Source: a virus. From it: a stretch of DNA of 64,000 nucleotides. Within the stretch, counting starts at the first letter, position 1. Every line of letters starts with the position of its first letter. The stretch covers positions 1 to 64,000 of IMG/VR virus record IMGVR_UViG_3300008107_000184. One strand, given 5' to 3'. Below are positions 1-64,000 of this stretch, piece after piece. The translations under genes were made by a program, and so were the position numbers. A model generated the notes under the pieces. It was not told where the DNA came from, did no database searches, and saw nothing but the letters and a program-made list of their open reading frames with translations.

Positions 1-145
1 CATCATACTCTTCATCAGTGAGAGTCAGATACTGAACATCAGCATCTTTGTGCTCTTCGGCATACACTAACTGATAGTGAGCAAAACTACTTTCAGAAGT
101 GCTAGCGTACTCTATGAGTCCATCAACAATACAAAGGTAATTCAT
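1..145 (-). CDS. Hypothetical protein, 3' part beyond window
   Basis: A frame opens with ATG at 145 and stays open to the window edge (48 codons), so the C-terminus is missing. The N-terminus begins MNYLCIVDG and the visible part is acidic. Its ATG shares one base with the TAA stop of the upstream gene (TAATG), which fits translational coupling. The function is unknown. It belongs to the run of small early-type genes at the left end. Confidence 0.6.
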   Translation of the reverse strand, partial: MNYLCIVDGLIEYASTSESSFAHYQLVYAEEHKDADVQYLTLTDEEYD

Positions 146-357
146 TAGAGCACCTCCCAGTGTGCATCAGATTTGTCACCGAAACGATTAGTTCCAGTTC
201 TTGTACTAACCCAAAAAAAGTATTTACGGTTTTCTGATGCCAAGAATAACTCACCACCAGTGTCCTGCTCTACAATACAGACAGGATTGTTTCCCATGAT
301 ATTTGCTAATCTATTCTTCGCCTTGCTGCTTTTGGGTCTTACGGTTACTCTTCTCAT
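145..357 (-). CDS. Small conserved hypothetical phage protein
   Basis: 70 residues. The start ATG at 357 has a good ribosome site (GGAG, seven bases upstream), although it overlaps the preceding gene by 47 bp. It has a basic N-terminus followed by a region with VCIVEQDTGGELFLASEN and a closing HWEVL. From memory, similar small proteins occur in T4-like cyanophages, but no function is known. No membrane segment or catalytic motif is seen. Confidence 0.65.
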   Translation of the reverse strand: MRRVTVRPKSSKAKNRLANIMGNNPVCIVEQDTGGELFLASENRKYFFWVSTRTGTNRFGDKSDAHWEVL

Positions 358-574
358 TTTGGATCTCCAGTTTCAGTTTGCGAATACCAGTAATAAAGTA
401 AGCAAAATCACGGGATTCAGTCACCCGTTTTTCTTCACCACAGACACCACATTTACCATTCCAGACAGATGAACAACCGACTGAATAAACACCATAAGTT
501 TGACCACAATCCATACAAGTGGTGCCTGCCTGCTCAAGTCGTTTGAGTAGTGCCTTCTTCTCTTTGAGAGTCAT
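311..574 (-). CDS. Small zinc-ribbon-like protein
   Basis: 87 residues if translation starts at the ATG at 574. The frame is open 11 codons further to 607, but a sigma70-type promoter lies across that extension, so the inner start is preferred. Two CxxC pairs (CMDC near residue 21 and CGVC near residue 44) plus a lone cysteine suggest a zinc-binding ribbon. The tail after residue 55 is basic. Proteins of this pattern are common in T4-like cyanophages. The function is unknown; a DNA- or polymerase-binding role would be a guess. Confidence 0.7.
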   Translation of the reverse strand: MTLKEKKALLKRLEQAGTTCMDCGQTYGVYSVGCSSVWNGKCGVCGEEKRVTESRDFAYFITGIRKLKLEIQNEKSNRKTQKQQGEE

Positions 575-595
575 AGGGGCGTTTCGTATAATGGT

Positions 596-623
596 ATTAT
601 AGGGCATCAGGAGGCGTCTTCAA
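596..623 (-). promoter_or_regulatory. Sigma70-like promoter
   Basis: TTGAAG (618-623), a 16-bp spacer and TATAAT (596-601), minus strand. It lies at the end of the upstream gene and reads into the zinc-ribbon gene starting at 574. Confidence 0.55.
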
Positions 624-972
624 CGTCCTCTGTGCCAGTTTCCAAAGTGTCCTCATCGCCAGTAAGGTCTTTAAGTCTATTCATAAAGTCTTCATCAAGT
701 GGATAGACCTTTTCTTCACCACGATCAATCCTATCACACATCTCCATCAGATATTCTAGAAACTCTTTGGGATATGTTTCATCCATATTAATGCTGCACC
801 AGAACCACTGATAACATTCTTCATATGGATCGTCGTTTTTCAGCAGAGCATAATCAGCATAGTTTCCACTGATGAGATCTCTCCACATCTTAAAGTTGTT
901 CCAGATCTCTCTCCAACCAGTCTGGAAACAATGTCCGAAGTAATACTCAAACCAGTTCAGTTTTTTCTTCAT
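607..972 (-). CDS. Conserved hypothetical cyanophage protein
   Basis: 121 residues from the ATG at 972, which overlaps the upstream stop as TGATG; an ATG six bases earlier is possible. The protein is rich in Trp and aromatic residues at the N-terminus (NWFEYYFGHCFQ) and very acidic at the C-terminus. No known domain is recognised. It is part of a tightly packed cistron series (972, 1259, 1429, 1604, 1809). Confidence 0.7.
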   Translation of the reverse strand: MKKKLNWFEYYFGHCFQTGWREIWNNFKMWRDLISGNYADYALLKNDDPYEECYQWFWCSINMDETYPKEFLEYLMEMCDRIDRGEEKVYPLDEDFMNRLKDLTGDEDTLETGTEDVEDAS

Positions 973-1259
973 CAACACTCATCCATTCCAAGATAATCAG
1001 TCTCTTTTTCATCCACTTCCTCTAAATGGTCCCATCTCCAAGTGCGGGAAAGCAAATCAATATCAAACCCAAACTTATATGCCCAGAAGAGAATACCTAA
1101 AAGACCATTACTTCCCATTGTAATCTGAAGATAAGGTGAAGAAGGATAATCATTCCAACTTACAGAAAACTGAAACAAACTCCATCGTTTAATATTAACA
1201 ACTTGAACATAAACTTCGTGTCCAAAGTCATAGCGATGCTTAAATTTAATTAGATTCAT
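972..1259 (-). CDS. Conserved hypothetical cyanophage protein
   Basis: 95 residues. The core reads HEVYVQVVNIKRWSLFQFSV followed by a hydrophobic stretch (LLGILFWAYKFGFDIDLLSR), the type of protein often seen in cyanomyoviruses without an assigned role. The stretch could be a single membrane or amphipathic helix. The start ATG overlaps the upstream stop by 4 bp (ATGA, 1256-1259), pointing to one operon. Confidence 0.7.
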   Translation of the reverse strand: MNLIKFKHRYDFGHEVYVQVVNIKRWSLFQFSVSWNDYPSSPYLQITMGSNGLLGILFWAYKFGFDIDLLSRTWRWDHLEEVDEKETDYLGMDEC

Positions 1260-1429
1260 TGCTCTTTAATAACACAAGATGTAGTGCATTTAAGGTCACC
1301 AGAAGATCCAGAGACCGTAGATGTATGGTGTGGTGTTTTTTCTGGTGTCAGATTATATGATACAATAGCGGACACAAAAAACGCAAGTGCAGGGATTGCG
1401 ACATATTGTAGATAAGTTTTACTGCTCAT
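1256..1429 (-). CDS. Small membrane-anchored protein
   Basis: 57 residues from the ATG at 1429, which follows a GAGG ribosome site by eight bases; the longer frame to 1459 lies inside the upstream gene. An N-terminal hydrophobic segment (about residues 7-25, YVAIPALAFFVSAIVSY) is followed by a polar tail with two cysteines (CTTSC). This looks like an anchor or uncleaved signal with a short external tail. The function is unknown. Confidence 0.6.
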   Translation of the reverse strand: MSSKTYLQYVAIPALAFFVSAIVSYNLTPEKTPHHTSTVSGSSGDLKCTTSCVIKEQ

Positions 1430-1604
1430 TATTGTTTTCCTCAAAGTCAAACCATTCATACAGAGAGTTCATCGCACCATCAACCACACAATCAACCACA
1501 GCATCTTCGTGTGGGTTCTCTACGTGTTTATGGGCACGATTGTATCCATAACGGACACCTTCTTCCAGTGCCATCTCCAATACCTTACGAAAGTTAGGTT
1601 TCAT
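1419..1604 (-). CDS. Small hypothetical protein
   Basis: 61 residues, mainly helical in character, acidic, beginning MKPNFRKVLEMALEEGV. It overlaps the downstream membrane gene by 11 bp and sits one base after the next gene upstream. No domain is recognised. The compact spacing on both sides supports a real cistron. Confidence 0.6.
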   Translation of the reverse strand: MKPNFRKVLEMALEEGVRYGYNRAHKHVENPHEDAVVDCVVDGAMNSLYEWFDFEENNNEQ

Positions 1605-1605
1605 A

Positions 1606-1809
1606 TCAATAAGGAAGAGATTTCAGACCATCCAGAACTTCCTGAAAGCGTTCGGCACGACTCTTGTGGTGCTCTACATTCTCCTCAAGCACACTCACAA
1701 TATCGTCCAGGACAACATCCAGAGACGCATCAGTATCAAAGTATTGTTGGATTGCTTCGGCAAGATACCGCCGCCGACTCCATTCCATACTATAGGGTTT
1801 GTAGTCCAT
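1606..1809 (-). CDS. Small hypothetical protein, first gene of early operon
   Basis: 67 residues, predicted helical, with a central acidic stretch (LDVVLDDIVSVLEENVEHH). It is the first gene behind the consensus promoter at 1831-1859, so it is likely among the early transcripts. No domain recognised. Confidence 0.65.
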   Translation of the reverse strand: MDYKPYSMEWSRRRYLAEAIQQYFDTDASLDVVLDDIVSVLEENVEHHKSRAERFQEVLDGLKSLPY

Positions 1810-1830
1810 AATCAGAGTGTATATGCGGGT

Positions 1831-1859
1831 ATTATAAAGGTTTTTTCAGATATTGTCAA
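1831..1859 (-). promoter_or_regulatory. Consensus sigma70 promoter
   Basis: TTGACA (1854-1859), 17-bp spacer, TATAAT (1831-1836) on the minus strand: 12 of 12 consensus positions. It reads into the gene starting at 1809 and the linked genes after it. The -35 overlaps the end of the upstream coding region. Confidence 0.8.
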
Positions 1860-2173
1860 TCTCTTGTTCGCCAATCGGTTTCGTCATCATCACGTTTAAA
1901 CCAATCATGCAGTTCATCTGGGTTGTCAAAACCTCTTCTACCAAATCTTTCGTGCCCTAAACCACCAATATCCATTGAGTTTAGGAAATCATCCATTTCA
2001 TCCATATTGGGATTTTCCGCTTTACGTCTTGCCTGGCGGAGCATTGTTCCAGCAGAGCGATTTGCCTTTGCAAGTTTCTCTGCCCAGATCATATCTTCTA
2101 AACTTACTTCTTTATGAAGTACAATCTTCTCACAGATTGCTTCCAGTCTCAATCTGTACTGCGTAGAGAGCAT
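1856..2173 (-). CDS. Conserved hypothetical cyanophage protein
   Basis: 105 residues. The N-terminal half is helical and basic (RQARRKAENP near residues 46-55). The C-terminal half is acidic with a MDDFLNSMDIG motif and ends in a run of Asp and Arg (FKRDDDETDWRTRD). Similar proteins are frequent in T4-like cyanophages. The function is unknown; the split charge pattern suggests a binding protein, but that is inference. Confidence 0.7.
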   Translation of the reverse strand: MLSTQYRLRLEAICEKIVLHKEVSLEDMIWAEKLAKANRSAGTMLRQARRKAENPNMDEMDDFLNSMDIGGLGHERFGRRGFDNPDELHDWFKRDDDETDWRTRD

Positions 2174-2193
2174 ATGTATTACCAGATGTAGTG

Positions 2194-2427
2194 TTATTTA
2201 TTTTTATATTCGTCCATTAACTCTTTTGCGAGTTTCATAGAACGACGCCACATTAAATATTTTACCACAGGATTACGTGGATTGTTTAACAACCACCACT
2301 TTTGTTTCTCATAGTTAGACTTTGCTAACTTAAGCACATAATAAAAGGCAGCAGCGATACTATCATCTGTTGCGATAAAGTATGCCGCTACTGCAAATAC
2401 GATAAACCAAGCATAATAAGACATCAT
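2194..2427 (-). CDS. Small membrane protein
   Basis: 77 residues; the two adjacent ATGs (2427 and 2424) are both possible starts. One N-terminal membrane segment (about residues 5-20) is followed by a basic, aromatic cytoplasmic region with NNPRNPVVKYLMWRR. Membrane peptides of this kind are common among early cyanophage genes. The role is unknown. Confidence 0.65.
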   Translation of the reverse strand: MMSYYAWFIVFAVAAYFIATDDSIAAAFYYVLKLAKSNYEKQKWWLLNNPRNPVVKYLMWRRSMKLAKELMDEYKNK

Positions 2428-2449
2428 CTAGGTCTCATAGTTTTATTAT

Positions 2450-2695
2450 TTAACCAAGAAATTGATCTAGACTGGAGACCGATGCGCCTTTTGCGGACTT
2501 TTGAATGTAGGTTTTGGCGGACTTGTAATTGTTTGCTAGATGAACCTGCTGTCCGTTGTGAATGATAATAAACTTTTTACCAAATGGCACTGCTGCCCAC
2601 ATACCATCTTTAGTGACATAACCTTGTGGATCTGATGGTTTTGGATTTAAGATTCCTGGACGATCTACAAAAGGTTTCTGAAAGTTTTCGCTCAT
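2450..2695 (-). CDS. Conserved hypothetical phage protein
   Basis: 81 residues; a compact beta-rich middle (MWAAVPFGKKFIIIHNG) and a Lys/Ser-rich C-terminus. No catalytic motif. Its ATG overlaps the stop of the 47-codon gene upstream by 4 bp (ATGA at 2692-2695), so the two are probably translated together. Confidence 0.65.
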   Translation of the reverse strand: MSENFQKPFVDRPGILNPKPSDPQGYVTKDGMWAAVPFGKKFIIIHNGQQVHLANNYKSAKTYIQKSAKGASVSSLDQFLG

Positions 2696-2835
2696 CCGAA
2701 TACAGCGGTCACACCAATAACTTTAGCACTTGGATTACGTGCTAGAGCAGTCCGCCTGGCATCATCATAATCACGTGCCTCGACAATCTCATCAAAGACT
2801 TTGCCAGCGACATAGAGTTGGACTTTGCAGCGCAT
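2692..2835 (-). CDS. Small conserved hypothetical protein (47 aa)
   Basis: A short frame with an AGGAG site seven bases before its ATG at 2835. The product starts MRCKVQLYVAGKVFDE and contains ARDYDDARRTALARNP, a pattern I associate with a small protein widespread in cyanomyoviruses. It reads like a mini alpha/beta domain. It is the first gene after a good sigma70-type promoter. The function is unknown. Confidence 0.7.
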   Translation of the reverse strand: MRCKVQLYVAGKVFDEIVEARDYDDARRTALARNPSAKVIGVTAVFG

Positions 2836-2859
2836 TAGAGTTTCTCCTGATGTGTAGGT

Positions 2860-2888
2860 AGTATAGCAGAAAAGTCAGCGCCTGACAA
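2860..2888 (-). promoter_or_regulatory. Sigma70-like promoter
   Basis: TTGTCA (2883-2888), 17-bp spacer, TATACT (2860-2865), minus strand; 10 of 12 consensus positions. It drives the gene at 2835. The -35 lies in the 3' end of the helicase gene. Confidence 0.6.
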
Positions 2889-4104
2889 TGCTGACGGCAA
2901 CCTCACCTTGCTTGAAGATGATGTCCACCACATTCTGGACTGCCTTCGCAGTGCCCGTAGATGCCTTGTCAAAGACCGGGCAGACCACCAGACCATAGGA
3001 TTTAGTGTAGGACGACAGGTCGCCTGCCTGAATGGCGCCAGAGCGGATTCCAGCGGCGTCTTGGGGGTGCAGACGCAGCGTCCGACCAACGGTCTGACCG
3101 ATGCCCACAACGTCCATAGAGCGCAAGAACACGACCGCTTCCAGAGCAGAAATGTTGATGCCTTCTGCCAGAATGCTGTGATGCAGGACCACAAACTTTT
3201 TGTCAGGGTCTTTGCCCCAAGCATTCAGAGTGTCAAAAAACACCTCACGATTGACCTTCTGCCCATCAATAAATGCACCGTGCTTGGCAGTAATGTGCAG
3301 CACAGAGTAACCTTGCTCGGCAATCTGGTCTGCAAAGTCAGATTCAGACAGCAGAGCAATGATGTGGCGAGTTGCCTTTGCACACACCAGAATCTTATCG
3401 ACAGGATTGTCCTGAATGATTTGCATCAGATACTCACAGTCCCGTTGAGCAATATCCTCACCCTTGACGGACAGACGCATTGGAGCAGTAATCACTTTGG
3501 GAGGAATGATATAGCCACCCTGTACCAATTCAGGAGCAGGAACTTTGGCGATGATATTACCGTAGACAGCAACATCATTCATACCAGGTTTGGCAACGGT
3601 GGCAGAATACTTGGGAGTTGCAGTAAAGAAGTAGCAACGCTTTGCTTCAGCAGCAAAATGCTCTACAGCAGGAAAGAAGTGACGTTGAACGCTATTGTGT
3701 GCCTCATCAAAGTAAATCGTATCCACCTCAATATCTGCCTTTGCAAGTTGCTGCAGAGAATTGTAAGTGGTGAAAATCAGTTTGTGACCTTGAGTTTGCT
3801 CATACCAAGTGCGAATCGCATTGGGACGAGTGCTGCTGAAGTGATGAGTCTCACCACTGTGAATGTGCATCACAGAAGCATTAGTGATAAACTCAAGGTA
3901 TTCAGCAGACAACTGCTCTGCCAGGAGGATGCGCGGCGCCGTCACTACAATAGTCTTGGGGGTGCTAGACTGAAACACACGAATAGCATCAAAAATGCCC
4001 ACGTTGGTCTTACCACCACCGGTAGGAAACACACAGATACCTTTGAGATGCTGTGCCAGAGCATCCAGAGCAACTTGTTGGTGAGGGCGAAGTTGGTACA
4101 TCAT
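2875..4104 (-). CDS. Superfamily 2 DEAH-box helicase
   Basis: 409 residues. An ATP-dependent nucleic-acid translocase. Walker A PTGGGKT is at residues 27-33, the DEAH box at 133-136, motif III TAT at 161-163, and motif VI QTVGRTLR at 337-344, so both RecA-like lobes are complete. It belongs to the type III-restriction/UvsW-like group of SF2 enzymes found in cyanophages, often annotated as a restriction-like helicase. No nuclease domain is attached. A role in recombination, replication fork processing or late replication is likely by analogy with T4 UvsW, but it is not an evident one-to-one orthologue. Two Met codons open the frame (4104, 4101). Confidence 0.85.
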   Translation of the reverse strand: MMYQLRPHQQVALDALAQHLKGICVFPTGGGKTNVGIFDAIRVFQSSTPKTIVVTAPRILLAEQLSAEYLEFITNASVMHIHSGETHHFSSTRPNAIRTWYEQTQGHKLIFTTYNSLQQLAKADIEVDTIYFDEAHNSVQRHFFPAVEHFAAEAKRCYFFTATPKYSATVAKPGMNDVAVYGNIIAKVPAPELVQGGYIIPPKVITAPMRLSVKGEDIAQRDCEYLMQIIQDNPVDKILVCAKATRHIIALLSESDFADQIAEQGYSVLHITAKHGAFIDGQKVNREVFFDTLNAWGKDPDKKFVVLHHSILAEGINISALEAVVFLRSMDVVGIGQTVGRTLRLHPQDAAGIRSGAIQAGDLSSYTKSYGLVVCPVFDKASTGTAKAVQNVVDIIFKQGEVAVSIVRR

Positions 4105-4134
4105 CTCTCAATTCAATACACATATTATAGCAGC

Positions 4135-4156
4135 AAAAAAGGGGTCTTGCGACCCC
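4135..4156 (-). terminator. Rho-independent terminator
   Basis: Minus-strand hairpin GGGGTC-GCAA-GACCCC followed by six T. It ends the fibre transcript (gene ending at 4194) just upstream of the helicase -10 element (TATAAT, minus strand, about 4123-4128). Confidence 0.85.
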
Positions 4157-4193
4157 CCTGTGCCAGTTTGTCAAGTGTCTTAAGTATCAAGAC

Positions 4194-6209
4194 TTATGGA
4201 ATTGTAGCGATACCACACCAACCAATTCCATTATAAACTTCTAATCTCTTGTTAGTTGTATTATAAATCAAACCACCTTCTACAATTGATAATGAATTTC
4301 TCTGCGTTGTTGTGACTTTAGGTGGAATCATAAATTGGAATATACTTCCAAGAGTTGGAACATTATACCCAGCAGCACTAAAATCAGCAAAAGAACTTGG
4401 AGTCGTTGTTCCAACTCCAACACCCTGAAAATAACCAACACCACGAGCAGCATCAACACTTACATCGTATGCAAGACTTGGTGCATAAGTGAATACATTT
4501 GTTCCAACTCCAATGCCACCAAGTGAATTGACTATGAATGCAGTAGTGCCGGCATTAACTATAAGAGGATAAGTTGAAGATGCAGATGTTTGAATGCCAA
4601 TGTTTCCAGTAGTAGTAATCGTTGTAAATCCTACTGAAGAATTTACTTGAATACGATTAAATGTTGAAATGCCTGTTGTTGCATTTACGTTGTTATTTAA
4701 AGATCCCGTAAGAGACAGTGTAGTTGTAATAAGATTATTTGCTGTTAAAACTCCACCAACAGTTAAGTTTCCGGAAACTCCAAGATTTCCACCAACAAAA
4801 GAATTTCCAGTTACTGTTGACGTTCCAACTACGTGTAGAGTGTTAGATGGAATGGTAATTCCAATTCCAAGAGAACCTCCATAAGTCAAAGTCATTAATG
4901 GAGTATTAGCATTTTGCCCATAAATCCAATTAAATGCACCAGTTCCGACACCAGAAGAACCTAGATTCAAGTAATTATTTACATTTCCAAGAGCATAATT
5001 GATAATATCTAAAGAAGACTGTGTGCTATATCCTTGACTTACGTTAGTATTTCCAAATCTTAATACCCCATTGGAAGTTTGTAGTGAATTGCTTCTTCCA
5101 ATAGAAATAAGTGCGGATTGAGTATCACTTGTAACTAGAATTGATGCAGCAGTTGCATTTCTAATTTGCAAATCACCAATTGGATTAGTTGTTCCAATTC
5201 CAATACTTGTTTGGGCAACTAGATTTGTGGTTGTTGTAAGTCCTGATACACCAAGAGTAGTGGCAGTTATGATTCCACTTGCATTTAAATTGGCAGCCGT
5301 TATATTTCCAACAGTAATACTTGGGGTCCCTGTTAGTGATTGTGCCGTGCTTGCAGTTCCAGTTACATTCCCAACAAATCCGCCAGCGGCAGTTACGATC
5401 CCAGAAACGCTGATGCTTTGAGGTAATCTAGGATTGGATAAAGTGCCCGAAGAAATATTTGAAGCATTGATTCCAGAAATATCTGTTCCAAATCCGGCAA
5501 AACTGTACGCTGTTACGATTCCAGAAACACTAATGCTTTGAGGTAATCTAGGGTTGGATAAAGTGCCTGAAGAAATATTTGAAGCATTAATTTGAGTGAT
5601 GTTTGACCCAATTCCATCAAAACTTGCAGCAGTTACAACTCCAGAAACATTGATGTTTTGGGGTAATCTAGGATTGGATAAAGTTCCTGAAGAAATGTTA
5701 GAGGCATTAATCTGAGTAATATCTGACCCAATTCCAGCAAAACTTGCAGCAGTTATGATTCCTGTATATGTTGCATTTCCATTATTATTGATCGTGACTG
5801 CAACACCAACCTGTAAAGTTCCTGTTGGATTGGTTGTCGCCACACCAACACTTGATGTTGTAGAAATAGTGCCTGCAGAAACATACCAACCATCAACAGC
5901 AATTGCATAAATGTTTGTTAGTCCCGCAGCATCTCCATAAAAAGTTGTTGCAGTTACGACTCCAGAAGCATTTATATTTGACGCAGTTAAAAATCCAACG
6001 GTGCTAACACCAGTAACATTCAAGTCACCAATTTTTGCACTCGTTGCAGTAACTAGTCCAATAACTCTAGTATCACCATAAACATTTAAAAGATAAGATT
6101 CTGGAATTGTTGTTCCAATTCCAACCAAGCCATTCGCATTTACAACGAAATTATCTTCGTCAACTTGGACTCCATTTCTAAAATTAAATGACTTCTTATA
6201 ATTTGCCAT
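4194..6209 (-). CDS. Tail-fibre-like structural protein with repeats
   Basis: 671 residues, Ser/Thr/Gly/Asn-rich and almost free of charge, as in trimeric beta-structured fibres. It opens MANYKKSFNFRNGVQVDEDN, a common start among cyanophage fibre proteins, and carries many VSGVVTA and IGTTNPTG elements. A 40-residue unit containing NASNISSGTLSNPRLPQ occurs three times (DNA repeat 5401-5760). The C-terminus (ending GIGWCGIATIP) has a small globular cap typical of head-fibre or tail-fibre tips. It has its own late-type promoter at 6224-6230. It is likely virion-associated; the specific location (long or side fibre) cannot be told. Confidence 0.75.
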   Translation of the reverse strand: MANYKKSFNFRNGVQVDEDNFVVNANGLVGIGTTIPESYLLNVYGDTRVIGLVTATSAKIGDLNVTGVSTVGFLTASNINASGVVTATTFYGDAAGLTNIYAIAVDGWYVSAGTISTTSSVGVATTNPTGTLQVGVAVTINNNGNATYTGIITAASFAGIGSDITQINASNISSGTLSNPRLPQNINVSGVVTAASFDGIGSNITQINASNISSGTLSNPRLPQSISVSGIVTAYSFAGFGTDISGINASNISSGTLSNPRLPQSISVSGIVTAAGGFVGNVTGTASTAQSLTGTPSITVGNITAANLNASGIITATTLGVSGLTTTTNLVAQTSIGIGTTNPIGDLQIRNATAASILVTSDTQSALISIGRSNSLQTSNGVLRFGNTNVSQGYSTQSSLDIINYALGNVNNYLNLGSSGVGTGAFNWIYGQNANTPLMTLTYGGSLGIGITIPSNTLHVVGTSTVTGNSFVGGNLGVSGNLTVGGVLTANNLITTTLSLTGSLNNNVNATTGISTFNRIQVNSSVGFTTITTTGNIGIQTSASSTYPLIVNAGTTAFIVNSLGGIGVGTNVFTYAPSLAYDVSVDAARGVGYFQGVGVGTTTPSSFADFSAAGYNVPTLGSIFQFMIPPKVTTTQRNSLSIVEGGLIYNTTNKRLEVYNGIGWCGIATIP
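5401..5760 (-). repeat. Three tandem 120-bp in-frame repeats
   Basis: Units start at about 5401, 5521 and 5641. Each encodes the same 40-residue block (NASNISSGTLSNPRLPQ core) with scattered substitutions, so they are internal duplications of the fibre shaft rather than a mobile or CRISPR repeat. Confidence 0.85.
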
Positions 6210-6223
6210 TTTAGATTTTTAAC

Positions 6224-6230
6224 TATTTAT
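6224..6230 (-). promoter_or_regulatory. T4-late-type promoter box
   Basis: Minus strand ATAAATA, 15 bases before the fibre start at 6209. The TAA stop of the upstream gene (6227-6229) is the centre of the box. Confidence 0.6.
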
Positions 6231-6859
6231 GGTTGGCTAGTAATATAATAAAGTTTTGGAATATAAGTATCAATGACAGATTGAATTTCAAAAACTTCAC
6301 CTTTTTTAATTCTTAAATACTTACCAAAATTAAGGTTGGTGAAATTTTCTTGAGTAGGACTTTTATAGGTGATTGTGTTTAATTCTGATTTATATATTGG
6401 ATTTGCAAGATAAAGATCTTTGTTTTTATCAACTACTTCTATCGTTTCTCCTGCTGATATTTTTATTTGCTCACCATTTAAAGTTTTTGCAGAACTTGGA
6501 CACTCCCACTCCACTCCTTCAGATTCATTTGTGGTAAACAAACTATTAAAATGTAATGAATAGCACCATTTTGAATTATCTTCTAAGGCAGTTATTAAAA
6601 CTGCCTTTTGTGGTCTTCTATTAAAAGAGTCTCCAGCATAAACAGTATCGATTACATCCGTTCCTATTTCTTGAAATGTAAAGCTTCCTTCGGTTGCAAA
6701 AGTGCATCCATAATCTTCTATTTGATTATCTTCTCCCAATTCAAGACTAGTTTTTGATAAGTCGCAGGTGATGAATATTTCACCTTTATTCATAGTCCAA
6801 TAACTTAACAGCAGTTTATTTTTACTATCTCTAAAATTTTTAAATTCTACTGGTTGCAT
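6227..6859 (-). CDS. Hypothetical protein linked to adhesin gene
   Basis: 210 residues, mixed alpha/beta composition with normal charge, unlike the neighbouring fibres. It begins MQPVEFKNFRDSKNKLLLS; three Cys (about residues 33, 52 and 98) are spread in the N-terminal half. No domain recognised. Its ATG shares a base with the adhesin stop (TAATG at 6859), so it is co-expressed with the glycine-rich adhesin and may be its chaperone or tip partner; that is inferred from position only. Confidence 0.65.
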   Translation of the reverse strand: MQPVEFKNFRDSKNKLLLSYWTMNKGEIFITCDLSKTSLELGEDNQIEDYGCTFATEGSFTFQEIGTDVIDTVYAGDSFNRRPQKAVLITALEDNSKWCYSLHFNSLFTTNESEGVEWECPSSAKTLNGEQIKISAGETIEVVDKNKDLYLANPIYKSELNTITYKSPTQENFTNLNFGKYLRIKKGEVFEIQSVIDTYIPKLYYITSQP

Positions 6860-7746
6860 TACCCAACACCTCCTAATCTAGATCCAGTTACCAACCAAGT
6901 TGCAAAACCACTATTAACTATATAGTTGCCTGCCGTCCCTCCGCCACCAGAAGAACTTCCACCATTTTGCCCTAGATTTCCTCCACTTGCACCAGCAGAT
7001 CCTGAGGCGCTTGCAGCCCCATTTTGAGAATATCCACCGCCGCCGCCGCCACCGCCGGCAGTTAAATTTCCTGCAGTACCACTATTTGCACCAGATCCAC
7101 CAGATCCGGCAACAGATCCGGCGCCGCCACCACCTCCACCACCATCGGCGCAGGCAGTATCACACCTTTGCTCACAACAACCAACTTGCCGACATTGAGT
7201 AAAGCAACCACCGCTTCCTGCGCCGCCGCCACCTCCGCCGCCACCGATGGTTCCATTATTTGTAATGAAAGTTGTGAGATTTAAAGTTAAAGCTGGACCG
7301 CCATTGCTGCCCCCTCCACCATTTGCATTTCCACCATTTCCGCCAGCACCCACAATGTAATTATTATTTGTTAGATAGAGTGAAGATCCTGCAGGAAAAC
7401 TGCCGGTATTGAAGGCAGTTGTTGAAGTGTTTGATGCACTTATTGTTCCGTTTACAGTTAAGTAATATTTAACTGGCAGATTATTGGTAATAATCGTTGC
7501 AATTGATTTATATCCACCCGTAACAGATGCATTTGAAAGGTCATTATAGGCATTGTAATCTGTAGCCGCACCTATAGTTCTTGTAGCATTAATTATTTTA
7601 CTATAAAAATCTGAAAACTTTATCTGACCGCTGTTTGGAATACCAGCGTCTAAACCATAATATCTTGATATTGACCTTGTACCGGCAATACCAAATTCAT
7701 TTGTTATATCGGTAAAACTAATTGCACCAGATGATGGAGTGGGCAT
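6859..7746 (-). CDS. Glycine-rich adhesin with cysteine-rich insert
   Basis: 295 residues. The N-terminal 50 residues hold two ISF(T/S)D(I/F)-type repeats (SSGAISFTDITNEFG and SGQIKFSDFYSK), a virion-attachment motif seen in many phage adhesins. From about residue 130 the chain is a series of poly-Gly blocks, as in the polyglycine-II sandwich of T-even gp38-type adhesins. An insert near residues 175-195 holds six cysteines in the order C-x3-C-x4-C-C-x3-C-x3-C, flanked by Gly runs. Probably a receptor-binding tip. Expressed just after the 1936-residue protein. Confidence 0.75.
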   Translation of the reverse strand: MPTPSSGAISFTDITNEFGIAGTRSISRYYGLDAGIPNSGQIKFSDFYSKIINATRTIGAATDYNAYNDLSNASVTGGYKSIATIITNNLPVKYYLTVNGTISASNTSTTAFNTGSFPAGSSLYLTNNNYIVGAGGNGGNANGGGGSNGGPALTLNLTTFITNNGTIGGGGGGGGAGSGGCFTQCRQVGCCEQRCDTACADGGGGGGGAGSVAGSGGSGANSGTAGNLTAGGGGGGGGYSQNGAASASGSAGASGGNLGQNGGSSSGGGGTAGNYIVNSGFATWLVTGSRLGGVG

Positions 7747-7747
7747 T

Positions 7748-10700
7748 TTACTTATTGATTGTTTGTTTTAGTTCATCAATTTCAGTTTTTAAATCTTTAA
7801 TTGCTTCAATTAAAAGTGGGACAAGTTTTTCATAACGAACGGCGAGGTATCCATTCTCTCTTGTTGTTACTGCCTCCGGTAAAACTTCAAGAATTTCTTG
7901 TGCAACAACACCAACATCATTACCCTCTTTGTTTGATTTTTCATTCCAATCAAATGTATTACCACTGATTGAAATGACCTTATTCAAAGCATCTGGGATT
8001 GGAGTGATATTATCTTTTAACCTTTGGTCCGAAGTATAGAATGCCGTGATATCTTGAGTGACTCTTAATTCACCATTAACAGTTGTAATATCGGTGATTG
8101 CATCTCCAAGAGTTGTGTTTCCATTAACGTTTAATGTTCCAGCAACTGTTACATTTGCTCCCGAAAGACTGATAGCGGTTGATCCATCAGATGCTTGAAT
8201 ATCATTACCATTGACTCTAATATCGCCAGCAAATGTGGTCAGGGTATTTGATGTCAGAGTAATATTAGTATTACCATTTGATGCCTGAATATCATTACCA
8301 TTAATACGAATATCGCCAGCAAATGTAGTCAGAGTGTTAGATGTTAATGTAATATTAGTATTTCCATCAGATGCTTGAATATCATTACCATTAATTCTCA
8401 GGTCATTTGTAACAATTAAATCATTGGCAGTGGTTACATTTGTTCCAGATAGACTGAGTGCAACAGATCCGGTGGAAGATTGAATATCATTACCATTAAT
8501 TCTCAGGTCATTTGTGACAATGAGATTATTGGCAGTTGTTACATCTGTACCTGACAAACTAAGTGCTACAGAACCTGCTGAAGACTGAATATCATTACCA
8601 TTAATACGAATATCGCCAGCAAATGTTGTAAGTGTATTAGATGCTAATGTAATGTTTGTGTTACCATCAGATGCTTGAATATCGTTGCCATTGACGCGCA
8701 AATCGCTGCTTACTATTACAATTCCTGACCCATTTGGAGTAAGTGTAATGTTGCCGTTGGTATTTGTAGAACTTAATACATTTCCGTCCAGTCTCAAATT
8801 ATCAACATCAAGAGATGTATTTAAAGTTACGCTACCAGTGAAAACAGAATTTCCACCAACATAAAGATTTTCTCCAATTCCAACTCCACCTTTGACAGTC
8901 AGAGCACCTTTTCCAACAGAATCGGAAGATGTTGTATTTGTAATTCTGACTTGTCCACTAAATGTAACAGCATCTTTTGCTCTGATTTGTTTGTTGAATG
9001 TTACAGGACCGTCAAATTGAGAAAGAACCGTACCAGAATCACCACCCTCTACAAGAAGTCTTTCTTTAACAGTGACTTCATCATAAACAACACTGGATTT
9101 GGAAGGATCTTGTCCAGTTACTGTAGGAGTTGGAATATCATATGAAGTAACCTCACCTGAAGTTGAAGATGTTTTGGTGTTTCCACTGAAGAAATCACCA
9201 TTGTTATTCATACCAGTATAAACAACAATGCCCCCAGATCTTTCTTGTGATTGAACTAAGAAATCTTCTCTTTCAGTAAGAGACTTGATTTGAACTTGAG
9301 GAAGACCAGTGGAATAGTTTCCGGGACCGTAACCAAGATATTCAAATGTATGTCCAGAAGCACGAAGAATTGATGGTCTACGGAATTCAACTGGAATTGG
9401 GTCAATCTTACGAATTAGTGATCCTGCATCGTGAGTTTCTTTTCTTGTTCCAAGAGCACCACGAATGACTGTAAATTGAGAATTATTACTTGAAGAAGTA
9501 ATTCTCATTATTTCACTATCAATTTGGATGTAAGATCCCATTGAGAATCTTGCACCAGTTCCAATACCCGAAGTAATAGAAGAAATTTGAAGAGTTGTTG
9601 CAGCAGAATCATCTGTAATTGCTGCAGTGAGTCTTACAATTTCATTTCCATAAAAAGAAGTTTGACGAATACCAAAGTTTTCTTCTCTAATATCAGAAAT
9701 CGCATCATTAGCAGACAGACCGTGCTTCAATACATGACCATTTGCAACACTCAATGATTGATTTGTAATCGCAGTAAATGTAGTTACGCCTACTCTTTCC
9801 TTAACTAGATAGTCTCCAGCATTATTATTAGAAGAATCGATGACTCTAAACTTGTTTCCTGCCAACAATCCATGTGGAGTTGCTGTCGTGAATGTTGCAA
9901 TTCCAGTTGTTGAACTATAACTTGTAGATGTAATTCTAGCAGATGGTCCTACAATGAAGACATACTCACCAACAACTGGTGTTGGATCTCCAGCAGTTTT
10001 AGCAATAGAGATTTGAGATGCAGAATTAACTGCACTGATACGATGATAAGAATCAGATGTGGTGCCAATACCAGTAATCTGAACTACATCACCAATGCTT
10101 GTAGAAATACCGGCGGTTGATAATGTATATCTCGCGTTACCATTACCAGCACCAATTCTGGTGTTGTCAAAATAGAGTGCTTCTCCGTTTGTATATCCAG
10201 ATCCAGCGGAAATAATATCAACGGAAGTAACAGCACCACCAGTTACAACTACTTTTGCGGTGGCACCTTTCCAAGTTCCAACAGAGGGACTTGGGTCTGT
10301 GTTTAGGAGTTTTACATCATAATAGGTGCCATTATTGTATGATGCTCCAGCAGTAATCGCACCAATAGCAATACCACCGAGACCATGATTTCTTCCAAAG
10401 GTAAGAGTAGCACTTGTTGAAGATGAAGTAAGCGAAGTAATTGATTGACCAATTCCTAGAGATGTTGCGAATTTATCAATCGTTTCGCGGGTAATACTCT
10501 TCTTTAAGTCGCTTGTATTTGTGTCGCCAATTGGTGAGCGAAGTGCAAATGTTTTTGCTGCTGGAGGATTGGAATTGACATTATCTCTATCCAATTGGGG
10601 ATAAAGATCCACAGGACTTTGCGAATACTTTAGGTTTATAAACTCTTCAGGAATTCCGTTACTTGCATTTAAAACATACAAGTGGTAGATTCCATCTTGC

Positions 10701-13558
10701 TGCCCCTCAACATAAGAAGAAATTACTTCATTTCGATAGACATAAAGATTTTGTCGAATATCATTTCTTTCGAAACGAGGAAGATCTCTAATTTGGTCAT
10801 CGGTAACTCTTAAATCAATATTATTTGTGCTGGAAGCACCTGGAGTATGAACTCTTCCAGTCAAATCTGTGGTAGAGTATGTAAACGACATATCATTTAC
10901 AACAGAAGCAACACGGAATCTTCCGTTGTATCCACGATTATATGTGCCAGTTAAGTTACTGCTGTCGGTTACATTCTTAACAATGACAATATCATCAACA
11001 TTTAAGTCATGTGGAAGTTCAGATAAGACTGTAACCGTACCAGAACTTACTGTGCAAGTTGTAATGAATCTTTGATTCTTATTGTAATTGTAATCGGTGC
11101 TTGCAATACTAGTTCTTGTAAAATCATTAGGTCTTGCACCAGTTGTGCTTGAGTCCTGAATAATAAATCCGTTTTCTGGATCCTTAGCACCAGAAAGTTC
11201 TTTTGGAATAACTGCTCTTATCTTATAAACTTTCTCATCCAAACTTCTTTCATCAATGATTCTCTTCACATAAGTGAGATCGGTGGTCTCACTTAATCCA
11301 GCAACACCAAGCGTATTAATTTGATTGTAAATTTGGTTACCGCTATTTACGGTAATAAACCAGTTACCTGCACTTGAGTCATATTGAATTGGCGATCCAA
11401 TATCACCTGCAATTTTATCAGAAACTCTACTATAAACCTTCAGTTGAGTGCCACCATAAAGAGTCAGAGCTTCATTATTCAGAGCATTTGTAAATGATGT
11501 TGCAAGTTTAATTTGAGTAGAGCTAACTCGAATTGTATAGTAATCGATATGTGGGGTTACATTTTCTGGCAAATCTCCTGTTTCACTATTGATGATAATC
11601 TTTTCACCCGTTTGAATGGCATGAGTTCCAAGAGTTAGAATTGAAGAAGATACATTTGTTACTGAATATGCGTGGAAGGAACTTGTGATTCCATCCTCCA
11701 TATAAATGTCTGCAGAATATTCTGTAGCCCCAATTGCAAGGTATAATTTATCACGAACTCTTGCACCAATTCGGTATCCTTGAGTAACACTCACAGGAAT
11801 ACTATCTGATGCATTTAATCCATAAAGATAAAGATGAGTTGATACGCCAACAGAAGTTGTAAGACCAACATCAATTGACAACCATTCAATATCTTCTTCT
11901 ACTAAACTAATATCTCTTGGAGTAATGATAGAAGTGATGAAAGCATTATCATCTTTTGAAAATGCCTCTGCTTTGAATCCATCAGAGTTTAATGAAATTT
12001 GACCGAAGTTTGAGTTAGAGTTAGTAATCGATGCATCACCACCGGACTCTAAATCAAAATGCTTATTGAAACCAATTGCAAAAACAGAAACAACTTGAAT
12101 AAAAGAATCGTTTGTTACTTTGATATGACTCGTTTCCCACCCATGACGATAGATGGCATTTGGATCTAAGTGGTAGACTTTTGTTGTATCTGTTTGAGAA
12201 GCGCCAGTAGGTAAGTCTCCACCATAAACGGTGTTATAAATGACACCATTATAAGTTCTAGTTTCCTTATCATACTTTACAAAAGCTCTATCATCTTTTT
12301 GGAGTGACACAGCAGTAAACTGTGCAACAACCATTGAACGGAATCCTGATGCTTTGCTGCCATCAGCGTGCATTCCATTCATACCCCAAACTGATCTTAA
12401 TGAGCAGTTAAAGATATATGGCGAAGCACCAGATACTGTATCAGTTTCTACCGTAACTGTAGCACCCGATGCACTTGGACTAGCAGGTAATGTGATTGGG
12501 AATGTTTGAAGTAGATACGTAAATTGTGTATCACTAATGACTGCTTGTACAGTTGAAGCAATGTTATATTCTGGTGCAGAAACTCCTCTGATTTTAATTG
12601 GAGTGCCTATGTTTAAATTGTGCGCTTCTGTTGTAGTTACAGTAACTTGTGTGCTTGCTGTCGTTCCGTTACCAGAAATAATTGTTGCAATTTCAATAGG
12701 ATCTGAAGCAAAGGCACCAACAATTTGCCATTCTGGATTTCTCTTTGCAAAATCTTCAGTGCTGGCAGGAAACTTTGCAGTCGTTGGAATTGGGCGATAT
12801 GAATTAAAAGCATTCGATAACTTACTATAATACATATCAAGGTCTGTTAGACCATATGTGCCAACCTCATTGACACCATCAGCATATTCAAAACAGGTCA
12901 GTTTATGGTGAGAGAATCTTGGTGCTGACTGATAGTTACTTGAAAAGAAAGATGGGTGAGTATAAACAAGACTAGAATCATCTGCGTCAAAAAATGAAAA
13001 CTGCCAGAAATAACAAGCTCCTGTTACTCTAAAGATTGCAGATTTAGAAACCAAAGGATCCGTTGGGTTTGGAACATACTTTGGTCTAACTTTTGTTTTT
13101 CTTAAGTCAAGACCTACAATAGAAGTTCCTCTAGGAACTACAACACCGCCAGTAACGCTGTTAAATTTGTAAAGAATATTATCTTCTTGCGTTAAATCGA
13201 AGTTGGAATCTAATTCTAGGGATAAAACTGCTTGTGCAGGAGATCCAATTCCTCCAGTTGGCGGCACAGCATATGCAGTTCCACTATTATCATAAATTGC
13301 AAAACCTGGTCTGTTATCAATTAAATGCTCACCTGGCCAAACTAAAATTGTTGTTTTTTCTACTAAATCATTATCATTTCCATTCACAAAAGAAAATCTT
13401 GCTGCTTCCAATAACGCTCTTTGAATCGTCTTAAATGGCTGAGCAAGAGAGTTGCCAGTATTTGTAATTGAATCTGTAGCGTCTAAATCATTTGGATTTA
13501 CATATAATGTACGCCCTTCAATGTTTTTGATAAAGTTGTCTAATTTATTTAATCCCAA
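7748..13558 (-). CDS. Giant tail-fibre/baseplate protein with Peptidase_S74 chaperone
   Basis: 1936 residues. It starts at TTG (13558): an in-frame TAA lies five codons upstream and no ATG fits. The N-terminus (GLNKLDNFIKNIEGRTLYVN, then AQPFKTIQRALLEAARFS) is highly characteristic of a large virion protein in T4-like cyanophages, with a pectate-lyase-like opening. The middle is a long beta-rich shaft, with six NGNDIQ repeats near residues 1620-1800. The last ~100 residues match the Peptidase_S74 intramolecular chaperone of endosialidase (YTSDQRLKDNI with the Ser-Asp pair, then VGVVAQEI), which trimerises the fibre and then cuts itself off. A perfect TATAAATA box lies 31 bases upstream. Confidence 0.85.
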   Translation of the reverse strand: MGLNKLDNFIKNIEGRTLYVNPNDLDATDSITNTGNSLAQPFKTIQRALLEAARFSFVNGNDNDLVEKTTILVWPGEHLIDNRPGFAIYDNSGTAYAVPPTGGIGSPAQAVLSLELDSNFDLTQEDNILYKFNSVTGGVVVPRGTSIVGLDLRKTKVRPKYVPNPTDPLVSKSAIFRVTGACYFWQFSFFDADDSSLVYTHPSFFSSNYQSAPRFSHHKLTCFEYADGVNEVGTYGLTDLDMYYSKLSNAFNSYRPIPTTAKFPASTEDFAKRNPEWQIVGAFASDPIEIATIISGNGTTASTQVTVTTTEAHNLNIGTPIKIRGVSAPEYNIASTVQAVISDTQFTYLLQTFPITLPASPSASGATVTVETDTVSGASPYIFNCSLRSVWGMNGMHADGSKASGFRSMVVAQFTAVSLQKDDRAFVKYDKETRTYNGVIYNTVYGGDLPTGASQTDTTKVYHLDPNAIYRHGWETSHIKVTNDSFIQVVSVFAIGFNKHFDLESGGDASITNSNSNFGQISLNSDGFKAEAFSKDDNAFITSIITPRDISLVEEDIEWLSIDVGLTTSVGVSTHLYLYGLNASDSIPVSVTQGYRIGARVRDKLYLAIGATEYSADIYMEDGITSSFHAYSVTNVSSSILTLGTHAIQTGEKIIINSETGDLPENVTPHIDYYTIRVSSTQIKLATSFTNALNNEALTLYGGTQLKVYSRVSDKIAGDIGSPIQYDSSAGNWFITVNSGNQIYNQINTLGVAGLSETTDLTYVKRIIDERSLDEKVYKIRAVIPKELSGAKDPENGFIIQDSSTTGARPNDFTRTSIASTDYNYNKNQRFITTCTVSSGTVTVLSELPHDLNVDDIVIVKNVTDSSNLTGTYNRGYNGRFRVASVVNDMSFTYSTTDLTGRVHTPGASSTNNIDLRVTDDQIRDLPRFERNDIRQNLYVYRNEVISSYVEGQQDGIYHLYVLNASNGIPEEFINLKYSQSPVDLYPQLDRDNVNSNPPAAKTFALRSPIGDTNTSDLKKSITRETIDKFATSLGIGQSITSLTSSSTSATLTFGRNHGLGGIAIGAITAGASYNNGTYYDVKLLNTDPSPSVGTWKGATAKVVVTGGAVTSVDIISAGSGYTNGEALYFDNTRIGAGNGNARYTLSTAGISTSIGDVVQITGIGTTSDSYHRISAVNSASQISIAKTAGDPTPVVGEYVFIVGPSARITSTSYSSTTGIATFTTATPHGLLAGNKFRVIDSSNNNAGDYLVKERVGVTTFTAITNQSLSVANGHVLKHGLSANDAISDIREENFGIRQTSFYGNEIVRLTAAITDDSAATTLQISSITSGIGTGARFSMGSYIQIDSEIMRITSSSNNSQFTVIRGALGTRKETHDAGSLIRKIDPIPVEFRRPSILRASGHTFEYLGYGPGNYSTGLPQVQIKSLTEREDFLVQSQERSGGIVVYTGMNNNGDFFSGNTKTSSTSGEVTSYDIPTPTVTGQDPSKSSVVYDEVTVKERLLVEGGDSGTVLSQFDGPVTFNKQIRAKDAVTFSGQVRITNTTSSDSVGKGALTVKGGVGIGENLYVGGNSVFTGSVTLNTSLDVDNLRLDGNVLSSTNTNGNITLTPNGSGIVIVSSDLRVNGNDIQASDGNTNITLASNTLTTFAGDIRINGNDIQSSAGSVALSLSGTDVTTANNLIVTNDLRINGNDIQSSTGSVALSLSGTNVTTANDLIVTNDLRINGNDIQASDGNTNITLTSNTLTTFAGDIRINGNDIQASNGNTNITLTSNTLTTFAGDIRVNGNDIQASDGSTAISLSGANVTVAGTLNVNGNTTLGDAITDITTVNGELRVTQDITAFYTSDQRLKDNITPIPDALNKVISISGNTFDWNEKSNKEGNDVGVVAQEILEVLPEAVTTRENGYLAVRYEKLVPLLIEAIKDLKTEIDELKQTINK
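8150..8710 (-). repeat. Six in-frame NGNDIQ repeats
   Basis: Units of about 90-105 bp each encode (L/I)R(I/V)NGNDIQ followed by ASDGNTNITL or SS(A/T)GSVALSL versions. Two unit types alternate, with near-identical DNA, so this is a recent internal expansion of the fibre shaft next to the S74 domain. Confidence 0.8.
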
Positions 13559-13587
13559 GGTTCCACACCATTAAATTCTTCTGTGTT

Positions 13588-14130
13588 TTATTTATATTTG
13601 CTCATCCAATACTTGTGTAGAAATCCCAAAATATAATCATCGCCAGGACGCTCTTTACTTAACTTATTTTCTATACCGTTATTCCACCATTTTTTTCCAA
13701 AAGATGGATTATTTTCTCCCGATAGTCCTTTACTCATATTGTGTCTGTGTTCTTTCGTAAATATTTTTTTCTTTGCTGCCTCACTTAATTTTCGTTTATG
13801 TTCATCTGTAAATTTCTTACCTTTATGACTATCACTTAACTTCTTTTTAGTTTCATCACTTAAACGGCGACCAGCACATCCTTCTCCACCGTCAGTCATA
13901 TTTCTCAAAATACCTGTTCCCAAATCTTTTCGACCAAGGACAGCAATCATATAAATCTCGTGCTTTCTTGCTTCTTCATCGGTAAGATTTTTCTTTAAAT
14001 AAATTATTCTTTCTTTTTCTTTAGGAACAGCAATTCTATGTAAATTATTAGTAATTCTTCCTGCCTTACCCTTACCAATATAATAAGGTGTGCCGTCTTC
14101 ACGCAAATAAGCGTAAGTGTAGTATTCCAT
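13588..14130 (-). CDS. GIY-YIG homing endonuclease with NUMOD3 repeats
   Basis: 180 residues from the ATG at 14130. The frame is open to 14211, but a terminator and a late promoter lie in that extension, so the inner start is chosen. The GIY-YIG nuclease domain covers about residues 1-85: YTYAYLR, then YYIGKGKAGR with the catalytic Arg, and a Glu in HEIYMIAVLGR. It is followed by three NUMOD3-type DNA-binding repeats (LSDETKKKLSDSHKGKK, FTDEHKRKLSEAAKK, FTKEHRHNMSKG). A site-specific free-standing endonuclease like T4 Seg proteins; it probably spreads its own gene into related phages by cutting the empty locus. Confidence 0.85.
   Translation of the reverse strand: MEYYTYAYLREDGTPYYIGKGKAGRITNNLHRIAVPKEKERIIYLKKNLTDEEARKHEIYMIAVLGRKDLGTGILRNMTDGGEGCAGRRLSDETKKKLSDSHKGKKFTDEHKRKLSEAAKKKIFTKEHRHNMSKGLSGENNPSFGKKWWNNGIENKLSKERPGDDYILGFLHKYWMSKYK
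13589..13596 (-). promoter_or_regulatory. T4-late-type promoter TATAAATA
   Basis: A perfect T4 late box, 31 bases upstream of the TTG at 13558. It is also coding sequence: the final codons and TAA stop of the GIY-YIG endonuclease run through it. Confidence 0.7.
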
Positions 14131-14153
14131 CTGCTTTTTGTTTGTGGTAATAA

Positions 14154-14161
14154 TATTTATA
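14154..14161 (-). promoter_or_regulatory. T4-late-type promoter TATAAATA
   Basis: Perfect 8/8 late box, 23 bases before the GIY-YIG gene ATG (14130). The same box-to-start distance is seen for the HNH gene. Confidence 0.7.
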
Positions 14162-14186
14162 CAAGAAAAGGAGCATTTCTGCTCCC
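14162..14186 (-). terminator. Rho-independent terminator
   Basis: Minus-strand hairpin GGAGCA-GAAA-TGCTCC followed by TTTT. It closes the transcript of the gene ending at 14228 and separates it from the endonuclease promoter directly downstream. Confidence 0.8.
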
Positions 14187-14227
14187 ATTCTTTACTTTTG
14201 AATAACCACAAACAAAAGCATTATTAT

Positions 14228-14533
14228 TTATGAAGTCAAATCTTCCCCACCATATTCAAATTCAAGGTCGTCTGGAAGGTCTTCAGGGTTTTCTAACTCA
14301 ACTGGAAAGAAGCAAGGATGCACCTCTTCATCGATAAGATAGAAAGAACTTCTATATAAGTCTTCTGGTTCAAATGTACGATTCTTATCTGCTGCTCTAC
14401 AAAGATCTTGATCGTATAAATGTCCGTCTGGGAGTTCGTCAAACGTGAAAGGAATGTGATTAATAAAATACATCTTCACGATCATACTGCCATCGTTATA
14501 CCAGCAGTATGCAGTGTCGATACGATAAGACAT
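14228..14533 (-). CDS. Hypothetical protein between two homing endonucleases
   Basis: 101 residues from the ATG at 14533 (an ATG five codons earlier is only seven bases from the late box). It opens MSYRIDTAYCWYNDGSM, has several aromatic residues and an acidic C-terminus (NPEDLPDDLEFEYGGED). No domain recognised. It is flanked on both sides by endonuclease genes and ends in its own terminator, so it forms a one-gene unit within the accessory island. Confidence 0.6.
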   Translation of the reverse strand: MSYRIDTAYCWYNDGSMIVKMYFINHIPFTFDELPDGHLYDQDLCRAADKNRTFEPEDLYRSSFYLIDEEVHPCFFPVELENPEDLPDDLEFEYGGEDLTS

Positions 14534-14554
14534 AGGAAAAATTCCCATATCTTA

Positions 14555-14561
14555 TATTTAT
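14555..14561 (-). promoter_or_regulatory. T4-late-type promoter box
   Basis: Minus strand ATAAATA, 21 bases before the ATG at 14533. The TAA stop of the HNH gene (14558-14560) forms its centre. Confidence 0.55.
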
Positions 14562-15019
14562 TTTTTATTCTTACCCCTGTAGGTGTCTGTTTGAGCGTGA
14601 CAGTTGGGGCACAGGATGCGAAGGTTTTCTAAACGATTATCGTGATGGTTGCCGTTTATGTGGTCAAGTTCAATAGGTGCTGGTTTTCCATTCCACTCCG
14701 TTATACCACAGCACTCGCACTTATGTTGTTTGAGACCTTCTGCTATTAATCGTTTTTTAAATTTATGCGATTGGTGATATGAATTTTCAGTCAAATAATA
14801 TTCAATAGGTTTTTTAGTGTAATCGTGTGTTTTTCCTCTTAAGTGTGCTTGCCCAGTAAAATGAGAATCATCAAGATTTAGAGTTTTTATTCTTTTTTGA
14901 GCAACTTCATAGTTTCCACCTGCTTGTTTTAAATTAAGTTTGGATAAAACTTGTCTAATACTCGTGGAAGTTTTGACTGCCTCTATAAATTGCTCATCAG
15001 TATATTTACGATTAGACAT
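14558..15019 (-). CDS. HNH homing endonuclease
   Basis: 153 residues. The N-terminal ~50 residues are helical with a SIRQVLSKLNL segment that looks like a DNA-binding helix-turn-helix. The C-terminal third is an HNH nuclease: CECC (101-104), the ELDHINGNHHDNRLENL core (His120 metal/catalytic) and CPNCH (137-141), which together form the zinc-stabilised beta-beta-alpha-metal fold. Free-standing HNH endonucleases of this kind are mobile genes. It lies directly 3' of the tRNA cluster and has its own perfect late box. Confidence 0.9.
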   Translation of the reverse strand: MSNRKYTDEQFIEAVKTSTSIRQVLSKLNLKQAGGNYEVAQKRIKTLNLDDSHFTGQAHLRGKTHDYTKKPIEYYLTENSYHQSHKFKKRLIAEGLKQHKCECCGITEWNGKPAPIELDHINGNHHDNRLENLRILCPNCHAQTDTYRGKNKK

Positions 15020-15042
15020 AACTTAAACGGAAAACTCATTAT

Positions 15043-15050
15043 TATTTATA
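15043..15050 (-). promoter_or_regulatory. T4-late-type promoter TATAAATA
   Basis: Perfect late box, 23 bases before the HNH gene ATG (15019). No ribosome-binding purine run is visible between box and start. Confidence 0.7.
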
Positions 15051-15067
15051 TTGCTATGTCTTTTAAG

Positions 15068-15142
15068 TAGCGGTGGCGAGATTCGAACTCGCACTGTATT
15101 GATTTTAAGTCAACTGCCTGCTGCCGATTGGGCTACACCGCC
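15068..15142 (-). tRNA. tRNA with anticodon UAA (Leu), short variable arm
   Basis: Cloverleaf on the minus strand: acceptor GGCGGTG/CACCGCT (one G-U), D-stem GCC/GGC, anticodon stem GTTGA/TCAAT with loop CTTAAAA, T-arm GCGAG-TTCGAAT-CTCGC. No CCA is encoded. The anticodon UAA reads UUA (Leu), yet the variable region is only five bases, whereas leucine tRNAs normally have a long variable arm. The identity is therefore given by anticodon only. Confidence 0.85.
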
Positions 15143-15181
15143 AATAAGACCATTATAACTCAAAGAGTTGTAGTGGTCAAG

Positions 15182-15255
15182 TGCTCGTTGAGAGAATCGA
15201 ACTCTTCCTACGGCGCTTTATGAGAACGCTGCCTTCACCAGATGGCTAAACGAGC
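15182..15255 (-). tRNA. tRNA with anticodon CAU (Met-type)
   Basis: Acceptor GCTCGTT/AACGAGC, D-stem GCC/GGC, anticodon stem GCGTT/AGCGC with loop CTCATAA, T-arm AAGAG-TTCGATT-CTCTC with one A-C mismatch at its base. No encoded CCA. CAU could be initiator or elongator Met, or Ile after lysidine modification; the sequence alone does not decide. Confidence 0.85.
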
Positions 15256-15284
15256 ATTCGCTATTCGCAAATAAAGAATAGCAA

Positions 15285-15372
15285 TACGAGTGCCTGGATT
15301 CGAACCAGGTCAAAGCCGCTAATCTGGCGGAAAGAGTTTATAAGACTCCTCTGACTACCAAGTCTCACTCGC
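15285..15372 (-). tRNA. Class II tRNA, identity uncertain
   Basis: 88 nt. Acceptor GCGAGTG/CACTCGT, T-arm CCTGG-TTCGAAT-CCAGG, and a long variable arm with a CCGC/GCGG stem as in Leu/Ser/Tyr tRNAs. The best anticodon stem is GGAGT/ACTCT with loop CTTATAA, giving UAU (an Ile codon AUA reader), which does not match a class II body. The D-arm is about three bases shorter than usual. No encoded CCA. Confidence 0.7.
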
Positions 15373-15380
15373 TTCTGCGT

Positions 15381-15554
15381 TTATGATGCCTCGTTATTAT
15401 ACTCAGTGTGTATTCGTATGAGGTCATCATCGGCAGGTATCATAACTGCTGCTCTACCATTCTCGTCTACTATACCTAAACTCTCTCCGTTTTCCACTCT
15501 TTCAATTAGTTCGTCAAAACGTTCTTGAAACTCTGCCACTGTGAAAACTTCCAT
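15381..15554 (-). CDS. Phd/YefM-like antitoxin, orphan
   Basis: 57 residues. The first 40 follow the Phd/YefM antitoxin DNA-binding domain: MEVFTVAEFQERFDELIERV (helix, then helix) and GESLGIVDENGRAAVMIP (beta strands). Known members repress their own operon and neutralise a toxin with their C-terminal tail; here the tail is only about 17 residues and no toxin-like gene is next to it. Similar lone proteins occur in cyanophages. It sits between the tRNA genes and a 66-residue hypothetical, with a TATAAATA box 13 bases before the ATG. It could counter a host toxin or act as a regulator. Confidence 0.75.
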   Translation of the reverse strand: MEVFTVAEFQERFDELIERVENGESLGIVDENGRAAVMIPADDDLIRIHTEYNNEAS

Positions 15555-15567
15555 TCGGTTTTTTCGA

Positions 15568-15575
15568 TATTTATA
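15568..15575 (-). promoter_or_regulatory. T4-late-type promoter TATAAATA
   Basis: Perfect late box just upstream of the Phd-like gene (ATG 15554). The gene is also downstream of the sigma70 promoter at 15811-15839, so it may be transcribed both early and late. Confidence 0.6.
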
Positions 15576-15583
15576 CTATAGCA

Positions 15584-15784
15584 TCACTGCCCATAAATGG
15601 CAAGATCAGCATACTCAATCTGCTCAGGGTCAAGTTGAGCGGTGACAACTTCCAACACATTCATAAACTCTTCTACAGTATCACACTCAACCAAACGCTC
15701 GCTGCCCTGGTCGCTGAGGAGAAGGAAGGTGCGGGTGCATACATCAATCACAATGCCCTGGACGGTTTCTTGTGCAGTGCTCAT
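15584..15784 (-). CDS. Small hypothetical protein
   Basis: 66 residues starting MSTAQETVQGIVIDVCTRTF; a small beta-rich N-terminus and an acidic C-terminus. No known domain. It is the first gene behind a perfect sigma70 promoter and lies just upstream of the Phd-like antitoxin, so it is a candidate partner, but its composition is acidic and not toxin-like. Confidence 0.6.
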   Translation of the reverse strand: MSTAQETVQGIVIDVCTRTFLLLSDQGSERLVECDTVEEFMNVLEVVTAQLDPEQIEYADLAIYGQ

Positions 15785-15810
15785 GGGGTGGTTTCGTCGA
15801 TTACCCCCAT

Positions 15811-15839
15811 ATTATAGGGCAGCTGGGGGCGGGTGTCAA
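15811..15839 (-). promoter_or_regulatory. Consensus sigma70 promoter
   Basis: TTGACA (15834-15839), 17-bp GC-rich spacer, TATAAT (15811-15816), minus strand; 12 of 12 matches. Drives the gene at 15784 and probably the antitoxin and tRNAs. Confidence 0.8.
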
Positions 15840-16183
15840 GGGGTTTGGTCGGTCGATCCTTCAATTATATTCATAGGGTTATCCATAGGTCTTATCTGTG
15901 CTGGCACAACTCCTTGTTGAAGGGCTGAAATATAAAGTTGTTGATTTTGTTGGTTTGCCCTTACAACTTCATTTCTAAAACTTTCTACTGCTCCTCCAGT
16001 TTGATTTGATTTTTGTGCGATTTCTACTGCCATAAAAGGCATCCAAGCAACAGCACAACCCCACTCATCCACTGGTTCTCCGGTGTTAGGATTTGTCCCT
16101 CTCATTTGAGTATACCAAGAACACTTAAGTCCGATACAATCTTTTTTAATCAGTGGGCAAAAGTTGCCTGGTTTGATTTTCAT
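15836..16183 (-). CDS. Conserved hypothetical phage protein, Cys-rich N-terminus
   Basis: 115 residues. Four cysteines at the N-terminus (C8, C15, C20, and C42 in WGCAVAWMP) suggest metal binding; the C-terminal half is Gln/Asn-rich and helical. It is a type frequent in cyanophages near the tail-collar fibre gene. Function unknown. Confidence 0.65.
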   Translation of the reverse strand: MKIKPGNFCPLIKKDCIGLKCSWYTQMRGTNPNTGEPVDEWGCAVAWMPFMAVEIAQKSNQTGGAVESFRNEVVRANQQNQQLYISALQQGVVPAQIRPMDNPMNIIEGSTDQTP

Positions 16184-16190
16184 TTTATTA

Positions 16191-16664
16191 TCAATAAGTA
16201 GGTTTTATTGGCCAATTTGAGTCGGTTGGATTTACAACAAGTTGTTTGGGGTCCGTAATACTTTCTGGTAAATCTCTCAATAATTGACGGTAATTTTTCC
16301 AAGAAATTTTTTGTTCTTCAGTAAATGAAACATCAGACATTTGAGTCCAATCGCAATCAGACAATCTTTGATTTCTCAAAACTCTCAACTCTTCCCAATA
16401 GTCTCTTGCTGCTTCAATTGCATCAAGTTCATCTTGAAGAATTTTCTTTTCATTATTAAAATCTGCAACTGCCTGTTCAAAAATTCCAAGATTTTCTATT
16501 CTTTCATTTGGTGTTTCATCATTATACTCTACTTCACCCCAAGTATCATACCATTGAAGAGCATGAACATTTGATGGAATCCAGTTTAAATCTTGTTGAA
16601 TATCGAGTAGTCCATTATTATCAATCGCAATATATTTGTCTCCAGGAATAATCGTGAGTCTCAT
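16191..16664 (-). CDS. Tail-fibre assembly chaperone-like protein
   Basis: 157 residues. The stretch RNQRLSDCDWTQMSDVSFTE and the following KISWKNYRQLLRDLP (about residues 97-131) matches the phage tail assembly chaperone pattern (R-x-L-L-x-x-x-D-W-T ... W-x-x-Y-R-x-x-L-R). Preceding it is an acidic coiled-coil segment. It lies downstream of the tail-collar fibre gene and has a strong GAAGGAG site, so it likely helps fold or trimerise that fibre. Confidence 0.75.
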   Translation of the reverse strand: MRLTIIPGDKYIAIDNNGLLDIQQDLNWIPSNVHALQWYDTWGEVEYNDETPNERIENLGIFEQAVADFNNEKKILQDELDAIEAARDYWEELRVLRNQRLSDCDWTQMSDVSFTEEQKISWKNYRQLLRDLPESITDPKQLVVNPTDSNWPIKPTY

Positions 16665-16748
16665 TATTCTCCTTCAGGTAATTTTTTAATGTAATATTGA
16701 TTCACAATGACAAAATATTCAGTAATTAAATTAACTAAGTATATAGTA

Positions 16749-17900
16749 TCAATTTCTAGAAGCAATAATTAAATCTACATATTGAACTGCAAAGTCCATT
16801 GATGCCCCAGAGAATGATGCAGATCCACTCCATGATGGGTTTGTAAATGTGTGACTGTGAGCATTCATTGAAACGGAACCAGACCAGGATGGATTAGTAA
16901 ATCCGTGACCATGAGCGCCACTTCCGCCAGTAGCAGCAGTAGATGGAGTAACAAGAACTTGAGTACCACCCCCAGCAAATCCTTGACTTCCACCACCTCC
17001 ATTATCAATAAGAAAAGTTCCTGTAGTAGTACCATGACTATGTGATGGCATCTCCGCAGTAGACAGAGTAGTATTGCTTACACCTCCACCAGAGTTAGAT
17101 CCAGAAACAGAACCAGTAACAGTTGTGTTTGCAATACTTCCTCCACTATTAGAACCAGAAACACTCACAGACCCTGATGGAGTTCTTGATGCGAACACTG
17201 AAGTAAATGCTGTACTTCCACCAGAACCAGCAGCACCACTCACCACTCTCAATGTTTTATCATTATGTGTTGTTTGTTTTGTCCATCCAGTCGGTGCTGC
17301 TGTTTGTTGAAACAACATTAATGTTCCTGATGGAAATGTTTGTGTAGAATATGTAGTAGAATCAACTGATCCGTCTGCTTTTAAAAATTGACTTGAAGTT
17401 CCTCCAGATTTAACAAAAGAACCTGCGGTAAGTGCATTTGTGCTGGGATTATAAGTTAGATCTGCATCAACTTTAACAAGATTATTTCCAGAAGTAGCAT
17501 CAACAAAAGTTAAGTATCTCGAAGCATTTGTTGAATCTAAATTAATTCCAATAGAAGTTGCAGATCCAACGTTTGCGGCTGATGCATTAATCCAAGCAGT
17601 CTTTGTTCCATCAGAAGATAAAATTTGTCCAGATGATCCAAAAGTATTACTACCATCAAAATATTTTCCAATAATTCGAATATCTTGAAATGTAGAAATA
17701 CCACTTGAAGTTATATTTCCAGTCACATTGCCAAGTATATCGCCGGTAATATCGCCAGTTAAATTACCAATTACATTGCCGGTAATATCGCCAGTTAAAT
17801 TACCAATTACATTGCCAGTTAGATCTCCTGATATACCCGCATATGCATTAATTTTTTCATTGAAAAAAGTTTCTTGCCCGAAATATTGACTGTTGCTCAT
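16749..17900 (-). CDS. Tail-collar-domain fibre protein
   Basis: 383 residues. The N-terminus has GN(V/L)(I/T)GN/GDITGN repeats (about residues 27-65), which form a thin beta-helical shaft. A phage tail-collar domain starts near residue 193 (FPSGTLMLFQQTAAPTGWTK) and is followed by Gly/Ser-rich loops with HSHG and GAHGHG motifs, as in short tail fibre heads that bind metal and receptor. Ends with QYVDLIIASRN. Probably a receptor-binding short fibre. It overlaps the gp5 needle gene by 4 bp. Confidence 0.8.
   Translation of the reverse strand: MSNSQYFGQETFFNEKINAYAGISGDLTGNVIGNLTGDITGNVIGNLTGDITGDILGNVTGNITSSGISTFQDIRIIGKYFDGSNTFGSSGQILSSDGTKTAWINASAANVGSATSIGINLDSTNASRYLTFVDATSGNNLVKVDADLTYNPSTNALTAGSFVKSGGTSSQFLKADGSVDSTTYSTQTFPSGTLMLFQQTAAPTGWTKQTTHNDKTLRVVSGAAGSGGSTAFTSVFASRTPSGSVSVSGSNSGGSIANTTVTGSVSGSNSGGGVSNTTLSTAEMPSHSHGTTTGTFLIDNGGGGSQGFAGGGTQVLVTPSTAATGGSGAHGHGFTNPSWSGSVSMNAHSHTFTNPSWSGSASFSGASMDFAVQYVDLIIASRN
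17710..17825 (-). repeat. GNVIGNLTGDITGN-encoding tandem repeats
   Basis: An in-frame near-identical unit of about 36-45 bp is repeated twice, encoding alternating GNVIGN/LTGDITG motifs in the fibre shaft. The same peptide theme appears at 43150-43240. Confidence 0.7.
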
Positions 17901-18472
17901 GATATTGCATCAACGACCGTGTTAATTACGTTGCCAACAATTCCACTTACCGCATTATCAATAAAGTCAATACCAACAAAACTTCCAGAGAAAACTTTTT
18001 TTGTAAAATCAATTCCAAGTAAAGAAGGAATGTTTCCACTAGTTCCTTTTATGTCTACTCGTTGACCATCAATCATGATGCGACCAGCACCACTCTTCAT
18101 TGTGATATTTCTTCCTGCTTTGAAATGAATATCTTCTTCTGCTTCAATCATAATATTGGTCGCATACAAACGAACCATTCCGTTTGCTGATATGGAAACA
18201 TTTCCATTGTTACCAATGATTACAACGTCTTCTCTTCCTTCAGGATTTTTAGAACCGCCAGAAATTTGAATGGTTTGGTCATTGTAAATTGAAAATAACC
18301 CACCACTACTTAAACTAATTGAAGATTGGTTATCTCCACTATCAGTGACACCATAAATTTTATACACATCCGTACCACTCAACCCCATCTGAGGGTTTGC
18401 AGTATCAATCCTGAAGTTTGGATTAAAACTAATAAGTTGTCTTTTAAAAATGTTTTTATCTCTTTCTGCCAT
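17897..18472 (-). CDS. Gp5-like baseplate needle (beta-helix)
   Basis: 191 residues. The middle (about residues 60-150) is built of short strands in register: SISLSSGGLFSI, VSISANGMVRLY, DIHFKAGRNITM, GRIMIDGQRVDI. This is the signature of the triple-stranded beta-helix of the T4 gp5 C-terminus and VgrG needles. The preceding gene carries the gp5 OB domain, so the needle appears to be a separate polypeptide here. The C-terminal tail is hydrophobic (GIVGNVINTVVDAIS). Confidence 0.7.
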   Translation of the reverse strand: MAERDKNIFKRQLISFNPNFRIDTANPQMGLSGTDVYKIYGVTDSGDNQSSISLSSGGLFSIYNDQTIQISGGSKNPEGREDVVIIGNNGNVSISANGMVRLYATNIMIEAEEDIHFKAGRNITMKSGAGRIMIDGQRVDIKGTSGNIPSLLGIDFTKKVFSGSFVGIDFIDNAVSGIVGNVINTVVDAIS

Positions 18473-18473
18473 T

Positions 18474-20489
18474 TTATATCGGGCAATCTATGGATGTTTG
18501 CACCTCTTGTGCAAAAAGATTTGCTGAATTGGGAGAATTAGGATCTGCATCCGGAGAAGCAGGAATAGGTCCAGTCTCTTTGAGTGCTCCTATGACGGGG
18601 CGTAAAATTGCTCCAAATCCAGTATCTGATTCTATGTTAAGTCTAGGTAGACTATCGACGATATTATTTAGAGGAATGACTTGAGAGATACGACCATCAA
18701 CAATCTGAGAGTTGTATTCATTTCCAAGATTGTCAGTGACAACTGCATCTTCATATCCACCTCCACCATCTTCAACCAATACTCGCAAGACAGAAAACTC
18801 TGCAAGGTTACCAACAGAATAATTTTCACCCTCAGAAACCATATAAATGGATTCAACTTGACCACTATCATTAATAAGTGCTCTTGCTACTGCACCATAT
18901 CCTTGATCTGCATCATCAATAATTTCAACAAATGGCGAATAAGCATAACCAGATCCAGGATTCGTCAATTGAACTCCAATGATACTTGCAGTTGTATTCC
19001 CATCCGGATTTGTTACAAGATTTCCAAAGATAGGAATTGCAGATGCTCCAGATCCACGCCCACCAAAAATGTTGATAACTGGCGGGCTTGCAAATTGTAG
19101 AGCACCTGTAAAGCATTCTGTTACGGAATTAATGTCTACACCAGAACTAATGATATTTGTAATATCTCTAATGTTTCCATAAGTATTAACCAGAGAAGAT
19201 GCAGTTGATGAAACCGAACCGGAAGGTCCTCCACCAACCGTCCACTCATTTACAAGTCCTTTGTAATTATCTAAACTTTGATTGCAGGCAAATCCAGCAC
19301 CAAATTCAGACAACAACCCAATCGCTTCTCTCAAAATGTTTCCCAAATTGAAATTAGAGAAGAATTGAAGAAGTTTCTCAACTGCCGACAAGGGACCATC
19401 AAATAAAGTTTCAAGCACACCAATGATTGAATTTAACAATGTGCCAGCAAATTGATCTGCAGCACAACTTACAAAGCGGTCTACATTATTGACGGTGGAG
19501 TTTAGAATATCGAATACTAAACTCTTCATACTTTCAATTGCAGCACCAGCAATACATCCAAATGCTTCTTCAAGTGCCTTAACTGGCAAAACCATTGTTT
19601 CTTGTGCAGCGACACCGGCAAGATGTGCTGCAACTGGATTACCAGTGGCTGCAAGAACTTGAGAAAAAACTAGTTTGTAAAGCAAATCCAATCCTTGTTT
19701 TAAAAGACCTATTAGACCAGGAAAATCTTCATTTCCATAAATTAAAAAATTAAAAAGTCCACCAATCAAATCATTGCATAAAGTAACAATTTTATTTGCT
19801 GCTTCACGAATTGTTTGCGCTATTTTTTCTACGTTTCCTTGAAGATTTTTTAATTTACGAAGAAGATTTTTGACAATTGATTTGATTTTATCAACTCTTG
19901 TATTCTTAACAGTATTTGCTAATGGAATTTGGTTTCCAATTGCAAAGTTTTCAGAAAATACTTGATATCCAACTCTCTGTGCTATTTCTGCTGCTTGCTC
20001 TTCAGTGACGCTTGCAGGCGATGGATTGGAATTTTCTTTTACTTCATTTGATTGAATTGGAGTAACTTTTGCCTTTTCAACTTTACTAGAATATCCAGTA
20101 AAAGGAACAAATGGCGACTGATAAGTTTTTGAGGGAACAGAAAAACTTCTGCCAAATGTTGCCAGAATTACAGGAATTTGAGCATTATCGCCATCCAAAA
20201 AGAATCCAAGAACAGTATCGCCTGGTTGAAGTTGCACACCAGTCGCTACATTTGCAGCACCACTTCCTGCTGTAGTTGGAATTAAACATTGTGCCCAAGG
20301 AAGGTCTTCATTAGGAAGTTCTGCTTCACTATAAGGATGATAACCAATAATTCTTACTTTAAATCTATTTCCCCATCCCTTACCATCTACTTGACCATTC
20401 ATATCCTCGATAGGAGGAATCTGTCCAATCCACCATCGAAAACCGTCTCTACCGATAAAATTACTTTTAAGAAGTGATTCGTCTATCAT
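18474..20489 (-). CDS. Gp5-like baseplate hub protein (OB domain)
   Basis: 671 residues. N-terminal region (about residues 15-135) matches the gp5 OB-fold: GRDGFRWWIGQIPP, FKVRIIGYHP, then GVQLQPGDTVLGFFLDG and PVILATFGRS. No lysozyme domain follows; instead there is a long helical region (residues about 200-400, GLINFL/LLKQGLDLLYKL type) and a Gly-rich C-terminal beta region. T4 gp5 has a lysozyme between OB and needle; in this phage the wall-degrading domains lie in the gene ending at 21854. It sits at the tip of the tail tube with the gp27-like protein. Confidence 0.75.
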   Translation of the reverse strand: MIDESLLKSNFIGRDGFRWWIGQIPPIEDMNGQVDGKGWGNRFKVRIIGYHPYSEAELPNEDLPWAQCLIPTTAGSGAANVATGVQLQPGDTVLGFFLDGDNAQIPVILATFGRSFSVPSKTYQSPFVPFTGYSSKVEKAKVTPIQSNEVKENSNPSPASVTEEQAAEIAQRVGYQVFSENFAIGNQIPLANTVKNTRVDKIKSIVKNLLRKLKNLQGNVEKIAQTIREAANKIVTLCNDLIGGLFNFLIYGNEDFPGLIGLLKQGLDLLYKLVFSQVLAATGNPVAAHLAGVAAQETMVLPVKALEEAFGCIAGAAIESMKSLVFDILNSTVNNVDRFVSCAADQFAGTLLNSIIGVLETLFDGPLSAVEKLLQFFSNFNLGNILREAIGLLSEFGAGFACNQSLDNYKGLVNEWTVGGGPSGSVSSTASSLVNTYGNIRDITNIISSGVDINSVTECFTGALQFASPPVINIFGGRGSGASAIPIFGNLVTNPDGNTTASIIGVQLTNPGSGYAYSPFVEIIDDADQGYGAVARALINDSGQVESIYMVSEGENYSVGNLAEFSVLRVLVEDGGGGYEDAVVTDNLGNEYNSQIVDGRISQVIPLNNIVDSLPRLNIESDTGFGAILRPVIGALKETGPIPASPDADPNSPNSANLFAQEVQTSIDCPI

Positions 20490-20492
20490 TTA

Positions 20493-21854
20493 TTATGCCT
20501 TCTTGTTAATTCCAAAAGTGTCTCTGATTAATTTCATAGAAGTATATGAACGATTCGCATCAAAGTGATGACACAATTCCTTAATCATATATAGACCACT
20601 CGTTTCAGTGTCATATTCCTTCGCGTCCGATTGTGTAATCTTTGGAAAACGACATTCAACTACGTCTCCAGCTCTTAAGTTTGTATTGGATGGTACAATA
20701 ATACTCAAAGTTTGAGTAAACAGAATATTATATCTCATTAAAGATTGAGATTGATATAAAGTTTGGTCAGAGTTAATTTTTGAAGAAACTTCCAAACTAG
20801 TTGCAGGATTCAATGTCCCCACATCATAAACTGCAGTAATAATTCTAGTTGGTACATCTCCCAGTGTTAAATCAGAACCATCAGATAGTGGTGGTAGTTT
20901 AATTTGACTGCCAAGATTATTTGACTTTCCAGCATAATCTTCAAGTTTAAACTTTCCTTCTTCTGGTTTAGAGAATGAAAAATCTAGTGGATTGAAAAAC
21001 ATTCGATGACTTGCATAAGTGCCAAGTTTAAGTTTTTCAATTAGATTTTGATTTTTCTCGATGTAATAATTTAAAATTCTAAAATCATTATTAACCTTGT
21101 CGTCATTTTCATCATATGCCTGATTGACCTGATTATAAGTATAAACAACACGGGTATCGTTTATATCTGTTCTGGGTGGTTGTGTAATCAATCCATCAAC
21201 AGATCTAAATTGAAATCCATCCTGTGTTTGATAGAATAAAAATCCAGCAGTTGCACTTCCAGAAGATTGAGGAACTGCCTTTGATGCTAACCAGACTAAA
21301 AGAGTAAAGGGTTTCCTCAAATTCCCTATAAATCCATATTTGTTTGAGGATTTATCAATTGCACCTATTTTTTCGGTTTTAAGATAATTTGTTAAGATAT
21401 TTTCTACAGAATCACTAATTGCACTATCAACCTTAAACTTTTTACCAACTCGTACAGTTTCATTTGTGATTGCTTCTCTAGAAACCAAGTGAAGTGTAAA
21501 ACTTTCTTGATTGGTTTCCGAAATTACATCAGTGATACTTGAAACATATAAGTAATCTGCAACTCTTTTTGTAAAATCTAGTCCGGGATTTGTTGCAGAG
21601 TTGCCTGCAATTTTCATCGAAACTCTTTCACCACCTCTTAAAGGAAGACCATTATAAATTGACTGCCTTCCGGTGCCATTCTCTGCAACAATTGTGTTTC
21701 CGGTGTTGATGACTTTTATTTTTGCAGTAATAGTTGGAGAGAAAATATCCTCATAATAATCAATCGAAATAGCACCTGTTGAAATGTCAATCGTTCGACT
21801 ACGGTCGCTCGATTCTAAAATTAACTCTTCATATATGGACTTTTGAATTGACAT
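20493..21854 (-). CDS. Gp27-like baseplate hub protein
   Basis: 453 residues. Beta-rich with SIYEELILESSDRSRTIDIS at the start, ITAKIKVINTG near residue 40 and a C-terminal KELCHHFDANRSYTSMKLIR stretch; the order (hub, then gp5-like, then needle) and the size fit a gp27-type tail hub, the torus that joins the tail tube to gp5. The relation is by gene order and general fold features, not by a diagnostic motif. Shares a base with the stop of the upstream lytic tail protein. Confidence 0.6.
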   Translation of the reverse strand: MSIQKSIYEELILESSDRSRTIDISTGAISIDYYEDIFSPTITAKIKVINTGNTIVAENGTGRQSIYNGLPLRGGERVSMKIAGNSATNPGLDFTKRVADYLYVSSITDVISETNQESFTLHLVSREAITNETVRVGKKFKVDSAISDSVENILTNYLKTEKIGAIDKSSNKYGFIGNLRKPFTLLVWLASKAVPQSSGSATAGFLFYQTQDGFQFRSVDGLITQPPRTDINDTRVVYTYNQVNQAYDENDDKVNNDFRILNYYIEKNQNLIEKLKLGTYASHRMFFNPLDFSFSKPEEGKFKLEDYAGKSNNLGSQIKLPPLSDGSDLTLGDVPTRIITAVYDVGTLNPATSLEVSSKINSDQTLYQSQSLMRYNILFTQTLSIIVPSNTNLRAGDVVECRFPKITQSDAKEYDTETSGLYMIKELCHHFDANRSYTSMKLIRDTFGINKKA

Positions 21855-23755
21855 TATACGTATGCTAAATCTAAAAGAAGTTTATTCTTGATAAAGTTAT
21901 TTAACAGTTGAAAATCACTGATTGGAGACGGTGACATATCTCCACCACCAGATGCAGGAGTAATGATATTCTGCTGTTGTTGAGGTTCAATAATCATAAT
22001 GTCTTGACCCTTTCTTTCCGGTGTCAGTGATAATGGCACCATATTTGTTTGCTGTGGTGGTGCAGACATTTGCACTTCAGATGTTGTGTTAAATGGTGCA
22101 AATTTACTATATTTGTTTAGTGGGTCAAATTTACCAGTTAAAGTACCACCATTCCATCCAGTTCCAGTTTCCCAGTGCAAATGAGGTCCACTAGTTCTTC
22201 CACTCATTCCAACTTTGCCAATTACCTCACCTTTTTTAACTGGACCACTGCGTTTATATCCAGATTGCATATGCCCATATAAATGGTAAATTCCAAGATT
22301 ATCTCTCATTACTAAAAAGTTTCCCCATCCGTTTTCATAATCAGAATCAACAATAACACCATCAGAAACAGCCCTTAATGAGGTGCCTTGTTTAACTGCT
22401 AAATCGGATCCACCATGTGTTCGTGTCCCCCTTAATTCCCCATACCTACTTGTTATAATTGGGGTAATTCCTCTAGATGAAACTGCCTGTGTAGATTGTT
22501 GAGAAGTCTGAGCGGGACCTCCTTTTCTTTGCATATCTAGAGCATCTCCCGCTGTTTCAGGTGATATACTAGCTCTATTTCTACCAACACCAGCATATCT
22601 AGATTGCCCACGAACTCTACCAGCTTCAGGATATTCTAGACCAACTGAAGCAAATTCTCTTGCCAATTGTTGAATAGCTAATCTTCTATTATTTGATTTT
22701 CCATTAATATATGCACCAATTTCTGGTCTCTTTACATCAATCAAATAATCAAACAGTCTGTTTTGAGTTGCAGAATTAAACTTAGCATTTAATGGAATTT
22801 TAGTATGTCTAACCGCACCAGCTAAAGTGACGGGAATAAATTGATATTTACCAACTGCAAAAACTCTATTTTCTTTTTGAGCTTGCATAATTTCACCAAC
22901 TGTCATATCAGTTAGGTTTTTGCCAAAAATAGATTTTGCACCACCTGGAGTATCACCAGCATTTCCCCTATTAACTGAATTAAGTCCACCCTCACCCTTT
23001 ACAACTAAGGATGCCAATTCGGGATATTTTGTCCCACCCCCTGAAGTCACGGTGCCACCACTGTAAGGTGGTGGTTCTGCATAAGCACCTTCATTAGTTT
23101 GCTGTGTGCCCACTTCAGGAATCTTTTCTCCACTATACTTACCTTCTGTGAGTGGAGTTGTTAATAGTCCAAATGCTTCTTCAATTTGACTTGTAAGGTT
23201 TTCCATCGTAAAGTTCAAATCACTCATTGCAGTTTTGACACGGTTTGAAGTATCAAAGAAATCAAACTGCAATAGATTTTGACCAAGTGCTCCTAAAATA
23301 TTTCCAACATTAACAAACAATCTAATGGTGTTATTAAAAAATCCTGAAAGAATTTGACCTGCTTTTTGAATTCTTGCAACAAACTCTTTACCCATTGCAA
23401 TCCAAGTCGGAAGATTATTCATCAACCACCCAGCAGATAAGTATCCAATAAATCCTAAAATTCGATTAAAAAACCCCCCCACGCCTGCTGATTGAGTAAG
23501 TTGTTGAGGACCACCAAGACTAATAGCAACTCTTGGCGCTTCAAGTTCATCCTCAAGCATCATTCTTTTTTCATTTTCTTCTCTTCTTTTTCTAAAAAGA
23601 TTTGTCTGTGCAAATGATTCTCTTTTAACTTTAGTTCTTTTTAGAATAACCTGACCAATATTTTTTACAGAGCTTCGTGCTTCAGTGACTTTCTTTTGAG
23701 AATCACTTGCCGAAGTCGTAACTTTTTTTAAATTTAGAGGAGATGCTACTACCAT
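21854..23755 (-). CDS. Tail protein with muramidase-like and M23 peptidase domains
   Basis: 633 residues. N-terminus basic and coiled-coil, with a hydrophobic segment (about residues 100-120, GFIGYLSAGWLMNNLPTW). Residues about 246-405 form a muramidase-like domain (VVKGEGGLNSVNRGNAGDTP with a likely catalytic Glu near 255, and FAVGKYQFIP at 299-308). Residues about 430-540 are an M23 endopeptidase (LytM/lysostaphin fold): H447-x3-D451, HLYGH 491-495 and HLHWE 525-529, all zinc ligands present. So one virion protein can cut both glycan and peptide of peptidoglycan during DNA entry. It replaces the lysozyme absent from the gp5-like protein. Confidence 0.85.
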   Translation of the reverse strand: MVVASPLNLKKVTTSASDSQKKVTEARSSVKNIGQVILKRTKVKRESFAQTNLFRKRREENEKRMMLEDELEAPRVAISLGGPQQLTQSAGVGGFFNRILGFIGYLSAGWLMNNLPTWIAMGKEFVARIQKAGQILSGFFNNTIRLFVNVGNILGALGQNLLQFDFFDTSNRVKTAMSDLNFTMENLTSQIEEAFGLLTTPLTEGKYSGEKIPEVGTQQTNEGAYAEPPPYSGGTVTSGGGTKYPELASLVVKGEGGLNSVNRGNAGDTPGGAKSIFGKNLTDMTVGEIMQAQKENRVFAVGKYQFIPVTLAGAVRHTKIPLNAKFNSATQNRLFDYLIDVKRPEIGAYINGKSNNRRLAIQQLAREFASVGLEYPEAGRVRGQSRYAGVGRNRASISPETAGDALDMQRKGGPAQTSQQSTQAVSSRGITPIITSRYGELRGTRTHGGSDLAVKQGTSLRAVSDGVIVDSDYENGWGNFLVMRDNLGIYHLYGHMQSGYKRSGPVKKGEVIGKVGMSGRTSGPHLHWETGTGWNGGTLTGKFDPLNKYSKFAPFNTTSEVQMSAPPQQTNMVPLSLTPERKGQDIMIIEPQQQQNIITPASGGGDMSPSPISDFQLLNNFIKNKLLLDLAYV

Positions 23756-23756
23756 A

Positions 23757-25364
23757 TCACATCACCACATTATAATTCATTTGTGAATAAAGCACATAAA
23801 AATTATCAGTATTGGAAGATGGTATGAATGGCACATCAGTCAATGGTTCTTGTTGTGCTACCATTGTTTGTGTTCTATCTCTACCACCACCTGCCATAAT
23901 AATATTTGCCTTTGCTTCAGGTAATGTTCCAACAGGAGTAGTTGGTTTTGGTGGTGCCTGCATGTTTGCCGCTGGTTTTTCTTGAATCAATCCTTCGATA
24001 TTTAATGTTCCGTAAGGAGATGCTGTTTCTTGTGCTAAAGGTTGTGCTGGTGCCTGTAACATATTTGCAGTATCCACACTGAATTTCATTTCAGATGCTG
24101 GCGGCATTGCTGGTGTTTGTGGTTGTGATGGAGACACTTTTGCTGCTGTTGGTGTTGGTGTTGGCGCATTATCTTTTTTCTTACCCAAGAATGTTCCTTC
24201 AAAAGCACCATACTCTCTTGCAATGTCAACACCTAAAGCAGGAAGTCCGATAATTGGGACAGCAGATGCGTAGGACAACAATCCGCCCGTGATATCTCCT
24301 TTTGCAATTCTGTAAGTTCCAACTCCAAGTGCTATAGGAGCAAAAAGTTTAGAAGCAACATTTCCAGCTCCCCTTAAAACTCCTTGAGCACCTTTTCCAA
24401 TATTTCCAATTCCACCTAAAAACCTTCCCAAAGGTCCGCTTCTACTCAAAACTCTTCCACCACTTGTAGTAATGGGAGTCCTACCACCAGCACCTGTAAT
24501 TGCTCTTGCTGCCCCTCTACCAAGTCCAAGCAACCCACCAATTGCTGACCCTGCTAATCTAAAAGGTGCTAAAGCAATTCTAGCAACAAGTGCCCCCAAT
24601 CTCAATGTTAATCCAGTAATCGTTCTCATTAAGAGACCGAATCCTATTTTAACAGCAGCAAAAGCACCTATTGCATATAAAACATTCTTAATAACATTAT
24701 TCTTAATTTCTTCAAGTTTTTTACTATTTCCTTCAGTCAGTGCTTTTAAGGTTTCAATACCTTGATTTGTAAGCCATCCAAAGAATAATGTTGTCAGAGA
24801 CCCCATAATACGGTCAAACAAACTTGTAATGGTTTGTTGAAGTTTGAGTATTGGTCTTGCAAGTGCCGCTTGAATTCCTCTTTCAAGAGCACTTTCTTTA
24901 CCAAGACGAATTTTACGCTCTGCTAATCTTCTTTCTTGTTCTTGCTCTTGCTTGAGTTGATTTTGCTCAACAGCACTTTCTGCTTGCAATAATTTGGCAG
25001 TGTTTTGCACTCCCTGATTTAAGTCGGTGACTTGCACACGAATCACATCAAGACTCTGCTGAAGACCGCCAACTGTTTGTTGAGTTGTTTGAATGCTTAA
25101 GTCTTGTGCTCTATCAACTAAACTAACTTGAGGTCTAACTACAATTGCTGTGCCAGTAGTGGCGCCAGCACCGCCACCTCCTCCACCTACTCCAGCACTA
25201 CCTCCACCGCCAGAGACTACACGCCCACCAAAAACAGTTCTTGGGAGGGTTGTAATTCTACCTAAAGAAAATTTTTGAAGGGTAATTCTTTCTGTGCCAG
25301 TATAATACCCACCACCCGGTTTTTCACCTGTTTGTGCTCTTAAACCAGCTTCTGCCCTATCCAT
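23757..25364 (-). CDS. Tape-measure-like tail protein
   Basis: 535 residues. Gly-rich N-terminus, a long coiled coil (about residues 85-165, many Gln/Glu), then several hydrophobic segments (about residues 185-310) with small residues, and a Pro/Ala/Gln-rich C-terminus. This layout, and its place just after the gp26 and 57-residue chaperone frames, fits a tape measure (gp29-like) or hub protein. Its ATG overlaps the stop of the 57-residue frame by 8 bp (25357-25364). It shares a hydrophobic FxGWL motif with the next tail protein. Confidence 0.55.
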   Translation of the reverse strand: MDRAEAGLRAQTGEKPGGGYYTGTERITLQKFSLGRITTLPRTVFGGRVVSGGGGSAGVGGGGGGAGATTGTAIVVRPQVSLVDRAQDLSIQTTQQTVGGLQQSLDVIRVQVTDLNQGVQNTAKLLQAESAVEQNQLKQEQEQERRLAERKIRLGKESALERGIQAALARPILKLQQTITSLFDRIMGSLTTLFFGWLTNQGIETLKALTEGNSKKLEEIKNNVIKNVLYAIGAFAAVKIGFGLLMRTITGLTLRLGALVARIALAPFRLAGSAIGGLLGLGRGAARAITGAGGRTPITTSGGRVLSRSGPLGRFLGGIGNIGKGAQGVLRGAGNVASKLFAPIALGVGTYRIAKGDITGGLLSYASAVPIIGLPALGVDIAREYGAFEGTFLGKKKDNAPTPTPTAAKVSPSQPQTPAMPPASEMKFSVDTANMLQAPAQPLAQETASPYGTLNIEGLIQEKPAANMQAPPKPTTPVGTLPEAKANIIMAGGGRDRTQTMVAQQEPLTDVPFIPSSNTDNFYVLYSQMNYNVVM

Positions 25365-25530
25365 TCGCTTGATTCTTCAGGGTTTCCTCTTCAATATATT
25401 GTTGGAGAAGAGTAATATAAACCTCCCTTTCCCAAGGAATCATATTTTCCAACTCTGTTAATGAATATTTATGGTGCTGAATCAAGGCAAAGTTTGTCTT
25501 GTAGTATGATGCAAGGTCTTCGTGCATCAT
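25357..25530 (-). CDS. 57-aa gp26 partner (gp51-like / tail chaperone extension)
   Basis: MMHEDLASYYKTNFALIQHH then YSLTELENMIPWEREVYITL and a Glu-rich end; helical. A similar short protein follows gp26 in T4-like cyanophages. It begins three bases after the gp26 stop in the -1 frame. A slippery TTTTTTC sits just before that stop in the correct register, and a hairpin starts at this ATG (25506-25530), so it may be made mainly as a -1 frameshift extension of gp26, like lambda gpG-T. It may also start independently at 25530 or 25527. Confidence 0.75.
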   Translation of the reverse strand: MMHEDLASYYKTNFALIQHHKYSLTELENMIPWEREVYITLLQQYIEEETLKNQANG

Positions 25531-25545
25531 TCCTAGGCGAAAAAA
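25506..25545 (-). promoter_or_regulatory. Putative programmed -1 frameshift signal
   Basis: Slippery T TTT TTC (25539-25545) in the gp26 frame (AGT TTT TTC), an 8-nt spacer, then a perfect 8-bp stem ATGATGCA/TGCATCAT (25523-25530 with 25506-25513) with a 9-nt loop. A -1 slip reads straight into the 57-codon frame, skipping the gp26 TAG at 25533-25535. Confidence 0.7.
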
Positions 25546-26252
25546 CTTGTTAGACCCTCCAATACTACTTCACTTTCCACTTCAGTATTTGGATTTGTAA
25601 CTTTAATAGTATGAGAAAGTTTAGGCATTGTTTCAAAAAACTTTTCAATGTCTTTAAACTGTTGAGAAGTTAGTTGCTCAAGAAATTCCTTAAGTTCTTT
25701 TTTTGTTACATCAGAAGATGACCAAGACTCTTCTTCACTATAAATCTGCTCAATACAAGAGGTAATCATATCAAATGTTTCATCAACAGAAATTTCAGAT
25801 CCAGCAATAAAATTACTCTTGACAAATTCTTGCATTGATGGATATCTCATTCTCAAAGTTAAACTATCATCAAGTTTGATATCTCTCGAATGGTCTTCTC
25901 TAAACTCAACTTCAATATCATCTAGATTGATACTTACAGGAACTTGTGTATTTCCATCATCGGGACAAGTAATTAAAACATCAACGGTTTCACCAACAGA
26001 TTTTCCACGAATGTTGAGGAACAAATATTCAATATCAAAAGTTGCAAGTTGCTCAATCTTAATTCCACGAGTAACAATGCAATTGCCAATTACTGTTTTT
26101 ACTGCTTCAGCAATTTGCTTTGGGTCTTCACTTTCCATTGCAATGATTAAAACCTTTTCTTCCTTCACAAGAAATGGGCGATACTTGATACTTTTCTTTA
26201 GAGAAGGAATTTCCAACTCATAGGTCGGTGTTGAAATTTTTGGTAAAGGCAT
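25533..26252 (-). CDS. 26: Gp26-like baseplate hub assembly protein
   Basis: 239 residues, matching the T4_baseplate family of gp26-type hub assembly proteins: KYRPFLVKEEKVLIIAMESE near residue 24, CIVTRGIKIEQLATFDIEYL in the middle, and a C-terminal domain with LRMRYPSMQEFVKS. In cyanophages this gene lies upstream of the tail tape-measure genes, and by position and family it behaves like a tail assembly chaperone. It ends LTSFFA-stop at a slippery site leading into the 57-residue frame. CTAAATA lies 28 bases upstream of the ATG. Confidence 0.85.
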   Translation of the reverse strand: MPLPKISTPTYELEIPSLKKSIKYRPFLVKEEKVLIIAMESEDPKQIAEAVKTVIGNCIVTRGIKIEQLATFDIEYLFLNIRGKSVGETVDVLITCPDDGNTQVPVSINLDDIEVEFREDHSRDIKLDDSLTLRMRYPSMQEFVKSNFIAGSEISVDETFDMITSCIEQIYSEEESWSSSDVTKKELKEFLEQLTSQQFKDIEKFFETMPKLSHTIKVTNPNTEVESEVVLEGLTSFFA

Positions 26253-26279
26253 AATAACCTATAGAAACGTCAGTAAAGT

Positions 26280-26286
26280 TATTTAG
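26280..26286 (-). promoter_or_regulatory. Cyanophage late promoter box CTAAATA
   Basis: Minus strand CTAAATA upstream of gp26 (ATG 26252). The TAA stop of the upstream gene (26283-26285) is inside it. Confidence 0.6.
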
Positions 26287-27122
26287 AAGAGAGTTTCTGA
26301 GTTCGCTTGTGTAGATAATGGATTTGAAGATAAAGAATCTGATGCTGACTGAAGTGCTTCGCTATTGCTTACTCCAAAAGTATAAGTTTCCTGAGATGCT
26401 CGGAAAACATCCTCTGCAGATTGTGGAGCCGATGGAATATTCTGCGGTTGAAGAGGATTGAGATTATTATTATTTCCGATAACAAATTGATTAAAGGAAT
26501 TTGTTGCTCCAGCAATATAACGATCGTATTGAAAAGAAGCAGAAACTTTTAAAGTATCTGATGACGTATATGAAACAGGAACTGAACTTATGTTTAATGG
26601 AAACAACCCTCTAAAATTATATACAATCTCCCTTCGATAATCCCTATCAAACTTAACTATTCTAACTTGATTTGCCTTATAATATTGGGGGTATTGCATT
26701 CTCACAAAATAATTACTGACATTTTGACTAATTGGTGCGTTTTCACCAATAAGACCTTGATTATTAAAAGACCCACTGGCAATAAATTCCATCCAACATT
26801 CTAAAAAGTTAAGCATTTGATAATCACTATCGACATAAAAATCTAGAGTGATTTCTGAATAGATTCTAGAGCTTGCAAACTTTTCTTGAACTCCCATATA
26901 ATTTCCATCAACTGTAAAAGATCCTAATGATGTTGTTGGAAGCACAGCAGAGTAGCATAACAGACCAGCGCCTTCAGCAATAAATCTGGGATTGATTCCC
27001 CTTCTAGAAAGGTAAAACATCAACTCTGGAGGCAGCATTCCAAATTGCACTTCATAATGAGAAGTTTGTGCAAGATTGGTTAGCAGTGGTTTAATATCCG
27101 ATATTCTGCGAGGAAATGCCAC
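26283..27122 (-). CDS. Gp54-like baseplate-tail tube initiator
   Basis: 279 residues, starting at GTG (27122) with AAGG eight bases upstream. Features: HYEVQFGMLPPELMFYLSRR near the N-terminus, AVLPTTSLGSFTVDGNYMG, a hydrophobic DFYVDSDYQMLNFLECWMEF, and a C-terminal QYDRYIAG segment. The tube-like beta fold and the linkage to gp48, gp53 and gp26 fit a tail-tube-related baseplate protein (gp54 in most cyanophage annotations). It is the leftward member of a divergent late promoter pair. Confidence 0.65.
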   Translation of the reverse strand: MAFPRRISDIKPLLTNLAQTSHYEVQFGMLPPELMFYLSRRGINPRFIAEGAGLLCYSAVLPTTSLGSFTVDGNYMGVQEKFASSRIYSEITLDFYVDSDYQMLNFLECWMEFIASGSFNNQGLIGENAPISQNVSNYFVRMQYPQYYKANQVRIVKFDRDYRREIVYNFRGLFPLNISSVPVSYTSSDTLKVSASFQYDRYIAGATNSFNQFVIGNNNNLNPLQPQNIPSAPQSAEDVFRASQETYTFGVSNSEALQSASDSLSSNPLSTQANSETLF

Positions 27123-27123
27123 T

Positions 27124-27163
27124 CTAAATACCTTATACGAGTCTTATATTATTAAGTATTTAG
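27124..27163. promoter_or_regulatory. Divergent late promoter pair (CTAAATA)
   Basis: CTAAATA on the plus strand at 27124-27130 and on the minus strand at 27157-27163, arranged head to head with overlapping reach: each lies at the start of the opposite gene. The plus one serves gp4 (ATG 27164), the minus one the gp54-like gene (GTG 27122), each with a 33-34 bp leader. Confidence 0.65.
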
Positions 27164-27601
27164 ATGTCATATAAGGGAAAATATAAACCATCGCATCCTG
27201 AAAAATACAACGGAGATCCTACAAATATCATTTATCGATCTCTTTGGGAAAGAAAGTTTTGTGTCTATTGTGATACGAATGAAAAAATAATTGAATGGTC
27301 ATCAGAAGAAAAAGCAATTCCTTATCGGTCACCAATCGACGGAAAGATACATCGGTACTTTCCAGACTTCCTTATTAAAGTCAAAGAATCTGATGGTAGT
27401 ATTAAAAAATATATGATTGAGATTAAACCCTCAAAACAAACAGTGCCTCCCCCAAAACCAAAGAGACAAACAAAGCAATACATTGCAGAGGTTTATGAGT
27501 ATGCTAAAAATCAATCAAAGTGGGAAGCAGCAAGAGAATGGTGTGCTGATCGTGGGTATGAGTTTAAGGTAATCACCGAACACGAATTGGGAATTAAGTA
27601 A
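27164..27601 (+). CDS. 4: Gp4-like head completion nuclease-fold protein
   Basis: 145 residues, close to T4 gp4 (150). SLWERKFCVYCDTNEKIIEW is followed by YFPDFLI and IEIKPSKQ, which gives a PD-(D/E)xK-type pattern with E29, D68 and E86-x-K88. In T4, gp4 with gp50/gp64 completes the filled head before tail joining. First gene of the plus-strand block; its stop overlaps the next start by one base (TAATG). Confidence 0.85.
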   Translation: MSYKGKYKPSHPEKYNGDPTNIIYRSLWERKFCVYCDTNEKIIEWSSEEKAIPYRSPIDGKIHRYFPDFLIKVKESDGSIKKYMIEIKPSKQTVPPPKPKRQTKQYIAEVYEYAKNQSKWEAAREWCADRGYEFKVITEHELGIK

Positions 27602-27975
27602 TGCCAAGAAAGACTTTACAACAAAGAAAAAGAAGTCGTATTACCCTTCTTGTAAAAAATCTGCTTGGGACAGAAAATGCTAATGATATTATGAATAAAT
27701 TAAAGACTATTTTACCAGAAACTGTAGGACCACCGAAGGCAGGTAAGTTTTATATTTTTGTATATAACGCAAAGACTTCTGGAGTGAGATATGACCAAAA
27801 TCCTTTAGTCGCAGTTACAGAAGTTTTTAATTGGGGATTTAGAGGAATCAATTATCACTGGGGAGAAGTGCGCCAATACACTTGGGATGAAGTTGCAGGT
27901 GCTGTCTATGAGGTCTATAGGGAAGAAATAGATGACTTAAGGCGATTGCCTTTCAGCAACATTCTAACTAAATAG
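27601..27975 (+). CDS. Conserved hypothetical virion-cluster protein
   Basis: 124 residues. Very basic N-terminus (MPRKTLQQRKRSRITLLVKN), then a beta-rich domain with FYIFVYNAKTSGVRYDQNPL and HWGEVRQYTWDEV. Always next to gp4/gp48/gp53 in cyanophage genomes as far as I recall, so a small structural or assembly role is likely. Function not known. Its last codons run through a plus-strand CTAAATA (27968-27974) that could serve gp48. Confidence 0.65.
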   Translation: MPRKTLQQRKRSRITLLVKNLLGTENANDIMNKLKTILPETVGPPKAGKFYIFVYNAKTSGVRYDQNPLVAVTEVFNWGFRGINYHWGEVRQYTWDEVAGAVYEVYREEIDDLRRLPFSNILTK

Positions 27976-27987
27976 TTCAAAAAATAA

Positions 27988-28905
27988 ATGTCCAAACCAA
28001 CAGTATTCAGATACCCATTAGGTCTCATAGATCAGAATACTGACTATGTAAAAATTGATGCTTATAAGTATCGTCCTCCAGGACTTAATGTTCCTACACA
28101 GCAAAACTTTTCTTTTGCTCAAAAAAGTTCTGATGGACTATATGATAGTTTGGGTGCAAAAGAAATAAGAGGGACTATTATTTTACCCATTCCACAAAGT
28201 ATGCCTACCAACACACAATCTGCGAGTTGGTCTGAAGGTAGAATGGGTCCAGGAGCAACTTTAGGATTGGGAATAGCATCTAAAACTATAGAAAGTAAAG
28301 ATTTTTTTAGTAATTTGGGGTCAAGTTTAGCAGCAGCTGCTGTTGGTATCAGCAAAGCTGCACAAACAACACTAGGTCAAAAAGGATTGCAAAGTTTTTT
28401 TGCTGCAAAAGGTGTTGAACAATTGCTAGGGCAAGATGGTCTATTTAATGATGTTTTAGCAAGACAAACAGGAGCAGTATTTAATGAAAATATTGAATTG
28501 TTATTCAGAGGTTTAAATCTTCGAGCACCATTTCAATTTGCCTTCGATTTGGCGCCAAGAGATGATAAAGAAGCACAAGTAATTCGAAATATGGTCATTT
28601 TCCTTAAAAAAGAAATGGCAGCTAGAAAAGGAAGCCAAACTGGAGCAGCTGCTGGATTATTCTTAACTGCTCCAAGCGTTTTTAAAGTTCAATATATGAG
28701 TGGTGGAAAACCACATCCATATCTCAACAAGTTTAAAATTTGCGCCCTTACTGATTTAGCACTTAACTTTACTGGGTCTAATACATATGCAACCTATTCT
28801 GACGGAACTCCAGTGCATATGAGTTTGGGATTAACATTCCAAGAGTTGACTCCAATTTACGCCCAAGACTACCCGGAAAGAAACGAAACAGGAGTTGGAT
28901 ACTAA
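27988..28905 (+). CDS. 48: Gp48-like tail tube cap
   Basis: 305 residues. Starts SKPTVFRYPLGLIDQNTDYV, with an Ala/Gly-rich hydrophobic central region (about residues 95-150) and a C-terminal tube-like domain ending in GLTFQELTPIYAQDYP. This matches the gp48 baseplate tail-tube cap of T4-like cyanophages, the platform on which the tail tube polymerises. Its stop overlaps the gp53 start (TAATG). Confidence 0.8.
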   Translation: MSKPTVFRYPLGLIDQNTDYVKIDAYKYRPPGLNVPTQQNFSFAQKSSDGLYDSLGAKEIRGTIILPIPQSMPTNTQSASWSEGRMGPGATLGLGIASKTIESKDFFSNLGSSLAAAAVGISKAAQTTLGQKGLQSFFAAKGVEQLLGQDGLFNDVLARQTGAVFNENIELLFRGLNLRAPFQFAFDLAPRDDKEAQVIRNMVIFLKKEMAARKGSQTGAAAGLFLTAPSVFKVQYMSGGKPHPYLNKFKICALTDLALNFTGSNTYATYSDGTPVHMSLGLTFQELTPIYAQDYPERNETGVGY

Positions 28906-29597
28906 TGACATACTTCAGAGAACTTCCAAATTTAGAATATCAATCCTTTTTACCAGGAACTAAATCTTCTCATCAATATGTCACGGTAAAGAATTTATTC
29001 CGTAGAGTTAAACTTCGTGACGACTTACAAAATGTCTTCACTATCTTTGACAAATATCAAATTCCAGATGGTTCCAGACCAGAGTTGGTCGCACAAGAAC
29101 TTTATGGAAGCGTTCAATATGATTGGGTTGTGATTGTATCTGCAGGAATTACAAGACTTAGAGATGAATGGCCACTTTCCGATAAACAAGTCTATGATTA
29201 TTCGGAATCAATTTATGGAAGTGACTTAAATGAAATTCATCATTATGAAACCAAAGAAGTCAAAGACCCAGAAGATCGTTTAATTTTACCTTCTGGTCAA
29301 GTTGTTGATGAAGACTTTAAAGTTTATTATACTTACGATGGAAATCTTTATACAAATGACGCAACAGCACTTGGAGAAAATGTCATTCGCATATCAGACC
29401 CAATTGTGGGTGTGAGTAATTATGAATATGAAGTCAGAAAAAACAATGATAAAAGAGGTATCTACGTATTAAAACCAAGATACCTCCAACAAGTTATTAA
29501 TGATACAAGAAAAGCGATGATCTATGATAGGTCATCGCAGTATGTGAATGATAGATTAATTAAGACTGAAAACACAAAGGTTTCAATTCCATTTTAA
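28905..29597 (+). CDS. 53: Gp53-like baseplate wedge protein
   Basis: 230 residues. TYFRELPNLEYQSFLPG and then a LysM-like segment (DGSRPELVAQELYGSVQYDW followed by VVIVSAG) are typical of gp53, which links baseplate wedges around the hub in T4. The C-terminus is basic. Last gene of the plus-strand block; ends at a bidirectional terminator facing gp32. Confidence 0.85.
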   Translation: MTYFRELPNLEYQSFLPGTKSSHQYVTVKNLFRRVKLRDDLQNVFTIFDKYQIPDGSRPELVAQELYGSVQYDWVVIVSAGITRLRDEWPLSDKQVYDYSESIYGSDLNEIHHYETKEVKDPEDRLILPSGQVVDEDFKVYYTYDGNLYTNDATALGENVIRISDPIVGVSNYEYEVRKNNDKRGIYVLKPRYLQQVINDTRKAMIYDRSSQYVNDRLIKTENTKVSIPF

Positions 29598-29619
29598 AGG
29601 AGGAGATTTCTCTCCTCCT
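29598..29619. terminator. Bidirectional terminator between gp53 and gp32
   Basis: Inverted repeat AGGAGGAG-N6-CTCCTCCT between the convergent genes. The T-rich run (TTTAAAA) lies on the minus-strand side, so it works best for gp32; it also insulates the plus-strand block. Confidence 0.75.
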
Positions 29620-29627
29620 CATACACA

Positions 29628-30551
29628 TCAGTCTTCGGCAAGTTTTGCGAAGTACGAAAGTGCGTCATCATCCTCATCTTCTTCCACTGGAGCAGCAGCA
29701 CGACGAGTGGGTTGAAGATTATTCAGTTCGCTACGAAGACCATCATCAAGGTCCCTTGCAGAACCACGAGAATACTCTTCCTCGTTATCAACTTCTTCAT
29801 CGAGACGCACAGACTTTGCACCAAGCACTGAATCAAGACGCTTCTTCAATTCTTCATAAGTCTTGAATTGGTCAGGAGCAACAAATTCGGTAAGAGAATA
29901 CTGCTTCTTCCAGATTGCTTCCATTGCATCATCATCGTCCAGAAGAGCTCCAACCGAAGCAAACTCACTGGAATCATAGTTACGATAACCAGCAACACTC
30001 TTTGCCTTCAGTTTGAAGTTTGCACCTTGCCAGAAGTCAAAGGCATTAATCGGAGTTTCGTCCTCATATTCAGGTTGCATTGCTTCCATAATCTTATCAA
30101 AGATTTTCTTACCATACTTGAAGAGGAAGACTTTACCTTCGTTTTCAGGATTGGCAGGGTCTTTGACGACATAAACATTGCTGACATAAGTCAGTTTACG
30201 CTTCTGCTTACGGGCAACTTCTTTGCCAGCATCAGTGCCATTATTCCAGAGTCCAGAGTTGTGCTCGCACACAGGGCACTTTTGATTCACGGTAGTCAGG
30301 CACGTATCAATTAACCAACCACCAGGACCTTGAAATGCGTGACTATAAACTTTGACAAACGGAATATCTTCCCCATTAGGAGCAGGAAGAAAACGGATTA
30401 CGGCATAACCATTATTTGACTTATCTACACTCAACTTCCAAAAGCGGTCATCACTAGAACTTTCGGAGTTATTCATTTTTTCTACTTCTTTCACCAGTTT
30501 TTCGGTGAGAGAACCAAGTTTGGATTGCTTCTTAAGATTTTCGAATGACAT
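29628..30551 (-). CDS. 32: Single-stranded DNA-binding protein gp32
   Basis: 307 residues (T4: 301). N-terminal basic cooperativity segment (ENLKKQSKLGSLTEKLVKE), OB core with zinc ligands H71, C84, C92 and C95 (HAFQGP, DTCL, KCPVCEH), and an acidic C-terminal tail (PVEEDEDDDALSYFAKL) for protein partners. It coats ssDNA in replication and recombination and recruits gp59. It has its own consensus sigma70 promoter, which fits strong early-middle expression, and a terminator behind it. Confidence 0.95.
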   Translation of the reverse strand: MSFENLKKQSKLGSLTEKLVKEVEKMNNSESSSDDRFWKLSVDKSNNGYAVIRFLPAPNGEDIPFVKVYSHAFQGPGGWLIDTCLTTVNQKCPVCEHNSGLWNNGTDAGKEVARKQKRKLTYVSNVYVVKDPANPENEGKVFLFKYGKKIFDKIMEAMQPEYEDETPINAFDFWQGANFKLKAKSVAGYRNYDSSEFASVGALLDDDDAMEAIWKKQYSLTEFVAPDQFKTYEELKKRLDSVLGAKSVRLDEEVDNEEEYSRGSARDLDDGLRSELNNLQPTRRAAAPVEEDEDDDALSYFAKLAED

Positions 30552-30592
30552 AGGATTTTTAGGATACTTGGGATGAATTGGATTACTTGGAT

Positions 30593-30621
30593 ATTATAGC
30601 AAAAATGCTCTCAACCGTCAA
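30593..30621 (-). promoter_or_regulatory. Sigma70 promoter for gp32
   Basis: TTGACG (30616-30621), 17-bp spacer, TATAAT (30593-30598), minus strand; 11 of 12 positions. The -35 is inside the 3' end of the DUF1825-like gene. The transcript leader before the gp32 ATG is about 35 nt. Confidence 0.8.
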
Positions 30622-30943
30622 TGAATTGCTTGAGAGATTCGATGGTTTTGGTCATACTGCTAAACAGTACTCCCATATCAGTCTCTGGTGGGAAACCCAT
30701 CAGGGCAACTGATTTACGAAGATTCTCTTTCATCACAACCGCTTCTGGGTCATCCGAAAGAGACAATCTTGTATACATTACTCTCTGTTTTTCAAGTAAC
30801 ATTTCAAGTCTTTCAATATGCTCCAGTTTATCTTCACGGGACATAACACCAAAAGTCAAAATGCTTCCATATATACTCTCTTGTAACTGATTGATTTCTT
30901 TCAGTTCTTCCTGAATAATATCAGAATCAAAAAATTTACTCAT
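30611..30943 (-). CDS. DUF1825-like protein
   Basis: 110 residues from the ATG at 30943, which overlaps the gp59 stop by 8 bp; the longer open frame is inside gp59. MSKFFDSDIIQEELKEINQL followed by RLEMLLEKQRVMYTRLSLSD fits DUF1825, a small helical family typical of cyanobacteria and their phages. The function is unknown. Its cyanobacterial distribution is one of the better host clues here. Confidence 0.8.
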   Translation of the reverse strand: MSKFFDSDIIQEELKEINQLQESIYGSILTFGVMSREDKLEHIERLEMLLEKQRVMYTRLSLSDDPEAVVMKENLRKSVALMGFPPETDMGVLFSSMTKTIESLKQFIDG

Positions 30944-31532
30944 TGATAATTTCCCGTAAAATCTTCTTGAATTGAAACACATCAATATTTAGAAATGGAT
31001 TGTATTTTTTCATTTTTAAACTGACGGTTTCCCATACCGGATCTGAAAGTTTCTTATCAAACTTTTTCCCGAACAGGAATATTTTATCATAGATGATTAG
31101 AGTTTCAATAGAAATCTTCCCGCTCAGGAATCTTTTTAGAACGGGTGGATGACCTTTGGAACAGTTCAAGGCATCCTCTAATTTTGTTTCCAAGAACAAT
31201 TCGCTGCTTTGCTCTTTGAACAAGTAAGTCAAACTCTGTTGTCTCCGCATCCAATCTGCGTATTTCCTTTCGCCAGAATTGATAATTTCGCCAATCCATA
31301 AATTACTCGCGTTGTCTGCCTCTACAAAATTTGATACTAAAAAATCTACGACTTCTTTGTCAGAGTATTTGCGACTTGTTTTCTCGAACCAATATTTATC
31401 GCGCCTCTTATTAAAGGAAGCAATACTGGCACGGGTCTTCGCACCATACTTGAAGAAATCGTATTTTGGATTTGTAAAATGATTTTTAAGTGACAGATAA
31501 TGTTGATAAGTTTCAAATGGAGTCACAATCAT
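30936..31532 (-). CDS. 59: Helicase loader gp59
   Basis: 198 residues (T4: 217). MIVTPFETYQHYLSLKNHFT followed by KYDFFKYGAKTRASIASFNK is the hallmark N-terminal half of gp59, which loads the gp41 replicative helicase onto gp32-coated forks. The C-terminal half is helical and basic. Overlaps gp33 by ATGA and the DUF1825-like gene by 8 bp. Confidence 0.9.
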   Translation of the reverse strand: MIVTPFETYQHYLSLKNHFTNPKYDFFKYGAKTRASIASFNKRRDKYWFEKTSRKYSDKEVVDFLVSNFVEADNASNLWIGEIINSGERKYADWMRRQQSLTYLFKEQSSELFLETKLEDALNCSKGHPPVLKRFLSGKISIETLIIYDKIFLFGKKFDKKLSDPVWETVSLKMKKYNPFLNIDVFQFKKILREIINE

Positions 31533-31789
31533 AGAGGCAGTTTTGCACGCGAGGTCCGCTTCATAAAGTTTAAACTTATCGCATCATATTTCAACTTTTC
31601 TTTTAGAGGTTTTGAAATAAGTTTTGTAACTGACTCAACTTCAAGACTATTGATCTCACAATAATGACAAATTGCGTCAATATAATTGAAGTTTTCTTCA
31701 ATTACAATTTTCTCTATTTCTAGAGCAAACTTTGAAGGAGTAAGAAACTTATTTTCTATGACTTGTTCTAATTCTTTATTTGGTTCCAT
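31529..31789 (-). CDS. 33: Late transcription co-activator gp33
   Basis: 86 residues from the ATG at 31789, which has a GGAG site; the open frame runs further upstream but inside the nuclease gene. LTPSKFALEIEKIVIEENFN and YIDAICHYCE precede a C-terminal KLISKPLKEKLKYDA ... FMKRTSRAKLPL tail, the form of gp33 in cyanophages. In T4 gp33 bridges RNA polymerase and the sliding clamp to activate late promoters with gp55. Its presence fits the late boxes seen across this window. Confidence 0.85.
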   Translation of the reverse strand: MEPNKELEQVIENKFLTPSKFALEIEKIVIEENFNYIDAICHYCEINSLEVESVTKLISKPLKEKLKYDAISLNFMKRTSRAKLPL

Positions 31790-32456
31790 AGATCTCCAGT
31801 TTATCTCTAACAAACTTTCTAATGTATTCGGTGAGAAGTTTGATGTATTTTGATTTGTCATATTCTTCATAAACGACGCATTCTCCATTTTCACAAGCCA
31901 TGATGATTACAAGTTTTTTGACTGAAATACCAGTCAGTTCATATAGCATACAACCATATGCCATACATTGAACAAAATAGTGTTCAATCCACTCGCGTGG
32001 TTTTGGTTTTTTAGAAGTCTTAAAGTCAATTATTGCTAACTCGCCGTTATATTCAGCGATACAATCAACTGTCCCAGCAATACCCAGTTGCTTACTATAT
32101 AGGGACCCTTCAAGGGCGTAAATATTATTTATGCGCTTTATCTCCGTTTTCGCAATCTTAAAAAGAAAATCCGCAATCGGCGCAACAGACGGCAAATCTT
32201 GATTCTTAAGGTAGTGCTCCGTAAGAGAATGCATATCCGTGCCGCGAGAAGTCGCCGCTTTAGTAATCTTATCAGCTTCCTCCTCACCGACCTTTTTACG
32301 CCAATTGACAAAGATTTCACGATTAAAATGACTCGTAATAGAAGTAATGGATACTAACTTAAGGAGTTTTTCCTCATCTGGCACAGAATAATATCTTACA
32401 CCATCAATCGTTTCACGCTCCAACTTTGGGAGTTCAATATCAATATGATTAAACAT
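31776..32456 (-). CDS. RecB-like PD-(D/E)XK exonuclease
   Basis: 226 residues from the ATG at 32456 (the frame begins one TTG codon earlier). Motifs: RGTDMH near residue 71-76, GTVD (D131), IIDFKTSKK (D144, K146) and Q163-x-x-AY. This is the RecB/MGME1-type nuclease arrangement common in cyanophages between phoH and gp33. It probably processes DNA ends in replication or recombination, or degrades host DNA. Overlaps phoH by one base (TGATG). Confidence 0.85.
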   Translation of the reverse strand: MFNHIDIELPKLERETIDGVRYYSVPDEEKLLKLVSITSITSHFNREIFVNWRKKVGEEEADKITKAATSRGTDMHSLTEHYLKNQDLPSVAPIADFLFKIAKTEIKRINNIYALEGSLYSKQLGIAGTVDCIAEYNGELAIIDFKTSKKPKPREWIEHYFVQCMAYGCMLYELTGISVKKLVIIMACENGECVVYEEYDKSKYIKLLTEYIRKFVRDKLEIYGTK

Positions 32457-33214
32457 CAAAAACCAGCATCCATTTTCGCAATAATGTATTCTTTGACAAG
32501 TCCAGAACGAACAATATCGTCTACACCAAATTCAATTATATCAAAAGATGGCATTTTACGCAATACTGACATAAAATCTACAATACCATTACGCTCATTT
32601 GTTTTCTGTAAGTCTGATTGAGAAGCATCACCACAGAAACAAATCTTGGTATTCTCACCAACACGAGTAATGATGGAATCAAGTTCGTGGAAGTTTAGAT
32701 TCTGAAACTCGTCCACAATAATGATTGCATTATCAAGAGTCGTTCCGCGAAGAAAAGAAGTTGACCAGAACTTAATTGTTTCTTGCGACTTTAAGTTGCC
32801 ATAGAGCATCTCAAATTCAGAATCACTAGGCATCTGGAACATATACTTCACCATATTCTTATAAGGAATCTGGTAAATATCTGCCTTATCTTCGTGAGAA
32901 CCAGGAAGGAAACCAATTTCTCTTGTCGCAACTAATGAACGAACAAGATAGATTTTCTCATAAGGAGTTGATTCATCTAGAACGTCAGCAAGAGCATTGT
33001 AAAGAGTAATAAAGGTCTTACCCGTTCCAGCACACCCGTAGGCAACTAGATGTTTACCGTCAGTATAAGATTCAAACAAACGCTTTTGGTTTTCTGTAAG
33101 AGGGTCAATATCAACCAAGTATTCTGCACTTAGAGGTTTTCTCCTCTTCATTTGTTTTGCGGTCAGACCAACACCGATTGGTTGATCGTTGTTTCCTCTT
33201 TTTCTTCTTGCCAT
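32456..33214 (-). CDS. phoH: PhoH-like P-loop ATPase
   Basis: 252 residues. Walker A GCAGTGKT at 60-67, Walker B with DEFQN at 168-172 and a sensor-like CFCGDASQSD near 193-202; this is the PhoH superfamily, a core gene in marine phages. The N-terminus is basic. Despite the name, no Pho box is evident upstream; the role is unclear, with RNA helicase or stress roles suggested for the family. Follows a 79-residue gene by one base. Confidence 0.9.
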   Translation of the reverse strand: MARRKRGNNDQPIGVGLTAKQMKRRKPLSAEYLVDIDPLTENQKRLFESYTDGKHLVAYGCAGTGKTFITLYNALADVLDESTPYEKIYLVRSLVATREIGFLPGSHEDKADIYQIPYKNMVKYMFQMPSDSEFEMLYGNLKSQETIKFWSTSFLRGTTLDNAIIIVDEFQNLNFHELDSIITRVGENTKICFCGDASQSDLQKTNERNGIVDFMSVLRKMPSFDIIEFGVDDIVRSGLVKEYIIAKMDAGF

Positions 33215-33215
33215 A

Positions 33216-33455
33216 TTAGAGTTTTTTTACAGTTGAACCGGGCATTTTTTGAGCACGACCTAAGACATCATTCCACGAAGGATGTTTTTGAGTTAATTTA
33301 TTTCTCCAATCTCCCACCTCACCAACATTCATTTGTGTTGGAATGAGTGGTTTGAGATGAGGATTTTCTTTGAGATATGGGTCCTTTTCTGCCATAAGCA
33401 TCCATTTCTCAAAGATTTCACCAGTTTCAGTATTTTCGAAGCGATATGTAGGCAT
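33216..33455 (-). CDS. Conserved hypothetical cyanophage protein
   Basis: 79 residues: MPTYRFENTETGEIFEKWML looks like the start of an FmdB-type ribbon, but no cysteines are present, so zinc binding is lost or never existed. C-terminus has VLGRAQKMPGSTVKKL. In cyanophages it is regularly found beside phoH. CTAAATA lies 23 bases upstream. Confidence 0.7.
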   Translation of the reverse strand: MPTYRFENTETGEIFEKWMLMAEKDPYLKENPHLKPLIPTQMNVGEVGDWRNKLTQKHPSWNDVLGRAQKMPGSTVKKL

Positions 33456-33477
33456 CAGTTATAATCTCAACATAAAA

Positions 33478-33484
33478 TATTTAG
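33478..33484 (-). promoter_or_regulatory. Late promoter box CTAAATA
   Basis: Minus strand CTAAATA before the gene at 33455. It contains the TAA stop of thyX (33481-33483). It could give phoH and its neighbours a late transcript in addition to any early read-through. Confidence 0.5.
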
Positions 33485-34116
33485 ACCCACTCAAGAGCTT
33501 CTGCAACTGTCGGGAATTGCTCAGAAAATACTTTTTTGCATTCAAGAGCAATATCCATATGCTCTTTTTGAGTACCATTGGCAGATCTAAGTGTTATGTA
33601 ATGTATCCACGACCTGCAAGAACCCGTCATATAGATGCGTGTGGGCGTCGCTAAAGGCAATACAAATCTTGCACACTCTTTTGCTACACCTGCCTCTAAC
33701 ATTCGCTTGTAGAGGTTATTAGAGTGCTTAAACAATTCAGCAATTTCTGCCTGAAACTTAAGTTTTACATAGTCACCAAGATCATCTGTGGAGTTTTGAC
33801 GATTCTTGGTATCTTGTTTACGAAGATCTGGAATAGGAATATTTTCGGTGATTAGATTTGTGTCAGCATACCTTTGTGAAAATTCCTGAAATGTAAAGGA
33901 CCTGTGTCGAAGTATCTGAGCTGCGATACCACGGTTAGTTTCAATCTCAAGACTCATAGAAGATTGCTCAAACACAGACCAATGATTGTGCTTAATACAA
34001 TAACGTAGCAAACCCGCATAGTTTTCAGAATCCTGATTCTCTGGATTACTAACTCTCGCAATAAACGCCATTGTTTGTTCTGCATCGGGAGTCACGCTGA
34101 TAAGTTTTACAGTCAT
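33481..34116 (-). CDS. thyX: Flavin-dependent thymidylate synthase ThyX
   Basis: 211 residues. The ThyX signature RHRSFTFQEFSQRY is at residues 70-83 (R-H-R-x(7)-S type). The enzyme makes dTMP from dUMP using methylene-tetrahydrofolate and FAD/NADPH, supplying thymidine for phage DNA in the AT-rich genome. Overlaps the upstream 55-codon gene by ATGA. Confidence 0.92.
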   Translation of the reverse strand: MTVKLISVTPDAEQTMAFIARVSNPENQDSENYAGLLRYCIKHNHWSVFEQSSMSLEIETNRGIAAQILRHRSFTFQEFSQRYADTNLITENIPIPDLRKQDTKNRQNSTDDLGDYVKLKFQAEIAELFKHSNNLYKRMLEAGVAKECARFVLPLATPTRIYMTGSCRSWIHYITLRSANGTQKEHMDIALECKKVFSEQFPTVAEALEWV

Positions 34117-34280
34117 TTCTTTCCAAATCCTTTTGATGTTTTTGATTCAAGTTCTGCGATTTCTTCCTTAAGCGTTCGCAGTTGTGTTTTCATCTCTCTG
34201 ATTTTTTCATCAGTATAAAGATTTTCTTGTTTTACCAATCTTTCTAAAAGTTTAATGAGTTCTCGTGCTCTACTGGTCAT
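34113..34280 (-). CDS. Small coiled-coil protein (55 aa)
   Basis: MTSRARELIKLLERLVKQEN continues with a Lys/Glu-rich heptad-like helix (EKIREMKTQLRTLKEEIAEL) and a basic end. It overlaps thyX by 4 bp and the next gene upstream by 11 bp, so it is clearly a cistron in the operon. Function unknown; a coiled-coil oligomer is likely. Confidence 0.7.
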   Translation of the reverse strand: MTSRARELIKLLERLVKQENLYTDEKIREMKTQLRTLKEEIAELESKTSKGFGKK

Positions 34281-34449
34281 CTAAATCAGAATCCTCAAAA
34301 ATTTCGTCGTAATCTAACACTGGTCTTTTTCTGACTTCTGGTTCTGTATACTTATTATACGCAGAAACATCAGAATAAACTTCTGCTTTCAGAGAATCAA
34401 CCAAGAGTTCTAAATTACGAACAAGAAGTTTTAGTTTGTCTTTATCCAT
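34270..34449 (-). CDS. Small hypothetical protein (59 aa)
   Basis: MDKDKLKLLVRNLELLVDSL (amphipathic helix) then EVYSDVSAYNKY and an acidic tail (DYDEIFEDSDLDDQ). First gene after the terminator at 34481, so it probably heads the thyX operon, but I see no good promoter directly upstream. No domain recognised. Confidence 0.65.
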   Translation of the reverse strand: MDKDKLKLLVRNLELLVDSLKAEVYSDVSAYNKYTEPEVRKRPVLDYDEIFEDSDLDDQ

Positions 34450-34480
34450 AAGTTACTATTCTCTTCAGGCATTTTACCAT

Positions 34481-34506
34481 AAAAAAAGAGGGGCAGTCAA
34501 CCCCCC
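34481..34506 (-). terminator. Probable terminator
   Basis: Minus strand GGGG-N7-CCCC followed by CTCTTTTTTT-type T run. It would stop transcripts coming from the small-gene cluster on the right before the thyX operon. Confidence 0.6.
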
Positions 34507-34512
34507 GTTTCA

Positions 34513-34653
34513 TTATGACTTGCTTAACAACTCCCTACAAATTCTTTTACAAGTTTGTTTTTCATCATCACACTCAATCAAACAATTAAAATAATCATTA
34601 ACTAAGTCGTTCTGTTTTCGTTCATACGCTTCACCTCTATATTCTACTACTAT
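34513..34653 (-). pseudogene. YRG-family small ORF without a start codon
   Basis: An open frame of about 45 codons encodes VVEYRGEAYERKQNDLV, then CLIECDDEKQTCKRICREL, a cysteine-containing peptide related in its YRG motif to the intact DUF4278-like gene at 34920. An in-frame TAG lies directly before it and no ATG, GTG or TTG fits; the first codon after the TAG is ATA. Either it has decayed or uses a non-standard start. Confidence 0.4.
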
Positions 34654-34710
34654 CTAGGTGTTTTGTGTTGATTCCTTAACAATAATTTATACCTACGAGT
34701 TTATACCTAT

Positions 34711-34736
34711 AAAAAAAGGAGGAGATCAACCCCTCC
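34711..34736 (-). terminator. Rho-independent terminator
   Basis: Minus strand GGAGG-N9-CCTCC followed by seven T, directly after the 27-codon membrane peptide gene. Confidence 0.8.
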
Positions 34737-34741
34737 GATTT

Positions 34742-34825
34742 CTACTTAAATAAAAATTGAATATAAAGCGACAATAAAACAAGTACAACCGCAGATCCTG
34801 CGGCAATTTGTAATACTGCGAACAT
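34742..34825 (-). CDS. 27-aa membrane peptide
   Basis: MFAVLQIAAGSAVVLVLLSL followed by YIQFLFK: a single hydrophobic helix. GGAG lies eight bases before the ATG and the ATG overlaps the preceding stop (TGATG), so translation looks real. Similar tiny membrane peptides are common in cyanophages. Function unknown. Confidence 0.6.
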   Translation of the reverse strand: MFAVLQIAAGSAVVLVLLSLYIQFLFK

Positions 34826-34923
34826 CACTTTGCTCCAACGAGTTGTGCTAGTTGTGCTTGGTGACGGCGCTCTTCTTTTTGTTTTTGCTCTTTAATGATT
34901 TGAAGGAAGTTAAGTTTTTTCAC
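34825..34923 (-). CDS. 32-aa basic peptide, GTG start
   Basis: Starts at GTG (34923) after a strong AAGGAGG; product KKLNFLQIIKEQKQKEERRH and a Gln/Ala/Leu tail, a single charged helix. The GTG overlaps the preceding stop (GTGA). Too small to classify. Confidence 0.6.
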   Translation of the reverse strand: MKKLNFLQIIKEQKQKEERRHQAQLAQLVGAK

Positions 34924-35057
34924 TTGTGCCCCTCCTTTACAAACTTAACACCACGATAGGTTTCGTTGTATTGTTGGGCTTGTTGTTGCATTTGCTGTTG
35001 GTATTCAATACGCTTTTGAGTATCGTATTCAACACCACGATATACGACTTTAGACAT
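34920..35057 (-). CDS. DUF4278-like YRG peptide (45 aa)
   Basis: MSKVVYRGVEYDTQKRIEYQ, a Gln-rich linker and a second ETYRGVKF motif. Two YRG motifs about 29 residues apart match DUF4278, a small family found in cyanobacteria and cyanophages. AAGGAG lies eight bases before the ATG. Function unknown. Confidence 0.75.
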   Translation of the reverse strand: MSKVVYRGVEYDTQKRIEYQQQMQQQAQQYNETYRGVKFVKEGHK

Positions 35058-35096
35058 TAGGTTTTCTCCTTAATTTTGAGGCTAAAGAGCGTTCCT

Positions 35097-35249
35097 TCAG
35101 TCGGCTTTTGCGTCTATTTTGCACTCTTTTGGAGTAATCTGTTTGATTTCCCAAACCAAGTCATTTTTTGCTTGTTTTGGAATATCAACTTTATGAATTC
35201 TCCCAACCATTAACTGTGCTTGAAGGCAAGTTAAAAGAAGTGTTTCCAT
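35097..35249 (-). CDS. 50-aa peptide downstream of riboswitch
   Basis: METLLLTCLQAQLMVGRIHK then IPKQAKNDLVWEIKQITPKE, with two cysteines. Short ORFs of this sort follow the Downstream-peptide (glutamine-II) RNA motif in marine cyanobacteria, and the same motif lies 30 nt before this ATG. Expression is therefore probably coupled to glutamine, i.e. nitrogen status. The sequence just before the ATG repeats part of the aptamer. Confidence 0.75.
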   Translation of the reverse strand: METLLLTCLQAQLMVGRIHKVDIPKQAKNDLVWEIKQITPKECKIDAKAD

Positions 35250-35278
35250 AGATGAACGACCTATAAGTAGGTTTTAAT

Positions 35279-35323
35279 CCGTTCCGAGTCGGCTTACTTC
35301 CGTCTGGTTTCCCAGATGAACGA
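35279..35323 (-). ncRNA. Glutamine-II (Downstream-peptide) riboswitch
   Basis: Minus-strand leader. P1 is TCGTTC (35318-35323) with GAACGG (35279-35284); inside it a perfect hairpin TCTGG-GAAA-CCAGA (35303-35316) and the diagnostic ACGGAAGTAAG ... CGACTCGGAACG segment that I know from Downstream-peptide RNAs. It lies between a sigma70 promoter and a 50-codon ORF. Recognised from memory of the consensus; a covariance search was not possible. Confidence 0.75.
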
Positions 35324-35330
35324 TGAGAGT

Positions 35331-35360
35331 ATTATACTCCCTTTCGTGGATATTTATCAA
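35331..35360 (-). promoter_or_regulatory. Sigma70-like promoter of riboswitch transcript
   Basis: TTGATA (35355-35360), 18-bp spacer, TATAAT (35331-35336), minus strand. The expected start is just before the aptamer 5' strand at 35323. Confidence 0.7.
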
Positions 35361-35443
35361 GTATGATTTGTATCATACGATACAAATTTATAAAATCTTC
35401 GCGTGAGAAAATTTTGCCGGAATTTTTTGCCCCTTCTGGGGAA

Positions 35444-35818
35444 TCACTTACGCTTTTTCTTTTCGGGTGCCTGATATCCCCAGAGTTTTGGATTAATCTT
35501 TCCATAACCCCAGTCAATATTACGAACTACTGGACCGAGATTATCGTAATACATATCAAACAAATTAGATCTCTTTCCACAGCGTGTTAAATCATAACAA
35601 GTTTTACCATCAATTTGATAAGTGACTATGTAAGCATCAGTTGGAACTTGACTGTCTTTTGCTTCTTCTAGAGTACAGTTTTGTTTGATAACTTCACACC
35701 CATATTTTGATTTAAACAATTCCTTTTCTTCGGGAGTCCAGGCATGGTTTAAATCTTTATTGGGCGCCTCTCCTTTATCTGATGGCATCTTTGGTTTTTC
35801 TATAAGATTTTTTTCCAT
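35444..35818 (-). CDS. Conserved hypothetical cyanophage protein
   Basis: 124 residues. Polar N-terminus; a domain with YIVTYQIDGKTCYDLTRCGK and FDMYYDNLGPVVRNIDW, then NPKLWGY and a very basic end (PEKKKRK). Three cysteines surround the core. It is recurrent in T4-like cyanophages; the basic tail suggests nucleic-acid contact. No function known. Confidence 0.7.
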   Translation of the reverse strand: MEKNLIEKPKMPSDKGEAPNKDLNHAWTPEEKELFKSKYGCEVIKQNCTLEEAKDSQVPTDAYIVTYQIDGKTCYDLTRCGKRSNLFDMYYDNLGPVVRNIDWGYGKINPKLWGYQAPEKKKRK

Positions 35819-35841
35819 GATAATAACTTCAAAAATTTAGA

Positions 35842-36453
35842 TTAACTTCTACCGCCCCACTGAATGTCTGAATACGCTTCAGCAACAATTTCTTTTGTAA
35901 GATTATATTTTGTATTCAACTTTTTATCTTTCACCAGGCAAAGAATTTCTGCTTCAAGAGGATGAAGACCTTCAAGGATATTAATAAACATTGTCTCACG
36001 ACGAATATTATTCAACGAATCATTACCACCTTTGATGAAATGATAAAAGTTTTTGTATTCTCTACTAATTGTGGTATGCCCTTGCTTATCACTCGATCCG
36101 ATTGAAAAAGATCCAGTTTCGTGCATCTTACGAACTTCTTCAGAAATCTTCGTTGTAAGAGACCCGCTGTAAGAAGTTTGGTCTGAGTATCCAGAATATG
36201 GCACCGCACCTTCTGGAAGCATTGAAATTACTGATTCATCAAAATTCCAAATAAAGATTGATTTCAATGCGACATGCTCATACTTTCTAAGAATTTCTAC
36301 CTTCTTGGAATTTGTTTTTTGTCTTGATACAATATCTAATACTTCAAAGACAAACGGGTTGTTTGGCAAACTTGGAGTTGCAGTAACTCTAGCAGTAGTT
36401 GCCTTTGAAGTGGTCTTTTTAACGGGTGTTTTTGCTTTAGTTGTCGTAGTCAT
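35842..36453 (-). CDS. DUF6433-like conserved phage protein
   Basis: 203 residues. Lys/Thr-rich flexible N-terminus (KAKTPVKKTTSKATTARV), then a helical domain with FEVLDIVSRQKTNSKKVEIL and the C-terminal ILEGLHPLEAEILCLVKDKK. This matches a family common to T4-like cyanophages (assigned DUF6433 from memory). Function unknown. ATAAATA lies 32 bases upstream. Confidence 0.7.
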   Translation of the reverse strand: MTTTTKAKTPVKKTTSKATTARVTATPSLPNNPFVFEVLDIVSRQKTNSKKVEILRKYEHVALKSIFIWNFDESVISMLPEGAVPYSGYSDQTSYSGSLTTKISEEVRKMHETGSFSIGSSDKQGHTTISREYKNFYHFIKGGNDSLNNIRRETMFINILEGLHPLEAEILCLVKDKKLNTKYNLTKEIVAEAYSDIQWGGRS

Positions 36454-36485
36454 ATGATGAACAAAATGTTGAATAATGTTAAAGT

Positions 36486-36492
36486 TATTTAT
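36486..36492 (-). promoter_or_regulatory. T4-late-type promoter box
   Basis: Minus strand ATAAATA, 32 bases before the ATG at 36453, in the short gap after the membrane protein gene. Confidence 0.5.
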
Positions 36493-36495
36493 TGA

Positions 36496-36738
36496 CTATT
36501 CTTCGTCTTCCTCTACTTCAAACTCATCTTCAAAGTATCCTTGCTCAAATCGTACTGATACGATTTCTTGATCGATTAACTCACCATCCTTATCATAAAA
36601 CTCTGGATGGTATGCAATTTGTTTTGGACCTTCTTGGTGATTCATCATGTATTCTCTGGCAACCCAACCAAGCATTACTCCCACAATCAGAAACAATACT
36701 GTTAGAAAAGAACCGAATACTAAACTGATTGCTAACAT
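36496..36738 (-). CDS. Small membrane protein with acidic tail
   Basis: 80 residues. One membrane helix (about residues 3-26, ISLVFGSFLTVLFLIVGVML), then a cytoplasmic part ending in a run of Glu/Asp (EDEFEVEEDEE). GGAG lies seven bases before the ATG. Common in cyanomyoviruses; no known role. Confidence 0.7.
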   Translation of the reverse strand: MLAISLVFGSFLTVLFLIVGVMLGWVAREYMMNHQEGPKQIAYHPEFYDKDGELIDQEIVSVRFEQGYFEDEFEVEEDEE

Positions 36739-36755
36739 GTGTTTGCTCCGGGAAA

Positions 36756-36974
36756 CTACTTTTTCTTCCTTGATATAAAGGAAAACTCAAAATAGATGGT
36801 TACCTCCCGATTTAGAAAGCAAACCATCTTCTCAAAGATGATGTGAAACGGTTGAGTCTGCTTTCTTTTGCCTCCATTAAGTATAAGTTCAACACCACGA
36901 TTAAAGTGGTCTTCCTTTTTATTTAGGTCAAGATTTGATGATTTGTTTTTCCTTGAGGAATTTGATTGTGTCAA
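36756..36974 (-). CDS. Small basic hypothetical protein, TTG start
   Basis: 72 residues if started at TTG (36974), which has AGGAGG five bases upstream inside the glutaredoxin gene; overlap is 47 bp. The core reads HFNRGVELILNGGKRKQTQP then VCFLNREVTIYFEFSFI and RKKK. The strong ribosome site within another gene supports this start. Function unknown. Confidence 0.6.
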   Translation of the reverse strand: MTQSNSSRKNKSSNLDLNKKEDHFNRGVELILNGGKRKQTQPFHIIFEKMVCFLNREVTIYFEFSFISRKKK

Positions 36975-37170
36975 CTGATCCTCCTAATTTTTGTTCATCA
37001 CAAATAACTTGTGGGAAAGTAGAGCCTTCGCCAAACTCGGCATAAAACTCATCTCTGGTAAAATGCTCATTGAGATTATATACTACAAAGTTACTTCCTG
37101 TCAACTCAAGAACTTGTTTGACTTTATAGCAGTATGGGCAATCCTCTTTAGAATATACAGTAAAGTTCAT
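36928..37170 (-). CDS. Glutaredoxin
   Basis: 80 residues. Thioredoxin fold of glutaredoxin type: CPYC active site at 11-14, cis-Pro in TFPQV at 51-55 and the GG glutathione-binding pair at 63-64. It reduces disulfides using glutathione, probably feeding ribonucleotide reductase during phage DNA synthesis, as T4 NrdC does. A late-like TATAAATT (37193-37200) and a terminator separate it from the small RNA upstream. Confidence 0.9.
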   Translation of the reverse strand: MNFTVYSKEDCPYCYKVKQVLELTGSNFVVYNLNEHFTRDEFYAEFGEGSTFPQVICDEQKLGGSVDTIKFLKEKQIIKS

Positions 37171-37210
37171 AATTTGTTATAATTTTTATATTAATTTATA
37201 ATAGAAAAAA

Positions 37211-37230
37211 GGAGGGTATAAAAACCCTCC
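37211..37230 (-). terminator. Rho-independent terminator
   Basis: Minus strand GGAGGG-TTTTTATA-CCCTCC followed by six T; stops the transcript from the 37313 promoter before glutaredoxin. Confidence 0.8.
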
Positions 37231-37246
37231 TTATTATACCACCAAC

Positions 37247-37279
37247 TCACCTCTCCCACCACAGAGAAGTGGTCTTCAT
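37247..37279 (-). CDS. Possible 10-aa leader peptide with Trp-Trp
   Basis: ATG at 37279 to TGA at 37247-37249 encodes MKTTSLWWER. Two adjacent Trp codons directly upstream of alternative hairpins recall trp-type leader peptides. The ribosome site is weak (GGGA next to the ATG), so this is a suggestion only. Confidence 0.25.
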   Translation of the reverse strand: MKTTSLWWER

Positions 37280-37312
37280 TCCCAAAGTTACAAGGATATT
37301 GAAGACTTGAAT

Positions 37313-37350
37313 ATTATAAAGGAAATTCAAAAGGTTGTCAACCGGTTGAC
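37313..37350 (-). promoter_or_regulatory. Consensus sigma70 promoter with palindromic operator
   Basis: TTGACA (37336-37341), 17-bp spacer, TATAAT (37313-37318), minus strand; 12 of 12. A perfect 14-bp palindrome GTCAACCGGTTGAC (37337-37350) covers the -35, the classic place for a dimeric repressor or activator. Confidence 0.75.
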
Positions 37351-37409
37351 GAAGTGTGTTTTTATAAGTAGACTAGGTTTGTTGCCGTTGAAGATAAGTT
37401 ATAACTTAA

Positions 37410-37679
37410 TTAAGGTTTAGGACCTAAAAGACTCTCATTCCAAACTTCTTTGAGTTCTGTTGTGATCTCATCAACGGTTGTTCCAGTTATTTCTGCTTCA
37501 GTAACAATATTGGTTGCATCACGAAGTGCTTGTTTTTGAGTCTTAATTTCTTCAGTATCAGTACCAAATTCAAGTGCTCTTACAAAATCCACATCCAGTT
37601 TTTCTAGAAGTGGTTTTCTCACCGCTCTCATCTTATCTTTTTGGATTTCTTTTGCTTTATCTACGTTAATCTTGATCAT
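37410..37679 (-). CDS. Tail-fibre chaperone-like protein (XkdW-type)
   Basis: 89 residues, helical: KAKEIQKDKMRAVRKPLLEK, then DVDFVRALEFG and KTQKQALRDATNIV. This ordering (K..R..R.PLL..LDV.F.RALE ... KQALRD) is the pattern of small phage tail assembly proteins (XkdW/DUF4376-like). Overlaps the next gene by ATGA. Confidence 0.65.
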   Translation of the reverse strand: MIKINVDKAKEIQKDKMRAVRKPLLEKLDVDFVRALEFGTDTEEIKTQKQALRDATNIVTEAEITGTTVDEITTELKEVWNESLLGPKP

Positions 37680-37939
37680 TTCTTGTACTCCAGTACCCAG
37701 TCTTCATAGTCCATACCGTATCCTGTCGGTTCTCCAAGTTCTTCTACATCAAGTTCCCAAGCATTAAAAAATGTATAGTCATTTGATACTTCTTCTTCAT
37801 TTACAATCCAAAAAGGTTGCCCAGTTGGAGTATCCTTAAGAGCAATTTCAGTGATTGTATAATTTTCAAGTGCTTCTGGTGTTGGGTATCCTACTGCAAC
37901 TCCACCAAAATCATTATGCATAAGAATTAATTGTGCCAT
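37676..37939 (-). CDS. Small fibre-associated hypothetical protein
   Basis: 87 residues. Contains PFWIVNEEEVSNDYTFFNAW, a motif often found in small phage genes that follow fibre genes; the C-terminus is acidic. It lies directly after the 380-residue fibre gene and overlaps the chaperone-like gene by 4 bp. A perfect TATAAATA lies 21 bases upstream. Confidence 0.6.
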   Translation of the reverse strand: MAQLILMHNDFGGVAVGYPTPEALENYTITEIALKDTPTGQPFWIVNEEEVSNDYTFFNAWELDVEELGEPTGYGMDYEDWVLEYKK

Positions 37940-37960
37940 AATTATTTTAAGACTTGTGAA

Positions 37961-37968
37961 TATTTATA
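37961..37968 (-). promoter_or_regulatory. T4-late-type promoter TATAAATA
   Basis: Perfect late box 21 bases before the ATG at 37939, three bases after the stop of the fibre gene. Confidence 0.65.
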
Positions 37969-37970
37969 AA

Positions 37971-39113
37971 TTAACGGAAAATTGCTACATTACAACTATT
38001 AACATCAAAAGGAACACTACTAGATGGGTTACCAGTCACAATTTTTAGTGAACCAGTTCCAAATGCTGAATAATTTCCAGAGTTTAGGTTTGGTCCACCT
38101 TGTCCAACCTGATGAACTAATCCTTGCCCACCACCTTGAGAGATGGAGACCGTTGGACAATAGTTAGAATCTGGCATAGAACTTGAAAAATTGATTGTAT
38201 AATTTCCAGTACTATTTCTAGTTACACTGGTTACATTAGCACTACCACGAATAGATCCACTTGTTCCATCAAAGTTCACCCAAACACGACATCCATAAGC
38301 CGTTGCTACTGAACCATATCCAGAGTTAAATAATAAATTTCCATTAGAGTTCAATTGCATTTGAACTCCCAATTCACCATTATCAGGTTTGACTTGAAAT
38401 CTCAAATATCCACCAGTATCTGCAGCATTTCCAACATTAGTATTTGTATAAGACTCAATAACTGCCTTAATACCAGGATTGCCTGTTAGATTGGTTCCAG
38501 ATACTTTATTTCCAAAAACAATCGAACCAATTCTTGATGCACTTGGATTTGCATTTGGATTTACAAGTGCTAAACAACCGTCAGCAGGATTAGTTCCAGA
38601 AGCAGTTCCTGAAAAAGTATAAACTAATTGATTAGCGTCCTTACCCCAATTTAAATCTGATACTGTTACTCCAGCACCAAAAGTTGCTTCACCTCTTACG
38701 TCAAGTGTTTTTACAGCACTTATTGTTCCTATACCCAGACGACCATTACTATCAAACCTAGCTGCTTCTACACCACCTTCACCAAACGCTATGGTATCAG
38801 CAGAAGGAAAGAATATACCGGTATTACTGTCACCTGTTGGACTTATAGATGGAGCTGAAGTGCTACCGGCAGCAACGGTTGTAACACCAGTATTTGTAAT
38901 GCTTGTAGCAGTTACAGTAGTGGCAGTTACTGATGTAAAAGTAGAAACCCCAGAAGAACTTAAAGTATTATTACCAATCTTAATCGTCCCTGACTGAACA
39001 TCCAAAGCACTCGTTGGTACTGACGTTCCGATACCGACTCTACCAGTGGAATCTTGATAGACTCCGCCAGTACCAGATTGATGTAACCAACGATTGAATC
39101 TTATATCAGACAT
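37971..39113 (-). CDS. Tail-fibre-like protein
   Basis: 380 residues. N-terminus MSDIRFNRWLHQSGTGGVYQ plus TGRVGIGT is a common fibre attachment start in cyanophages. A GIFFPSADTIAFGEGGVE module (shared with the fibre at 55522) precedes a shaft and a C-terminal beta domain ending SCNVAIFR. Low charge, rich in Ser/Thr/Asn/Gly. Likely one of several alternative side-fibre or receptor-binding proteins. Confidence 0.7.
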   Translation of the reverse strand: MSDIRFNRWLHQSGTGGVYQDSTGRVGIGTSVPTSALDVQSGTIKIGNNTLSSSGVSTFTSVTATTVTATSITNTGVTTVAAGSTSAPSISPTGDSNTGIFFPSADTIAFGEGGVEAARFDSNGRLGIGTISAVKTLDVRGEATFGAGVTVSDLNWGKDANQLVYTFSGTASGTNPADGCLALVNPNANPSASRIGSIVFGNKVSGTNLTGNPGIKAVIESYTNTNVGNAADTGGYLRFQVKPDNGELGVQMQLNSNGNLLFNSGYGSVATAYGCRVWVNFDGTSGSIRGSANVTSVTRNSTGNYTINFSSSMPDSNYCPTVSISQGGGQGLVHQVGQGGPNLNSGNYSAFGTGSLKIVTGNPSSSVPFDVNSCNVAIFR

Positions 39114-39130
39114 TTATATGAGTTTTTAGA

Positions 39131-39138
39131 TATTTATA
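39131..39138 (-). promoter_or_regulatory. T4-late-type promoter TATAAATA
   Basis: Perfect box before the fibre at 39113; it contains the TAA stop (39134-39136) of the upstream gene. Confidence 0.6.
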
Positions 39139-39355
39139 GACCCAACAGTTCTTTGAGTTCTTCTATTGAGAGTCCTGCTGCCTCTAACTTCTGTTGTGGA
39201 GTTAAAGATTCTGGTTCAGTAATTGGGTCTGGTGGAAGAGGTTCATTGCCTTCTTCTAACCAGAGAAGATATTCTGTTGAGGTCTCGACATTGTGCCATT
39301 CGTCTGTTCCTATTTTATTTGCAGATGACCTATCTTGATTTAATTTAAAATTCAT
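39134..39355 (-). CDS. Small fibre-associated hypothetical protein
   Basis: 73 residues, acidic, with TEYLLWLEEGNEPLPPDPI in the middle and a helical end QKLEAAGLSIEELKELLGL. The second part resembles the tail of fibre-assembly proteins. GGAG ribosome site close to the ATG. It sits between two fibre genes, so a chaperone role is plausible. Confidence 0.6.
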   Translation of the reverse strand: MNFKLNQDRSSANKIGTDEWHNVETSTEYLLWLEEGNEPLPPDPITEPESLTPQQKLEAAGLSIEELKELLGL

Positions 39356-39367
39356 AACTTTATCTCC

Positions 39368-40606
39368 TTATAATTCGGCAGAAGCTCTAATGCGAACGTA
39401 AGTATGACCACACACTTCACCAGTAGAAAAGTTTCCGGATGTTCTAGAAGCTACAGATGAAACGGCACCCACTGTTGGAGCTTGATTATTACCATAAGTT
39501 ACAGCAGTACTGCCCCCATTATAATATATAAATCCAGAAGCTTGATATGCTGTATCATAAGTAACTACGGATGGACCAGTTCTCATTAATGGAGAAAGAG
39601 GTATGCTAAAATAACCATTAGTTGAACCAGGATACATATTAACTGTTCCCCCATTATATTCTTTTATTTGATAGTATCTTTCACATAATGCTAACTCTTG
39701 CCCAAAACTTCTTCTCTCAAACGGGGTCGCAACTGTACCGGATTCTAATTGAACTCCTGTGATAAAAAAGGTAGCATTAAGAGTTGAAATCCACTGAGTT
39801 TGTGATGATGTTGCTAATTCTACACTTCCTGTCCATGTATTATTTGTTGCCTGATAGTCTGTACCAGCACCTAGTGTCCACGACATATTCATACCACCAG
39901 AGTTGGTCTTTTCCCAAGTTCCAGTAGTATCTCCACTAATAATAATGGTTTTATACTCCCAAGTATCGGGAGAGTTAATTGAATAATTTATTGGAATAGC
40001 ACGACTGTCGGCATAGTTTGTAAGTGCGACACAATATGTCCCCGATATACTAGATTTTACCCAGAAAGATAAAGTTGCTGTTTTAGCATTGGTAGTTCCA
40101 TAGTGTAAATCGGCAACGTTATATCCCTCAAATCTATGACTAATAGAAGCGTAATCACCAGCAGCAATAGTGGCATCGGCGGTGGTGACTTGTGCTCTTA
40201 AAGCATTTGAAAAACCTTGACCAGTTGGTACGTCAGATGTTTGAATACCAGAAATAACACACGTTGAGTTTTTTTGAATGTTAAATCTATCTACTGGAAA
40301 TTGTCTATTACCAAATCCATCACCAGTAACTGAAACACTCGCTCCATTATTTCTCTGATCTAACCTCATATCTCCGTTAATTATTCTATTCCGGGCACCA
40401 GAAAGGGGACCATCATTAATAGAACCAATATAAGCAGTAGTAATACCAGCAGTTGTTACACCTACAATACTTGTAGCATTTAAAGTTGTAAAAGTAGAAA
40501 TCCCAGAGACACTCGCAGAATAAGTAATAGTTCCACCAGCAGTCCCGATAGCGACGTTAGTTCCACTCGCAGGAACGATAGCATTAACTCGGAGACTGCT
40601 AGCCAT
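39368..40606 (-). CDS. Tail fibre with jelly-roll carbohydrate-binding-like domain
   Basis: 412 residues. Short N-terminal shaft, then NRIINGDMRLDQRNNGASVS and FPVDRFNIQKN, which mark a jelly-roll domain seen in many phage fibres (residues about 80-295), ending with ATPFERRSFGQELALCERYY. The C-terminal ~100 residues form a separate beta domain. A sugar-binding tip is the likely role. Confidence 0.75.
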   Translation of the reverse strand: MASSLRVNAIVPASGTNVAIGTAGGTITYSASVSGISTFTTLNATSIVGVTTAGITTAYIGSINDGPLSGARNRIINGDMRLDQRNNGASVSVTGDGFGNRQFPVDRFNIQKNSTCVISGIQTSDVPTGQGFSNALRAQVTTADATIAAGDYASISHRFEGYNVADLHYGTTNAKTATLSFWVKSSISGTYCVALTNYADSRAIPINYSINSPDTWEYKTIIISGDTTGTWEKTNSGGMNMSWTLGAGTDYQATNNTWTGSVELATSSQTQWISTLNATFFITGVQLESGTVATPFERRSFGQELALCERYYQIKEYNGGTVNMYPGSTNGYFSIPLSPLMRTGPSVVTYDTAYQASGFIYYNGGSTAVTYGNNQAPTVGAVSSVASRTSGNFSTGEVCGHTYVRIRASAEL

Positions 40607-40626
40607 TTATAAACTCCTTTGTATTA

Positions 40627-40908
40627 TCAACCAGCGAGTGCTGCTGACGCTGCTGCTGCCTCTTCGTTTCTTTGTGCTGCTGTCTTGACTAAACCTTCTT
40701 CATAAGCTGCCAAAACCATATCTGGTTTGTTAGTAGCAGTGATTGCTTCGTTATTATCTAACTTATGCTTGACGTAAAGGTCGCAGATTTCGTCAATCGC
40801 AATGCGAGCACGATTGGTTGCTGCATTATCAATCCAGTCCTGAGGATCAGCAGCGACGTATTGAAGTGCTAGGTCTTCTGCTTCCGTTAAAGTAATTGTA
40901 TAGTCCAT
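40627..40908 (-). CDS. Small fibre-linked protein, copy 1
   Basis: 93 residues: MDYTITLTEAEDLALQYVAA, DWIDNAATNRARIAIDEICD, then an Ala-rich end. It is almost identical in protein to the gene at 55227 (two differences in the first 80 residues, EA versus QP, then different tails). Similar small proteins accompany fibre genes in cyanophages; function unknown. CTAAATA and ATAAATA boxes lie just upstream (40933-40949). Confidence 0.7.
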   Translation of the reverse strand: MDYTITLTEAEDLALQYVAADPQDWIDNAATNRARIAIDEICDLYVKHKLDNNEAITATNKPDMVLAAYEEGLVKTAAQRNEEAAAASAALAG

Positions 40909-40948
40909 ACTTATATGTAAATTGTTTTGAAGTATTTAGTGGTATTTA

Positions 40949-41803
40949 TTATGATATTTTGGCGCCTGAAAATGAAATAAAACCACTACCTGAAATTAAT
41001 TGAACACTATTTGATGCCCAATAAATATCAACTACATCATTTGTTGCTAAACTTACAATACATGATGCATTAATGATAGTATTTTCTCCAATATCATCTC
41101 CTGCAGTTTGTCTTAACTCTGCCCTTTGGCGAATATTTCCATTTACTCTTATATCCCACATTGATTCTGTATTTGCATCAGTATATGTTGAGGCTTGGAA
41201 AAAATAAACTCCACCGACTGGTGCAGTAAAGGCATAAGTTGAAGTATTATATGAGTTTGTGTTATCAAAACCACCACTATCAGAGGTGGAATTATACGGT
41301 AATCTTTGTGCTGATGTAATAGTTACAGATGTAGTAGCTGTTGCTCTGAATGCAGGTTGATATAGGACAGACATATATCCATTACTATCAACCTTAAATC
41401 TTTCTGTCCCAGATCCAATCTGCCCAGAATATAATCTAAAATTATCAATATAGTGGTGATGTATATTGCCAGAAGTTACACCAGTGTCCCATCCAGCGGC
41501 ATGAGGACTCATTACAAATCTTCCGGTGGTATTAATTCCGGAATGAACACCAGTTATATCAATAAATTTAGTCGGATTATCAGTCCCTATACCAATAGAT
41601 CCAGCAGCACCTACTCTTATTCTTTCGGTATTATTAGTACCTATGGTCAGTATATTAGTCGCAGGAGAAGCAATGGAAGCACCGGTGCCAACAGCAAAAC
41701 CACCACCAGTAATGCCACCACTAAGAGTTACTGGACTACTAATTGTTACAGTAGAGACACCAGTATCAGATTGAATATTATTAACTATAATTCTGCTAGT
41801 CAT
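40949..41803 (-). CDS. Tail fibre with C1q-like tip domain
   Basis: 284 residues from the ATG at 41803 (ATGA overlap with the upstream gene; the frame extends to a TTG at 41815). N-terminal shaft, then a C1q/TNF-like jelly roll from about residue 145: PAFRATATTSVTI, STYAFTAPVGGVYFFQAST, and an end SGSGFISFSGAKIS. C1q-like heads form trimers and serve as tips in some phage fibres. Confidence 0.75.
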   Translation of the reverse strand: MTSRIIVNNIQSDTGVSTVTISSPVTLSGGITGGGFAVGTGASIASPATNILTIGTNNTERIRVGAAGSIGIGTDNPTKFIDITGVHSGINTTGRFVMSPHAAGWDTGVTSGNIHHHYIDNFRLYSGQIGSGTERFKVDSNGYMSVLYQPAFRATATTSVTITSAQRLPYNSTSDSGGFDNTNSYNTSTYAFTAPVGGVYFFQASTYTDANTESMWDIRVNGNIRQRAELRQTAGDDIGENTIINASCIVSLATNDVVDIYWASNSVQLISGSGFISFSGAKIS

Positions 41804-42042
41804 ACGATTGTCCAAACTCCTTGTACTGTGACGGTGTAACCAGCACCGACTGTCACTGTTCCGGCAGTGACTCCGTTAGTTCCCAATGGTATCGTCACGT
41901 TCTCATCAATAGTATTTTTATTTGTTTTAATCACACCATAACTATCAACCCATTGTGAAGCACCATTGACGCTGATTGGATCTTTAAAATCAACTGTGCT
42001 ACCAGTTTGAGAGCGAATGTTTTGAACGTAGATGCGAGTCAT
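41800..42042 (-). CDS. Small fibre-cap protein, tandem copy A
   Basis: 80 residues from the ATG at 42042 (ATGA overlap). MTRIYVQNIRSQTGSTVDFK, NGASQWVDSYGVIKTN, then a C-terminal cap TNGVTAGTVTVGAGYTVTVQ ending GVWTIV. It is a paralogue of the next gene, and its cap also ends larger fibres at 44796 and 56536. Probably a minimal fibre unit or a decoration of one. Confidence 0.65.
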   Translation of the reverse strand: MTRIYVQNIRSQTGSTVDFKDPISVNGASQWVDSYGVIKTNKNTIDENVTIPLGTNGVTAGTVTVGAGYTVTVQGVWTIV

Positions 42043-42278
42043 ACAATTACCCACTCTCCATTTACTGTAACTTCATATCCAGGTTGAACTGTAATGGGAC
42101 CAGAAGAAAGACCATTGGTTCCTGCGGGAATGATCACATTTTCAGCAATGGTATCACGATTGGTTTTAATCACTCCATAAGTATCCACCCATTGCTTATC
42201 ACCATTTGCAGTGATGGTTTCTTTGAACTCCGTTGTTGTGGAAGTTGAATCAATAATATTGGCTTTGAGTGTGCTCAT
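42039..42278 (-). CDS. Small fibre-cap protein, tandem copy B
   Basis: 79 residues. Same plan as copy A: STLKANIIDSTSTTTEFKET, QWVDTYGVIKTNRDTIAENV, cap TNGLSSGPITVQPGYEVTVN ending GEWVIV. About half the residues match copy A, so the duplication is old. Has its own ATAAATA box. Confidence 0.65.
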   Translation of the reverse strand: MSTLKANIIDSTSTTTEFKETITANGDKQWVDTYGVIKTNRDTIAENVIIPAGTNGLSSGPITVQPGYEVTVNGEWVIV

Positions 42279-42290
42279 TGGTTTTTTGAA

Positions 42291-42297
42291 TATTTAT
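42291..42297 (-). promoter_or_regulatory. T4-late-type promoter box
   Basis: ATAAATA, with the TAA stop of the upstream gene (42294-42296) inside, 12 bases before the ATG at 42278 with an A-rich leader. Confidence 0.55.
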
Positions 42298-42614
42298 TCT
42301 GGTTTTGGATATTTTGCTTTGACTTCCATTACTCTTGTGAGCATTTCTTCATAGGCATCTCCACCTTTCCAAATCGCATCAAGTTGGTCTTTGATATCTG
42401 GATACTCTGGTGCTCTTTGGCGTTGGTATTCTTTTGCAGCATATTCTTCTTGAAGTCTAGCAATTTCTAATTCAATTTCCTCTCTCGTTGGACATTCTTC
42501 CTCTTCATCCAACCAATCTAAACCTTCATAAGTATTGTTTTTAACTATCCATTTTGTACCAGGAACTAAATTTCGTAGTGCTTCTACAACACCAATAGAA
42601 CGATTATAGGTCAT
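42294..42614 (-). CDS. Fibre chaperone-like protein, family copy 1
   Basis: 106 residues from the ATG at 42614, chosen because GGAGGT lies six bases upstream and it overlaps the preceding stop (ATGA). Contains EYQRQRAPEYPDIKDQLDAI then WKGGDAYEEMLTRVMEVKAK and YPKPE. Two more genes (43378 and 47987) share the APEYPD..D.L and VKAKYPKPE parts. Small helical proteins of this type follow fibre genes and probably aid folding. Confidence 0.7.
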   Translation of the reverse strand: MTYNRSIGVVEALRNLVPGTKWIVKNNTYEGLDWLDEEEECPTREEIELEIARLQEEYAAKEYQRQRAPEYPDIKDQLDAIWKGGDAYEEMLTRVMEVKAKYPKPE

Positions 42615-43360
42615 TGTGCCACCTCCCATACTTGTATGTAATTATTTCCCCAACCATAGTTAAACTCACCAGATCCGCCATAAGGTTGTATGGATAATAA
42701 AAATGTTGTTGAATTGGTTGAGTTAGACACCACGGAAGTATTACAGTGAACTTGATAATGGTGATTCACCTCATCTCCTTTATAAGCAAAGAATAAGGAA
42801 TTTCTTTGATAACTTCCATTTATTGCTGAACCATCTCTTTTAATCATTGCGGATATTCCTTCAGATGGAATAATTCTCGTCTGACACTCTGCGTGAATGA
42901 TTAATCTACTATTTGAAAATTTTGGAGTAATTGAAACTGTAACAGGAGTATTGTAAATTACATCTTCACTAATAGTGACATAAACATCATTGACTGATGG
43001 GACTCTATATTCACTATACTGTACAAGTGTTCCGGGAGCATAAAGACTTCCAGTATCCGTGCCAACTAGTTTATGTCCAGTTGGAACTGTAATGGTATTA
43101 TCACTCCCTCTAATTGTTGTTAAAGTACTAATACCTATTGAATTGATATTACCAGCAACATTGCCAGTTACATTACCAGTAACATTGCCAGTTACATTAC
43201 CAGTAACATTGCCAGTAATATTACCAGTAACGTTACCAACGAAAGTCCCACTACCACCAGAACTCAAAGTAGTTGTACCAATTTTGAAGTCAGTAGCACT
43301 CACCGTGACAGTCTGACCTGTTCCAACTGGTTTTATTGTATTGACATTCAGAATGCTCAT
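42611..43360 (-). CDS. Tail-fibre-like protein with GNVTGN shaft
   Basis: 249 residues. Fibre start MSILNVNTIKPVGTGQTVTV, a shaft of GN(V/I)TGN repeats (about residues 40-68), then a C-terminal beta domain with VSITPKFSNSRLIIHAECQT that ends VWEVAQ. The end domain is related to that of the 355-residue fibre (43704). Confidence 0.7.
   Translation of the reverse strand: MSILNVNTIKPVGTGQTVTVSATDFKIGTTTLSSGGSGTFVGNVTGNITGNVTGNVTGNVTGNVTGNVAGNINSIGISTLTTIRGSDNTITVPTGHKLVGTDTGSLYAPGTLVQYSEYRVPSVNDVYVTISEDVIYNTPVTVSITPKFSNSRLIIHAECQTRIIPSEGISAMIKRDGSAINGSYQRNSLFFAYKGDEVNHHYQVHCNTSVVSNSTNSTTFLLSIQPYGGSGEFNYGWGNNYIQVWEVAQ
43150..43240 (-). repeat. GNVTGN-encoding tandem repeat
   Basis: A 12-bp unit alternating two synonymous forms (ACATTGCCAGTT and ACATTACCAGTA on the plus strand) is repeated about seven times. 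The alternation gives a 24-bp higher-order unit, a likely site for slippage and fibre length change. Confidence 0.8.
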
Positions 43361-43374
43361 TGGAGTTTTTTAGG

Positions 43375-43381
43375 TATTTAT
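43375..43381 (-). promoter_or_regulatory. T4-late-type promoter box
   Basis: ATAAATA before the fibre at 43360, containing the TAA stop (43378-43380) of the gene upstream. Confidence 0.55.
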
Positions 43382-43704
43382 TGTTTTGGTTTAGGATACT
43401 TTAATTTAACTGCTTCACATTTAGCATAATACTCATCAAGTTTTGTATTATCGCCTTTTGAAGACCAATACAAAGCATCAGCAAGTTCTTTCAAGTCTGG
43501 ATATTCTGGTGCTCTTAATCTTTGATATTCTTGCTGACTATATTCTGTTTGAAGTCTTGCTATTTCTGCTTCTACTTCCTCTTCTGTTGGTTGTTGATAT
43601 ACTTCGTCCCACCAGTCAATAGTGTTATAATCATCGTCTCTTATTGAAAATTCCGCACCAGGTAATAAAGAATCAATTGCTTGGTGAATTGTTATTTTTT
43701 TCAT
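43378..43704 (-). CDS. Fibre chaperone-like protein, family copy 2
   Basis: 108 residues from the ATG at 43704 (TAATG overlap, GGAGGT upstream). Contains EYQRLRAPEYPDLKELADAL and CEAVKLKYPKPKQ, clearly related to the gene at 42294. N-terminus KKITIHQAIDSLLPGAEFSI parallels the VEALRNLVPGTKW of copy 1. Confidence 0.7.
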   Translation of the reverse strand: MKKITIHQAIDSLLPGAEFSIRDDDYNTIDWWDEVYQQPTEEEVEAEIARLQTEYSQQEYQRLRAPEYPDLKELADALYWSSKGDNTKLDEYYAKCEAVKLKYPKPKQ

Positions 43705-44771
43705 TACGCTGCTACCTCCATTAAAGTCCAAGAAGAATTAAAATCTCCTGCTGATCCAACAAACATAACTCCACCACATCCTGTTGCCCTACAATACAAT
43801 TCATAACTAATCAATGATGTCGTCGCTGGACTGTCTAACCAAGTAAAAGTATATGCGGGCATATCATTTGTATATGAAGCAGTAATACCATCTCTATAAG
43901 AGTCCATTAAACTTGGAGAAACTACAGTTCCACCTCTAGCAATTGCTATATTTCCATCACAAATAAATTGACATCCGATAGTTACAGTGTGAAGTATCTT
44001 ACTAGTAGATGCACTTGGTGTAATAGTATTTGTAAAACCAGTGGCTCTATATGTTGAAGAAGTGGAAGTAGCAGTAAAAGATGAAGAACCCAAATCTTTC
44101 CAAATTACTTGAAGAATACTTCCAGTTTGTTGAAGAATTGGATTGCCAGAACTATTTAATACTTTTGTCCCCGCTGCTGAAAGTTTTAGGTTTCCAGAGC
44201 TATCAATTCTTGCTCTTTCATTTGCACCAGTAGAAAATATAATTGGATTGCTGGTATCTGCTTGTAAGGATAATGTATCGTAAGAATAAATTAAACTTCC
44301 AGTTCCAGTTATACCGCCATAACTATAAGAAGAACCTGTTCTTGATAATTGGACGTTTCTAGTTCCATCACTAATTCTTATACCATCGGATGAAGTGCCA
44401 AGAGATGTTGGATCACTTACTCCAATATGAGTTTTGTTTAATGGATTATTAGTTCCCAATCCAATAAAACCAGTAGCAGTTGTAGTAATAACTGTTCCAC
44501 CAGTTCCAACATTTAATCTTGTAAAAGTAGAAACACCAGTGGTATTAACGTTCGCAGCAGTAATGACACCTACAAACTGAATATTACCATTTGGATCAAC
44601 AGTAAATGTATTGCCCGTTGTGTTAATTCCTACCGTGGTAATACCAACAGTCTTACCATCAATCTGTACCAGAACTCTTCCCTGCGAGTTGGTAACTTTA
44701 ACCTTCTCATCAATAGTAGGACTTGAAGCATCTGCCTTTGCTTCTATATTACTAACGCGGAGAGTGCTCAT
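43704..44771 (-). CDS. Tail-fibre-like protein
   Basis: 355 residues. Starts STLRVSNIEAKADASSPTID; shaft with GVGTGG and LGTNNPLNKTHIG elements; C-terminal domain from about residue 235 (YRATGFTNTITPSASTSKIL ... WTLMEVAA), related to the end of the 249-residue fibre. Followed directly by its likely chaperone gene. Confidence 0.7.
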   Translation of the reverse strand: MSTLRVSNIEAKADASSPTIDEKVKVTNSQGRVLVQIDGKTVGITTVGINTTGNTFTVDPNGNIQFVGVITAANVNTTGVSTFTRLNVGTGGTVITTTATGFIGLGTNNPLNKTHIGVSDPTSLGTSSDGIRISDGTRNVQLSRTGSSYSYGGITGTGSLIYSYDTLSLQADTSNPIIFSTGANERARIDSSGNLKLSAAGTKVLNSSGNPILQQTGSILQVIWKDLGSSSFTATSTSSTYRATGFTNTITPSASTSKILHTVTIGCQFICDGNIAIARGGTVVSPSLMDSYRDGITASYTNDMPAYTFTWLDSPATTSLISYELYCRATGCGGVMFVGSAGDFNSSWTLMEVAA

Positions 44772-44792
44772 TCCTTTATATCACCTTTTGAA

Positions 44793-44799
44793 TATTTAG
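44793..44799 (-). promoter_or_regulatory. Late promoter box CTAAATA
   Basis: CTAAATA before the fibre at 44771, containing the TAA stop of the upstream gene (44796-44798). Confidence 0.55.
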
Positions 44800-45536
44800 A
44801 CTACGACTAAAACGGAACCAGTTGCAACGTCAATTGTAATACCAAGTCCAACTGTTACGGGACCAATTACAAGACCGTTTTTACCTGATGGAATAAAAAG
44901 ATTTGAATCAATATTTTGATCTGTTAAAATGGCACCATCTACAAGAGCAATGTTACCAACTGCCTGAATTGCTCCTTCAGAGTTAGCAGCACCAGCAATA
45001 GTTGTGGTATTGATTCCAAGAATCTTTGTGGTATGAACACCAACAGCATTGGCACTGAATGTTCCACCCGCGCCAGCATTTCCAGAAATACTTACATCAA
45101 TAGAATTGGTTGATGAATTATAGGCAAAAGTATTTCCAAAACCAATAAAGTTAAGTTGAGTAACACCAACTCCAATGTTGACGCCGCCAGACTGAATACC
45201 AACTCCTCTTGCTGAAGGTGCTAGTTTTGCAAAGGTAACTGATCCATCAGCAGGAACACCAACACCTAGTGCAACTCCAAGAGAAATGCAAAAGAAGTCA
45301 TCAGTTGATTGTGGTGCTGCTGCGAAGATGATTTGGTTTTCATCAATCTCATATGCTGATGATGGTTCTTGTATAACACCACCAAGAGATACCAGAATTG
45401 AAAATGGTGATCCAGGATAGTATGGATTTCCACCAGAGGTTAAGTTGAATCTTACGGTAGACCCATTAAACTGTGATGAGATATCATCCAGTTTGAGATA
45501 ATTTCCAGCGTCTAATTGTCTACCAATATATGCCAT
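44796..45536 (-). CDS. Tail-fibre-like protein with shared C-terminal cap
   Basis: 246 residues. MAYIGRQLDAGNYLKLDDIS then FNGSTVRFNLTSGG and GGVIQEPSSAYEI form an N-terminal domain known from phage fibre adaptor proteins (also in the 428-residue protein at 56536). C-terminus has the cap SGKNGLVIGPVTVGLGITID ending VLVVV. Its small size suggests an adaptor or short spike. Confidence 0.7.
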   Translation of the reverse strand: MAYIGRQLDAGNYLKLDDISSQFNGSTVRFNLTSGGNPYYPGSPFSILVSLGGVIQEPSSAYEIDENQIIFAAAPQSTDDFFCISLGVALGVGVPADGSVTFAKLAPSARGVGIQSGGVNIGVGVTQLNFIGFGNTFAYNSSTNSIDVSISGNAGAGGTFSANAVGVHTTKILGINTTTIAGAANSEGAIQAVGNIALVDGAILTDQNIDSNLFIPSGKNGLVIGPVTVGLGITIDVATGSVLVVV

Positions 45537-45550
45537 TATGGTTTTTTAGA

Positions 45551-45557
45551 TATTTAT
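45551..45557 (-). promoter_or_regulatory. T4-late-type promoter box
   Basis: ATAAATA followed by TCTAAAAAACC, before the gene at 45536; the TAA stop of the glycine-rich fibre (45554-45556) lies inside. Confidence 0.55.
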
Positions 45558-47980
45558 GATGGGTAGGAGATGATGACGATACCGGAACCACCAGTTCCAC
45601 CACTTCTATAGTATGGATATCCTCCAGCGCCCCCGCCGCCACCGGTGTTTGCTTGACCTACTGTAGCAAGTGTTCCAGAACCTGTAGATCCATTTCCACC
45701 ACCACCGCCGCCACCGGTGCCACCAGTTCCGTTATAAGCTCCACCACCACCGCCGCCAGAATAAGTTAATGTTGTGCCAGAAATGGTAAAAGCAAGACCA
45801 CTTCCACCATTTCCACCAGTTCCACCAGAAGCATTACTTCCGGCATTGCCAGCGCCGCCGCCGCCACCGCCTGAACCATAACCATCTCCACCGCCACTAT
45901 TGCTTCCAGTTCCACCAGGATTTCCCCATCCTAACGGTGGGGAGGCAGTTACAGGAGCACCACCAGTGGCACCTGATCCAGTTCCTCCTGGTTGAATTGG
46001 TCCACCAGGTCCAGGAGCTCTACCGCCTCCACCACCACAACCACCAGGAAGACCTGTACTTCCATAGTTTGGAGAACCTGCTCCACCACCAGTAGCAGTT
46101 ACTGTAGTTGAAAGTGATAAAGAACTATTTGATCCATTCGTCGCCTGAATGCCCATATCTCCATTTCCACCTTGCCCACCTCCACCAACTGTTACGGTGT
46201 ATTGTCCTGGAGATGCTGAAACTGGTGCCGAAGTCGCATATTGAATTGCTCCTGCCCCACCACCACCAGAAATAGTACCCCCGCCACCGCCGCCACCAGC
46301 GATAACCAAATAATCAATAGAAGTTAAAGATGGGCTTAATATGCTAAAGGTGCCAGAACCTAAAAATGTATGAATTGTTTTTGTTGGAGAATATGAAACT
46401 GTACCGCCACTTGCTTTTGCTGCGATTAAACCTTGTTGATATCGAATTACAACAACACCAGATGCACCAGACTTTGAAACATTAGGAGATGCATGTGATG
46501 CTCCACCACCGCCCCCACCTGTGTTAGCAGTTCCATCATTTCCTGCTCCTGCTGGTGATCCACCACTACCACCTCCACCAGGTCCACCAGATCCCCCTTG
46601 ACCTGCTACATTTGCTCCACCACCACCGCCACCTGCATAAGTCACTGATGTTCCTGTAAGACTATATGATAATCCGTCACCACCAACGCCACCATATGTA
46701 GATGGACCAGGACCAGAAGTTCCCATTGGATTACCTTGTCTTCCTGCTCCGCCACCACCTCCAAAAGCAGCATAAACGGATGGATTATGTTGACCATATC
46801 CACCAGGATTTCCTTGACCAGAAGTTCCAGAACCACCACCAATAGATGGAATCGTAGCAACTGCGCCGCCGCCGCCGCCAGAACCTCCAGGATGTCCAGC
46901 AGCTGCTGGTGCTGAAGGTGAAAATTCTCCTCCACCACCGCCACTAATTGCAGTAATAGTTGTTATATCAGGTCTTGATATTGTTGATGGAGTTCCATCA
47001 TTTGGTGTTCCTGCTGCTGGGAGTCCTGCACCACCACTACCAATTGTAACTGAATAAGAACCTGGTGTAATTGGATATGAAGAGTTGTACAATAAACCAC
47101 CAGCACCACCTCCGCCACCACCTCCAGAGGGACCAGCACCGCCACCACCGCCGCCAGCGACTACCAAATATTCAATAACTGCGTCTGTTCTAGAAGAAGT
47201 AACGTTAAATGTTCCAGAAGAAGTGAAACGATGTGCTCTATAAAAAGCACCATTTAGTTCATATTCACTTATAGTTCCACCTGTTGCCTGAATATAAGGC
47301 GATCCAACATTTGCCCATCCCTGAATATTTCCATTGTAAACTTGAACTGCCCCTTCTGTCGCATTGTAAATTATAGTTCCAGTTGCAGTATTGATGCCAG
47401 CATTTCTACCAGTGGTGCTTGTGGTTCCTAAACCAACCAAATTATTTCTTATAAACGCATTTCCAACAGTGATACTTGAAGCTGAACCAACTTGAACTCC
47501 ATTAGTCGCAGTAATGATACCAGAAGATTGAAGTCCTTGTGACTGTAAAACTCCAAAGACAGTCGCACCGTATCCTGTGGTTTCCAGTTCTTTTGAGTTA
47601 TCATAATAAAGTTCTGCTGCTCCATTTGTATTAAATACGGCAAGTAATTCACTAAAAGCAGCATTGTATAATATTATGCCATTACTTCCAGCAATAGCTA
47701 AATTTCCAGTTCCAGAATCACTAATTATACTGTTGGACCCATCGTGATAAATCTGCAGATCATTACTATCACCTAAAAGAATTTTATCATTATCACCAAG
47801 ATTCACATTACTTTGGAATGTGGAGACGCCTGATACATTTAGTGCTGTGGAATTGACATTCCCGTAGTTTGGTGCTGTGATCGAAGTCGCAGTAATCACA
47901 CCAGTGATATTAATGCCCGTCAAAGGTGCGGTGCTTGAAATACCAGAACTGGTGATTTGTGTAAGACGGTCAAGTGCCAT
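45554..47980 (-). CDS. Large glycine-rich tail fibre/adhesin
   Basis: 808 residues. N-terminal fibre part with DLQIYHDGSNSIISDSGTGN and the AELYYDNSKELETTGYG module (also present in the partial protein at the right edge). From about residue 265 two glycine-rich domains occur, each opening with VEYLVVAGGGGGG or IDYLVIAGGGGGG and a PGSYSVTIGSGGAG strand, the PF21722-like glycine-rich fold. Both domains end in a GV/GIVVI(R/S)Y strand. Probably a polyglycine-II adhesin at a fibre tip. Confidence 0.75.
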   Translation of the reverse strand: MALDRLTQITSSGISSTAPLTGINITGVITATSITAPNYGNVNSTALNVSGVSTFQSNVNLGDNDKILLGDSNDLQIYHDGSNSIISDSGTGNLAIAGSNGIILYNAAFSELLAVFNTNGAAELYYDNSKELETTGYGATVFGVLQSQGLQSSGIITATNGVQVGSASSITVGNAFIRNNLVGLGTTSTTGRNAGINTATGTIIYNATEGAVQVYNGNIQGWANVGSPYIQATGGTISEYELNGAFYRAHRFTSSGTFNVTSSRTDAVIEYLVVAGGGGGGAGPSGGGGGGGAGGLLYNSSYPITPGSYSVTIGSGGAGLPAAGTPNDGTPSTISRPDITTITAISGGGGGEFSPSAPAAAGHPGGSGGGGGAVATIPSIGGGSGTSGQGNPGGYGQHNPSVYAAFGGGGGAGRQGNPMGTSGPGPSTYGGVGGDGLSYSLTGTSVTYAGGGGGGANVAGQGGSGGPGGGGSGGSPAGAGNDGTANTGGGGGGASHASPNVSKSGASGVVVIRYQQGLIAAKASGGTVSYSPTKTIHTFLGSGTFSILSPSLTSIDYLVIAGGGGGGGTISGGGGAGAIQYATSAPVSASPGQYTVTVGGGGQGGNGDMGIQATNGSNSSLSLSTTVTATGGGAGSPNYGSTGLPGGCGGGGGRAPGPGGPIQPGGTGSGATGGAPVTASPPLGWGNPGGTGSNSGGGDGYGSGGGGGGAGNAGSNASGGTGGNGGSGLAFTISGTTLTYSGGGGGGAYNGTGGTGGGGGGGNGSTGSGTLATVGQANTGGGGGAGGYPYYRSGGTGGSGIVIISYPS

Positions 47981-47986
47981 TTATTT

Positions 47987-48328
47987 TTACTGCGGTGGTT
48001 GTCCTTCTGGTTTTGGATGTCTTGCTTTTACTGCCTCTACCATCTGAACCCATTTACCATTCTCCAAATTACCAGACTTGATATCATCAAAGAGAAGGTT
48101 CAGTTGGTCTTTCCAATCTCCATACTCCGTTTCACGATTACGGGCATAGAGGTAGTAATTATAAGTTTCTACATCCTTTTGAATTTGCGCTTCTACTTCT
48201 TCCCATTCAGGTGGTTCAGATCCATTTGGACATTCCCACCTTGTAAAAGTCCTATTATATAAGTCAAACTTAGCATCAGGACGAAGATATTTAATAGCGG
48301 TATCAACACCAGGCAAACGAATATTCAT
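47987..48328 (-). CDS. Fibre chaperone-like protein, family copy 3
   Basis: 113 residues. RNRETEYGDWKDQLNLLFDD and VEAVKARHPKPEGQ relate it to the genes at 42294 and 43378, but it is the most divergent of the three. N-terminus MNIRLPGVDTAIKYLRPDAK. Precedes the glycine-rich fibre gene in the opposite order (gene then fibre), seven bases upstream. Confidence 0.6.
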   Translation of the reverse strand: MNIRLPGVDTAIKYLRPDAKFDLYNRTFTRWECPNGSEPPEWEEVEAQIQKDVETYNYYLYARNRETEYGDWKDQLNLLFDDIKSGNLENGKWVQMVEAVKARHPKPEGQPPQ

Positions 48329-48353
48329 TTCAGTAGTCTCCTAATATAAGTTA

Positions 48354-48758
48354 TTATTCGGCAGCAGGCTCAGGGGTAACGAGATCCCACTCACCGTTCT
48401 CTTCGTCCCACTGGTATCTTGAACCTGCTTCCACTTGCTCTGCAGTAAGTTCAGGAGCAGGTCCAACTGGCGATTCCCAGTCGGCAGTTTCGTTGTTCAA
48501 AACCCAAGACTCAAAAGGCTTTGGTGCGACGAAGGCATCCAGTCCAGCATTGTATGAGTAACCAACGCCAGCATAACGCTTTCTGATGCTGCTGTTGTAG
48601 GAGGTCTGAACCCACTTACCACCCAGAAGCTTCTTACAGAAAGCAATACCTAGAATCTCATCCTCTTCGCCAGTGTGAGGATCGGTAATATCTTTGTTAT
48701 CTACTACGATAACTTGTGTGACGACGTTGTTTTCGTCTAGTTGAGCAAAGTGTGCCAT
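48354..48758 (-). CDS. Conserved hypothetical cyanophage protein
   Basis: 134 residues: MAHFAQLDENNVVTQVIVVD, LGIAFCKKLLGGKWVQTSYN, then RKRYAGVGYSYNAGLDAFVA and KPFESWVL. One of the most common proteins of T4-like cyanophages, usually near structural genes. Its compact beta-rich form suggests a structural or fibre-accessory role. Function unproved. Confidence 0.8.
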   Translation of the reverse strand: MAHFAQLDENNVVTQVIVVDNKDITDPHTGEEDEILGIAFCKKLLGGKWVQTSYNSSIRKRYAGVGYSYNAGLDAFVAPKPFESWVLNNETADWESPVGPAPELTAEQVEAGSRYQWDEENGEWDLVTPEPAAE

Positions 48759-48799
48759 AAGTCTTTATTCGTGAATATAATAAATGAATGGTATGTTTT

Positions 48800-48806
48800 T
48801 ATTTAT
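48800..48806 (-). promoter_or_regulatory. T4-late-type promoter box
   Basis: Minus strand ATAAATA about 40 bases before the gene at 48758, in the gap after the glycine-rich fibre gene. Confidence 0.4.
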
Positions 48807-48831
48807 GTATTATGAAGGGTAAGTGACACTA

Positions 48832-50436
48832 TCAAACTCTATATCTAATAACCACTATTCCACTACCACCTTGCCCTGCCGATCCACCAGCAACCCCAGC
48901 ACCACCTCCGCCACCAGTATTTGCAACTGCATTAGAACCACTAGTTGGTCCTGCAACTCTAGCACCACCAGCGCCGCCGCCGCCAGGTCCACCACTACCG
49001 CCTGGTCCAGGACTCCAAATAGAACCACCACCACCGCCAGCATATAGACCAGTAGGTCCAATCGCAGATGATGTTGGGGAAGGGACAGCAGGACCAATTA
49101 ACAAGGAACTAAATGTGGAGTATGATAATCCAGCACCTCCTGGAGAAGGAGTGCCATTTGGACCAGCACCATTTGTTCCTGCAGCTCCAGCGCCGCCACC
49201 GCCGCCGCCAGGACCACCAGGTCCAGCTCCGCCGGCAGCGGACCCGCCAGGATTTCCCCACCCAGCTGGCGGTGAAGCATTTCCAGCAGTTCCACCAGGT
49301 GATCCAGTTGCTGGACCAGCAAATTGTACTGTAGGTCCACCACATCCAGCACCACCACCCGATCCACCAGGTCCTCCTGGTTGATTTCCACTGTCTGATC
49401 CACCACCGCCTCCTCCAGGAGCCGTTACTAAACCTCCAAGAGAAGAAGAACCTCCAGTAGTTCCTCTTGAGCCAGCCACTGCAGGCCCACCAGCGCCTCC
49501 AGCACCAATTGTTACTGGATACGTTGCATTTGAAACTAAAACCGAAGTTGAATATACTAAAGCGCCAGCGCCGCCGCCGCCGTTGCCATCAAAGCTTGGA
49601 GCACCATTTCCTCCCCCACCTCCGCCACCGACACACAAAACTTCAACTGTGTTACTTCCAGTAACAACAAAGCTCGCAGGACTTGATGCAAATACATGAT
49701 AAGTATATCCATTATTTGATACAGTAGAAGGAATTATTGTCCCTCCACTAGCACTAAATGCTGACTTAATTGTTTGCCATCCCAAAATAGGTCCAAAATA
49801 TCCTTCAATTGATGTTGTGGTATCATTATAAACCAAAGTTCCAGTCGCAGTTCCAACACCAGCATTTCTACCAGTTGTTGTTGTTTGACCTAGACCAATT
49901 TGATTATTTCTTATAAAACTTTGTCCAACAATAATACTTGTTGTAGCACCAACTTGAATACCACCAGAAAATGTAGAGAGTCCAGTAGCATTTACATTAC
50001 CAGTTACATTACCACTAAATCCACCAGTCGCTGTTACAACTCCAACAACAGAAGCACCAGCACCAACTACAAGACCGCTTCGTGCGGTAATAACACCAAC
50101 AGAATCAACGTTAGTTACATCTTCATAGGTCACTGTTCCAGCAACACTAATGTTTCCACTAAAAGATGCACTCGCAGCAGTGATAGTGCCGACAGTAATG
50201 TTGGGTGTTCCGCTTAACCCCGTTGCGTTTCCTGTTACATTTCCTGTTAGATTCCCTACAAAACCACTAGAAGAAGTTGTAACACCACTAACAACAAGAC
50301 TATTCGTTCTTACATTTGCTGTTGATGCCGCACCAGTAATATTGGGAGTATCGATACTTCCAGTGACTACAATGTTTTGTAAAGTAACTGTCCCAGTGCT
50401 TCCAATACCAGCGGCAGCAATCTTGGTAAATGCCAT
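48832..50436 (-). CDS. Glycine- and proline-rich tail fibre/adhesin
   Basis: 534 residues. N-terminal shaft with NLTGNVTGNATGLSGTPNIT (shared with the fibre at 58069), then a glycine-rich domain from about residue 265 (VEVLCVGGGGGGG). The Gly blocks carry many Gly-Pro-Gly steps (GGPGGPGGSGGGAGCGGP, PGGPGGGGGG) and end GGSGIVVIRYRV. Just downstream of three oxygenase genes. Probably a receptor-binding adhesin. Confidence 0.75.
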   Translation of the reverse strand: MAFTKIAAAGIGSTGTVTLQNIVVTGSIDTPNITGAASTANVRTNSLVVSGVTTSSSGFVGNLTGNVTGNATGLSGTPNITVGTITAASASFSGNISVAGTVTYEDVTNVDSVGVITARSGLVVGAGASVVGVVTATGGFSGNVTGNVNATGLSTFSGGIQVGATTSIIVGQSFIRNNQIGLGQTTTTGRNAGVGTATGTLVYNDTTTSIEGYFGPILGWQTIKSAFSASGGTIIPSTVSNNGYTYHVFASSPASFVVTGSNTVEVLCVGGGGGGGNGAPSFDGNGGGGAGALVYSTSVLVSNATYPVTIGAGGAGGPAVAGSRGTTGGSSSLGGLVTAPGGGGGGSDSGNQPGGPGGSGGGAGCGGPTVQFAGPATGSPGGTAGNASPPAGWGNPGGSAAGGAGPGGPGGGGGGAGAAGTNGAGPNGTPSPGGAGLSYSTFSSLLIGPAVPSPTSSAIGPTGLYAGGGGGSIWSPGPGGSGGPGGGGAGGARVAGPTSGSNAVANTGGGGGAGVAGGSAGQGGSGIVVIRYRV

Positions 50437-50458
50437 TATTAACCGACTACTTTTTCTT

Positions 50459-50465
50459 TATTTAT
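50459..50465 (-). promoter_or_regulatory. T4-late-type promoter box
   Basis: ATAAATA before the fibre at 50436, containing the TAA stop (50462-50464) of the oxygenase gene. Confidence 0.5.
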
Positions 50466-50992
50466 CGCACTAACATATCCCAAGAAGTCACAACACGCTC
50501 TTTATTGCTTGCGTTTGACTGTGCGTAATGTAAAAGCACACTGGGAACAATATACATTACACCTTCTTTCGCATCAGGAGCAAAAGCAAGTTGTGTGGTA
50601 TCACTTACAGGATCGTTCCAGGGACCAACAAAGACTGTTGGTTTATGAACTTTCTCATCATACTCAACATATAAAATTCCACTGTAACCGTGACTACGAT
50701 GATTATGAACGGTCTGATAGTCTTCTTTCTTATATTTAATCGTCCAGATATCGGTGATTTGATACTCCGAAACACCAGACTCTTCACAAAACTTTTTCAG
50801 TTCCTCATTGAAGAGCATATCAAAGTCCAGAGCATAACTTCTACCGTCCTTCTGGCGGTCTGTATAAAAGTGTTGAAGACCTTTCTTCTCAAAGTTTTTT
50901 CTTTCAATCTTTTTATACAGTGCCGCCTTTTTTCTGGACCAGTCTTCTACCTCATAACGGTAGATTGGTACGAAGAATAGGGGATGTATCAT
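50462..50992 (-). CDS. 2OG-Fe(II) oxygenase-like protein (PF13759 type)
   Basis: 176 residues. Double-stranded beta-helix features: TVHNHRSHGYSGILYVEYDE (His96/His98), FVGPWNDPVS, and IVPSVLLHYAQSNASNKERV with His155 and Arg166 before TSWDML. These match the phage 2OG-FeII_Oxy_5 group. Substrate unknown. Adjacent to a second oxygenase with no gap, so likely one transcript. Confidence 0.7.
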   Translation of the reverse strand: MIHPLFFVPIYRYEVEDWSRKKAALYKKIERKNFEKKGLQHFYTDRQKDGRSYALDFDMLFNEELKKFCEESGVSEYQITDIWTIKYKKEDYQTVHNHRSHGYSGILYVEYDEKVHKPTVFVGPWNDPVSDTTQLAFAPDAKEGVMYIVPSVLLHYAQSNASNKERVVTSWDMLVR

Positions 50993-51697
50993 TCAGCGAA
51001 CTGCGTCAAAAGCACAGTGACAGAAAGGACCATTGGCGTTTACATAATGTAAAAATATCTGATGGTGGTAAGTATCATCAGGCAACTTTCTCACCTTTCT
51101 CCATAACCTTTGTGCCCTATTATACCTTGAAGGAAGTGGGTCACGCCAGTGTTCTCTTTCACACCCCTTATAAACCGCTGCGTCACCATCGTTCATCAGC
51201 ACATAACTTTCAGAACCATCAGGACGCTCAAACCAAATGGGCCAAGGATTGTCAGGATGATTAGAACTGATTTGAAGGGTCACACTCACTTCACAAGCAG
51301 GACGGTCACTATGACGCTTTAACTGTTGACCAACAAAATAAAAACGGTCATAGAAATAAGTTGGGTGAAGGTCCATTTCAAGACGCTTCTCTATTTCTTT
51401 CTTAACCAGAAAGTGTAGTTCACGATAGGTCGGGATATTATAACGAGCAAGTGAACCATTGACTTGCTTCTCATCAGGACAGTAATCATACTTGTCCATT
51501 CGGTTATTATAATAAGTTATTTGCCCCCTTTCAGTCGGCACATCAACCTTTAAGTTTTGTGGGTCGGCAATGAGACCTGGAATGAATAAGTATCCGTTCT
51601 TCTCAAAGGACTCGTTCTTGGACATCTTACGAGGAGGCATCGCACAACGTTGATACCCTTCCTCATAGACACCGCCTGTGGACTTATATTCTTTCAT
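50993..51697 (-). CDS. 2OG-Fe(II) oxygenase
   Basis: 234 residues. Iron motif HSD (129-131) in FVGQQLKRHSDRPACEVSVT, a PWPIWF strand, GDAAVYKGCEREHWRD, and a distal His in HHQIFLHYVNANGP (211-217). This is the pattern of cyanophage 2-oxoglutarate dioxygenases. Substrate unknown; a protein hydroxylase acting on fibres or a nutrient-stress role has been suggested for the family. Confidence 0.8.
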   Translation of the reverse strand: MKEYKSTGGVYEEGYQRCAMPPRKMSKNESFEKNGYLFIPGLIADPQNLKVDVPTERGQITYYNNRMDKYDYCPDEKQVNGSLARYNIPTYRELHFLVKKEIEKRLEMDLHPTYFYDRFYFVGQQLKRHSDRPACEVSVTLQISSNHPDNPWPIWFERPDGSESYVLMNDGDAAVYKGCEREHWRDPLPSRYNRAQRLWRKVRKLPDDTYHHQIFLHYVNANGPFCHCAFDAVR

Positions 51698-51699
51698 TG

Positions 51700-52356
51700 T
51701 TATACCTCCTCATTTTGTTGTTGTTTTTTGCGTTCCCACCAGAGTTTTCTTGCTTCACTTTGTTTTCTTCTAGTTTCTTCACTAGGAGACTTTCCATAAA
51801 AATAATTTTTTTCACCCTTGCGAGATTCACTCATTTTCTTTTTACTTTCTTCTGAATGCTTTTTACCAATCCAAGGATGTGGTTGATTTTTCCAAGTTTC
51901 TGTTGTCCGTTCTTTTAGAAGTTCTTTAGTTTCTTCTGTATGCGTTTTTCCATAAAAAGGATTTTGTTCCCCATCGTAAGACCGTCTCTTTTGTAGAGTT
52001 TTTTCTATCCACTCTGGTTTAATTTCTCTACCTTTAAGTCTCTCACTCATCTTTTTTTTATATTCGTCAGAACGAACAACTCCTTCGGCAGAAAACCCAG
52101 TAGAAGTTTGTTTAGATTGATTCGCAAAATGAGCGTTTCTTGCCACATCATAAAACTGATGTAACTTAATTTCAGCATCTAATGCCTCTTCTCTTGTATC
52201 AAATACTTCTAAAATAATTTTATTGGTAGGGTTAAAAGTTTTATCATAAAAAGAACCAAAGTACCTATCTTCCTCTGGAAGACAGTCGCAAGTTCTACTT
52301 CCGATATATCCCCTACCAAAATCTTCGTAAGAGTAATAGACGTAATGATGTCTCAT
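51700..52356 (-). CDS. GIY-YIG-like homing endonuclease with NUMOD3 repeats
   Basis: 218 residues. YVYYSYEDFGRGYIGSRTCD is a divergent GIY-YIG core with Arg, and a Glu in EALDAEIKLH follows. The C-terminal half has NUMOD3-type repeats (KTHTEETKELLKE, KKHSEESKKKMSESRKG, SPSEETRRKQSEARK). It splits the oxygenase pair at 50993 and 52402 and has a perfect TATAAATA 21 bases upstream, like the other endonucleases. Probably a mobile gene. Confidence 0.8.
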   Translation of the reverse strand: MRHHYVYYSYEDFGRGYIGSRTCDCLPEEDRYFGSFYDKTFNPTNKIILEVFDTREEALDAEIKLHQFYDVARNAHFANQSKQTSTGFSAEGVVRSDEYKKKMSERLKGREIKPEWIEKTLQKRRSYDGEQNPFYGKTHTEETKELLKERTTETWKNQPHPWIGKKHSEESKKKMSESRKGEKNYFYGKSPSEETRRKQSEARKLWWERKKQQQNEEV

Positions 52357-52377
52357 AATACTGCTAAATGATATAAG

Positions 52378-52385
52378 TATTTATA
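52378..52385 (-). promoter_or_regulatory. T4-late-type promoter TATAAATA
   Basis: Perfect late box 21 bases before the endonuclease ATG (52356). Confidence 0.65.
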
Positions 52386-52401
52386 TCTCAAACGAGGTTC
52401 A

Positions 52402-53019
52402 TCATTTCCACCTCGGACCGCAAACCCAGCCGACTAAACTTTTTCTGAGGCCAGACTTGACTTTACGAACTCGGTGAGGAGTGCGTGAGTCAAACATAAT
52501 CAAAGTGCCCCTCTGCTTGGGAGCAAAATAGGTCTTACGTCCGTTATCCATAAACTGAACTTCGCCACCAGTATAGTCCTCTGGGTCTGATAGTTGAAGT
52601 GAGAATGAAAGTTTTCTCACATACTCACCTTGAACCGTGAGAAGATCTTGTGCGATATTGGTGCCTGAACTGACGATTTGTTGAGGTTTATAAGCAGTAT
52701 CAATACCCGCATCAATGTGCCAGTCATAAAACTGTCCAGCACCATATTGAGTGTATTGAATACTTTCACCATCAATCGCAGTCAGGTCATACAGAAAGTT
52801 TTCTCTGTTGGTTCTCTGAATATAATGCCAGATGAAACCACCAATCCAATGAGAAGTCGGAATCCAGGCATTCTTGCTATCACGGATGACTTTATCTACT
52901 GCGTCTCCGTGAAGTCTGGACTCTTGTGCGATGGGATCGAACTTCTTGATATCTTCTTCAAGAATTTCTATAATATCTTTTGGTAGGTCAGTCGTGTACC
53001 ACGTCGTGAGGAACGCCAT
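52402..53019 (-). CDS. Prolyl-4-hydroxylase-like 2OG-Fe(II) oxygenase
   Basis: 205 residues. All iron and co-substrate ligands are visible: YDWHIDAG (H101, D103), DSRTPHRV (H182) and GLRKSLVGW (Arg192/Lys193 for 2-oxoglutarate). The fold signature RKLSFSLQLSDPEDYTGGEV is that of the P4H/PiuC group. Known relatives hydroxylate proline in proteins, but other substrates are possible. It lies directly after the 711-residue glycine-rich fibre gene. Confidence 0.85.
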   Translation of the reverse strand: MAFLTTWYTTDLPKDIIEILEEDIKKFDPIAQESRLHGDAVDKVIRDSKNAWIPTSHWIGGFIWHYIQRTNRENFLYDLTAIDGESIQYTQYGAGQFYDWHIDAGIDTAYKPQQIVSSGTNIAQDLLTVQGEYVRKLSFSLQLSDPEDYTGGEVQFMDNGRKTYFAPKQRGTLIMFDSRTPHRVRKVKSGLRKSLVGWVCGPRWK

Positions 53020-53073
53020 AAAAGAATAATGTGTTTCAGTTTTATTATATATTATACCACAAGAAGTGGGATT

Positions 53074-55209
53074 TTATGATGGGTAAGCGATGATGACGAT
53101 ACCGGAACCACCGTTAGCTCCTTGTTGACTTCCTGTTGGAGTAACAGGTGGACCAACATACGCGCCACCACCACCTCCACCACCGAGATTAACATTTCCA
53201 TTGGATGCTACCCCAGTTGTTGGTCCACCAGCGCCACCTCCACCAGATCCCCCAGCACCTCCACTAGTGGGTGATGAATTTGCACCATCAGCAGATCCTC
53301 CTCCACCTCCACCACCGGCATATGTTATTGAAGAACCATTAATACTAGATGCTAAACCAGATCCACCAATTCCACCAGCAGGTGGGTTACTTCCAGAACC
53401 ACCAGCACCTCCACCACCAGATCCAACATATGGAGAAGCTGATGGTGATCCGGGTGATGCTCCTGGTGGACAGAATCCACCATTATTGCCTTGCGATGGG
53501 ACAGTTGTTGCCGTGGGTTGATTAGTTCCATCACCTCTATTTCCAGTTCCCGCAGTGCTTTGGAAACGAGCAGCGCCTCCACCACCAGATCCACCATTTT
53601 TACCTGCGTTATTATCTCCTGCTCCACCTCCACCACCACCTTGTGATGTTATTGTTGAAAATATAGAAGCACTTCCAGGAGATCCATCTGAGGCACCACC
53701 AGCACCTGTTCCTCCAGTTACAGCGCCACCCCCTCCGCCAGATCCAACAGTGATTGAATATGAACCAGGAGATACGGAAAAACCACTTCCTGTTCTCATT
53801 CCGCCAGCTCCACCGCCGCCGGCAAAACGAGCGCCACCTCCGCCGCCACCGCCAACTACAAGGTAGTCAACGGAACTTAAAGAAGGATCGGTGACTGTAA
53901 AGGTCGCTGATGAAGTAAAGGTGTGAATAGTCTTACCATCAGCATATGAAACTGTTCCACCAGTCGCTTTGACTGACTGTTGACCGACCTGATAACGGAG
54001 GATGACGATACCGGAACCGCCAGCAGAACCTGATCCTGGAGATGGTTGTGCCCCTCCTCCTCCGCCGCCGCCGCCAGTGTTTGCTGTTGCAGAGGCGGAA
54101 GCACTAGATGGAGACGAAGCACCTGGACCACCAGTAGCTCCACCACCAGATCCACCTGCTCCACCAGTTCCAGCAGGACCAGGTTGTCCGCTTGCTACTT
54201 GTTGACCACCGCCGCCGCCGCCGCCGGCATAAAAGACTGCTGTTCCGGAAATAGATGAAGGTAGTCCAGTTCCTCCTGCACCACCAAAATTAAGACTACC
54301 ACCTGCACCAGGTGCTCCTGCACCACCACCTCCTCCTCCACCTCCACCAACTGTTGTTGGAGCAAGAGTGCCTGCACCTTGACCACCAGGATTTCCTTGC
54401 CCAGGAGTGCCTGTTCCTGCGGGCAATCCTCTTCCAAATCCACCACCACCTGATGCGCCAGATGTGCCTCCAGGGCTGCCTCCAGGGATGCCCTCACCAC
54501 CAAGAGAAACGATAGCAGAAAAACCAACATTTGACGAATTAAATGTTGAACTATTACCAGGAACATTTTGTGGAGCACCTCCTGCTCCAACAATGATTGA
54601 ATATGCTCCAGGAGAATTACTAACAGTTACACCAATACCAGTTCTGAAACCGCCTGCACCGCCGCCTCCCCCTGCACCATTACCATTATCACCATTAGTT
54701 CCACCGCCTCCACCACCAACTACAAGATACTCGACAGTATTATTATTAGCAGGAGCAGTTAAAACTTTAAAAGTATTAGATGCAGTAAACGTATGCGCTT
54801 TCCAAAAAACTCCACCACTATAATAAGAAGTTACAATACCACCCGTTGCCTGAATAAAGTTATCTGATGTTGGTTTCCAAGTTGTTCCGTCATAAACTTC
54901 TACAATACCCACTGTTGAATTGTATATAATAGTTCCAACAGCAGTTCCAACACCAGCATTACGTCCAGTGGTCGTTGTAGCGCCTAGACCGACACCAGTA
55001 CTATTAATAAACTTATCACCTACCGTAATACTAGTCTGTATTCCAGATATTTGACCAGTTACATTACCCGTTAAGTTTCCAGTGATACTCGTCGCACTCA
55101 AAATACCGACCGTTGTGATACCTGAAAGAACCACACCAGTATCACTGAATGTTACGGTGCTTAATCCACTTCGGTTTTGTATTTGATTGACACGAATTTC
55201 AGAAGCCAT
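53074..55209 (-). CDS. Large glycine-rich tail fibre/adhesin
   Basis: 711 residues. N-terminal shaft (MASEIRVNQIQNRSGLSTVT, GRNAGVGTAVGTIIYNSTVG), then two glycine-rich domains, opening VEYLVVGGGGGG and VDYLVVGGGGGG, each with a SPG(A/S)YSI(I/T)VG strand and ending GGSGIVI(L/I). Between Gly runs are PG and GPG steps. A paralogue of the 808- and 534-residue fibres; the last residues (IAYPS) match those of the 808-residue one. Confidence 0.75.
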   Translation of the reverse strand: MASEIRVNQIQNRSGLSTVTFSDTGVVLSGITTVGILSATSITGNLTGNVTGQISGIQTSITVGDKFINSTGVGLGATTTTGRNAGVGTAVGTIIYNSTVGIVEVYDGTTWKPTSDNFIQATGGIVTSYYSGGVFWKAHTFTASNTFKVLTAPANNNTVEYLVVGGGGGGTNGDNGNGAGGGGGAGGFRTGIGVTVSNSPGAYSIIVGAGGAPQNVPGNSSTFNSSNVGFSAIVSLGGEGIPGGSPGGTSGASGGGGFGRGLPAGTGTPGQGNPGGQGAGTLAPTTVGGGGGGGGGAGAPGAGGSLNFGGAGGTGLPSSISGTAVFYAGGGGGGGQQVASGQPGPAGTGGAGGSGGGATGGPGASSPSSASASATANTGGGGGGGGAQPSPGSGSAGGSGIVILRYQVGQQSVKATGGTVSYADGKTIHTFTSSATFTVTDPSLSSVDYLVVGGGGGGGARFAGGGGAGGMRTGSGFSVSPGSYSITVGSGGGGGAVTGGTGAGGASDGSPGSASIFSTITSQGGGGGGAGDNNAGKNGGSGGGGAARFQSTAGTGNRGDGTNQPTATTVPSQGNNGGFCPPGASPGSPSASPYVGSGGGGAGGSGSNPPAGGIGGSGLASSINGSSITYAGGGGGGGSADGANSSPTSGGAGGSGGGGAGGPTTGVASNGNVNLGGGGGGGAYVGPPVTPTGSQQGANGGSGIVIIAYPS

Positions 55210-55223
55210 TATGGTTTTTTAGG

Positions 55224-55230
55224 TATTTAT
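55224..55230 (-). promoter_or_regulatory. T4-late-type promoter box
   Basis: ATAAATA followed by CCTAAAAAACC, before the fibre at 55209, with the TAA stop (55227-55229) inside. Confidence 0.55.
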
Positions 55231-55499
55231 TGAGGTAACTGTGCTGCTGCTTCTTCGTTTCTTTGTGCTGCTGTTTTGACTAGACCTTCTTCGTATGCCG
55301 CTAAGACCATATCAGGTTTGTTAGTAGCAGTGATTGGTTGGTTATTGTCCAACTTATGTTTTACATAAAGGTCGCAGATTTCATCAATCGCAATTCTTGC
55401 TCTGTTGGTAGCAGCATTATCAATCCAGTCTTGTGGGTCTGCGGCGACATATTGAAGTGCTAGATCTTCTGCTTCTGTTAAGGTAATTGTATAATCCAT
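55227..55499 (-). CDS. Small fibre-linked protein, copy 2
   Basis: 90 residues. Protein nearly identical to copy 1 at 40627 over the first 82 residues, while the DNA differs at many third positions. The tail (EEAAAQLPQ) is different and stops inside a late promoter. As in copy 1, the gene lies between fibre genes and follows a C1q-tipped fibre. Confidence 0.7.
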   Translation of the reverse strand: MDYTITLTEAEDLALQYVAADPQDWIDNAATNRARIAIDEICDLYVKHKLDNNQPITATNKPDMVLAAYEEGLVKTAAQRNEEAAAQLPQ

Positions 55500-55521
55500 A
55501 TAAAGTCTTTTTGAGTATTTA

Positions 55522-56502
55522 TTATCCTATTAAGTACCCACCAAAATTTGGATAATTGTCAGTTGAAGAATTAGTAGATGGATAAAAAACATTTCCACTA
55601 TCAGAACTAAAATATATTCTAATTGTATCATTGGCACTTAAAGTCAGTATTGTCTGCTGAATTGCATTAACAGGATATTCCGATCCAGTAGCAGTAGAAT
55701 CCAATCTTAACTGTTGGGTATTAACAGAAGAATTATTTTTATGAATAAAAAATCTATAAACATCAGATATATTATTTCCAACATTTGACCAGAAAAATAA
55801 ATAAGTTCCTGCTACTGGTGCGGTAAAAACTCCATTACTTGTATTATAATGACTTCCAATGTTAACATATGTAGATGGAAAAATTATATAGTTTCCAGTA
55901 GCATATGTTCCACTACCAACTCCATATGCGTGGAACACTGGTTGATAAGGTGTAGTTATCCTACCGTTTGAATCTACACTAAATCTTGAGGTATTTGCCG
56001 TTAGAATACGAAAAGATCCAGTGCTTGAAGGATTATTGATACCAATATCAAATCCATTATCCGTAGTTGAATAAACATTAGTGTATTCGCTCCCTCTAAA
56101 TTGTATTTCATTTAAAGAAGCACTATTTTGAATTGTTATTTTTTGATTTACATTATCAGTTCCTATACCAATATTACCAGTGCTTCCAAGTCTTAATGAC
56201 TCAACACCACCTTCAGTAAACGCAATGGTATCAGGTGATGGAAAGAATATTCCTGTGTTTGAGTCCCCACTTGGACTTATAGATGGGGCAGCAGTAGTTC
56301 CGGCAGAAACTACAAGACCATTAGAAAATGTAGCAATGCCAGAAGAATTAACAGTTCCAGTAACATTACCAGTCAAATTACCACTAAAAGTCGTAGCAGT
56401 AACTCTATCAGTTCCGATTGATACATTGTTTCCAACAGTAATGGAACTCGCTACCGAGATCGTACTAACACCAGAAATACTGTTGAAATTAATGATTGCC
56501 AT
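55522..56502 (-). CDS. Tail fibre with C1q-like tip domain
   Basis: 326 residues. Shaft with SGNLTGNVTGTVNSSGIATF, the module GIFFPSPDTIAFTEGGVESL (shared with the fibre at 37971), then a C1q-like jelly roll from about residue 190: YQPVFHAYGVGSGTY, SNGVFTAPVAGTYLFFWSN and an end NFGGYLIG. Paralogue of the fibre at 40949. Confidence 0.75.
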   Translation of the reverse strand: MAIINFNSISGVSTISVASSITVGNNVSIGTDRVTATTFSGNLTGNVTGTVNSSGIATFSNGLVVSAGTTAAPSISPSGDSNTGIFFPSPDTIAFTEGGVESLRLGSTGNIGIGTDNVNQKITIQNSASLNEIQFRGSEYTNVYSTTDNGFDIGINNPSSTGSFRILTANTSRFSVDSNGRITTPYQPVFHAYGVGSGTYATGNYIIFPSTYVNIGSHYNTSNGVFTAPVAGTYLFFWSNVGNNISDVYRFFIHKNNSSVNTQQLRLDSTATGSEYPVNAIQQTILTLSANDTIRIYFSSDSGNVFYPSTNSSTDNYPNFGGYLIG

Positions 56503-56532
56503 CTATCTTATAATAAGACTTCCAGTTTTGAA

Positions 56533-56540
56533 TATTTATA
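56533..56540 (-). promoter_or_regulatory. T4-late-type promoter TATAAATA
   Basis: Perfect box before the fibre at 56502, containing the TAA stop (56536-56538) of the upstream gene. Confidence 0.6.
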
Positions 56541-57822
56541 CGACGACCCAAACTCCATCAATCGTCAGAGCACCATTAACATTCACAGGTCCTGCCATCA
56601 GACCATTAAAGTTTGTTCCAATATAATGATTGCCGTTCAGAGTATTATCCATTATCACCATACCATTTGAAACATAAATTCCTTGGAATGAGTTGCCAAC
56701 ACCAGTGAGTGCTGATACATCAACGCTTGTAGTATTAACTCCAACAGAACTTTCGGTTGTAATACCAGCAGTGTTTGCTCTCCACTTGGAAGAAACAACG
56801 CCAGTCAACAAAGAACCATCACCAACAAACTTGGATGCTGTGATGATTCCTGCACCAACATTGCCCATTGAAACGGCAGCACCAGTCGTATTGATGCCAC
56901 CAGGTCCAACTGTAATGGAACCTACAACAACATTATCAGCAGTTGTAAGCCCTACATTGCCAGTGCGCCCATAAAAACCAGTGACATTACTTGACGTTGC
57001 ACCAGCAAAGCCAATGTGTCTTACCTGAATTGCAACTCCACTTCCAGGTGCTGATACAAAACTAATAACATTTGCATTGACACTATATGCTCTAGTTACA
57101 AAAGCATCTGAAGGATACTGTACAACACCATCTAGTGTAGCTAAAACATTCTGATTGTTTGCTGGTATTTTAGAAAGTGTAAAGTCAGTTGTTGCATTAT
57201 TGCCAGTGAAACTATCAACAGTATTATCCGCAATATCAAAGGTTGGGAAGTTGTTGGCAACTAGATTTCCCCAAAAGACATCGGTGATTGCTGGGGGTGT
57301 TGAAAATACAATGACAGAATCTAAATCAAATCCAAATCCATTTGCTGGTGTTGTCGTATCATTTGGTTGCTGAATAACACCATTAATAGAAATTTGAAGT
57401 TGAGCAGCACGAGTCATTGCTGCTTTGGTTCCATTATCATATGTTGCCTTGAATCTTGTATTGATTCCGTCGAAGGCAACATTGAATGTATGATTTGTTC
57501 CTACTCCAGGTCCAGTGATTTGAATAAAGGCGCCGTTTATTGCATTGACATAACTCAATGCAAGACGAATGCTATTTTGGTCGTATTTAATAATATAGTA
57601 AACATTACCAGAAATTAAGTTACCAATTGCAGTTCCAGTGGTGCTGTAAGTAACTCTCTGCCCGGTAATGAATCGATGATTGTTTAGCGTGATTGTGTCA
57701 TTAACCAGCGAAATGATACTTGAATCACTACCATCGAACGTCAGTGTGTATGATGAAATGTCATCCAAAATTTTGAAAGAATTATTTTCTCCAATCGAAG
57801 GCAGGTTTCCAAGATATGACAT
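56536..57822 (-). CDS. Tail-fibre-like protein with adaptor-type N-terminus
   Basis: 428 residues. Two adaptor-like units: QLQISINGVIQQPND and VLATLDGVVQYPSDAF, each a strand-rich domain with GV(I/V)Q(Q/Y)P as in the 246-residue protein. A shaft with VTGFYGRTGNVGLTTADN follows and the C-terminal cap NGLMAGPVNVNGALTID ends GVWVVV. Probably joins a fibre to the baseplate or forms a short spike. Confidence 0.7.
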   Translation of the reverse strand: MSYLGNLPSIGENNSFKILDDISSYTLTFDGSDSSIISLVNDTITLNNHRFITGQRVTYSTTGTAIGNLISGNVYYIIKYDQNSIRLALSYVNAINGAFIQITGPGVGTNHTFNVAFDGINTRFKATYDNGTKAAMTRAAQLQISINGVIQQPNDTTTPANGFGFDLDSVIVFSTPPAITDVFWGNLVANNFPTFDIADNTVDSFTGNNATTDFTLSKIPANNQNVLATLDGVVQYPSDAFVTRAYSVNANVISFVSAPGSGVAIQVRHIGFAGATSSNVTGFYGRTGNVGLTTADNVVVGSITVGPGGINTTGAAVSMGNVGAGIITASKFVGDGSLLTGVVSSKWRANTAGITTESSVGVNTTSVDVSALTGVGNSFQGIYVSNGMVIMDNTLNGNHYIGTNFNGLMAGPVNVNGALTIDGVWVVV

Positions 57823-57836
57823 ATCTGTTTTTTAGT

Positions 57837-57843
57837 TATTTAT
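57837..57843 (-). promoter_or_regulatory. T4-late-type promoter box
   Basis: ATAAATA followed by ACTAAAAAACA, before the gene at 57822, with the TAA stop (57840-57842) inside. Confidence 0.55.
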
Positions 57844-58055
57844 TCTGGACCAAAAGTGTTTCCTGGAATTCTTGAATCTAATGGAGATTCTGGTCCGTTA
57901 TCTTCAACAACTCTAATTGAACTTTCATCTTGACCTTCATCAATCAATTCTTGCTTTCTAGTTAAAGCTTTTTCTTGAGTTGGAATTTTTGAATGAGACC
58001 AGTCTTTTAGTTCCCATTCACCATCTTTTAAAATTTCTATTCTATAAAAAGTCAT
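57840..58055 (-). CDS. Small fibre-associated hypothetical protein
   Basis: 71 residues: MTFYRIEILKDGEWELKDWS, then a helical KALTRKQELIDEGQDES segment and an acidic, Pro/Gly-rich end. No domain recognised. Lies between two fibre genes, 13 bases after the upstream one. Confidence 0.55.
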   Translation of the reverse strand: MTFYRIEILKDGEWELKDWSHSKIPTQEKALTRKQELIDEGQDESSIRVVEDNGPESPLDSRIPGNTFGPE

Positions 58056-58068
58056 ATGAGTTTTATGT

Positions 58069-59745
58069 TTAATAATCCGATATTATTTTCATATATATAC
58101 CCGCAATATTACCTGATGAATAGTAACTCGTTGCCTTTGCTTGTAATGTGAGATTATTTCCAGAACTACTTAACGACAAACTAAAACTTCCAGTGTTCCA
58201 ACTACCACCAGCGTGTAATTGATTCAATAAGTTAACGCCGTAACCAGGACTAGTAGTATTAAAAGCCCATTCTTGAACATTTTTTGAAGACGCATCTCCA
58301 GACGTAACAAAAATAACTCCACTTGTATCATTAAATCTTGGAAATAAAGTATACCAAGTATTATTACACGTTACCGCTGCGGTATAACTGTGAAAACCTG
58401 ACATATTTCTATATGTTAAATTTGTGCCAGATGCTATATTACCAGTATCAGTTTGATCGTTTAAGTTAGTATATACACGTACCGAAGAAGACAATACATC
58501 ACCTTGTACGTGAAGTTTTTGGGTTGGATTGTCGGTTCCTATGCCAGTATTTCCACCTGGAGATATTACTGCAGCTAATCTTGGTGTTACAGTTGTATTT
58601 GCAGTAGTTGCTTGATTTGCAGTATTGCAAGTATAAAAGTTTATATATCCACCATATGCTTGTTCGATACCACTAAATCCATATGAAGCAGTATTTGTTG
58701 CATAAAAATTATTATTACTTATTCCTCCCTCAATATAATTTAACCATCCTCTTAAGTTATAACCTATTAAATTATTATTATAACTTGAAACCTGACTAGA
58801 TGATAATGCTCCATAAGTCGTCCACAAAACTCCATTACCACCAGATACAGTGGCAATTATACTTCCTACATGTAATGCTGCTCGTGGATTTGTAAATCCT
58901 ATACCAACATTACCACCCGATAAAATCCTCATTCTTTCTGTATTGCCACCGGCTTTGAATTCAATTGCGTTTTCAGCACGAAGTTGCATATTAGTGGTGC
59001 CATCAACATCACCAAAATATCCCCGTGTTGTTCCGCTACTTTGTATAGTAAAAGAACCGTTAAACTTACTACTTCCATTAACATCTAGTTTTGCACCTGG
59101 GGATGCTGTTCCTATGCCCAAGTTACCACCACCAGTACAAGCAAGAATATTACCACTAGTATTGCTGTTTATTAATAAATCACTACCGTCAATCTGTAAA
59201 CCTCTATATCCAGAATTCGCAGTATTTCTCGCAGCAATTCTAGAATAAGTGCTAGGACTATTGGCACCTATCATTAAACGTTCAGAACCTGCAGTTAATT
59301 CTAATTGTTCTGCTGGATTATTAGTGCCTATACCGACAGAAGAACCAGCACTAACTCGTACTCCACTCCTCGCTGTAATAACACCAACAGAATCAACGTT
59401 AGTCGTGTCTTCATAGGTCACTGTTCCAGCAACACTGACGTTTCCAGTGATTACTGCACTCGCAGCAGTAATGGCACTAACAGTGATATTTGGAGTTCCT
59501 GAAAGACCTGTTGCGTTTCCTGTTACATTACCAGTTAAGTTTCCACTAAAAGTTGTAGCAGTGACAACACCTGTGGAATTAATATTCCGAATAGAAAGCC
59601 CTGTGGAATGTAGATCGGAACTTCCTATTGTAAAACCTGCACTATGAATCGTAACGGCACTTCCAACATTGATTTGCGAAGCCGTAACGACTCCTATGTT
59701 TATAGAACTTTGAAGAACTTCGCCACTAATCTTTGTAAGTGCCAT
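58069..59745 (-). CDS. Tail-fibre-like protein
   Basis: 558 residues. Begins MALTKISGEVLQSSINIGVV; shaft with NLTGNVTGNATGLSGTPNIT and VTYEDTTNVDSVGVITARSG, both shared with the fibre at 48832, so the N-terminal halves are paralogous while the C-terminal halves differ. Several IGTNNPAEQLEL/GIGFTNPRAALHVG units. C-terminal beta domain ends MKIISDY. No S74 domain. Confidence 0.7.
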   Translation of the reverse strand: MALTKISGEVLQSSINIGVVTASQINVGSAVTIHSAGFTIGSSDLHSTGLSIRNINSTGVVTATTFSGNLTGNVTGNATGLSGTPNITVSAITAASAVITGNVSVAGTVTYEDTTNVDSVGVITARSGVRVSAGSSVGIGTNNPAEQLELTAGSERLMIGANSPSTYSRIAARNTANSGYRGLQIDGSDLLINSNTSGNILACTGGGNLGIGTASPGAKLDVNGSSKFNGSFTIQSSGTTRGYFGDVDGTTNMQLRAENAIEFKAGGNTERMRILSGGNVGIGFTNPRAALHVGSIIATVSGGNGVLWTTYGALSSSQVSSYNNNLIGYNLRGWLNYIEGGISNNNFYATNTASYGFSGIEQAYGGYINFYTCNTANQATTANTTVTPRLAAVISPGGNTGIGTDNPTQKLHVQGDVLSSSVRVYTNLNDQTDTGNIASGTNLTYRNMSGFHSYTAAVTCNNTWYTLFPRFNDTSGVIFVTSGDASSKNVQEWAFNTTSPGYGVNLLNQLHAGGSWNTGSFSLSLSSSGNNLTLQAKATSYYSSGNIAGIYMKIISDY

Positions 59746-59746
59746 A

Positions 59747-60073
59747 TCAGGTCATTTCTAACAGGGTAACCGCAACATCTAAACTTCCAGCAACATCACT
59801 TTTAGCAGTTAAGGTATCCGTTGCTTCCAATACAATTTTATTACCTTGCATAAATTCTAAGGTTGATCCCTGTGGAATGGGAACGTTTCTCAAAAGACTG
59901 ATATTATCTCCGACTGCTCTTGTAATTCCAATACCAACATTAATACCCGTACCCGATACATTTGCGAGTGTAATGCCAATAATAGTTGTTGTGGTCGCAG
60001 ATGGAGCAGTATAAATGCCAACAGTTGTTACACCTACACTTGCTTTAGTTTTCAATTTAAAAGCGTTCGTCAT
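59747..60073 (-). CDS. Small conserved structural protein
   Basis: 108 residues, beta-rich: TNAFKLKTKASVGVTTVGIY, TTTTIIGITLANVSGTGINV, then IPQGSTLEFMQGNKIVLEAT. This is a form of small virion protein common in cyanophages, found next to large fibre genes. It might be a decoration or trimeric cap; the role is inferred. Confidence 0.65.
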   Translation of the reverse strand: MTNAFKLKTKASVGVTTVGIYTAPSATTTTIIGITLANVSGTGINVGIGITRAVGDNISLLRNVPIPQGSTLEFMQGNKIVLEATDTLTAKSDVAGSLDVAVTLLEMT

Positions 60074-60078
60074 TTATA

Positions 60079-63000
60079 CTATCCGAATACAATTGAATAA
60101 ATCAAAGCGTTTTCCAAAACGCTATTACCATTAACTTTATAATCTCCTGTGATATTTATATCTCCTACTGCGTCTATCTTATAAGATGGAGACGTTGTGC
60201 CCACACCAACATTGCCAGTAATATAAACTTCTTCAAATCTAGAATTGCCAACAACATCTAAATCACTTCTAGGATTTGATGTATTAATACCAAGATTATC
60301 ATTTGCTGGATTATAATATACAGAATTCGCACCGGAGAAAATGCCAAGACTATTAAATTGAATTTGACCATTCAGTCCGGCAGCATTGGTAACAATGCCA
60401 ATACCACCAGCACTCGACCAGATAACATCCGAACCATTAGATGTAAGAACGAATCCAGAGTTTCCTGCGCTATTTGTGCTATCATAAAGACCATTACGAA
60501 TACGAATGTTTCCATCAACATCAAGTTTTTGTGTCGGATTTGTGATTCCAATTCCAAAAAATCCACTTGTAGGAATAAAGGCAATCAGGGTGCTTGCAAT
60601 TCCTACAGAACTGACTCCGATATTGGAGGCAAATGTTGGATATACTGGATTAGCACTAATTGGTTGCGCCTCAACAGTGAATGCAGTAACACCAAAGAGA
60701 TTACTACCATCACCATAGTAAACAACTGTTGTAACACCTGGATTTGATGAAGTTACGATACCCGACGAAGTAATCTTAACCTTGTCAAGTATTGTTTCGC
60801 CAACGACATGTAACCTTGATTGTGGATTTGTGATGCCAATACCAAAATAACCAGGATCTGGAATATATGCAACTTGAGTGCTTGCGATTCCTACAGAACT
60901 TACACCAGCATTAGAAGCGAATGTGGGGTATACTGGCGTTGTTACAAATGGTTGAGATTCAACCGTGAATGCTGTAACGCCAAATAGATTACTACCGTCA
61001 CCATAGTAAACAACCGTTGTAACACCAGGATTTGTTGAGGTAATAATTCCAGTTGATGTAATCTGAACTTTGCCTAATGTTGATACTCCAGAAACATTTA
61101 ACTCATTAACAGAAACAAGTCCACCAATAGTGCTAGTTGAAACTCCAGCGACACCCGAATAAGTACTTACACCAGCAGTCCAAGCATAAGTCGCTATACC
61201 AGATACGTTGGCATATCCGCTGAAAGTGGAGAATCCTGTTGTATTTGAGTATCCAGAGAAGGTAGAAAATCCTGAAGAGTTTGAGTATCCAGAAAATGTT
61301 GAGAATCCAGAAGTATTAGAGTAACCAGAGAATGTAGAATATCCAGCTACACCCGAATAAGTACTTACACCAGCAGTCCAAGCATAAGTCGCTATACCAG
61401 ATATGTTGGCATAATCAGAGAAAGTAGATACTCCAGAAGCATTAGCATATCCACTAAAAGTTGATACTCCAGCAGCGTTAGCATATCCAGAGAATGTGGA
61501 GAATCCTGTTGTATCAGAGTAACCAGAGAATGTAGAATATCCAGCGACACCCGAATAAGTACTTACACCAGCAGTCCAAGCATAAGTTGCTATACCTGCA
61601 TTGTTTGCATATCCACTAAAAGTTGATACTCCAGCAGCGTTAGCATATCCAGAGAATGTAGAGAATCCTGTTGTATCAGAGTAACCAGAGAATGTGGAAT
61701 ATCCAGCAACTCCAGAATATGTTGAAACTCCAGCAGTCCAAGCATAAGTTGCTATACCAGAGTTATTGGCATAATCGGAGAAAGTTGCCACCCCGGCAGC
61801 ATTAGCATATCCGGAGAATGTAGAGAATCCTGAAGTATTAGAATACCCAGAGAATGTAGAGAATCCTGAAGTATTAGAATACCCAGAGAAAGTTGATACT
61901 CCAGCAGCGTTAGCATATCCAGAGAATGTGGAGAATCCTGAAGTATTAGAATACCCAGAAAATGTAGAGAATCCAGATACATGGGCATAGTTTGCTACAC
62001 CTAGCAAATCTCCCACAAATGTTGGAGCAGTTACAACACCAGTAGAATTAATTTGACTGGTTCTTAGTATATTAAGAGTGCTAATTCCAGTTGAATTAAT
62101 ATTTGTGAGATTTGAGTGTGTACTTGTTAGCGTAGTAACAACACCAGTTACTGCATTTAAATTAGATGTATTAAGATTAGTAAATGTAGAATTGGTTACA
62201 TTTAAATTTAAAACTGTTGCAATGCCAGTTACATTTAATCTTTCATTTGTAAACGCAGTTGCAAATCCAACATTAGAAGAAATATTATCAATGTATGCAA
62301 GATTACTATAAAGATTTGTAATCGTACCAAATCCAGTATAATTTAATCTCGTGCCACTTAAATCTGTGATAATACCGGATTGCGAGAAGATGTTGTTAGA
62401 GTGAAGATTGCTAATATCGGCACCAGTAATTGTAGCAATTCCGCTCGCCAGTCTTGAAACTTGAAGAGCATCTGCATTGATTTGCTTATCGGTAATTTGT
62501 ACATTACCAACTGCAAGTCTTACATCATTTGGAACTAGTGTAGATCCAATACCGACCGCATAATTAAATAACCAGGCATCAGTGGTGCCGACTCCATAAG
62601 TTCCTGCCCTAGACCATAAAAGTTTTTTGTGTGTATTTGGAAGTGAATTAACTCCAACAGATTGAAGTGAAACTAATGGGTTTCCTTCAGTAGAAGCAAT
62701 TGAGATACCACCACCATTTGCGCTAGTATCAGTTGATACATCAGCATTTATATTATTTGTTGTAATGCCAAGAACAATAGTTTTGTCAATAACAAATAAG
62801 TCTTCTGCGAGGATAACAGTTGTTGTTCCACCAATGCTTAAGTTTCCTGCGATAAAGACGTTATTATGGAATGTCGCAGTAGAATCAAAAACATCAAAGT
62901 CTCCCAAGACATCAAGACTCTGAATTGTTGCAATACCAGTTACAGTTAAATCAGTATTTGTAAGATAATCAATTGTAGCATTTGTGGTGTCTAGAGTTGC

Positions 63001-64000
63001 AATGGTGCCGACACCAGTATAATTAAGTCTTGCACCAGAAATATCAGTTACGACACCTACACTAATATACCCATAATCAGCATTCAGATTTGTAAAATCA
63101 GAATTAGTCGAAGTAAGATTGGTGCTATTCAGAGTGGTGATTGTAGCGACACCACTTACATTCAAGAAAGTATTATTCAGATTAGCAATCGTACCTATTC
63201 CACTGTTTAGAATCGTAGCAGTAGCGACACCAACATTAATATAATCACTGGTTAAATTATTAATTGCTGCAGTATCAGTATCTAATGTTGTAATTGTGCC
63301 GACACCAGTGTAAGTAAGTCTGGTGCCAGAAATATCAGTTACAATACCGACATCAATATTGGCATTATTAGCATTCAGATTAGTAAAATCAGAATTTGTA
63401 TAAGTTACATTTGTACCTGATAAGGTCGTAATGCTCGCAGTAGTTGCACCTAAAGTAGTAATTGTAGCAATACCACTAGTCAGTCTACTATTAGAAATCT
63501 CAGTGATAATACCAGTTACAATATAAGCATTATCAGCATTTAGATTAATAAAGTCTGAGTTAGTAGATACAATATTAGTGCTGTTAATTGTGGTAATTGT
63601 GCCAATACCAGTTACATTCAGTTGTGGTGTTTGTAATGTGTCGTAAACGGTAACGCCATATCCAGTGGTCTCAAATTTTTTGAAGTTGTCGTAATAAAGT
63701 TCTGCTGAACCATTTCTGTTAAAGTAAGCAGCAGTTTCTGTATCATTAACTCTTATAGCAACATCATCCCAGTTTGATATACTTAATAGTCCCTGATTAT
63801 TTGTATATCCAATTCCAGCAGTAAATGCACCATCAACGACTCTGTATAGTGTGGTCGGACCGAAAGCATTATAATTCAGATTTGTACCACTAATATTAGT
63901 TACAATTCCACTATTAATATAAGCATTAGTAGAATATAATGTGGCAATACTACCAATACCACTGTTCAGAAGATTATTGGTTAGATTATTAATCGTACCA
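60079..64000 (-). CDS. Giant repeat-rich fibre protein, N-terminus beyond window
   Basis: The frame is open from the TAG at 60079 to the window edge (over 1300 residues); there is no stop in the last 835 bases, so the true start lies outside. Early part: AELYYDNFKKFETTGYGVTV module and repeated (L/I)N(V/Y)(S/T)G(V/I)(A/G)TI units. Residues encoded at 61130-61990 are a tandem array of STFSGY repeats. The C-terminal part has two similar GIITNPQS/SSNPGVTTVVYYGDGSNL blocks and a cap ending ENALIYSIVFG. A large virion fibre. Confidence 0.75.
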   Translation of the reverse strand, partial: GTINNLTNNLLNSGIGSIATLYSTNAYINSGIVTNISGTNLNYNAFGPTTLYRVVDGAFTAGIGYTNNQGLLSISNWDDVAIRVNDTETAAYFNRNGSAELYYDNFKKFETTGYGVTVYDTLQTPQLNVTGIGTITTINSTNIVSTNSDFINLNADNAYIVTGIITEISNSRLTSGIATITTLGATTASITTLSGTNVTYTNSDFTNLNANNANIDVGIVTDISGTRLTYTGVGTITTLDTDTAAINNLTSDYINVGVATATILNSGIGTIANLNNTFLNVSGVATITTLNSTNLTSTNSDFTNLNADYGYISVGVVTDISGARLNYTGVGTIATLDTTNATIDYLTNTDLTVTGIATIQSLDVLGDFDVFDSTATFHNNVFIAGNLSIGGTTTVILAEDLFVIDKTIVLGITTNNINADVSTDTSANGGGISIASTEGNPLVSLQSVGVNSLPNTHKKLLWSRAGTYGVGTTDAWLFNYAVGIGSTLVPNDVRLAVGNVQITDKQINADALQVSRLASGIATITGADISNLHSNNIFSQSGIITDLSGTRLNYTGFGTITNLYSNLAYIDNISSNVGFATAFTNERLNVTGIATVLNLNVTNSTFTNLNTSNLNAVTGVVTTLTSTHSNLTNINSTGISTLNILRTSQINSTGVVTAPTFVGDLLGVANYAHVSGFSTFSGYSNTSGFSTFSGYANAAGVSTFSGYSNTSGFSTFSGYSNTSGFSTFSGYANAAGVATFSDYANNSGIATYAWTAGVSTYSGVAGYSTFSGYSDTTGFSTFSGYANAAGVSTFSGYANNAGIATYAWTAGVSTYSGVAGYSTFSGYSDTTGFSTFSGYANAAGVSTFSGYANASGVSTFSDYANISGIATYAWTAGVSTYSGVAGYSTFSGYSNTSGFSTFSGYSNSSGFSTFSGYSNTTGFSTFSGYANVSGIATYAWTAGVSTYSGVAGVSTSTIGGLVSVNELNVSGVSTLGKVQITSTGIITSTNPGVTTVVYYGDGSNLFGVTAFTVESQPFVTTPVYPTFASNAGVSSVGIASTQVAYIPDPGYFGIGITNPQSRLHVVGETILDKVKITSSGIVTSSNPGVTTVVYYGDGSNLFGVTAFTVEAQPISANPVYPTFASNIGVSSVGIASTLIAFIPTSGFFGIGITNPTQKLDVDGNIRIRNGLYDSTNSAGNSGFVLTSNGSDVIWSSAGGIGIVTNAAGLNGQIQFNSLGIFSGANSVYYNPANDNLGINTSNPRSDLDVVGNSRFEEVYITGNVGVGTTSPSYKIDAVGDINITGDYKVNGNSVLENALIYSIVFG
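61130..61990 (-). repeat. STFSGY tandem repeat array with higher-order unit
   Basis: About 17 units of 33 bp encode (F/V/Y)STFSGY(S/A)N(T/A)(S/A)G, broken by four copies of IATYAWTAGVSTYSGVAG. Neighbouring DNA units are nearly identical, indicating recent expansion and slippage. In frame throughout, so this is a fibre shaft, not a CRISPR. Confidence 0.85.

Follow-up and report, generated by a model that had tools for sequence, protein, structure and literature searches.

Background

A 2016 review (PMC5009743) describes how, in phage lambda, both gpG and gpGT attach to the tape measure protein, and how the T part attaches to the tube protein. It regards low-level G/GT frameshifting as conserved among long-tailed phages "except T4". 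The T4-like proteins gp26 and gp51 are the subject, as tail assembly chaperones, of Vladimirov, Gautam, and Davidson (2022, Virology 566:9-15), at least as that work is cited in passages of PMC10885494 and PMC12846349. According to the first of these passages, in place of frameshifting some T4-like phages have two genes, one short and one long and fused; according to the second, slippery sites of the poly-T kind have been described in the TAC-N genes of T4-like phages. PMC11131426 refers to Vladimirov et al. 2022 solely in connection with the role of the chaperone. Across the literature searched, which covered few subscription papers, no title or abstract opening was found to treat gp26/gp51 or T4-like/cyanophage frameshifting.

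Organization of the gp26 locus

The window analyzed here is a 64,000-nucleotide stretch of viral DNA (IMG/VR record IMGVR_UViG_3300008107_000184, positions 1 to 64,000). It contains a short gp26 ORF and a -1 ORF directly 5' of a tape-measure-like gene, and the features of the locus are as follows.

25533-26252, minus strand: gp26-like probable tail assembly chaperone, short form (TAC-N), zero frame; 239 aa; PF12322 E = 4e-76, phrog_150 E = 1e-83; N-terminal domain best matched by TAC-like structures
25555-25560, minus strand: GGAGGG, Shine-Dalgarno-like element and candidate frameshift stimulator, 10-15 nt 5' of the heptamer; GAG/GGG codon bias in relatives; moderate evidence
25539-25545, minus strand: slippery heptamer T TTT TTC; T TTT TTN in register in 179 of 183 junctions
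25533-25535, minus strand: zero-frame stop TAG, one sense codon 3' of the heptamer
25506-25530, minus strand: stem-loop of 8 bp with a 9-nt loop, arms 25523-25530 and 25506-25513; fold z -3.08; covariation; stability excess in close relatives only
Equivalent of 25503-25533, minus strand: stem extension in relatives, giving a stem longer than 8 bp
25357-25539, minus strand: -1 frame from the heptamer to its stop, a gp51-like TAC-C extension of 60 residues past the slip site; phrog_634 E = 1e-27, phrog_150 238-278 of 282; in relatives conserved from its first codon, often without a start codon
25357-25530, minus strand: 57-aa ORF in the -1 frame, the next ORF after gp26
23757-25364, minus strand: tape-measure-like protein, 535 aa, so named from its position; overlaps the end of the -1 frame; matches phrog_35029 and phrog_3405 (both of function unknown)

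The gp26 ORF ends in AGT TTT TTC GCC TAG. A slip of -1 would be read as TTT TTT CGC CTA GGA ATG ATG, and the predicted fusion product is 298 residues long with the junction ...LTSFFRLGMMHED... A sequence-only reading of this DNA had proposed a T TTT TTC in the slippery register at the end of gp26, a -1 fusion of about 298 residues, and a hairpin of 8 bp and a 9-nt loop set 8 nt past the heptamer, and each of these is found in the window as described.

The 535-aa downstream protein is plausibly the tape measure, a reading that rests on its position. It has no Pfam match, and comparison with T4 gp29 by BLASTP gave nothing convincing (best E = 0.053). A 687-aa protein of the corresponding region in phage HTVC008M matches tape measure PHROGs.

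Conservation of the junction in relatives

The junction was compared across the window, 80 IMG/VR loci, S-SRM01, 10 annotated phage records and 91 of 96 further loci, these 91 being the ones with a gp26 frame that reaches a stop (in L102, L144, L165, L166 and L181 the contig ends 5' of the gp26 stop). The resulting 183 junctions include repeats of one phage, as with HTVC008M (L083 and L094), and 138 are distinct. L198, a partial match only, was left out, T4 and the Slopekvirus locus L195 stand outside the junction count as two-gene cases, and a scan with the gp26 of Vibrio phage D484 as query returned zero loci.

Towards its 3' end, TAC-N carries a conserved slippery site that is correctly in register. 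Loss of the heptamer or of the -1 register among relatives would have counted heavily against frameshifting; both are kept in 179 of the 183 junctions, with T TTT TTN near the gp26 stop taking the form TTTTTTC at 150 sites, TTTTTTT at 28 and TTTTTTG at 1. Five further named phages (P-RSM4, P-SSM3, S-RIM8, AS-yj and VH7D) have TTTTTTC in register. As a word, TTTTTTC is not rare, with 29 occurrences in the whole window against 32.2 expected, so the evidence for the heptamer is its position and conservation rather than its rarity.

The four junctions that lack the heptamer depart from it in different ways. L087 and L091 are the 157-kb Vibrio phages D504 and K475, in which stop and start overlap in TAATG. 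In L095 a stop occurs prematurely, far upstream of the site, and the T run of L188 is altered at the site, while its close relative L187 is intact. In three Ackermannviridae (S118, Ds16CZ and KP6F1) the -1 frame is kept and the heptamer is absent, and in S118 and KP6F1 an ATG is likewise absent at the beginning of the -1 frame. Across marine relatives the heptamer signal is well kept.

Coding in the -1 frame

The -1 frame encodes a conserved C-terminal domain that, to judge from its sequence, would be made as a fusion. In 81 of the 82 closest junctions it continues for 122 nt or more beyond the stop, and in the remaining one, L024, it ends at 41 nt with its contig. With L024 and L053 left out of the start-codon count for their truncated -1 frames, 71 of 177 junctions (51 of 137 distinct) have no ATG, GTG or TTG in the first five -1 codons and 83 have no ATG there, while an ATG is present in the other 94, the window among them. 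In 62 of the 177 the first ATG is at -1 codon 18 or 19, which is 3' of a conserved peptide such as RLALSHESLENHF. The gp51 genes of HTVC008M and S-RIM8 are annotated from a later ATG, and conserved residues are omitted as a result. Because the -1 frame is conserved and yet lacks all three start codons from its first five codons in those 71 junctions, frameshifting is the likely way into it, and in many relatives it appears to be the likeliest. In the window and the other 93 junctions with an early ATG, the sequence alone may also allow reinitiation.

Reinitiation would make gp26 and the 57-aa frame two separate genes, with gp26 ending at TAG and the 57-aa protein produced by termination-reinitiation at the nearby ATG ATG. 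The window does have GGAATGATG directly past the stop, an early ATG is present in 94 of the 177 junctions, the -1 ORF is annotated as a separate gene in records, and the TAATG of the two Vibrio phages without a heptamer is an overlap of stop and start. This arrangement is hard to reconcile, however, with the 83 junctions that have no early ATG and the 71 that have no early start codon of any of the three kinds, or with conservation of the peptide 5' of the first ATG, and it leaves the invariant TTT TTC and the T before it unaccounted for. On balance we consider reinitiation improbable as the explanation of this locus, and a -1 frameshift the preferred one.

A hairpin downstream of the heptamer

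The arms of the stem in the window are ATGATGCA and TGCATCAT, forming 8 bp around a 9-nt loop, and the stem starts 8 nt past the heptamer. A spacing of a few nucleotides is usual for the stem-loop 3' of the heptamer in a dnaX-type signal, and such a stem-loop is present in the close relatives and not in the distant ones. The 66-nt stretch of the window folds at -13.4 kcal/mol (z -3.08), which 2 of 200 shuffles matched. Single folds of eight junctions, each compared with shuffles and listed with the window first, gave z of -3.08, -3.67, -0.97, -2.98, -0.85, -3.74, -2.03 and -0.50; with values running from -3.74 to -0.50, not all single folds are striking. By chosen cut-offs, 58 of the 82 closest junctions have the 8-bp stem (at least 7 of 8 pairs), 12 a stem of the GGTCC type, 2 one of the CCCTC type, and 10 none of the three.

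To assess covariation, 61 of the 82 close junctions (51 distinct rows) were aligned; of the other 21, 20 were aligned as well and are uncounted in the stem statistics. An 11-pair stem is paired at 92.5% in this alignment, compared with 87.7% in shuffles and 26-45% when the stem is slid, percentages that are biased since the 61 were picked mostly for stem fit. Cells changed on both sides number 24 versus 7.9 in shuffles. Two of the five covariation measures are unexceptional, namely pairs changed on both sides (2, reached by 48 of 500 shuffles) and further pair types (7, reached by 356 of 500). Most of the covariation is carried by the pair at columns 21 and 35, which is UA in 26, GC in 14 and AU in 7 of the 51 distinct rows. 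In most cases the 5' base of this pair is at the wobble position of an Ala codon, and changes in the 3' base alter the residue among Glu, Ala and Val, so that the silent base follows the amino-acid change. On the gp26 tree, the fewest changes required are 12 on each side and 13 for the pair. Independent comparisons across well-supported branches, too few for significance, number 4 for GC (3.9 agree, median p 0.125), 4 for UA (3.0 agree) and 1 for AU (0.9), with none contrary.

Stability separates the close relatives from the distant ones. For the 74 distinct close junctions the median is -12.8 kcal/mol versus -4.3 in gp26 control windows, and 86% are at or below the control 5th percentile. Excess structure is absent from the 53 distinct distant junctions (median equal to that of the control; 9% at or below the control 5th percentile, p = 0.11). 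The hairpin was accordingly rejected as a general feature outside the close relatives. The heptamer is therefore general and the hairpin is confined to one clade, the cyanophage-like one, rather than being a feature of the entire T4-like superfamily.

The poly-T nature of the site raises the question of transcriptional slippage, in which RNA polymerase would add or drop bases on the T run and so produce mixed mRNAs, some of them reading into the -1 frame. The site is indeed a T run, one of seven Ts in 28 of the 179 sites, but it is six Ts followed by a C in 150, and transcriptional slippage usually needs longer runs. The fixed register and the covarying RNA hairpin 8 nt downstream suit ribosomal slipping better, and slippage by the polymerase is, in our estimation, even less probable than reinitiation.

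A possible upstream Shine-Dalgarno-like element

In dnaX-type signals, a Shine-Dalgarno element lies about 10 nt 5' of the heptamer. The window has GGAGGG 10-15 nt 5' of its heptamer, and the Glu-Gly encoded under GAGGG is conserved, so it is the choice of codons that was compared. Among 78 distinct close junctions, the Glu at the site is GAG in 64 of 78 versus 437 of 1610 elsewhere, and the Gly is GGG in 25 of 78 versus 18 of 409 elsewhere. Glu-Gly is present at the site in 37 of 63 distinct distant junctions, with GAG in 31 of the 37, and GGG in the distant junctions is found in 7 of 58 at the site versus 26 of 528 elsewhere. These GAG and GGG counts are not independent by descent. The site Glu has the top GAG share of 13 conserved Glu columns (0.82, the next being 0.74), although among 16 representatives it is level with the next (0.81 versus 0.80). 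The site Gly has the top GGG share of four conserved Gly columns, at 0.32 versus at most 0.07. Codon choice thus provides moderate evidence that the upstream GAGGG is favored, possibly as a Shine-Dalgarno-like stimulator.

Codon use at the slippery site

The zero-frame stop is exactly one codon past the heptamer in all 82 of the closest junctions. Among 104 columns with a conserved degenerate residue, a single codon is used in 82 of 82 sequences only at the two heptamer Phe columns (TTT, then TTC), and the remaining 10 conserved Phe columns all vary in codon. Elsewhere in these genes Phe is encoded by TTT 679 times and by TTC 209 times (24% TTC). The codon 5' of the Phe pair is AGT, TCT, GCT, AAT or GAT, which encode four amino acids, and its final T is invariant. 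A second TTTTTTC is absent within 690 nt 5' of the site in all 82 closest genes.

Neither chance nor protein constraint accounts for the signal at this junction. The notion that the heptamer reflects a requirement for Phe-Phe together with codon bias, next to a coincidental frame, can draw on the invariant FF in a 57-sequence gp26 alignment and on TTT being the preferred Phe codon, but it is almost certainly wrong, as the A-site codon is the less-used TTC in every one of the 82, the other conserved Phe columns vary, and the -1 frame is a conserved gp51-like domain.

Protein family and fold

The gp26 of the window belongs to the T4 gp26/gp51 family, matching PF12322 with 255.9 bits where the curated cut-off is 24.5. 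BLASTP of gp26 against T4 gp51 gave nothing useful (E = 0.18), and the family link needed profiles. For the extension, the matches are phrog_634 ("baseplate hub assembly catalyst") and the C-terminal portion of phrog_150. T4 gp51 covers phrog_150 from 13 to 280 of 282 and T4 gp26 stops at 235, which makes T4 gp51, as judged from these profile matches, a gp26-like protein plus the extension in a single gene. T4 gp26, beside its separate gene 51, encodes FF as the non-slippery TTC TTT; where a separate gene supplies the long form, then, the slip site is missing.

An AlphaFold2 model of gp26 has a mean pLDDT of 88. Foldseek found no significant match to this model (2ob9 at E = 1.6). When 894 chains were realigned to it, the highest Z scores were those of 3fgx (8.0), the HK97 tail assembly chaperone 2ob9 (7.9) and 3klu (7.3), the next being 5.1; the tool cautions that a Z below about 8 may reflect a common arrangement. 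We take 3fgx and 3klu to be tail assembly chaperones as well. All three align with an rmsd of 4.0-4.3 Å over 84-86 residues, within gp26 residues 1-96. It is likely that gp26 acts as a tail assembly chaperone.

The first reading of this DNA had likened the locus to lambda G/GT and had placed proteins of the gp26/gp51 type in the tail assembly chaperone scheme. The gene order, the one-gene fusion of T4 gp51, the -1 frames without start codons in relatives and the first ranking of TAC structures support the likeness to lambda. The chaperone scheme for gp26/gp51 is not new, having been, to go by the papers that cite it, the subject of Vladimirov, Gautam, and Davidson (2022).

Proposed mechanism

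The sequence signal and its conservation, the covarying stem of one clade, coding in the -1 frame and the one-gene counterpart in T4 all point to a -1 frameshift at the end of gp26, and we regard this frameshift as very probably real. The slip itself and its rate, like the role of each stimulator and the binding to tape measure and tube, we infer. With the same high confidence, the gp26 gene would yield two forms of the tail assembly chaperone by a -1 slip, with the downstream stem and perhaps GGAGGG raising its rate. The majority of ribosomes would terminate at TAG and produce the 239-residue short form (TAC-N). In a minority, the Phe-tRNAs in the P and A sites on T TTT TTC would slip back by one base and re-pair on TTT TTT, an event that the downstream stem-loop would make more frequent and to which pairing of GGAGGG with 16S rRNA may perhaps contribute. 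The slipped ribosomes would continue in the -1 frame to give the 298-residue long form (TAC-NC) with its gp51-like C-terminal extension. By analogy with lambda G/GT, the short form would cover the tape measure protein, and recruitment of the tail tube protein would fall to the long form.

How the signal came about is a more speculative matter, and the following account is one to which we would give somewhat less than even chances. The slip site could be an old element, made up of the Shine-Dalgarno-like GAGGG and T TTT TTN, that is common to marine and soil T4-like phages. The cyanophage lineage might have acquired, on top of this, a covarying hairpin of at least two kinds, a long ATGGCNCA-type stem and a short GGTCC-ATAT-GGACC stem. 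Ackermannviridae and related Vibrio phages would keep the -1 frame with a degenerate site, perhaps using a single-tRNA slip at T TTY. If true, the locus is a natural series for the gain and loss of frameshift stimulators with the fusion kept.

Frameshifting at gp26 would place cyanophage-like phages in the tail-length control scheme of lambda. The gp51 genes annotated in some records would then be fragments of a fusion, and at least two of them start at a downstream ATG that cuts off conserved residues. The junctions would also provide a large natural data set on which stimulators a bacterial frameshift site needs. Vladimirov and colleagues are said to have found frameshifting conserved in several T4-like groups. 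The principle is already published for T4-like phages, and any novelty may lie in the composite signal; no description of a composite signal or of a clade-specific hairpin in these phages was found in the literature searched, which covered few subscription papers.

Comparison with known systems

The E. coli dnaX signal, as described in part of PMC5600365, combines an upstream internal Shine-Dalgarno sequence, a slippery site and a downstream structure; here T TTT TTC is followed by the stem and preceded by GGAGGG, a candidate counterpart of the Shine-Dalgarno sequence. The heptamer and the gene of dnaX are different ones, and stimulator activity at the gp26 locus is suggested by codon choice only. 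In the Vandenendeviridae phage Adele, after TAC-N comes a -1 frame whose annotation is hypothetical protein, and there is a conserved poly-T motif, according to the section of PMC12846349 on this phage. That motif is GTTTTT, the phage belongs to another family, and a hairpin goes unmentioned in that section.

The T4 proteins gp26 and gp51 are the closest in family, as the gp26 described here matches PF12322 like both of them and its 57-aa frame matches the C-terminus of gp51. T4 has two separate genes and a non-slippery end of gp26, whereas here one gene would serve for both forms. The heptamer of lambda G/GT is G GGA AAG, in contrast to the T TTT TTC of this locus. What the two share is an arrangement, a short protein with a -1 extension, placed 5' of a tape-measure-like gene.

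Variation at the gp26 junction

Conserved residues of the -1 frame, the gp51-like C-terminal extension of the proposed fusion, are left out of the annotated gp51 of two phages, each of which takes a late ATG as its start:
L083, 3753-3890, annotated gp51 of HTVC008M
L194, 2262-2399, annotated gp51 of S-RIM8

The zero-frame stop lies eight codons past the heptamer, not one, in phage records L109, L135, L154, L155, L157, and L169, and the short form of gp26 therefore has a longer tail in these. The slip-site T run of L188, a Stenotrophomonas phage contig of 159,514 bases, is unlike that of its 98% identical relative L187, and the L188 record is therefore read differently; this may be either a sequencing error or a mutation.

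The -1 frame is kept in other records despite a gp26 end without a tandem slippery heptamer:
L189, about 2300-2475, Ackermannviridae
L190 and L191, Ackermannviridae
L087 and L091, Vibrio phages D504 and K475

At the start of the -1 frame in S118 and KP6F1 (Ackermannviridae), inspection found no ATG. How heptamer-less junctions enter this frame is a matter for guesses: a rare start codon might be used, or one tRNA alone might slip at T TTY.

Genes downstream of the probable frameshift locus

Two genes follow the locus in the window, and the products of both match phrog_3405:
23757-25364, minus strand, first gene
21854-23755, minus strand, second gene, with an M23 peptidase domain

The two products appear related over part of their length by BLASTP (E=5e-5 across 93 query residues), and they are possibly a tandem pair of tape-measure-like proteins.
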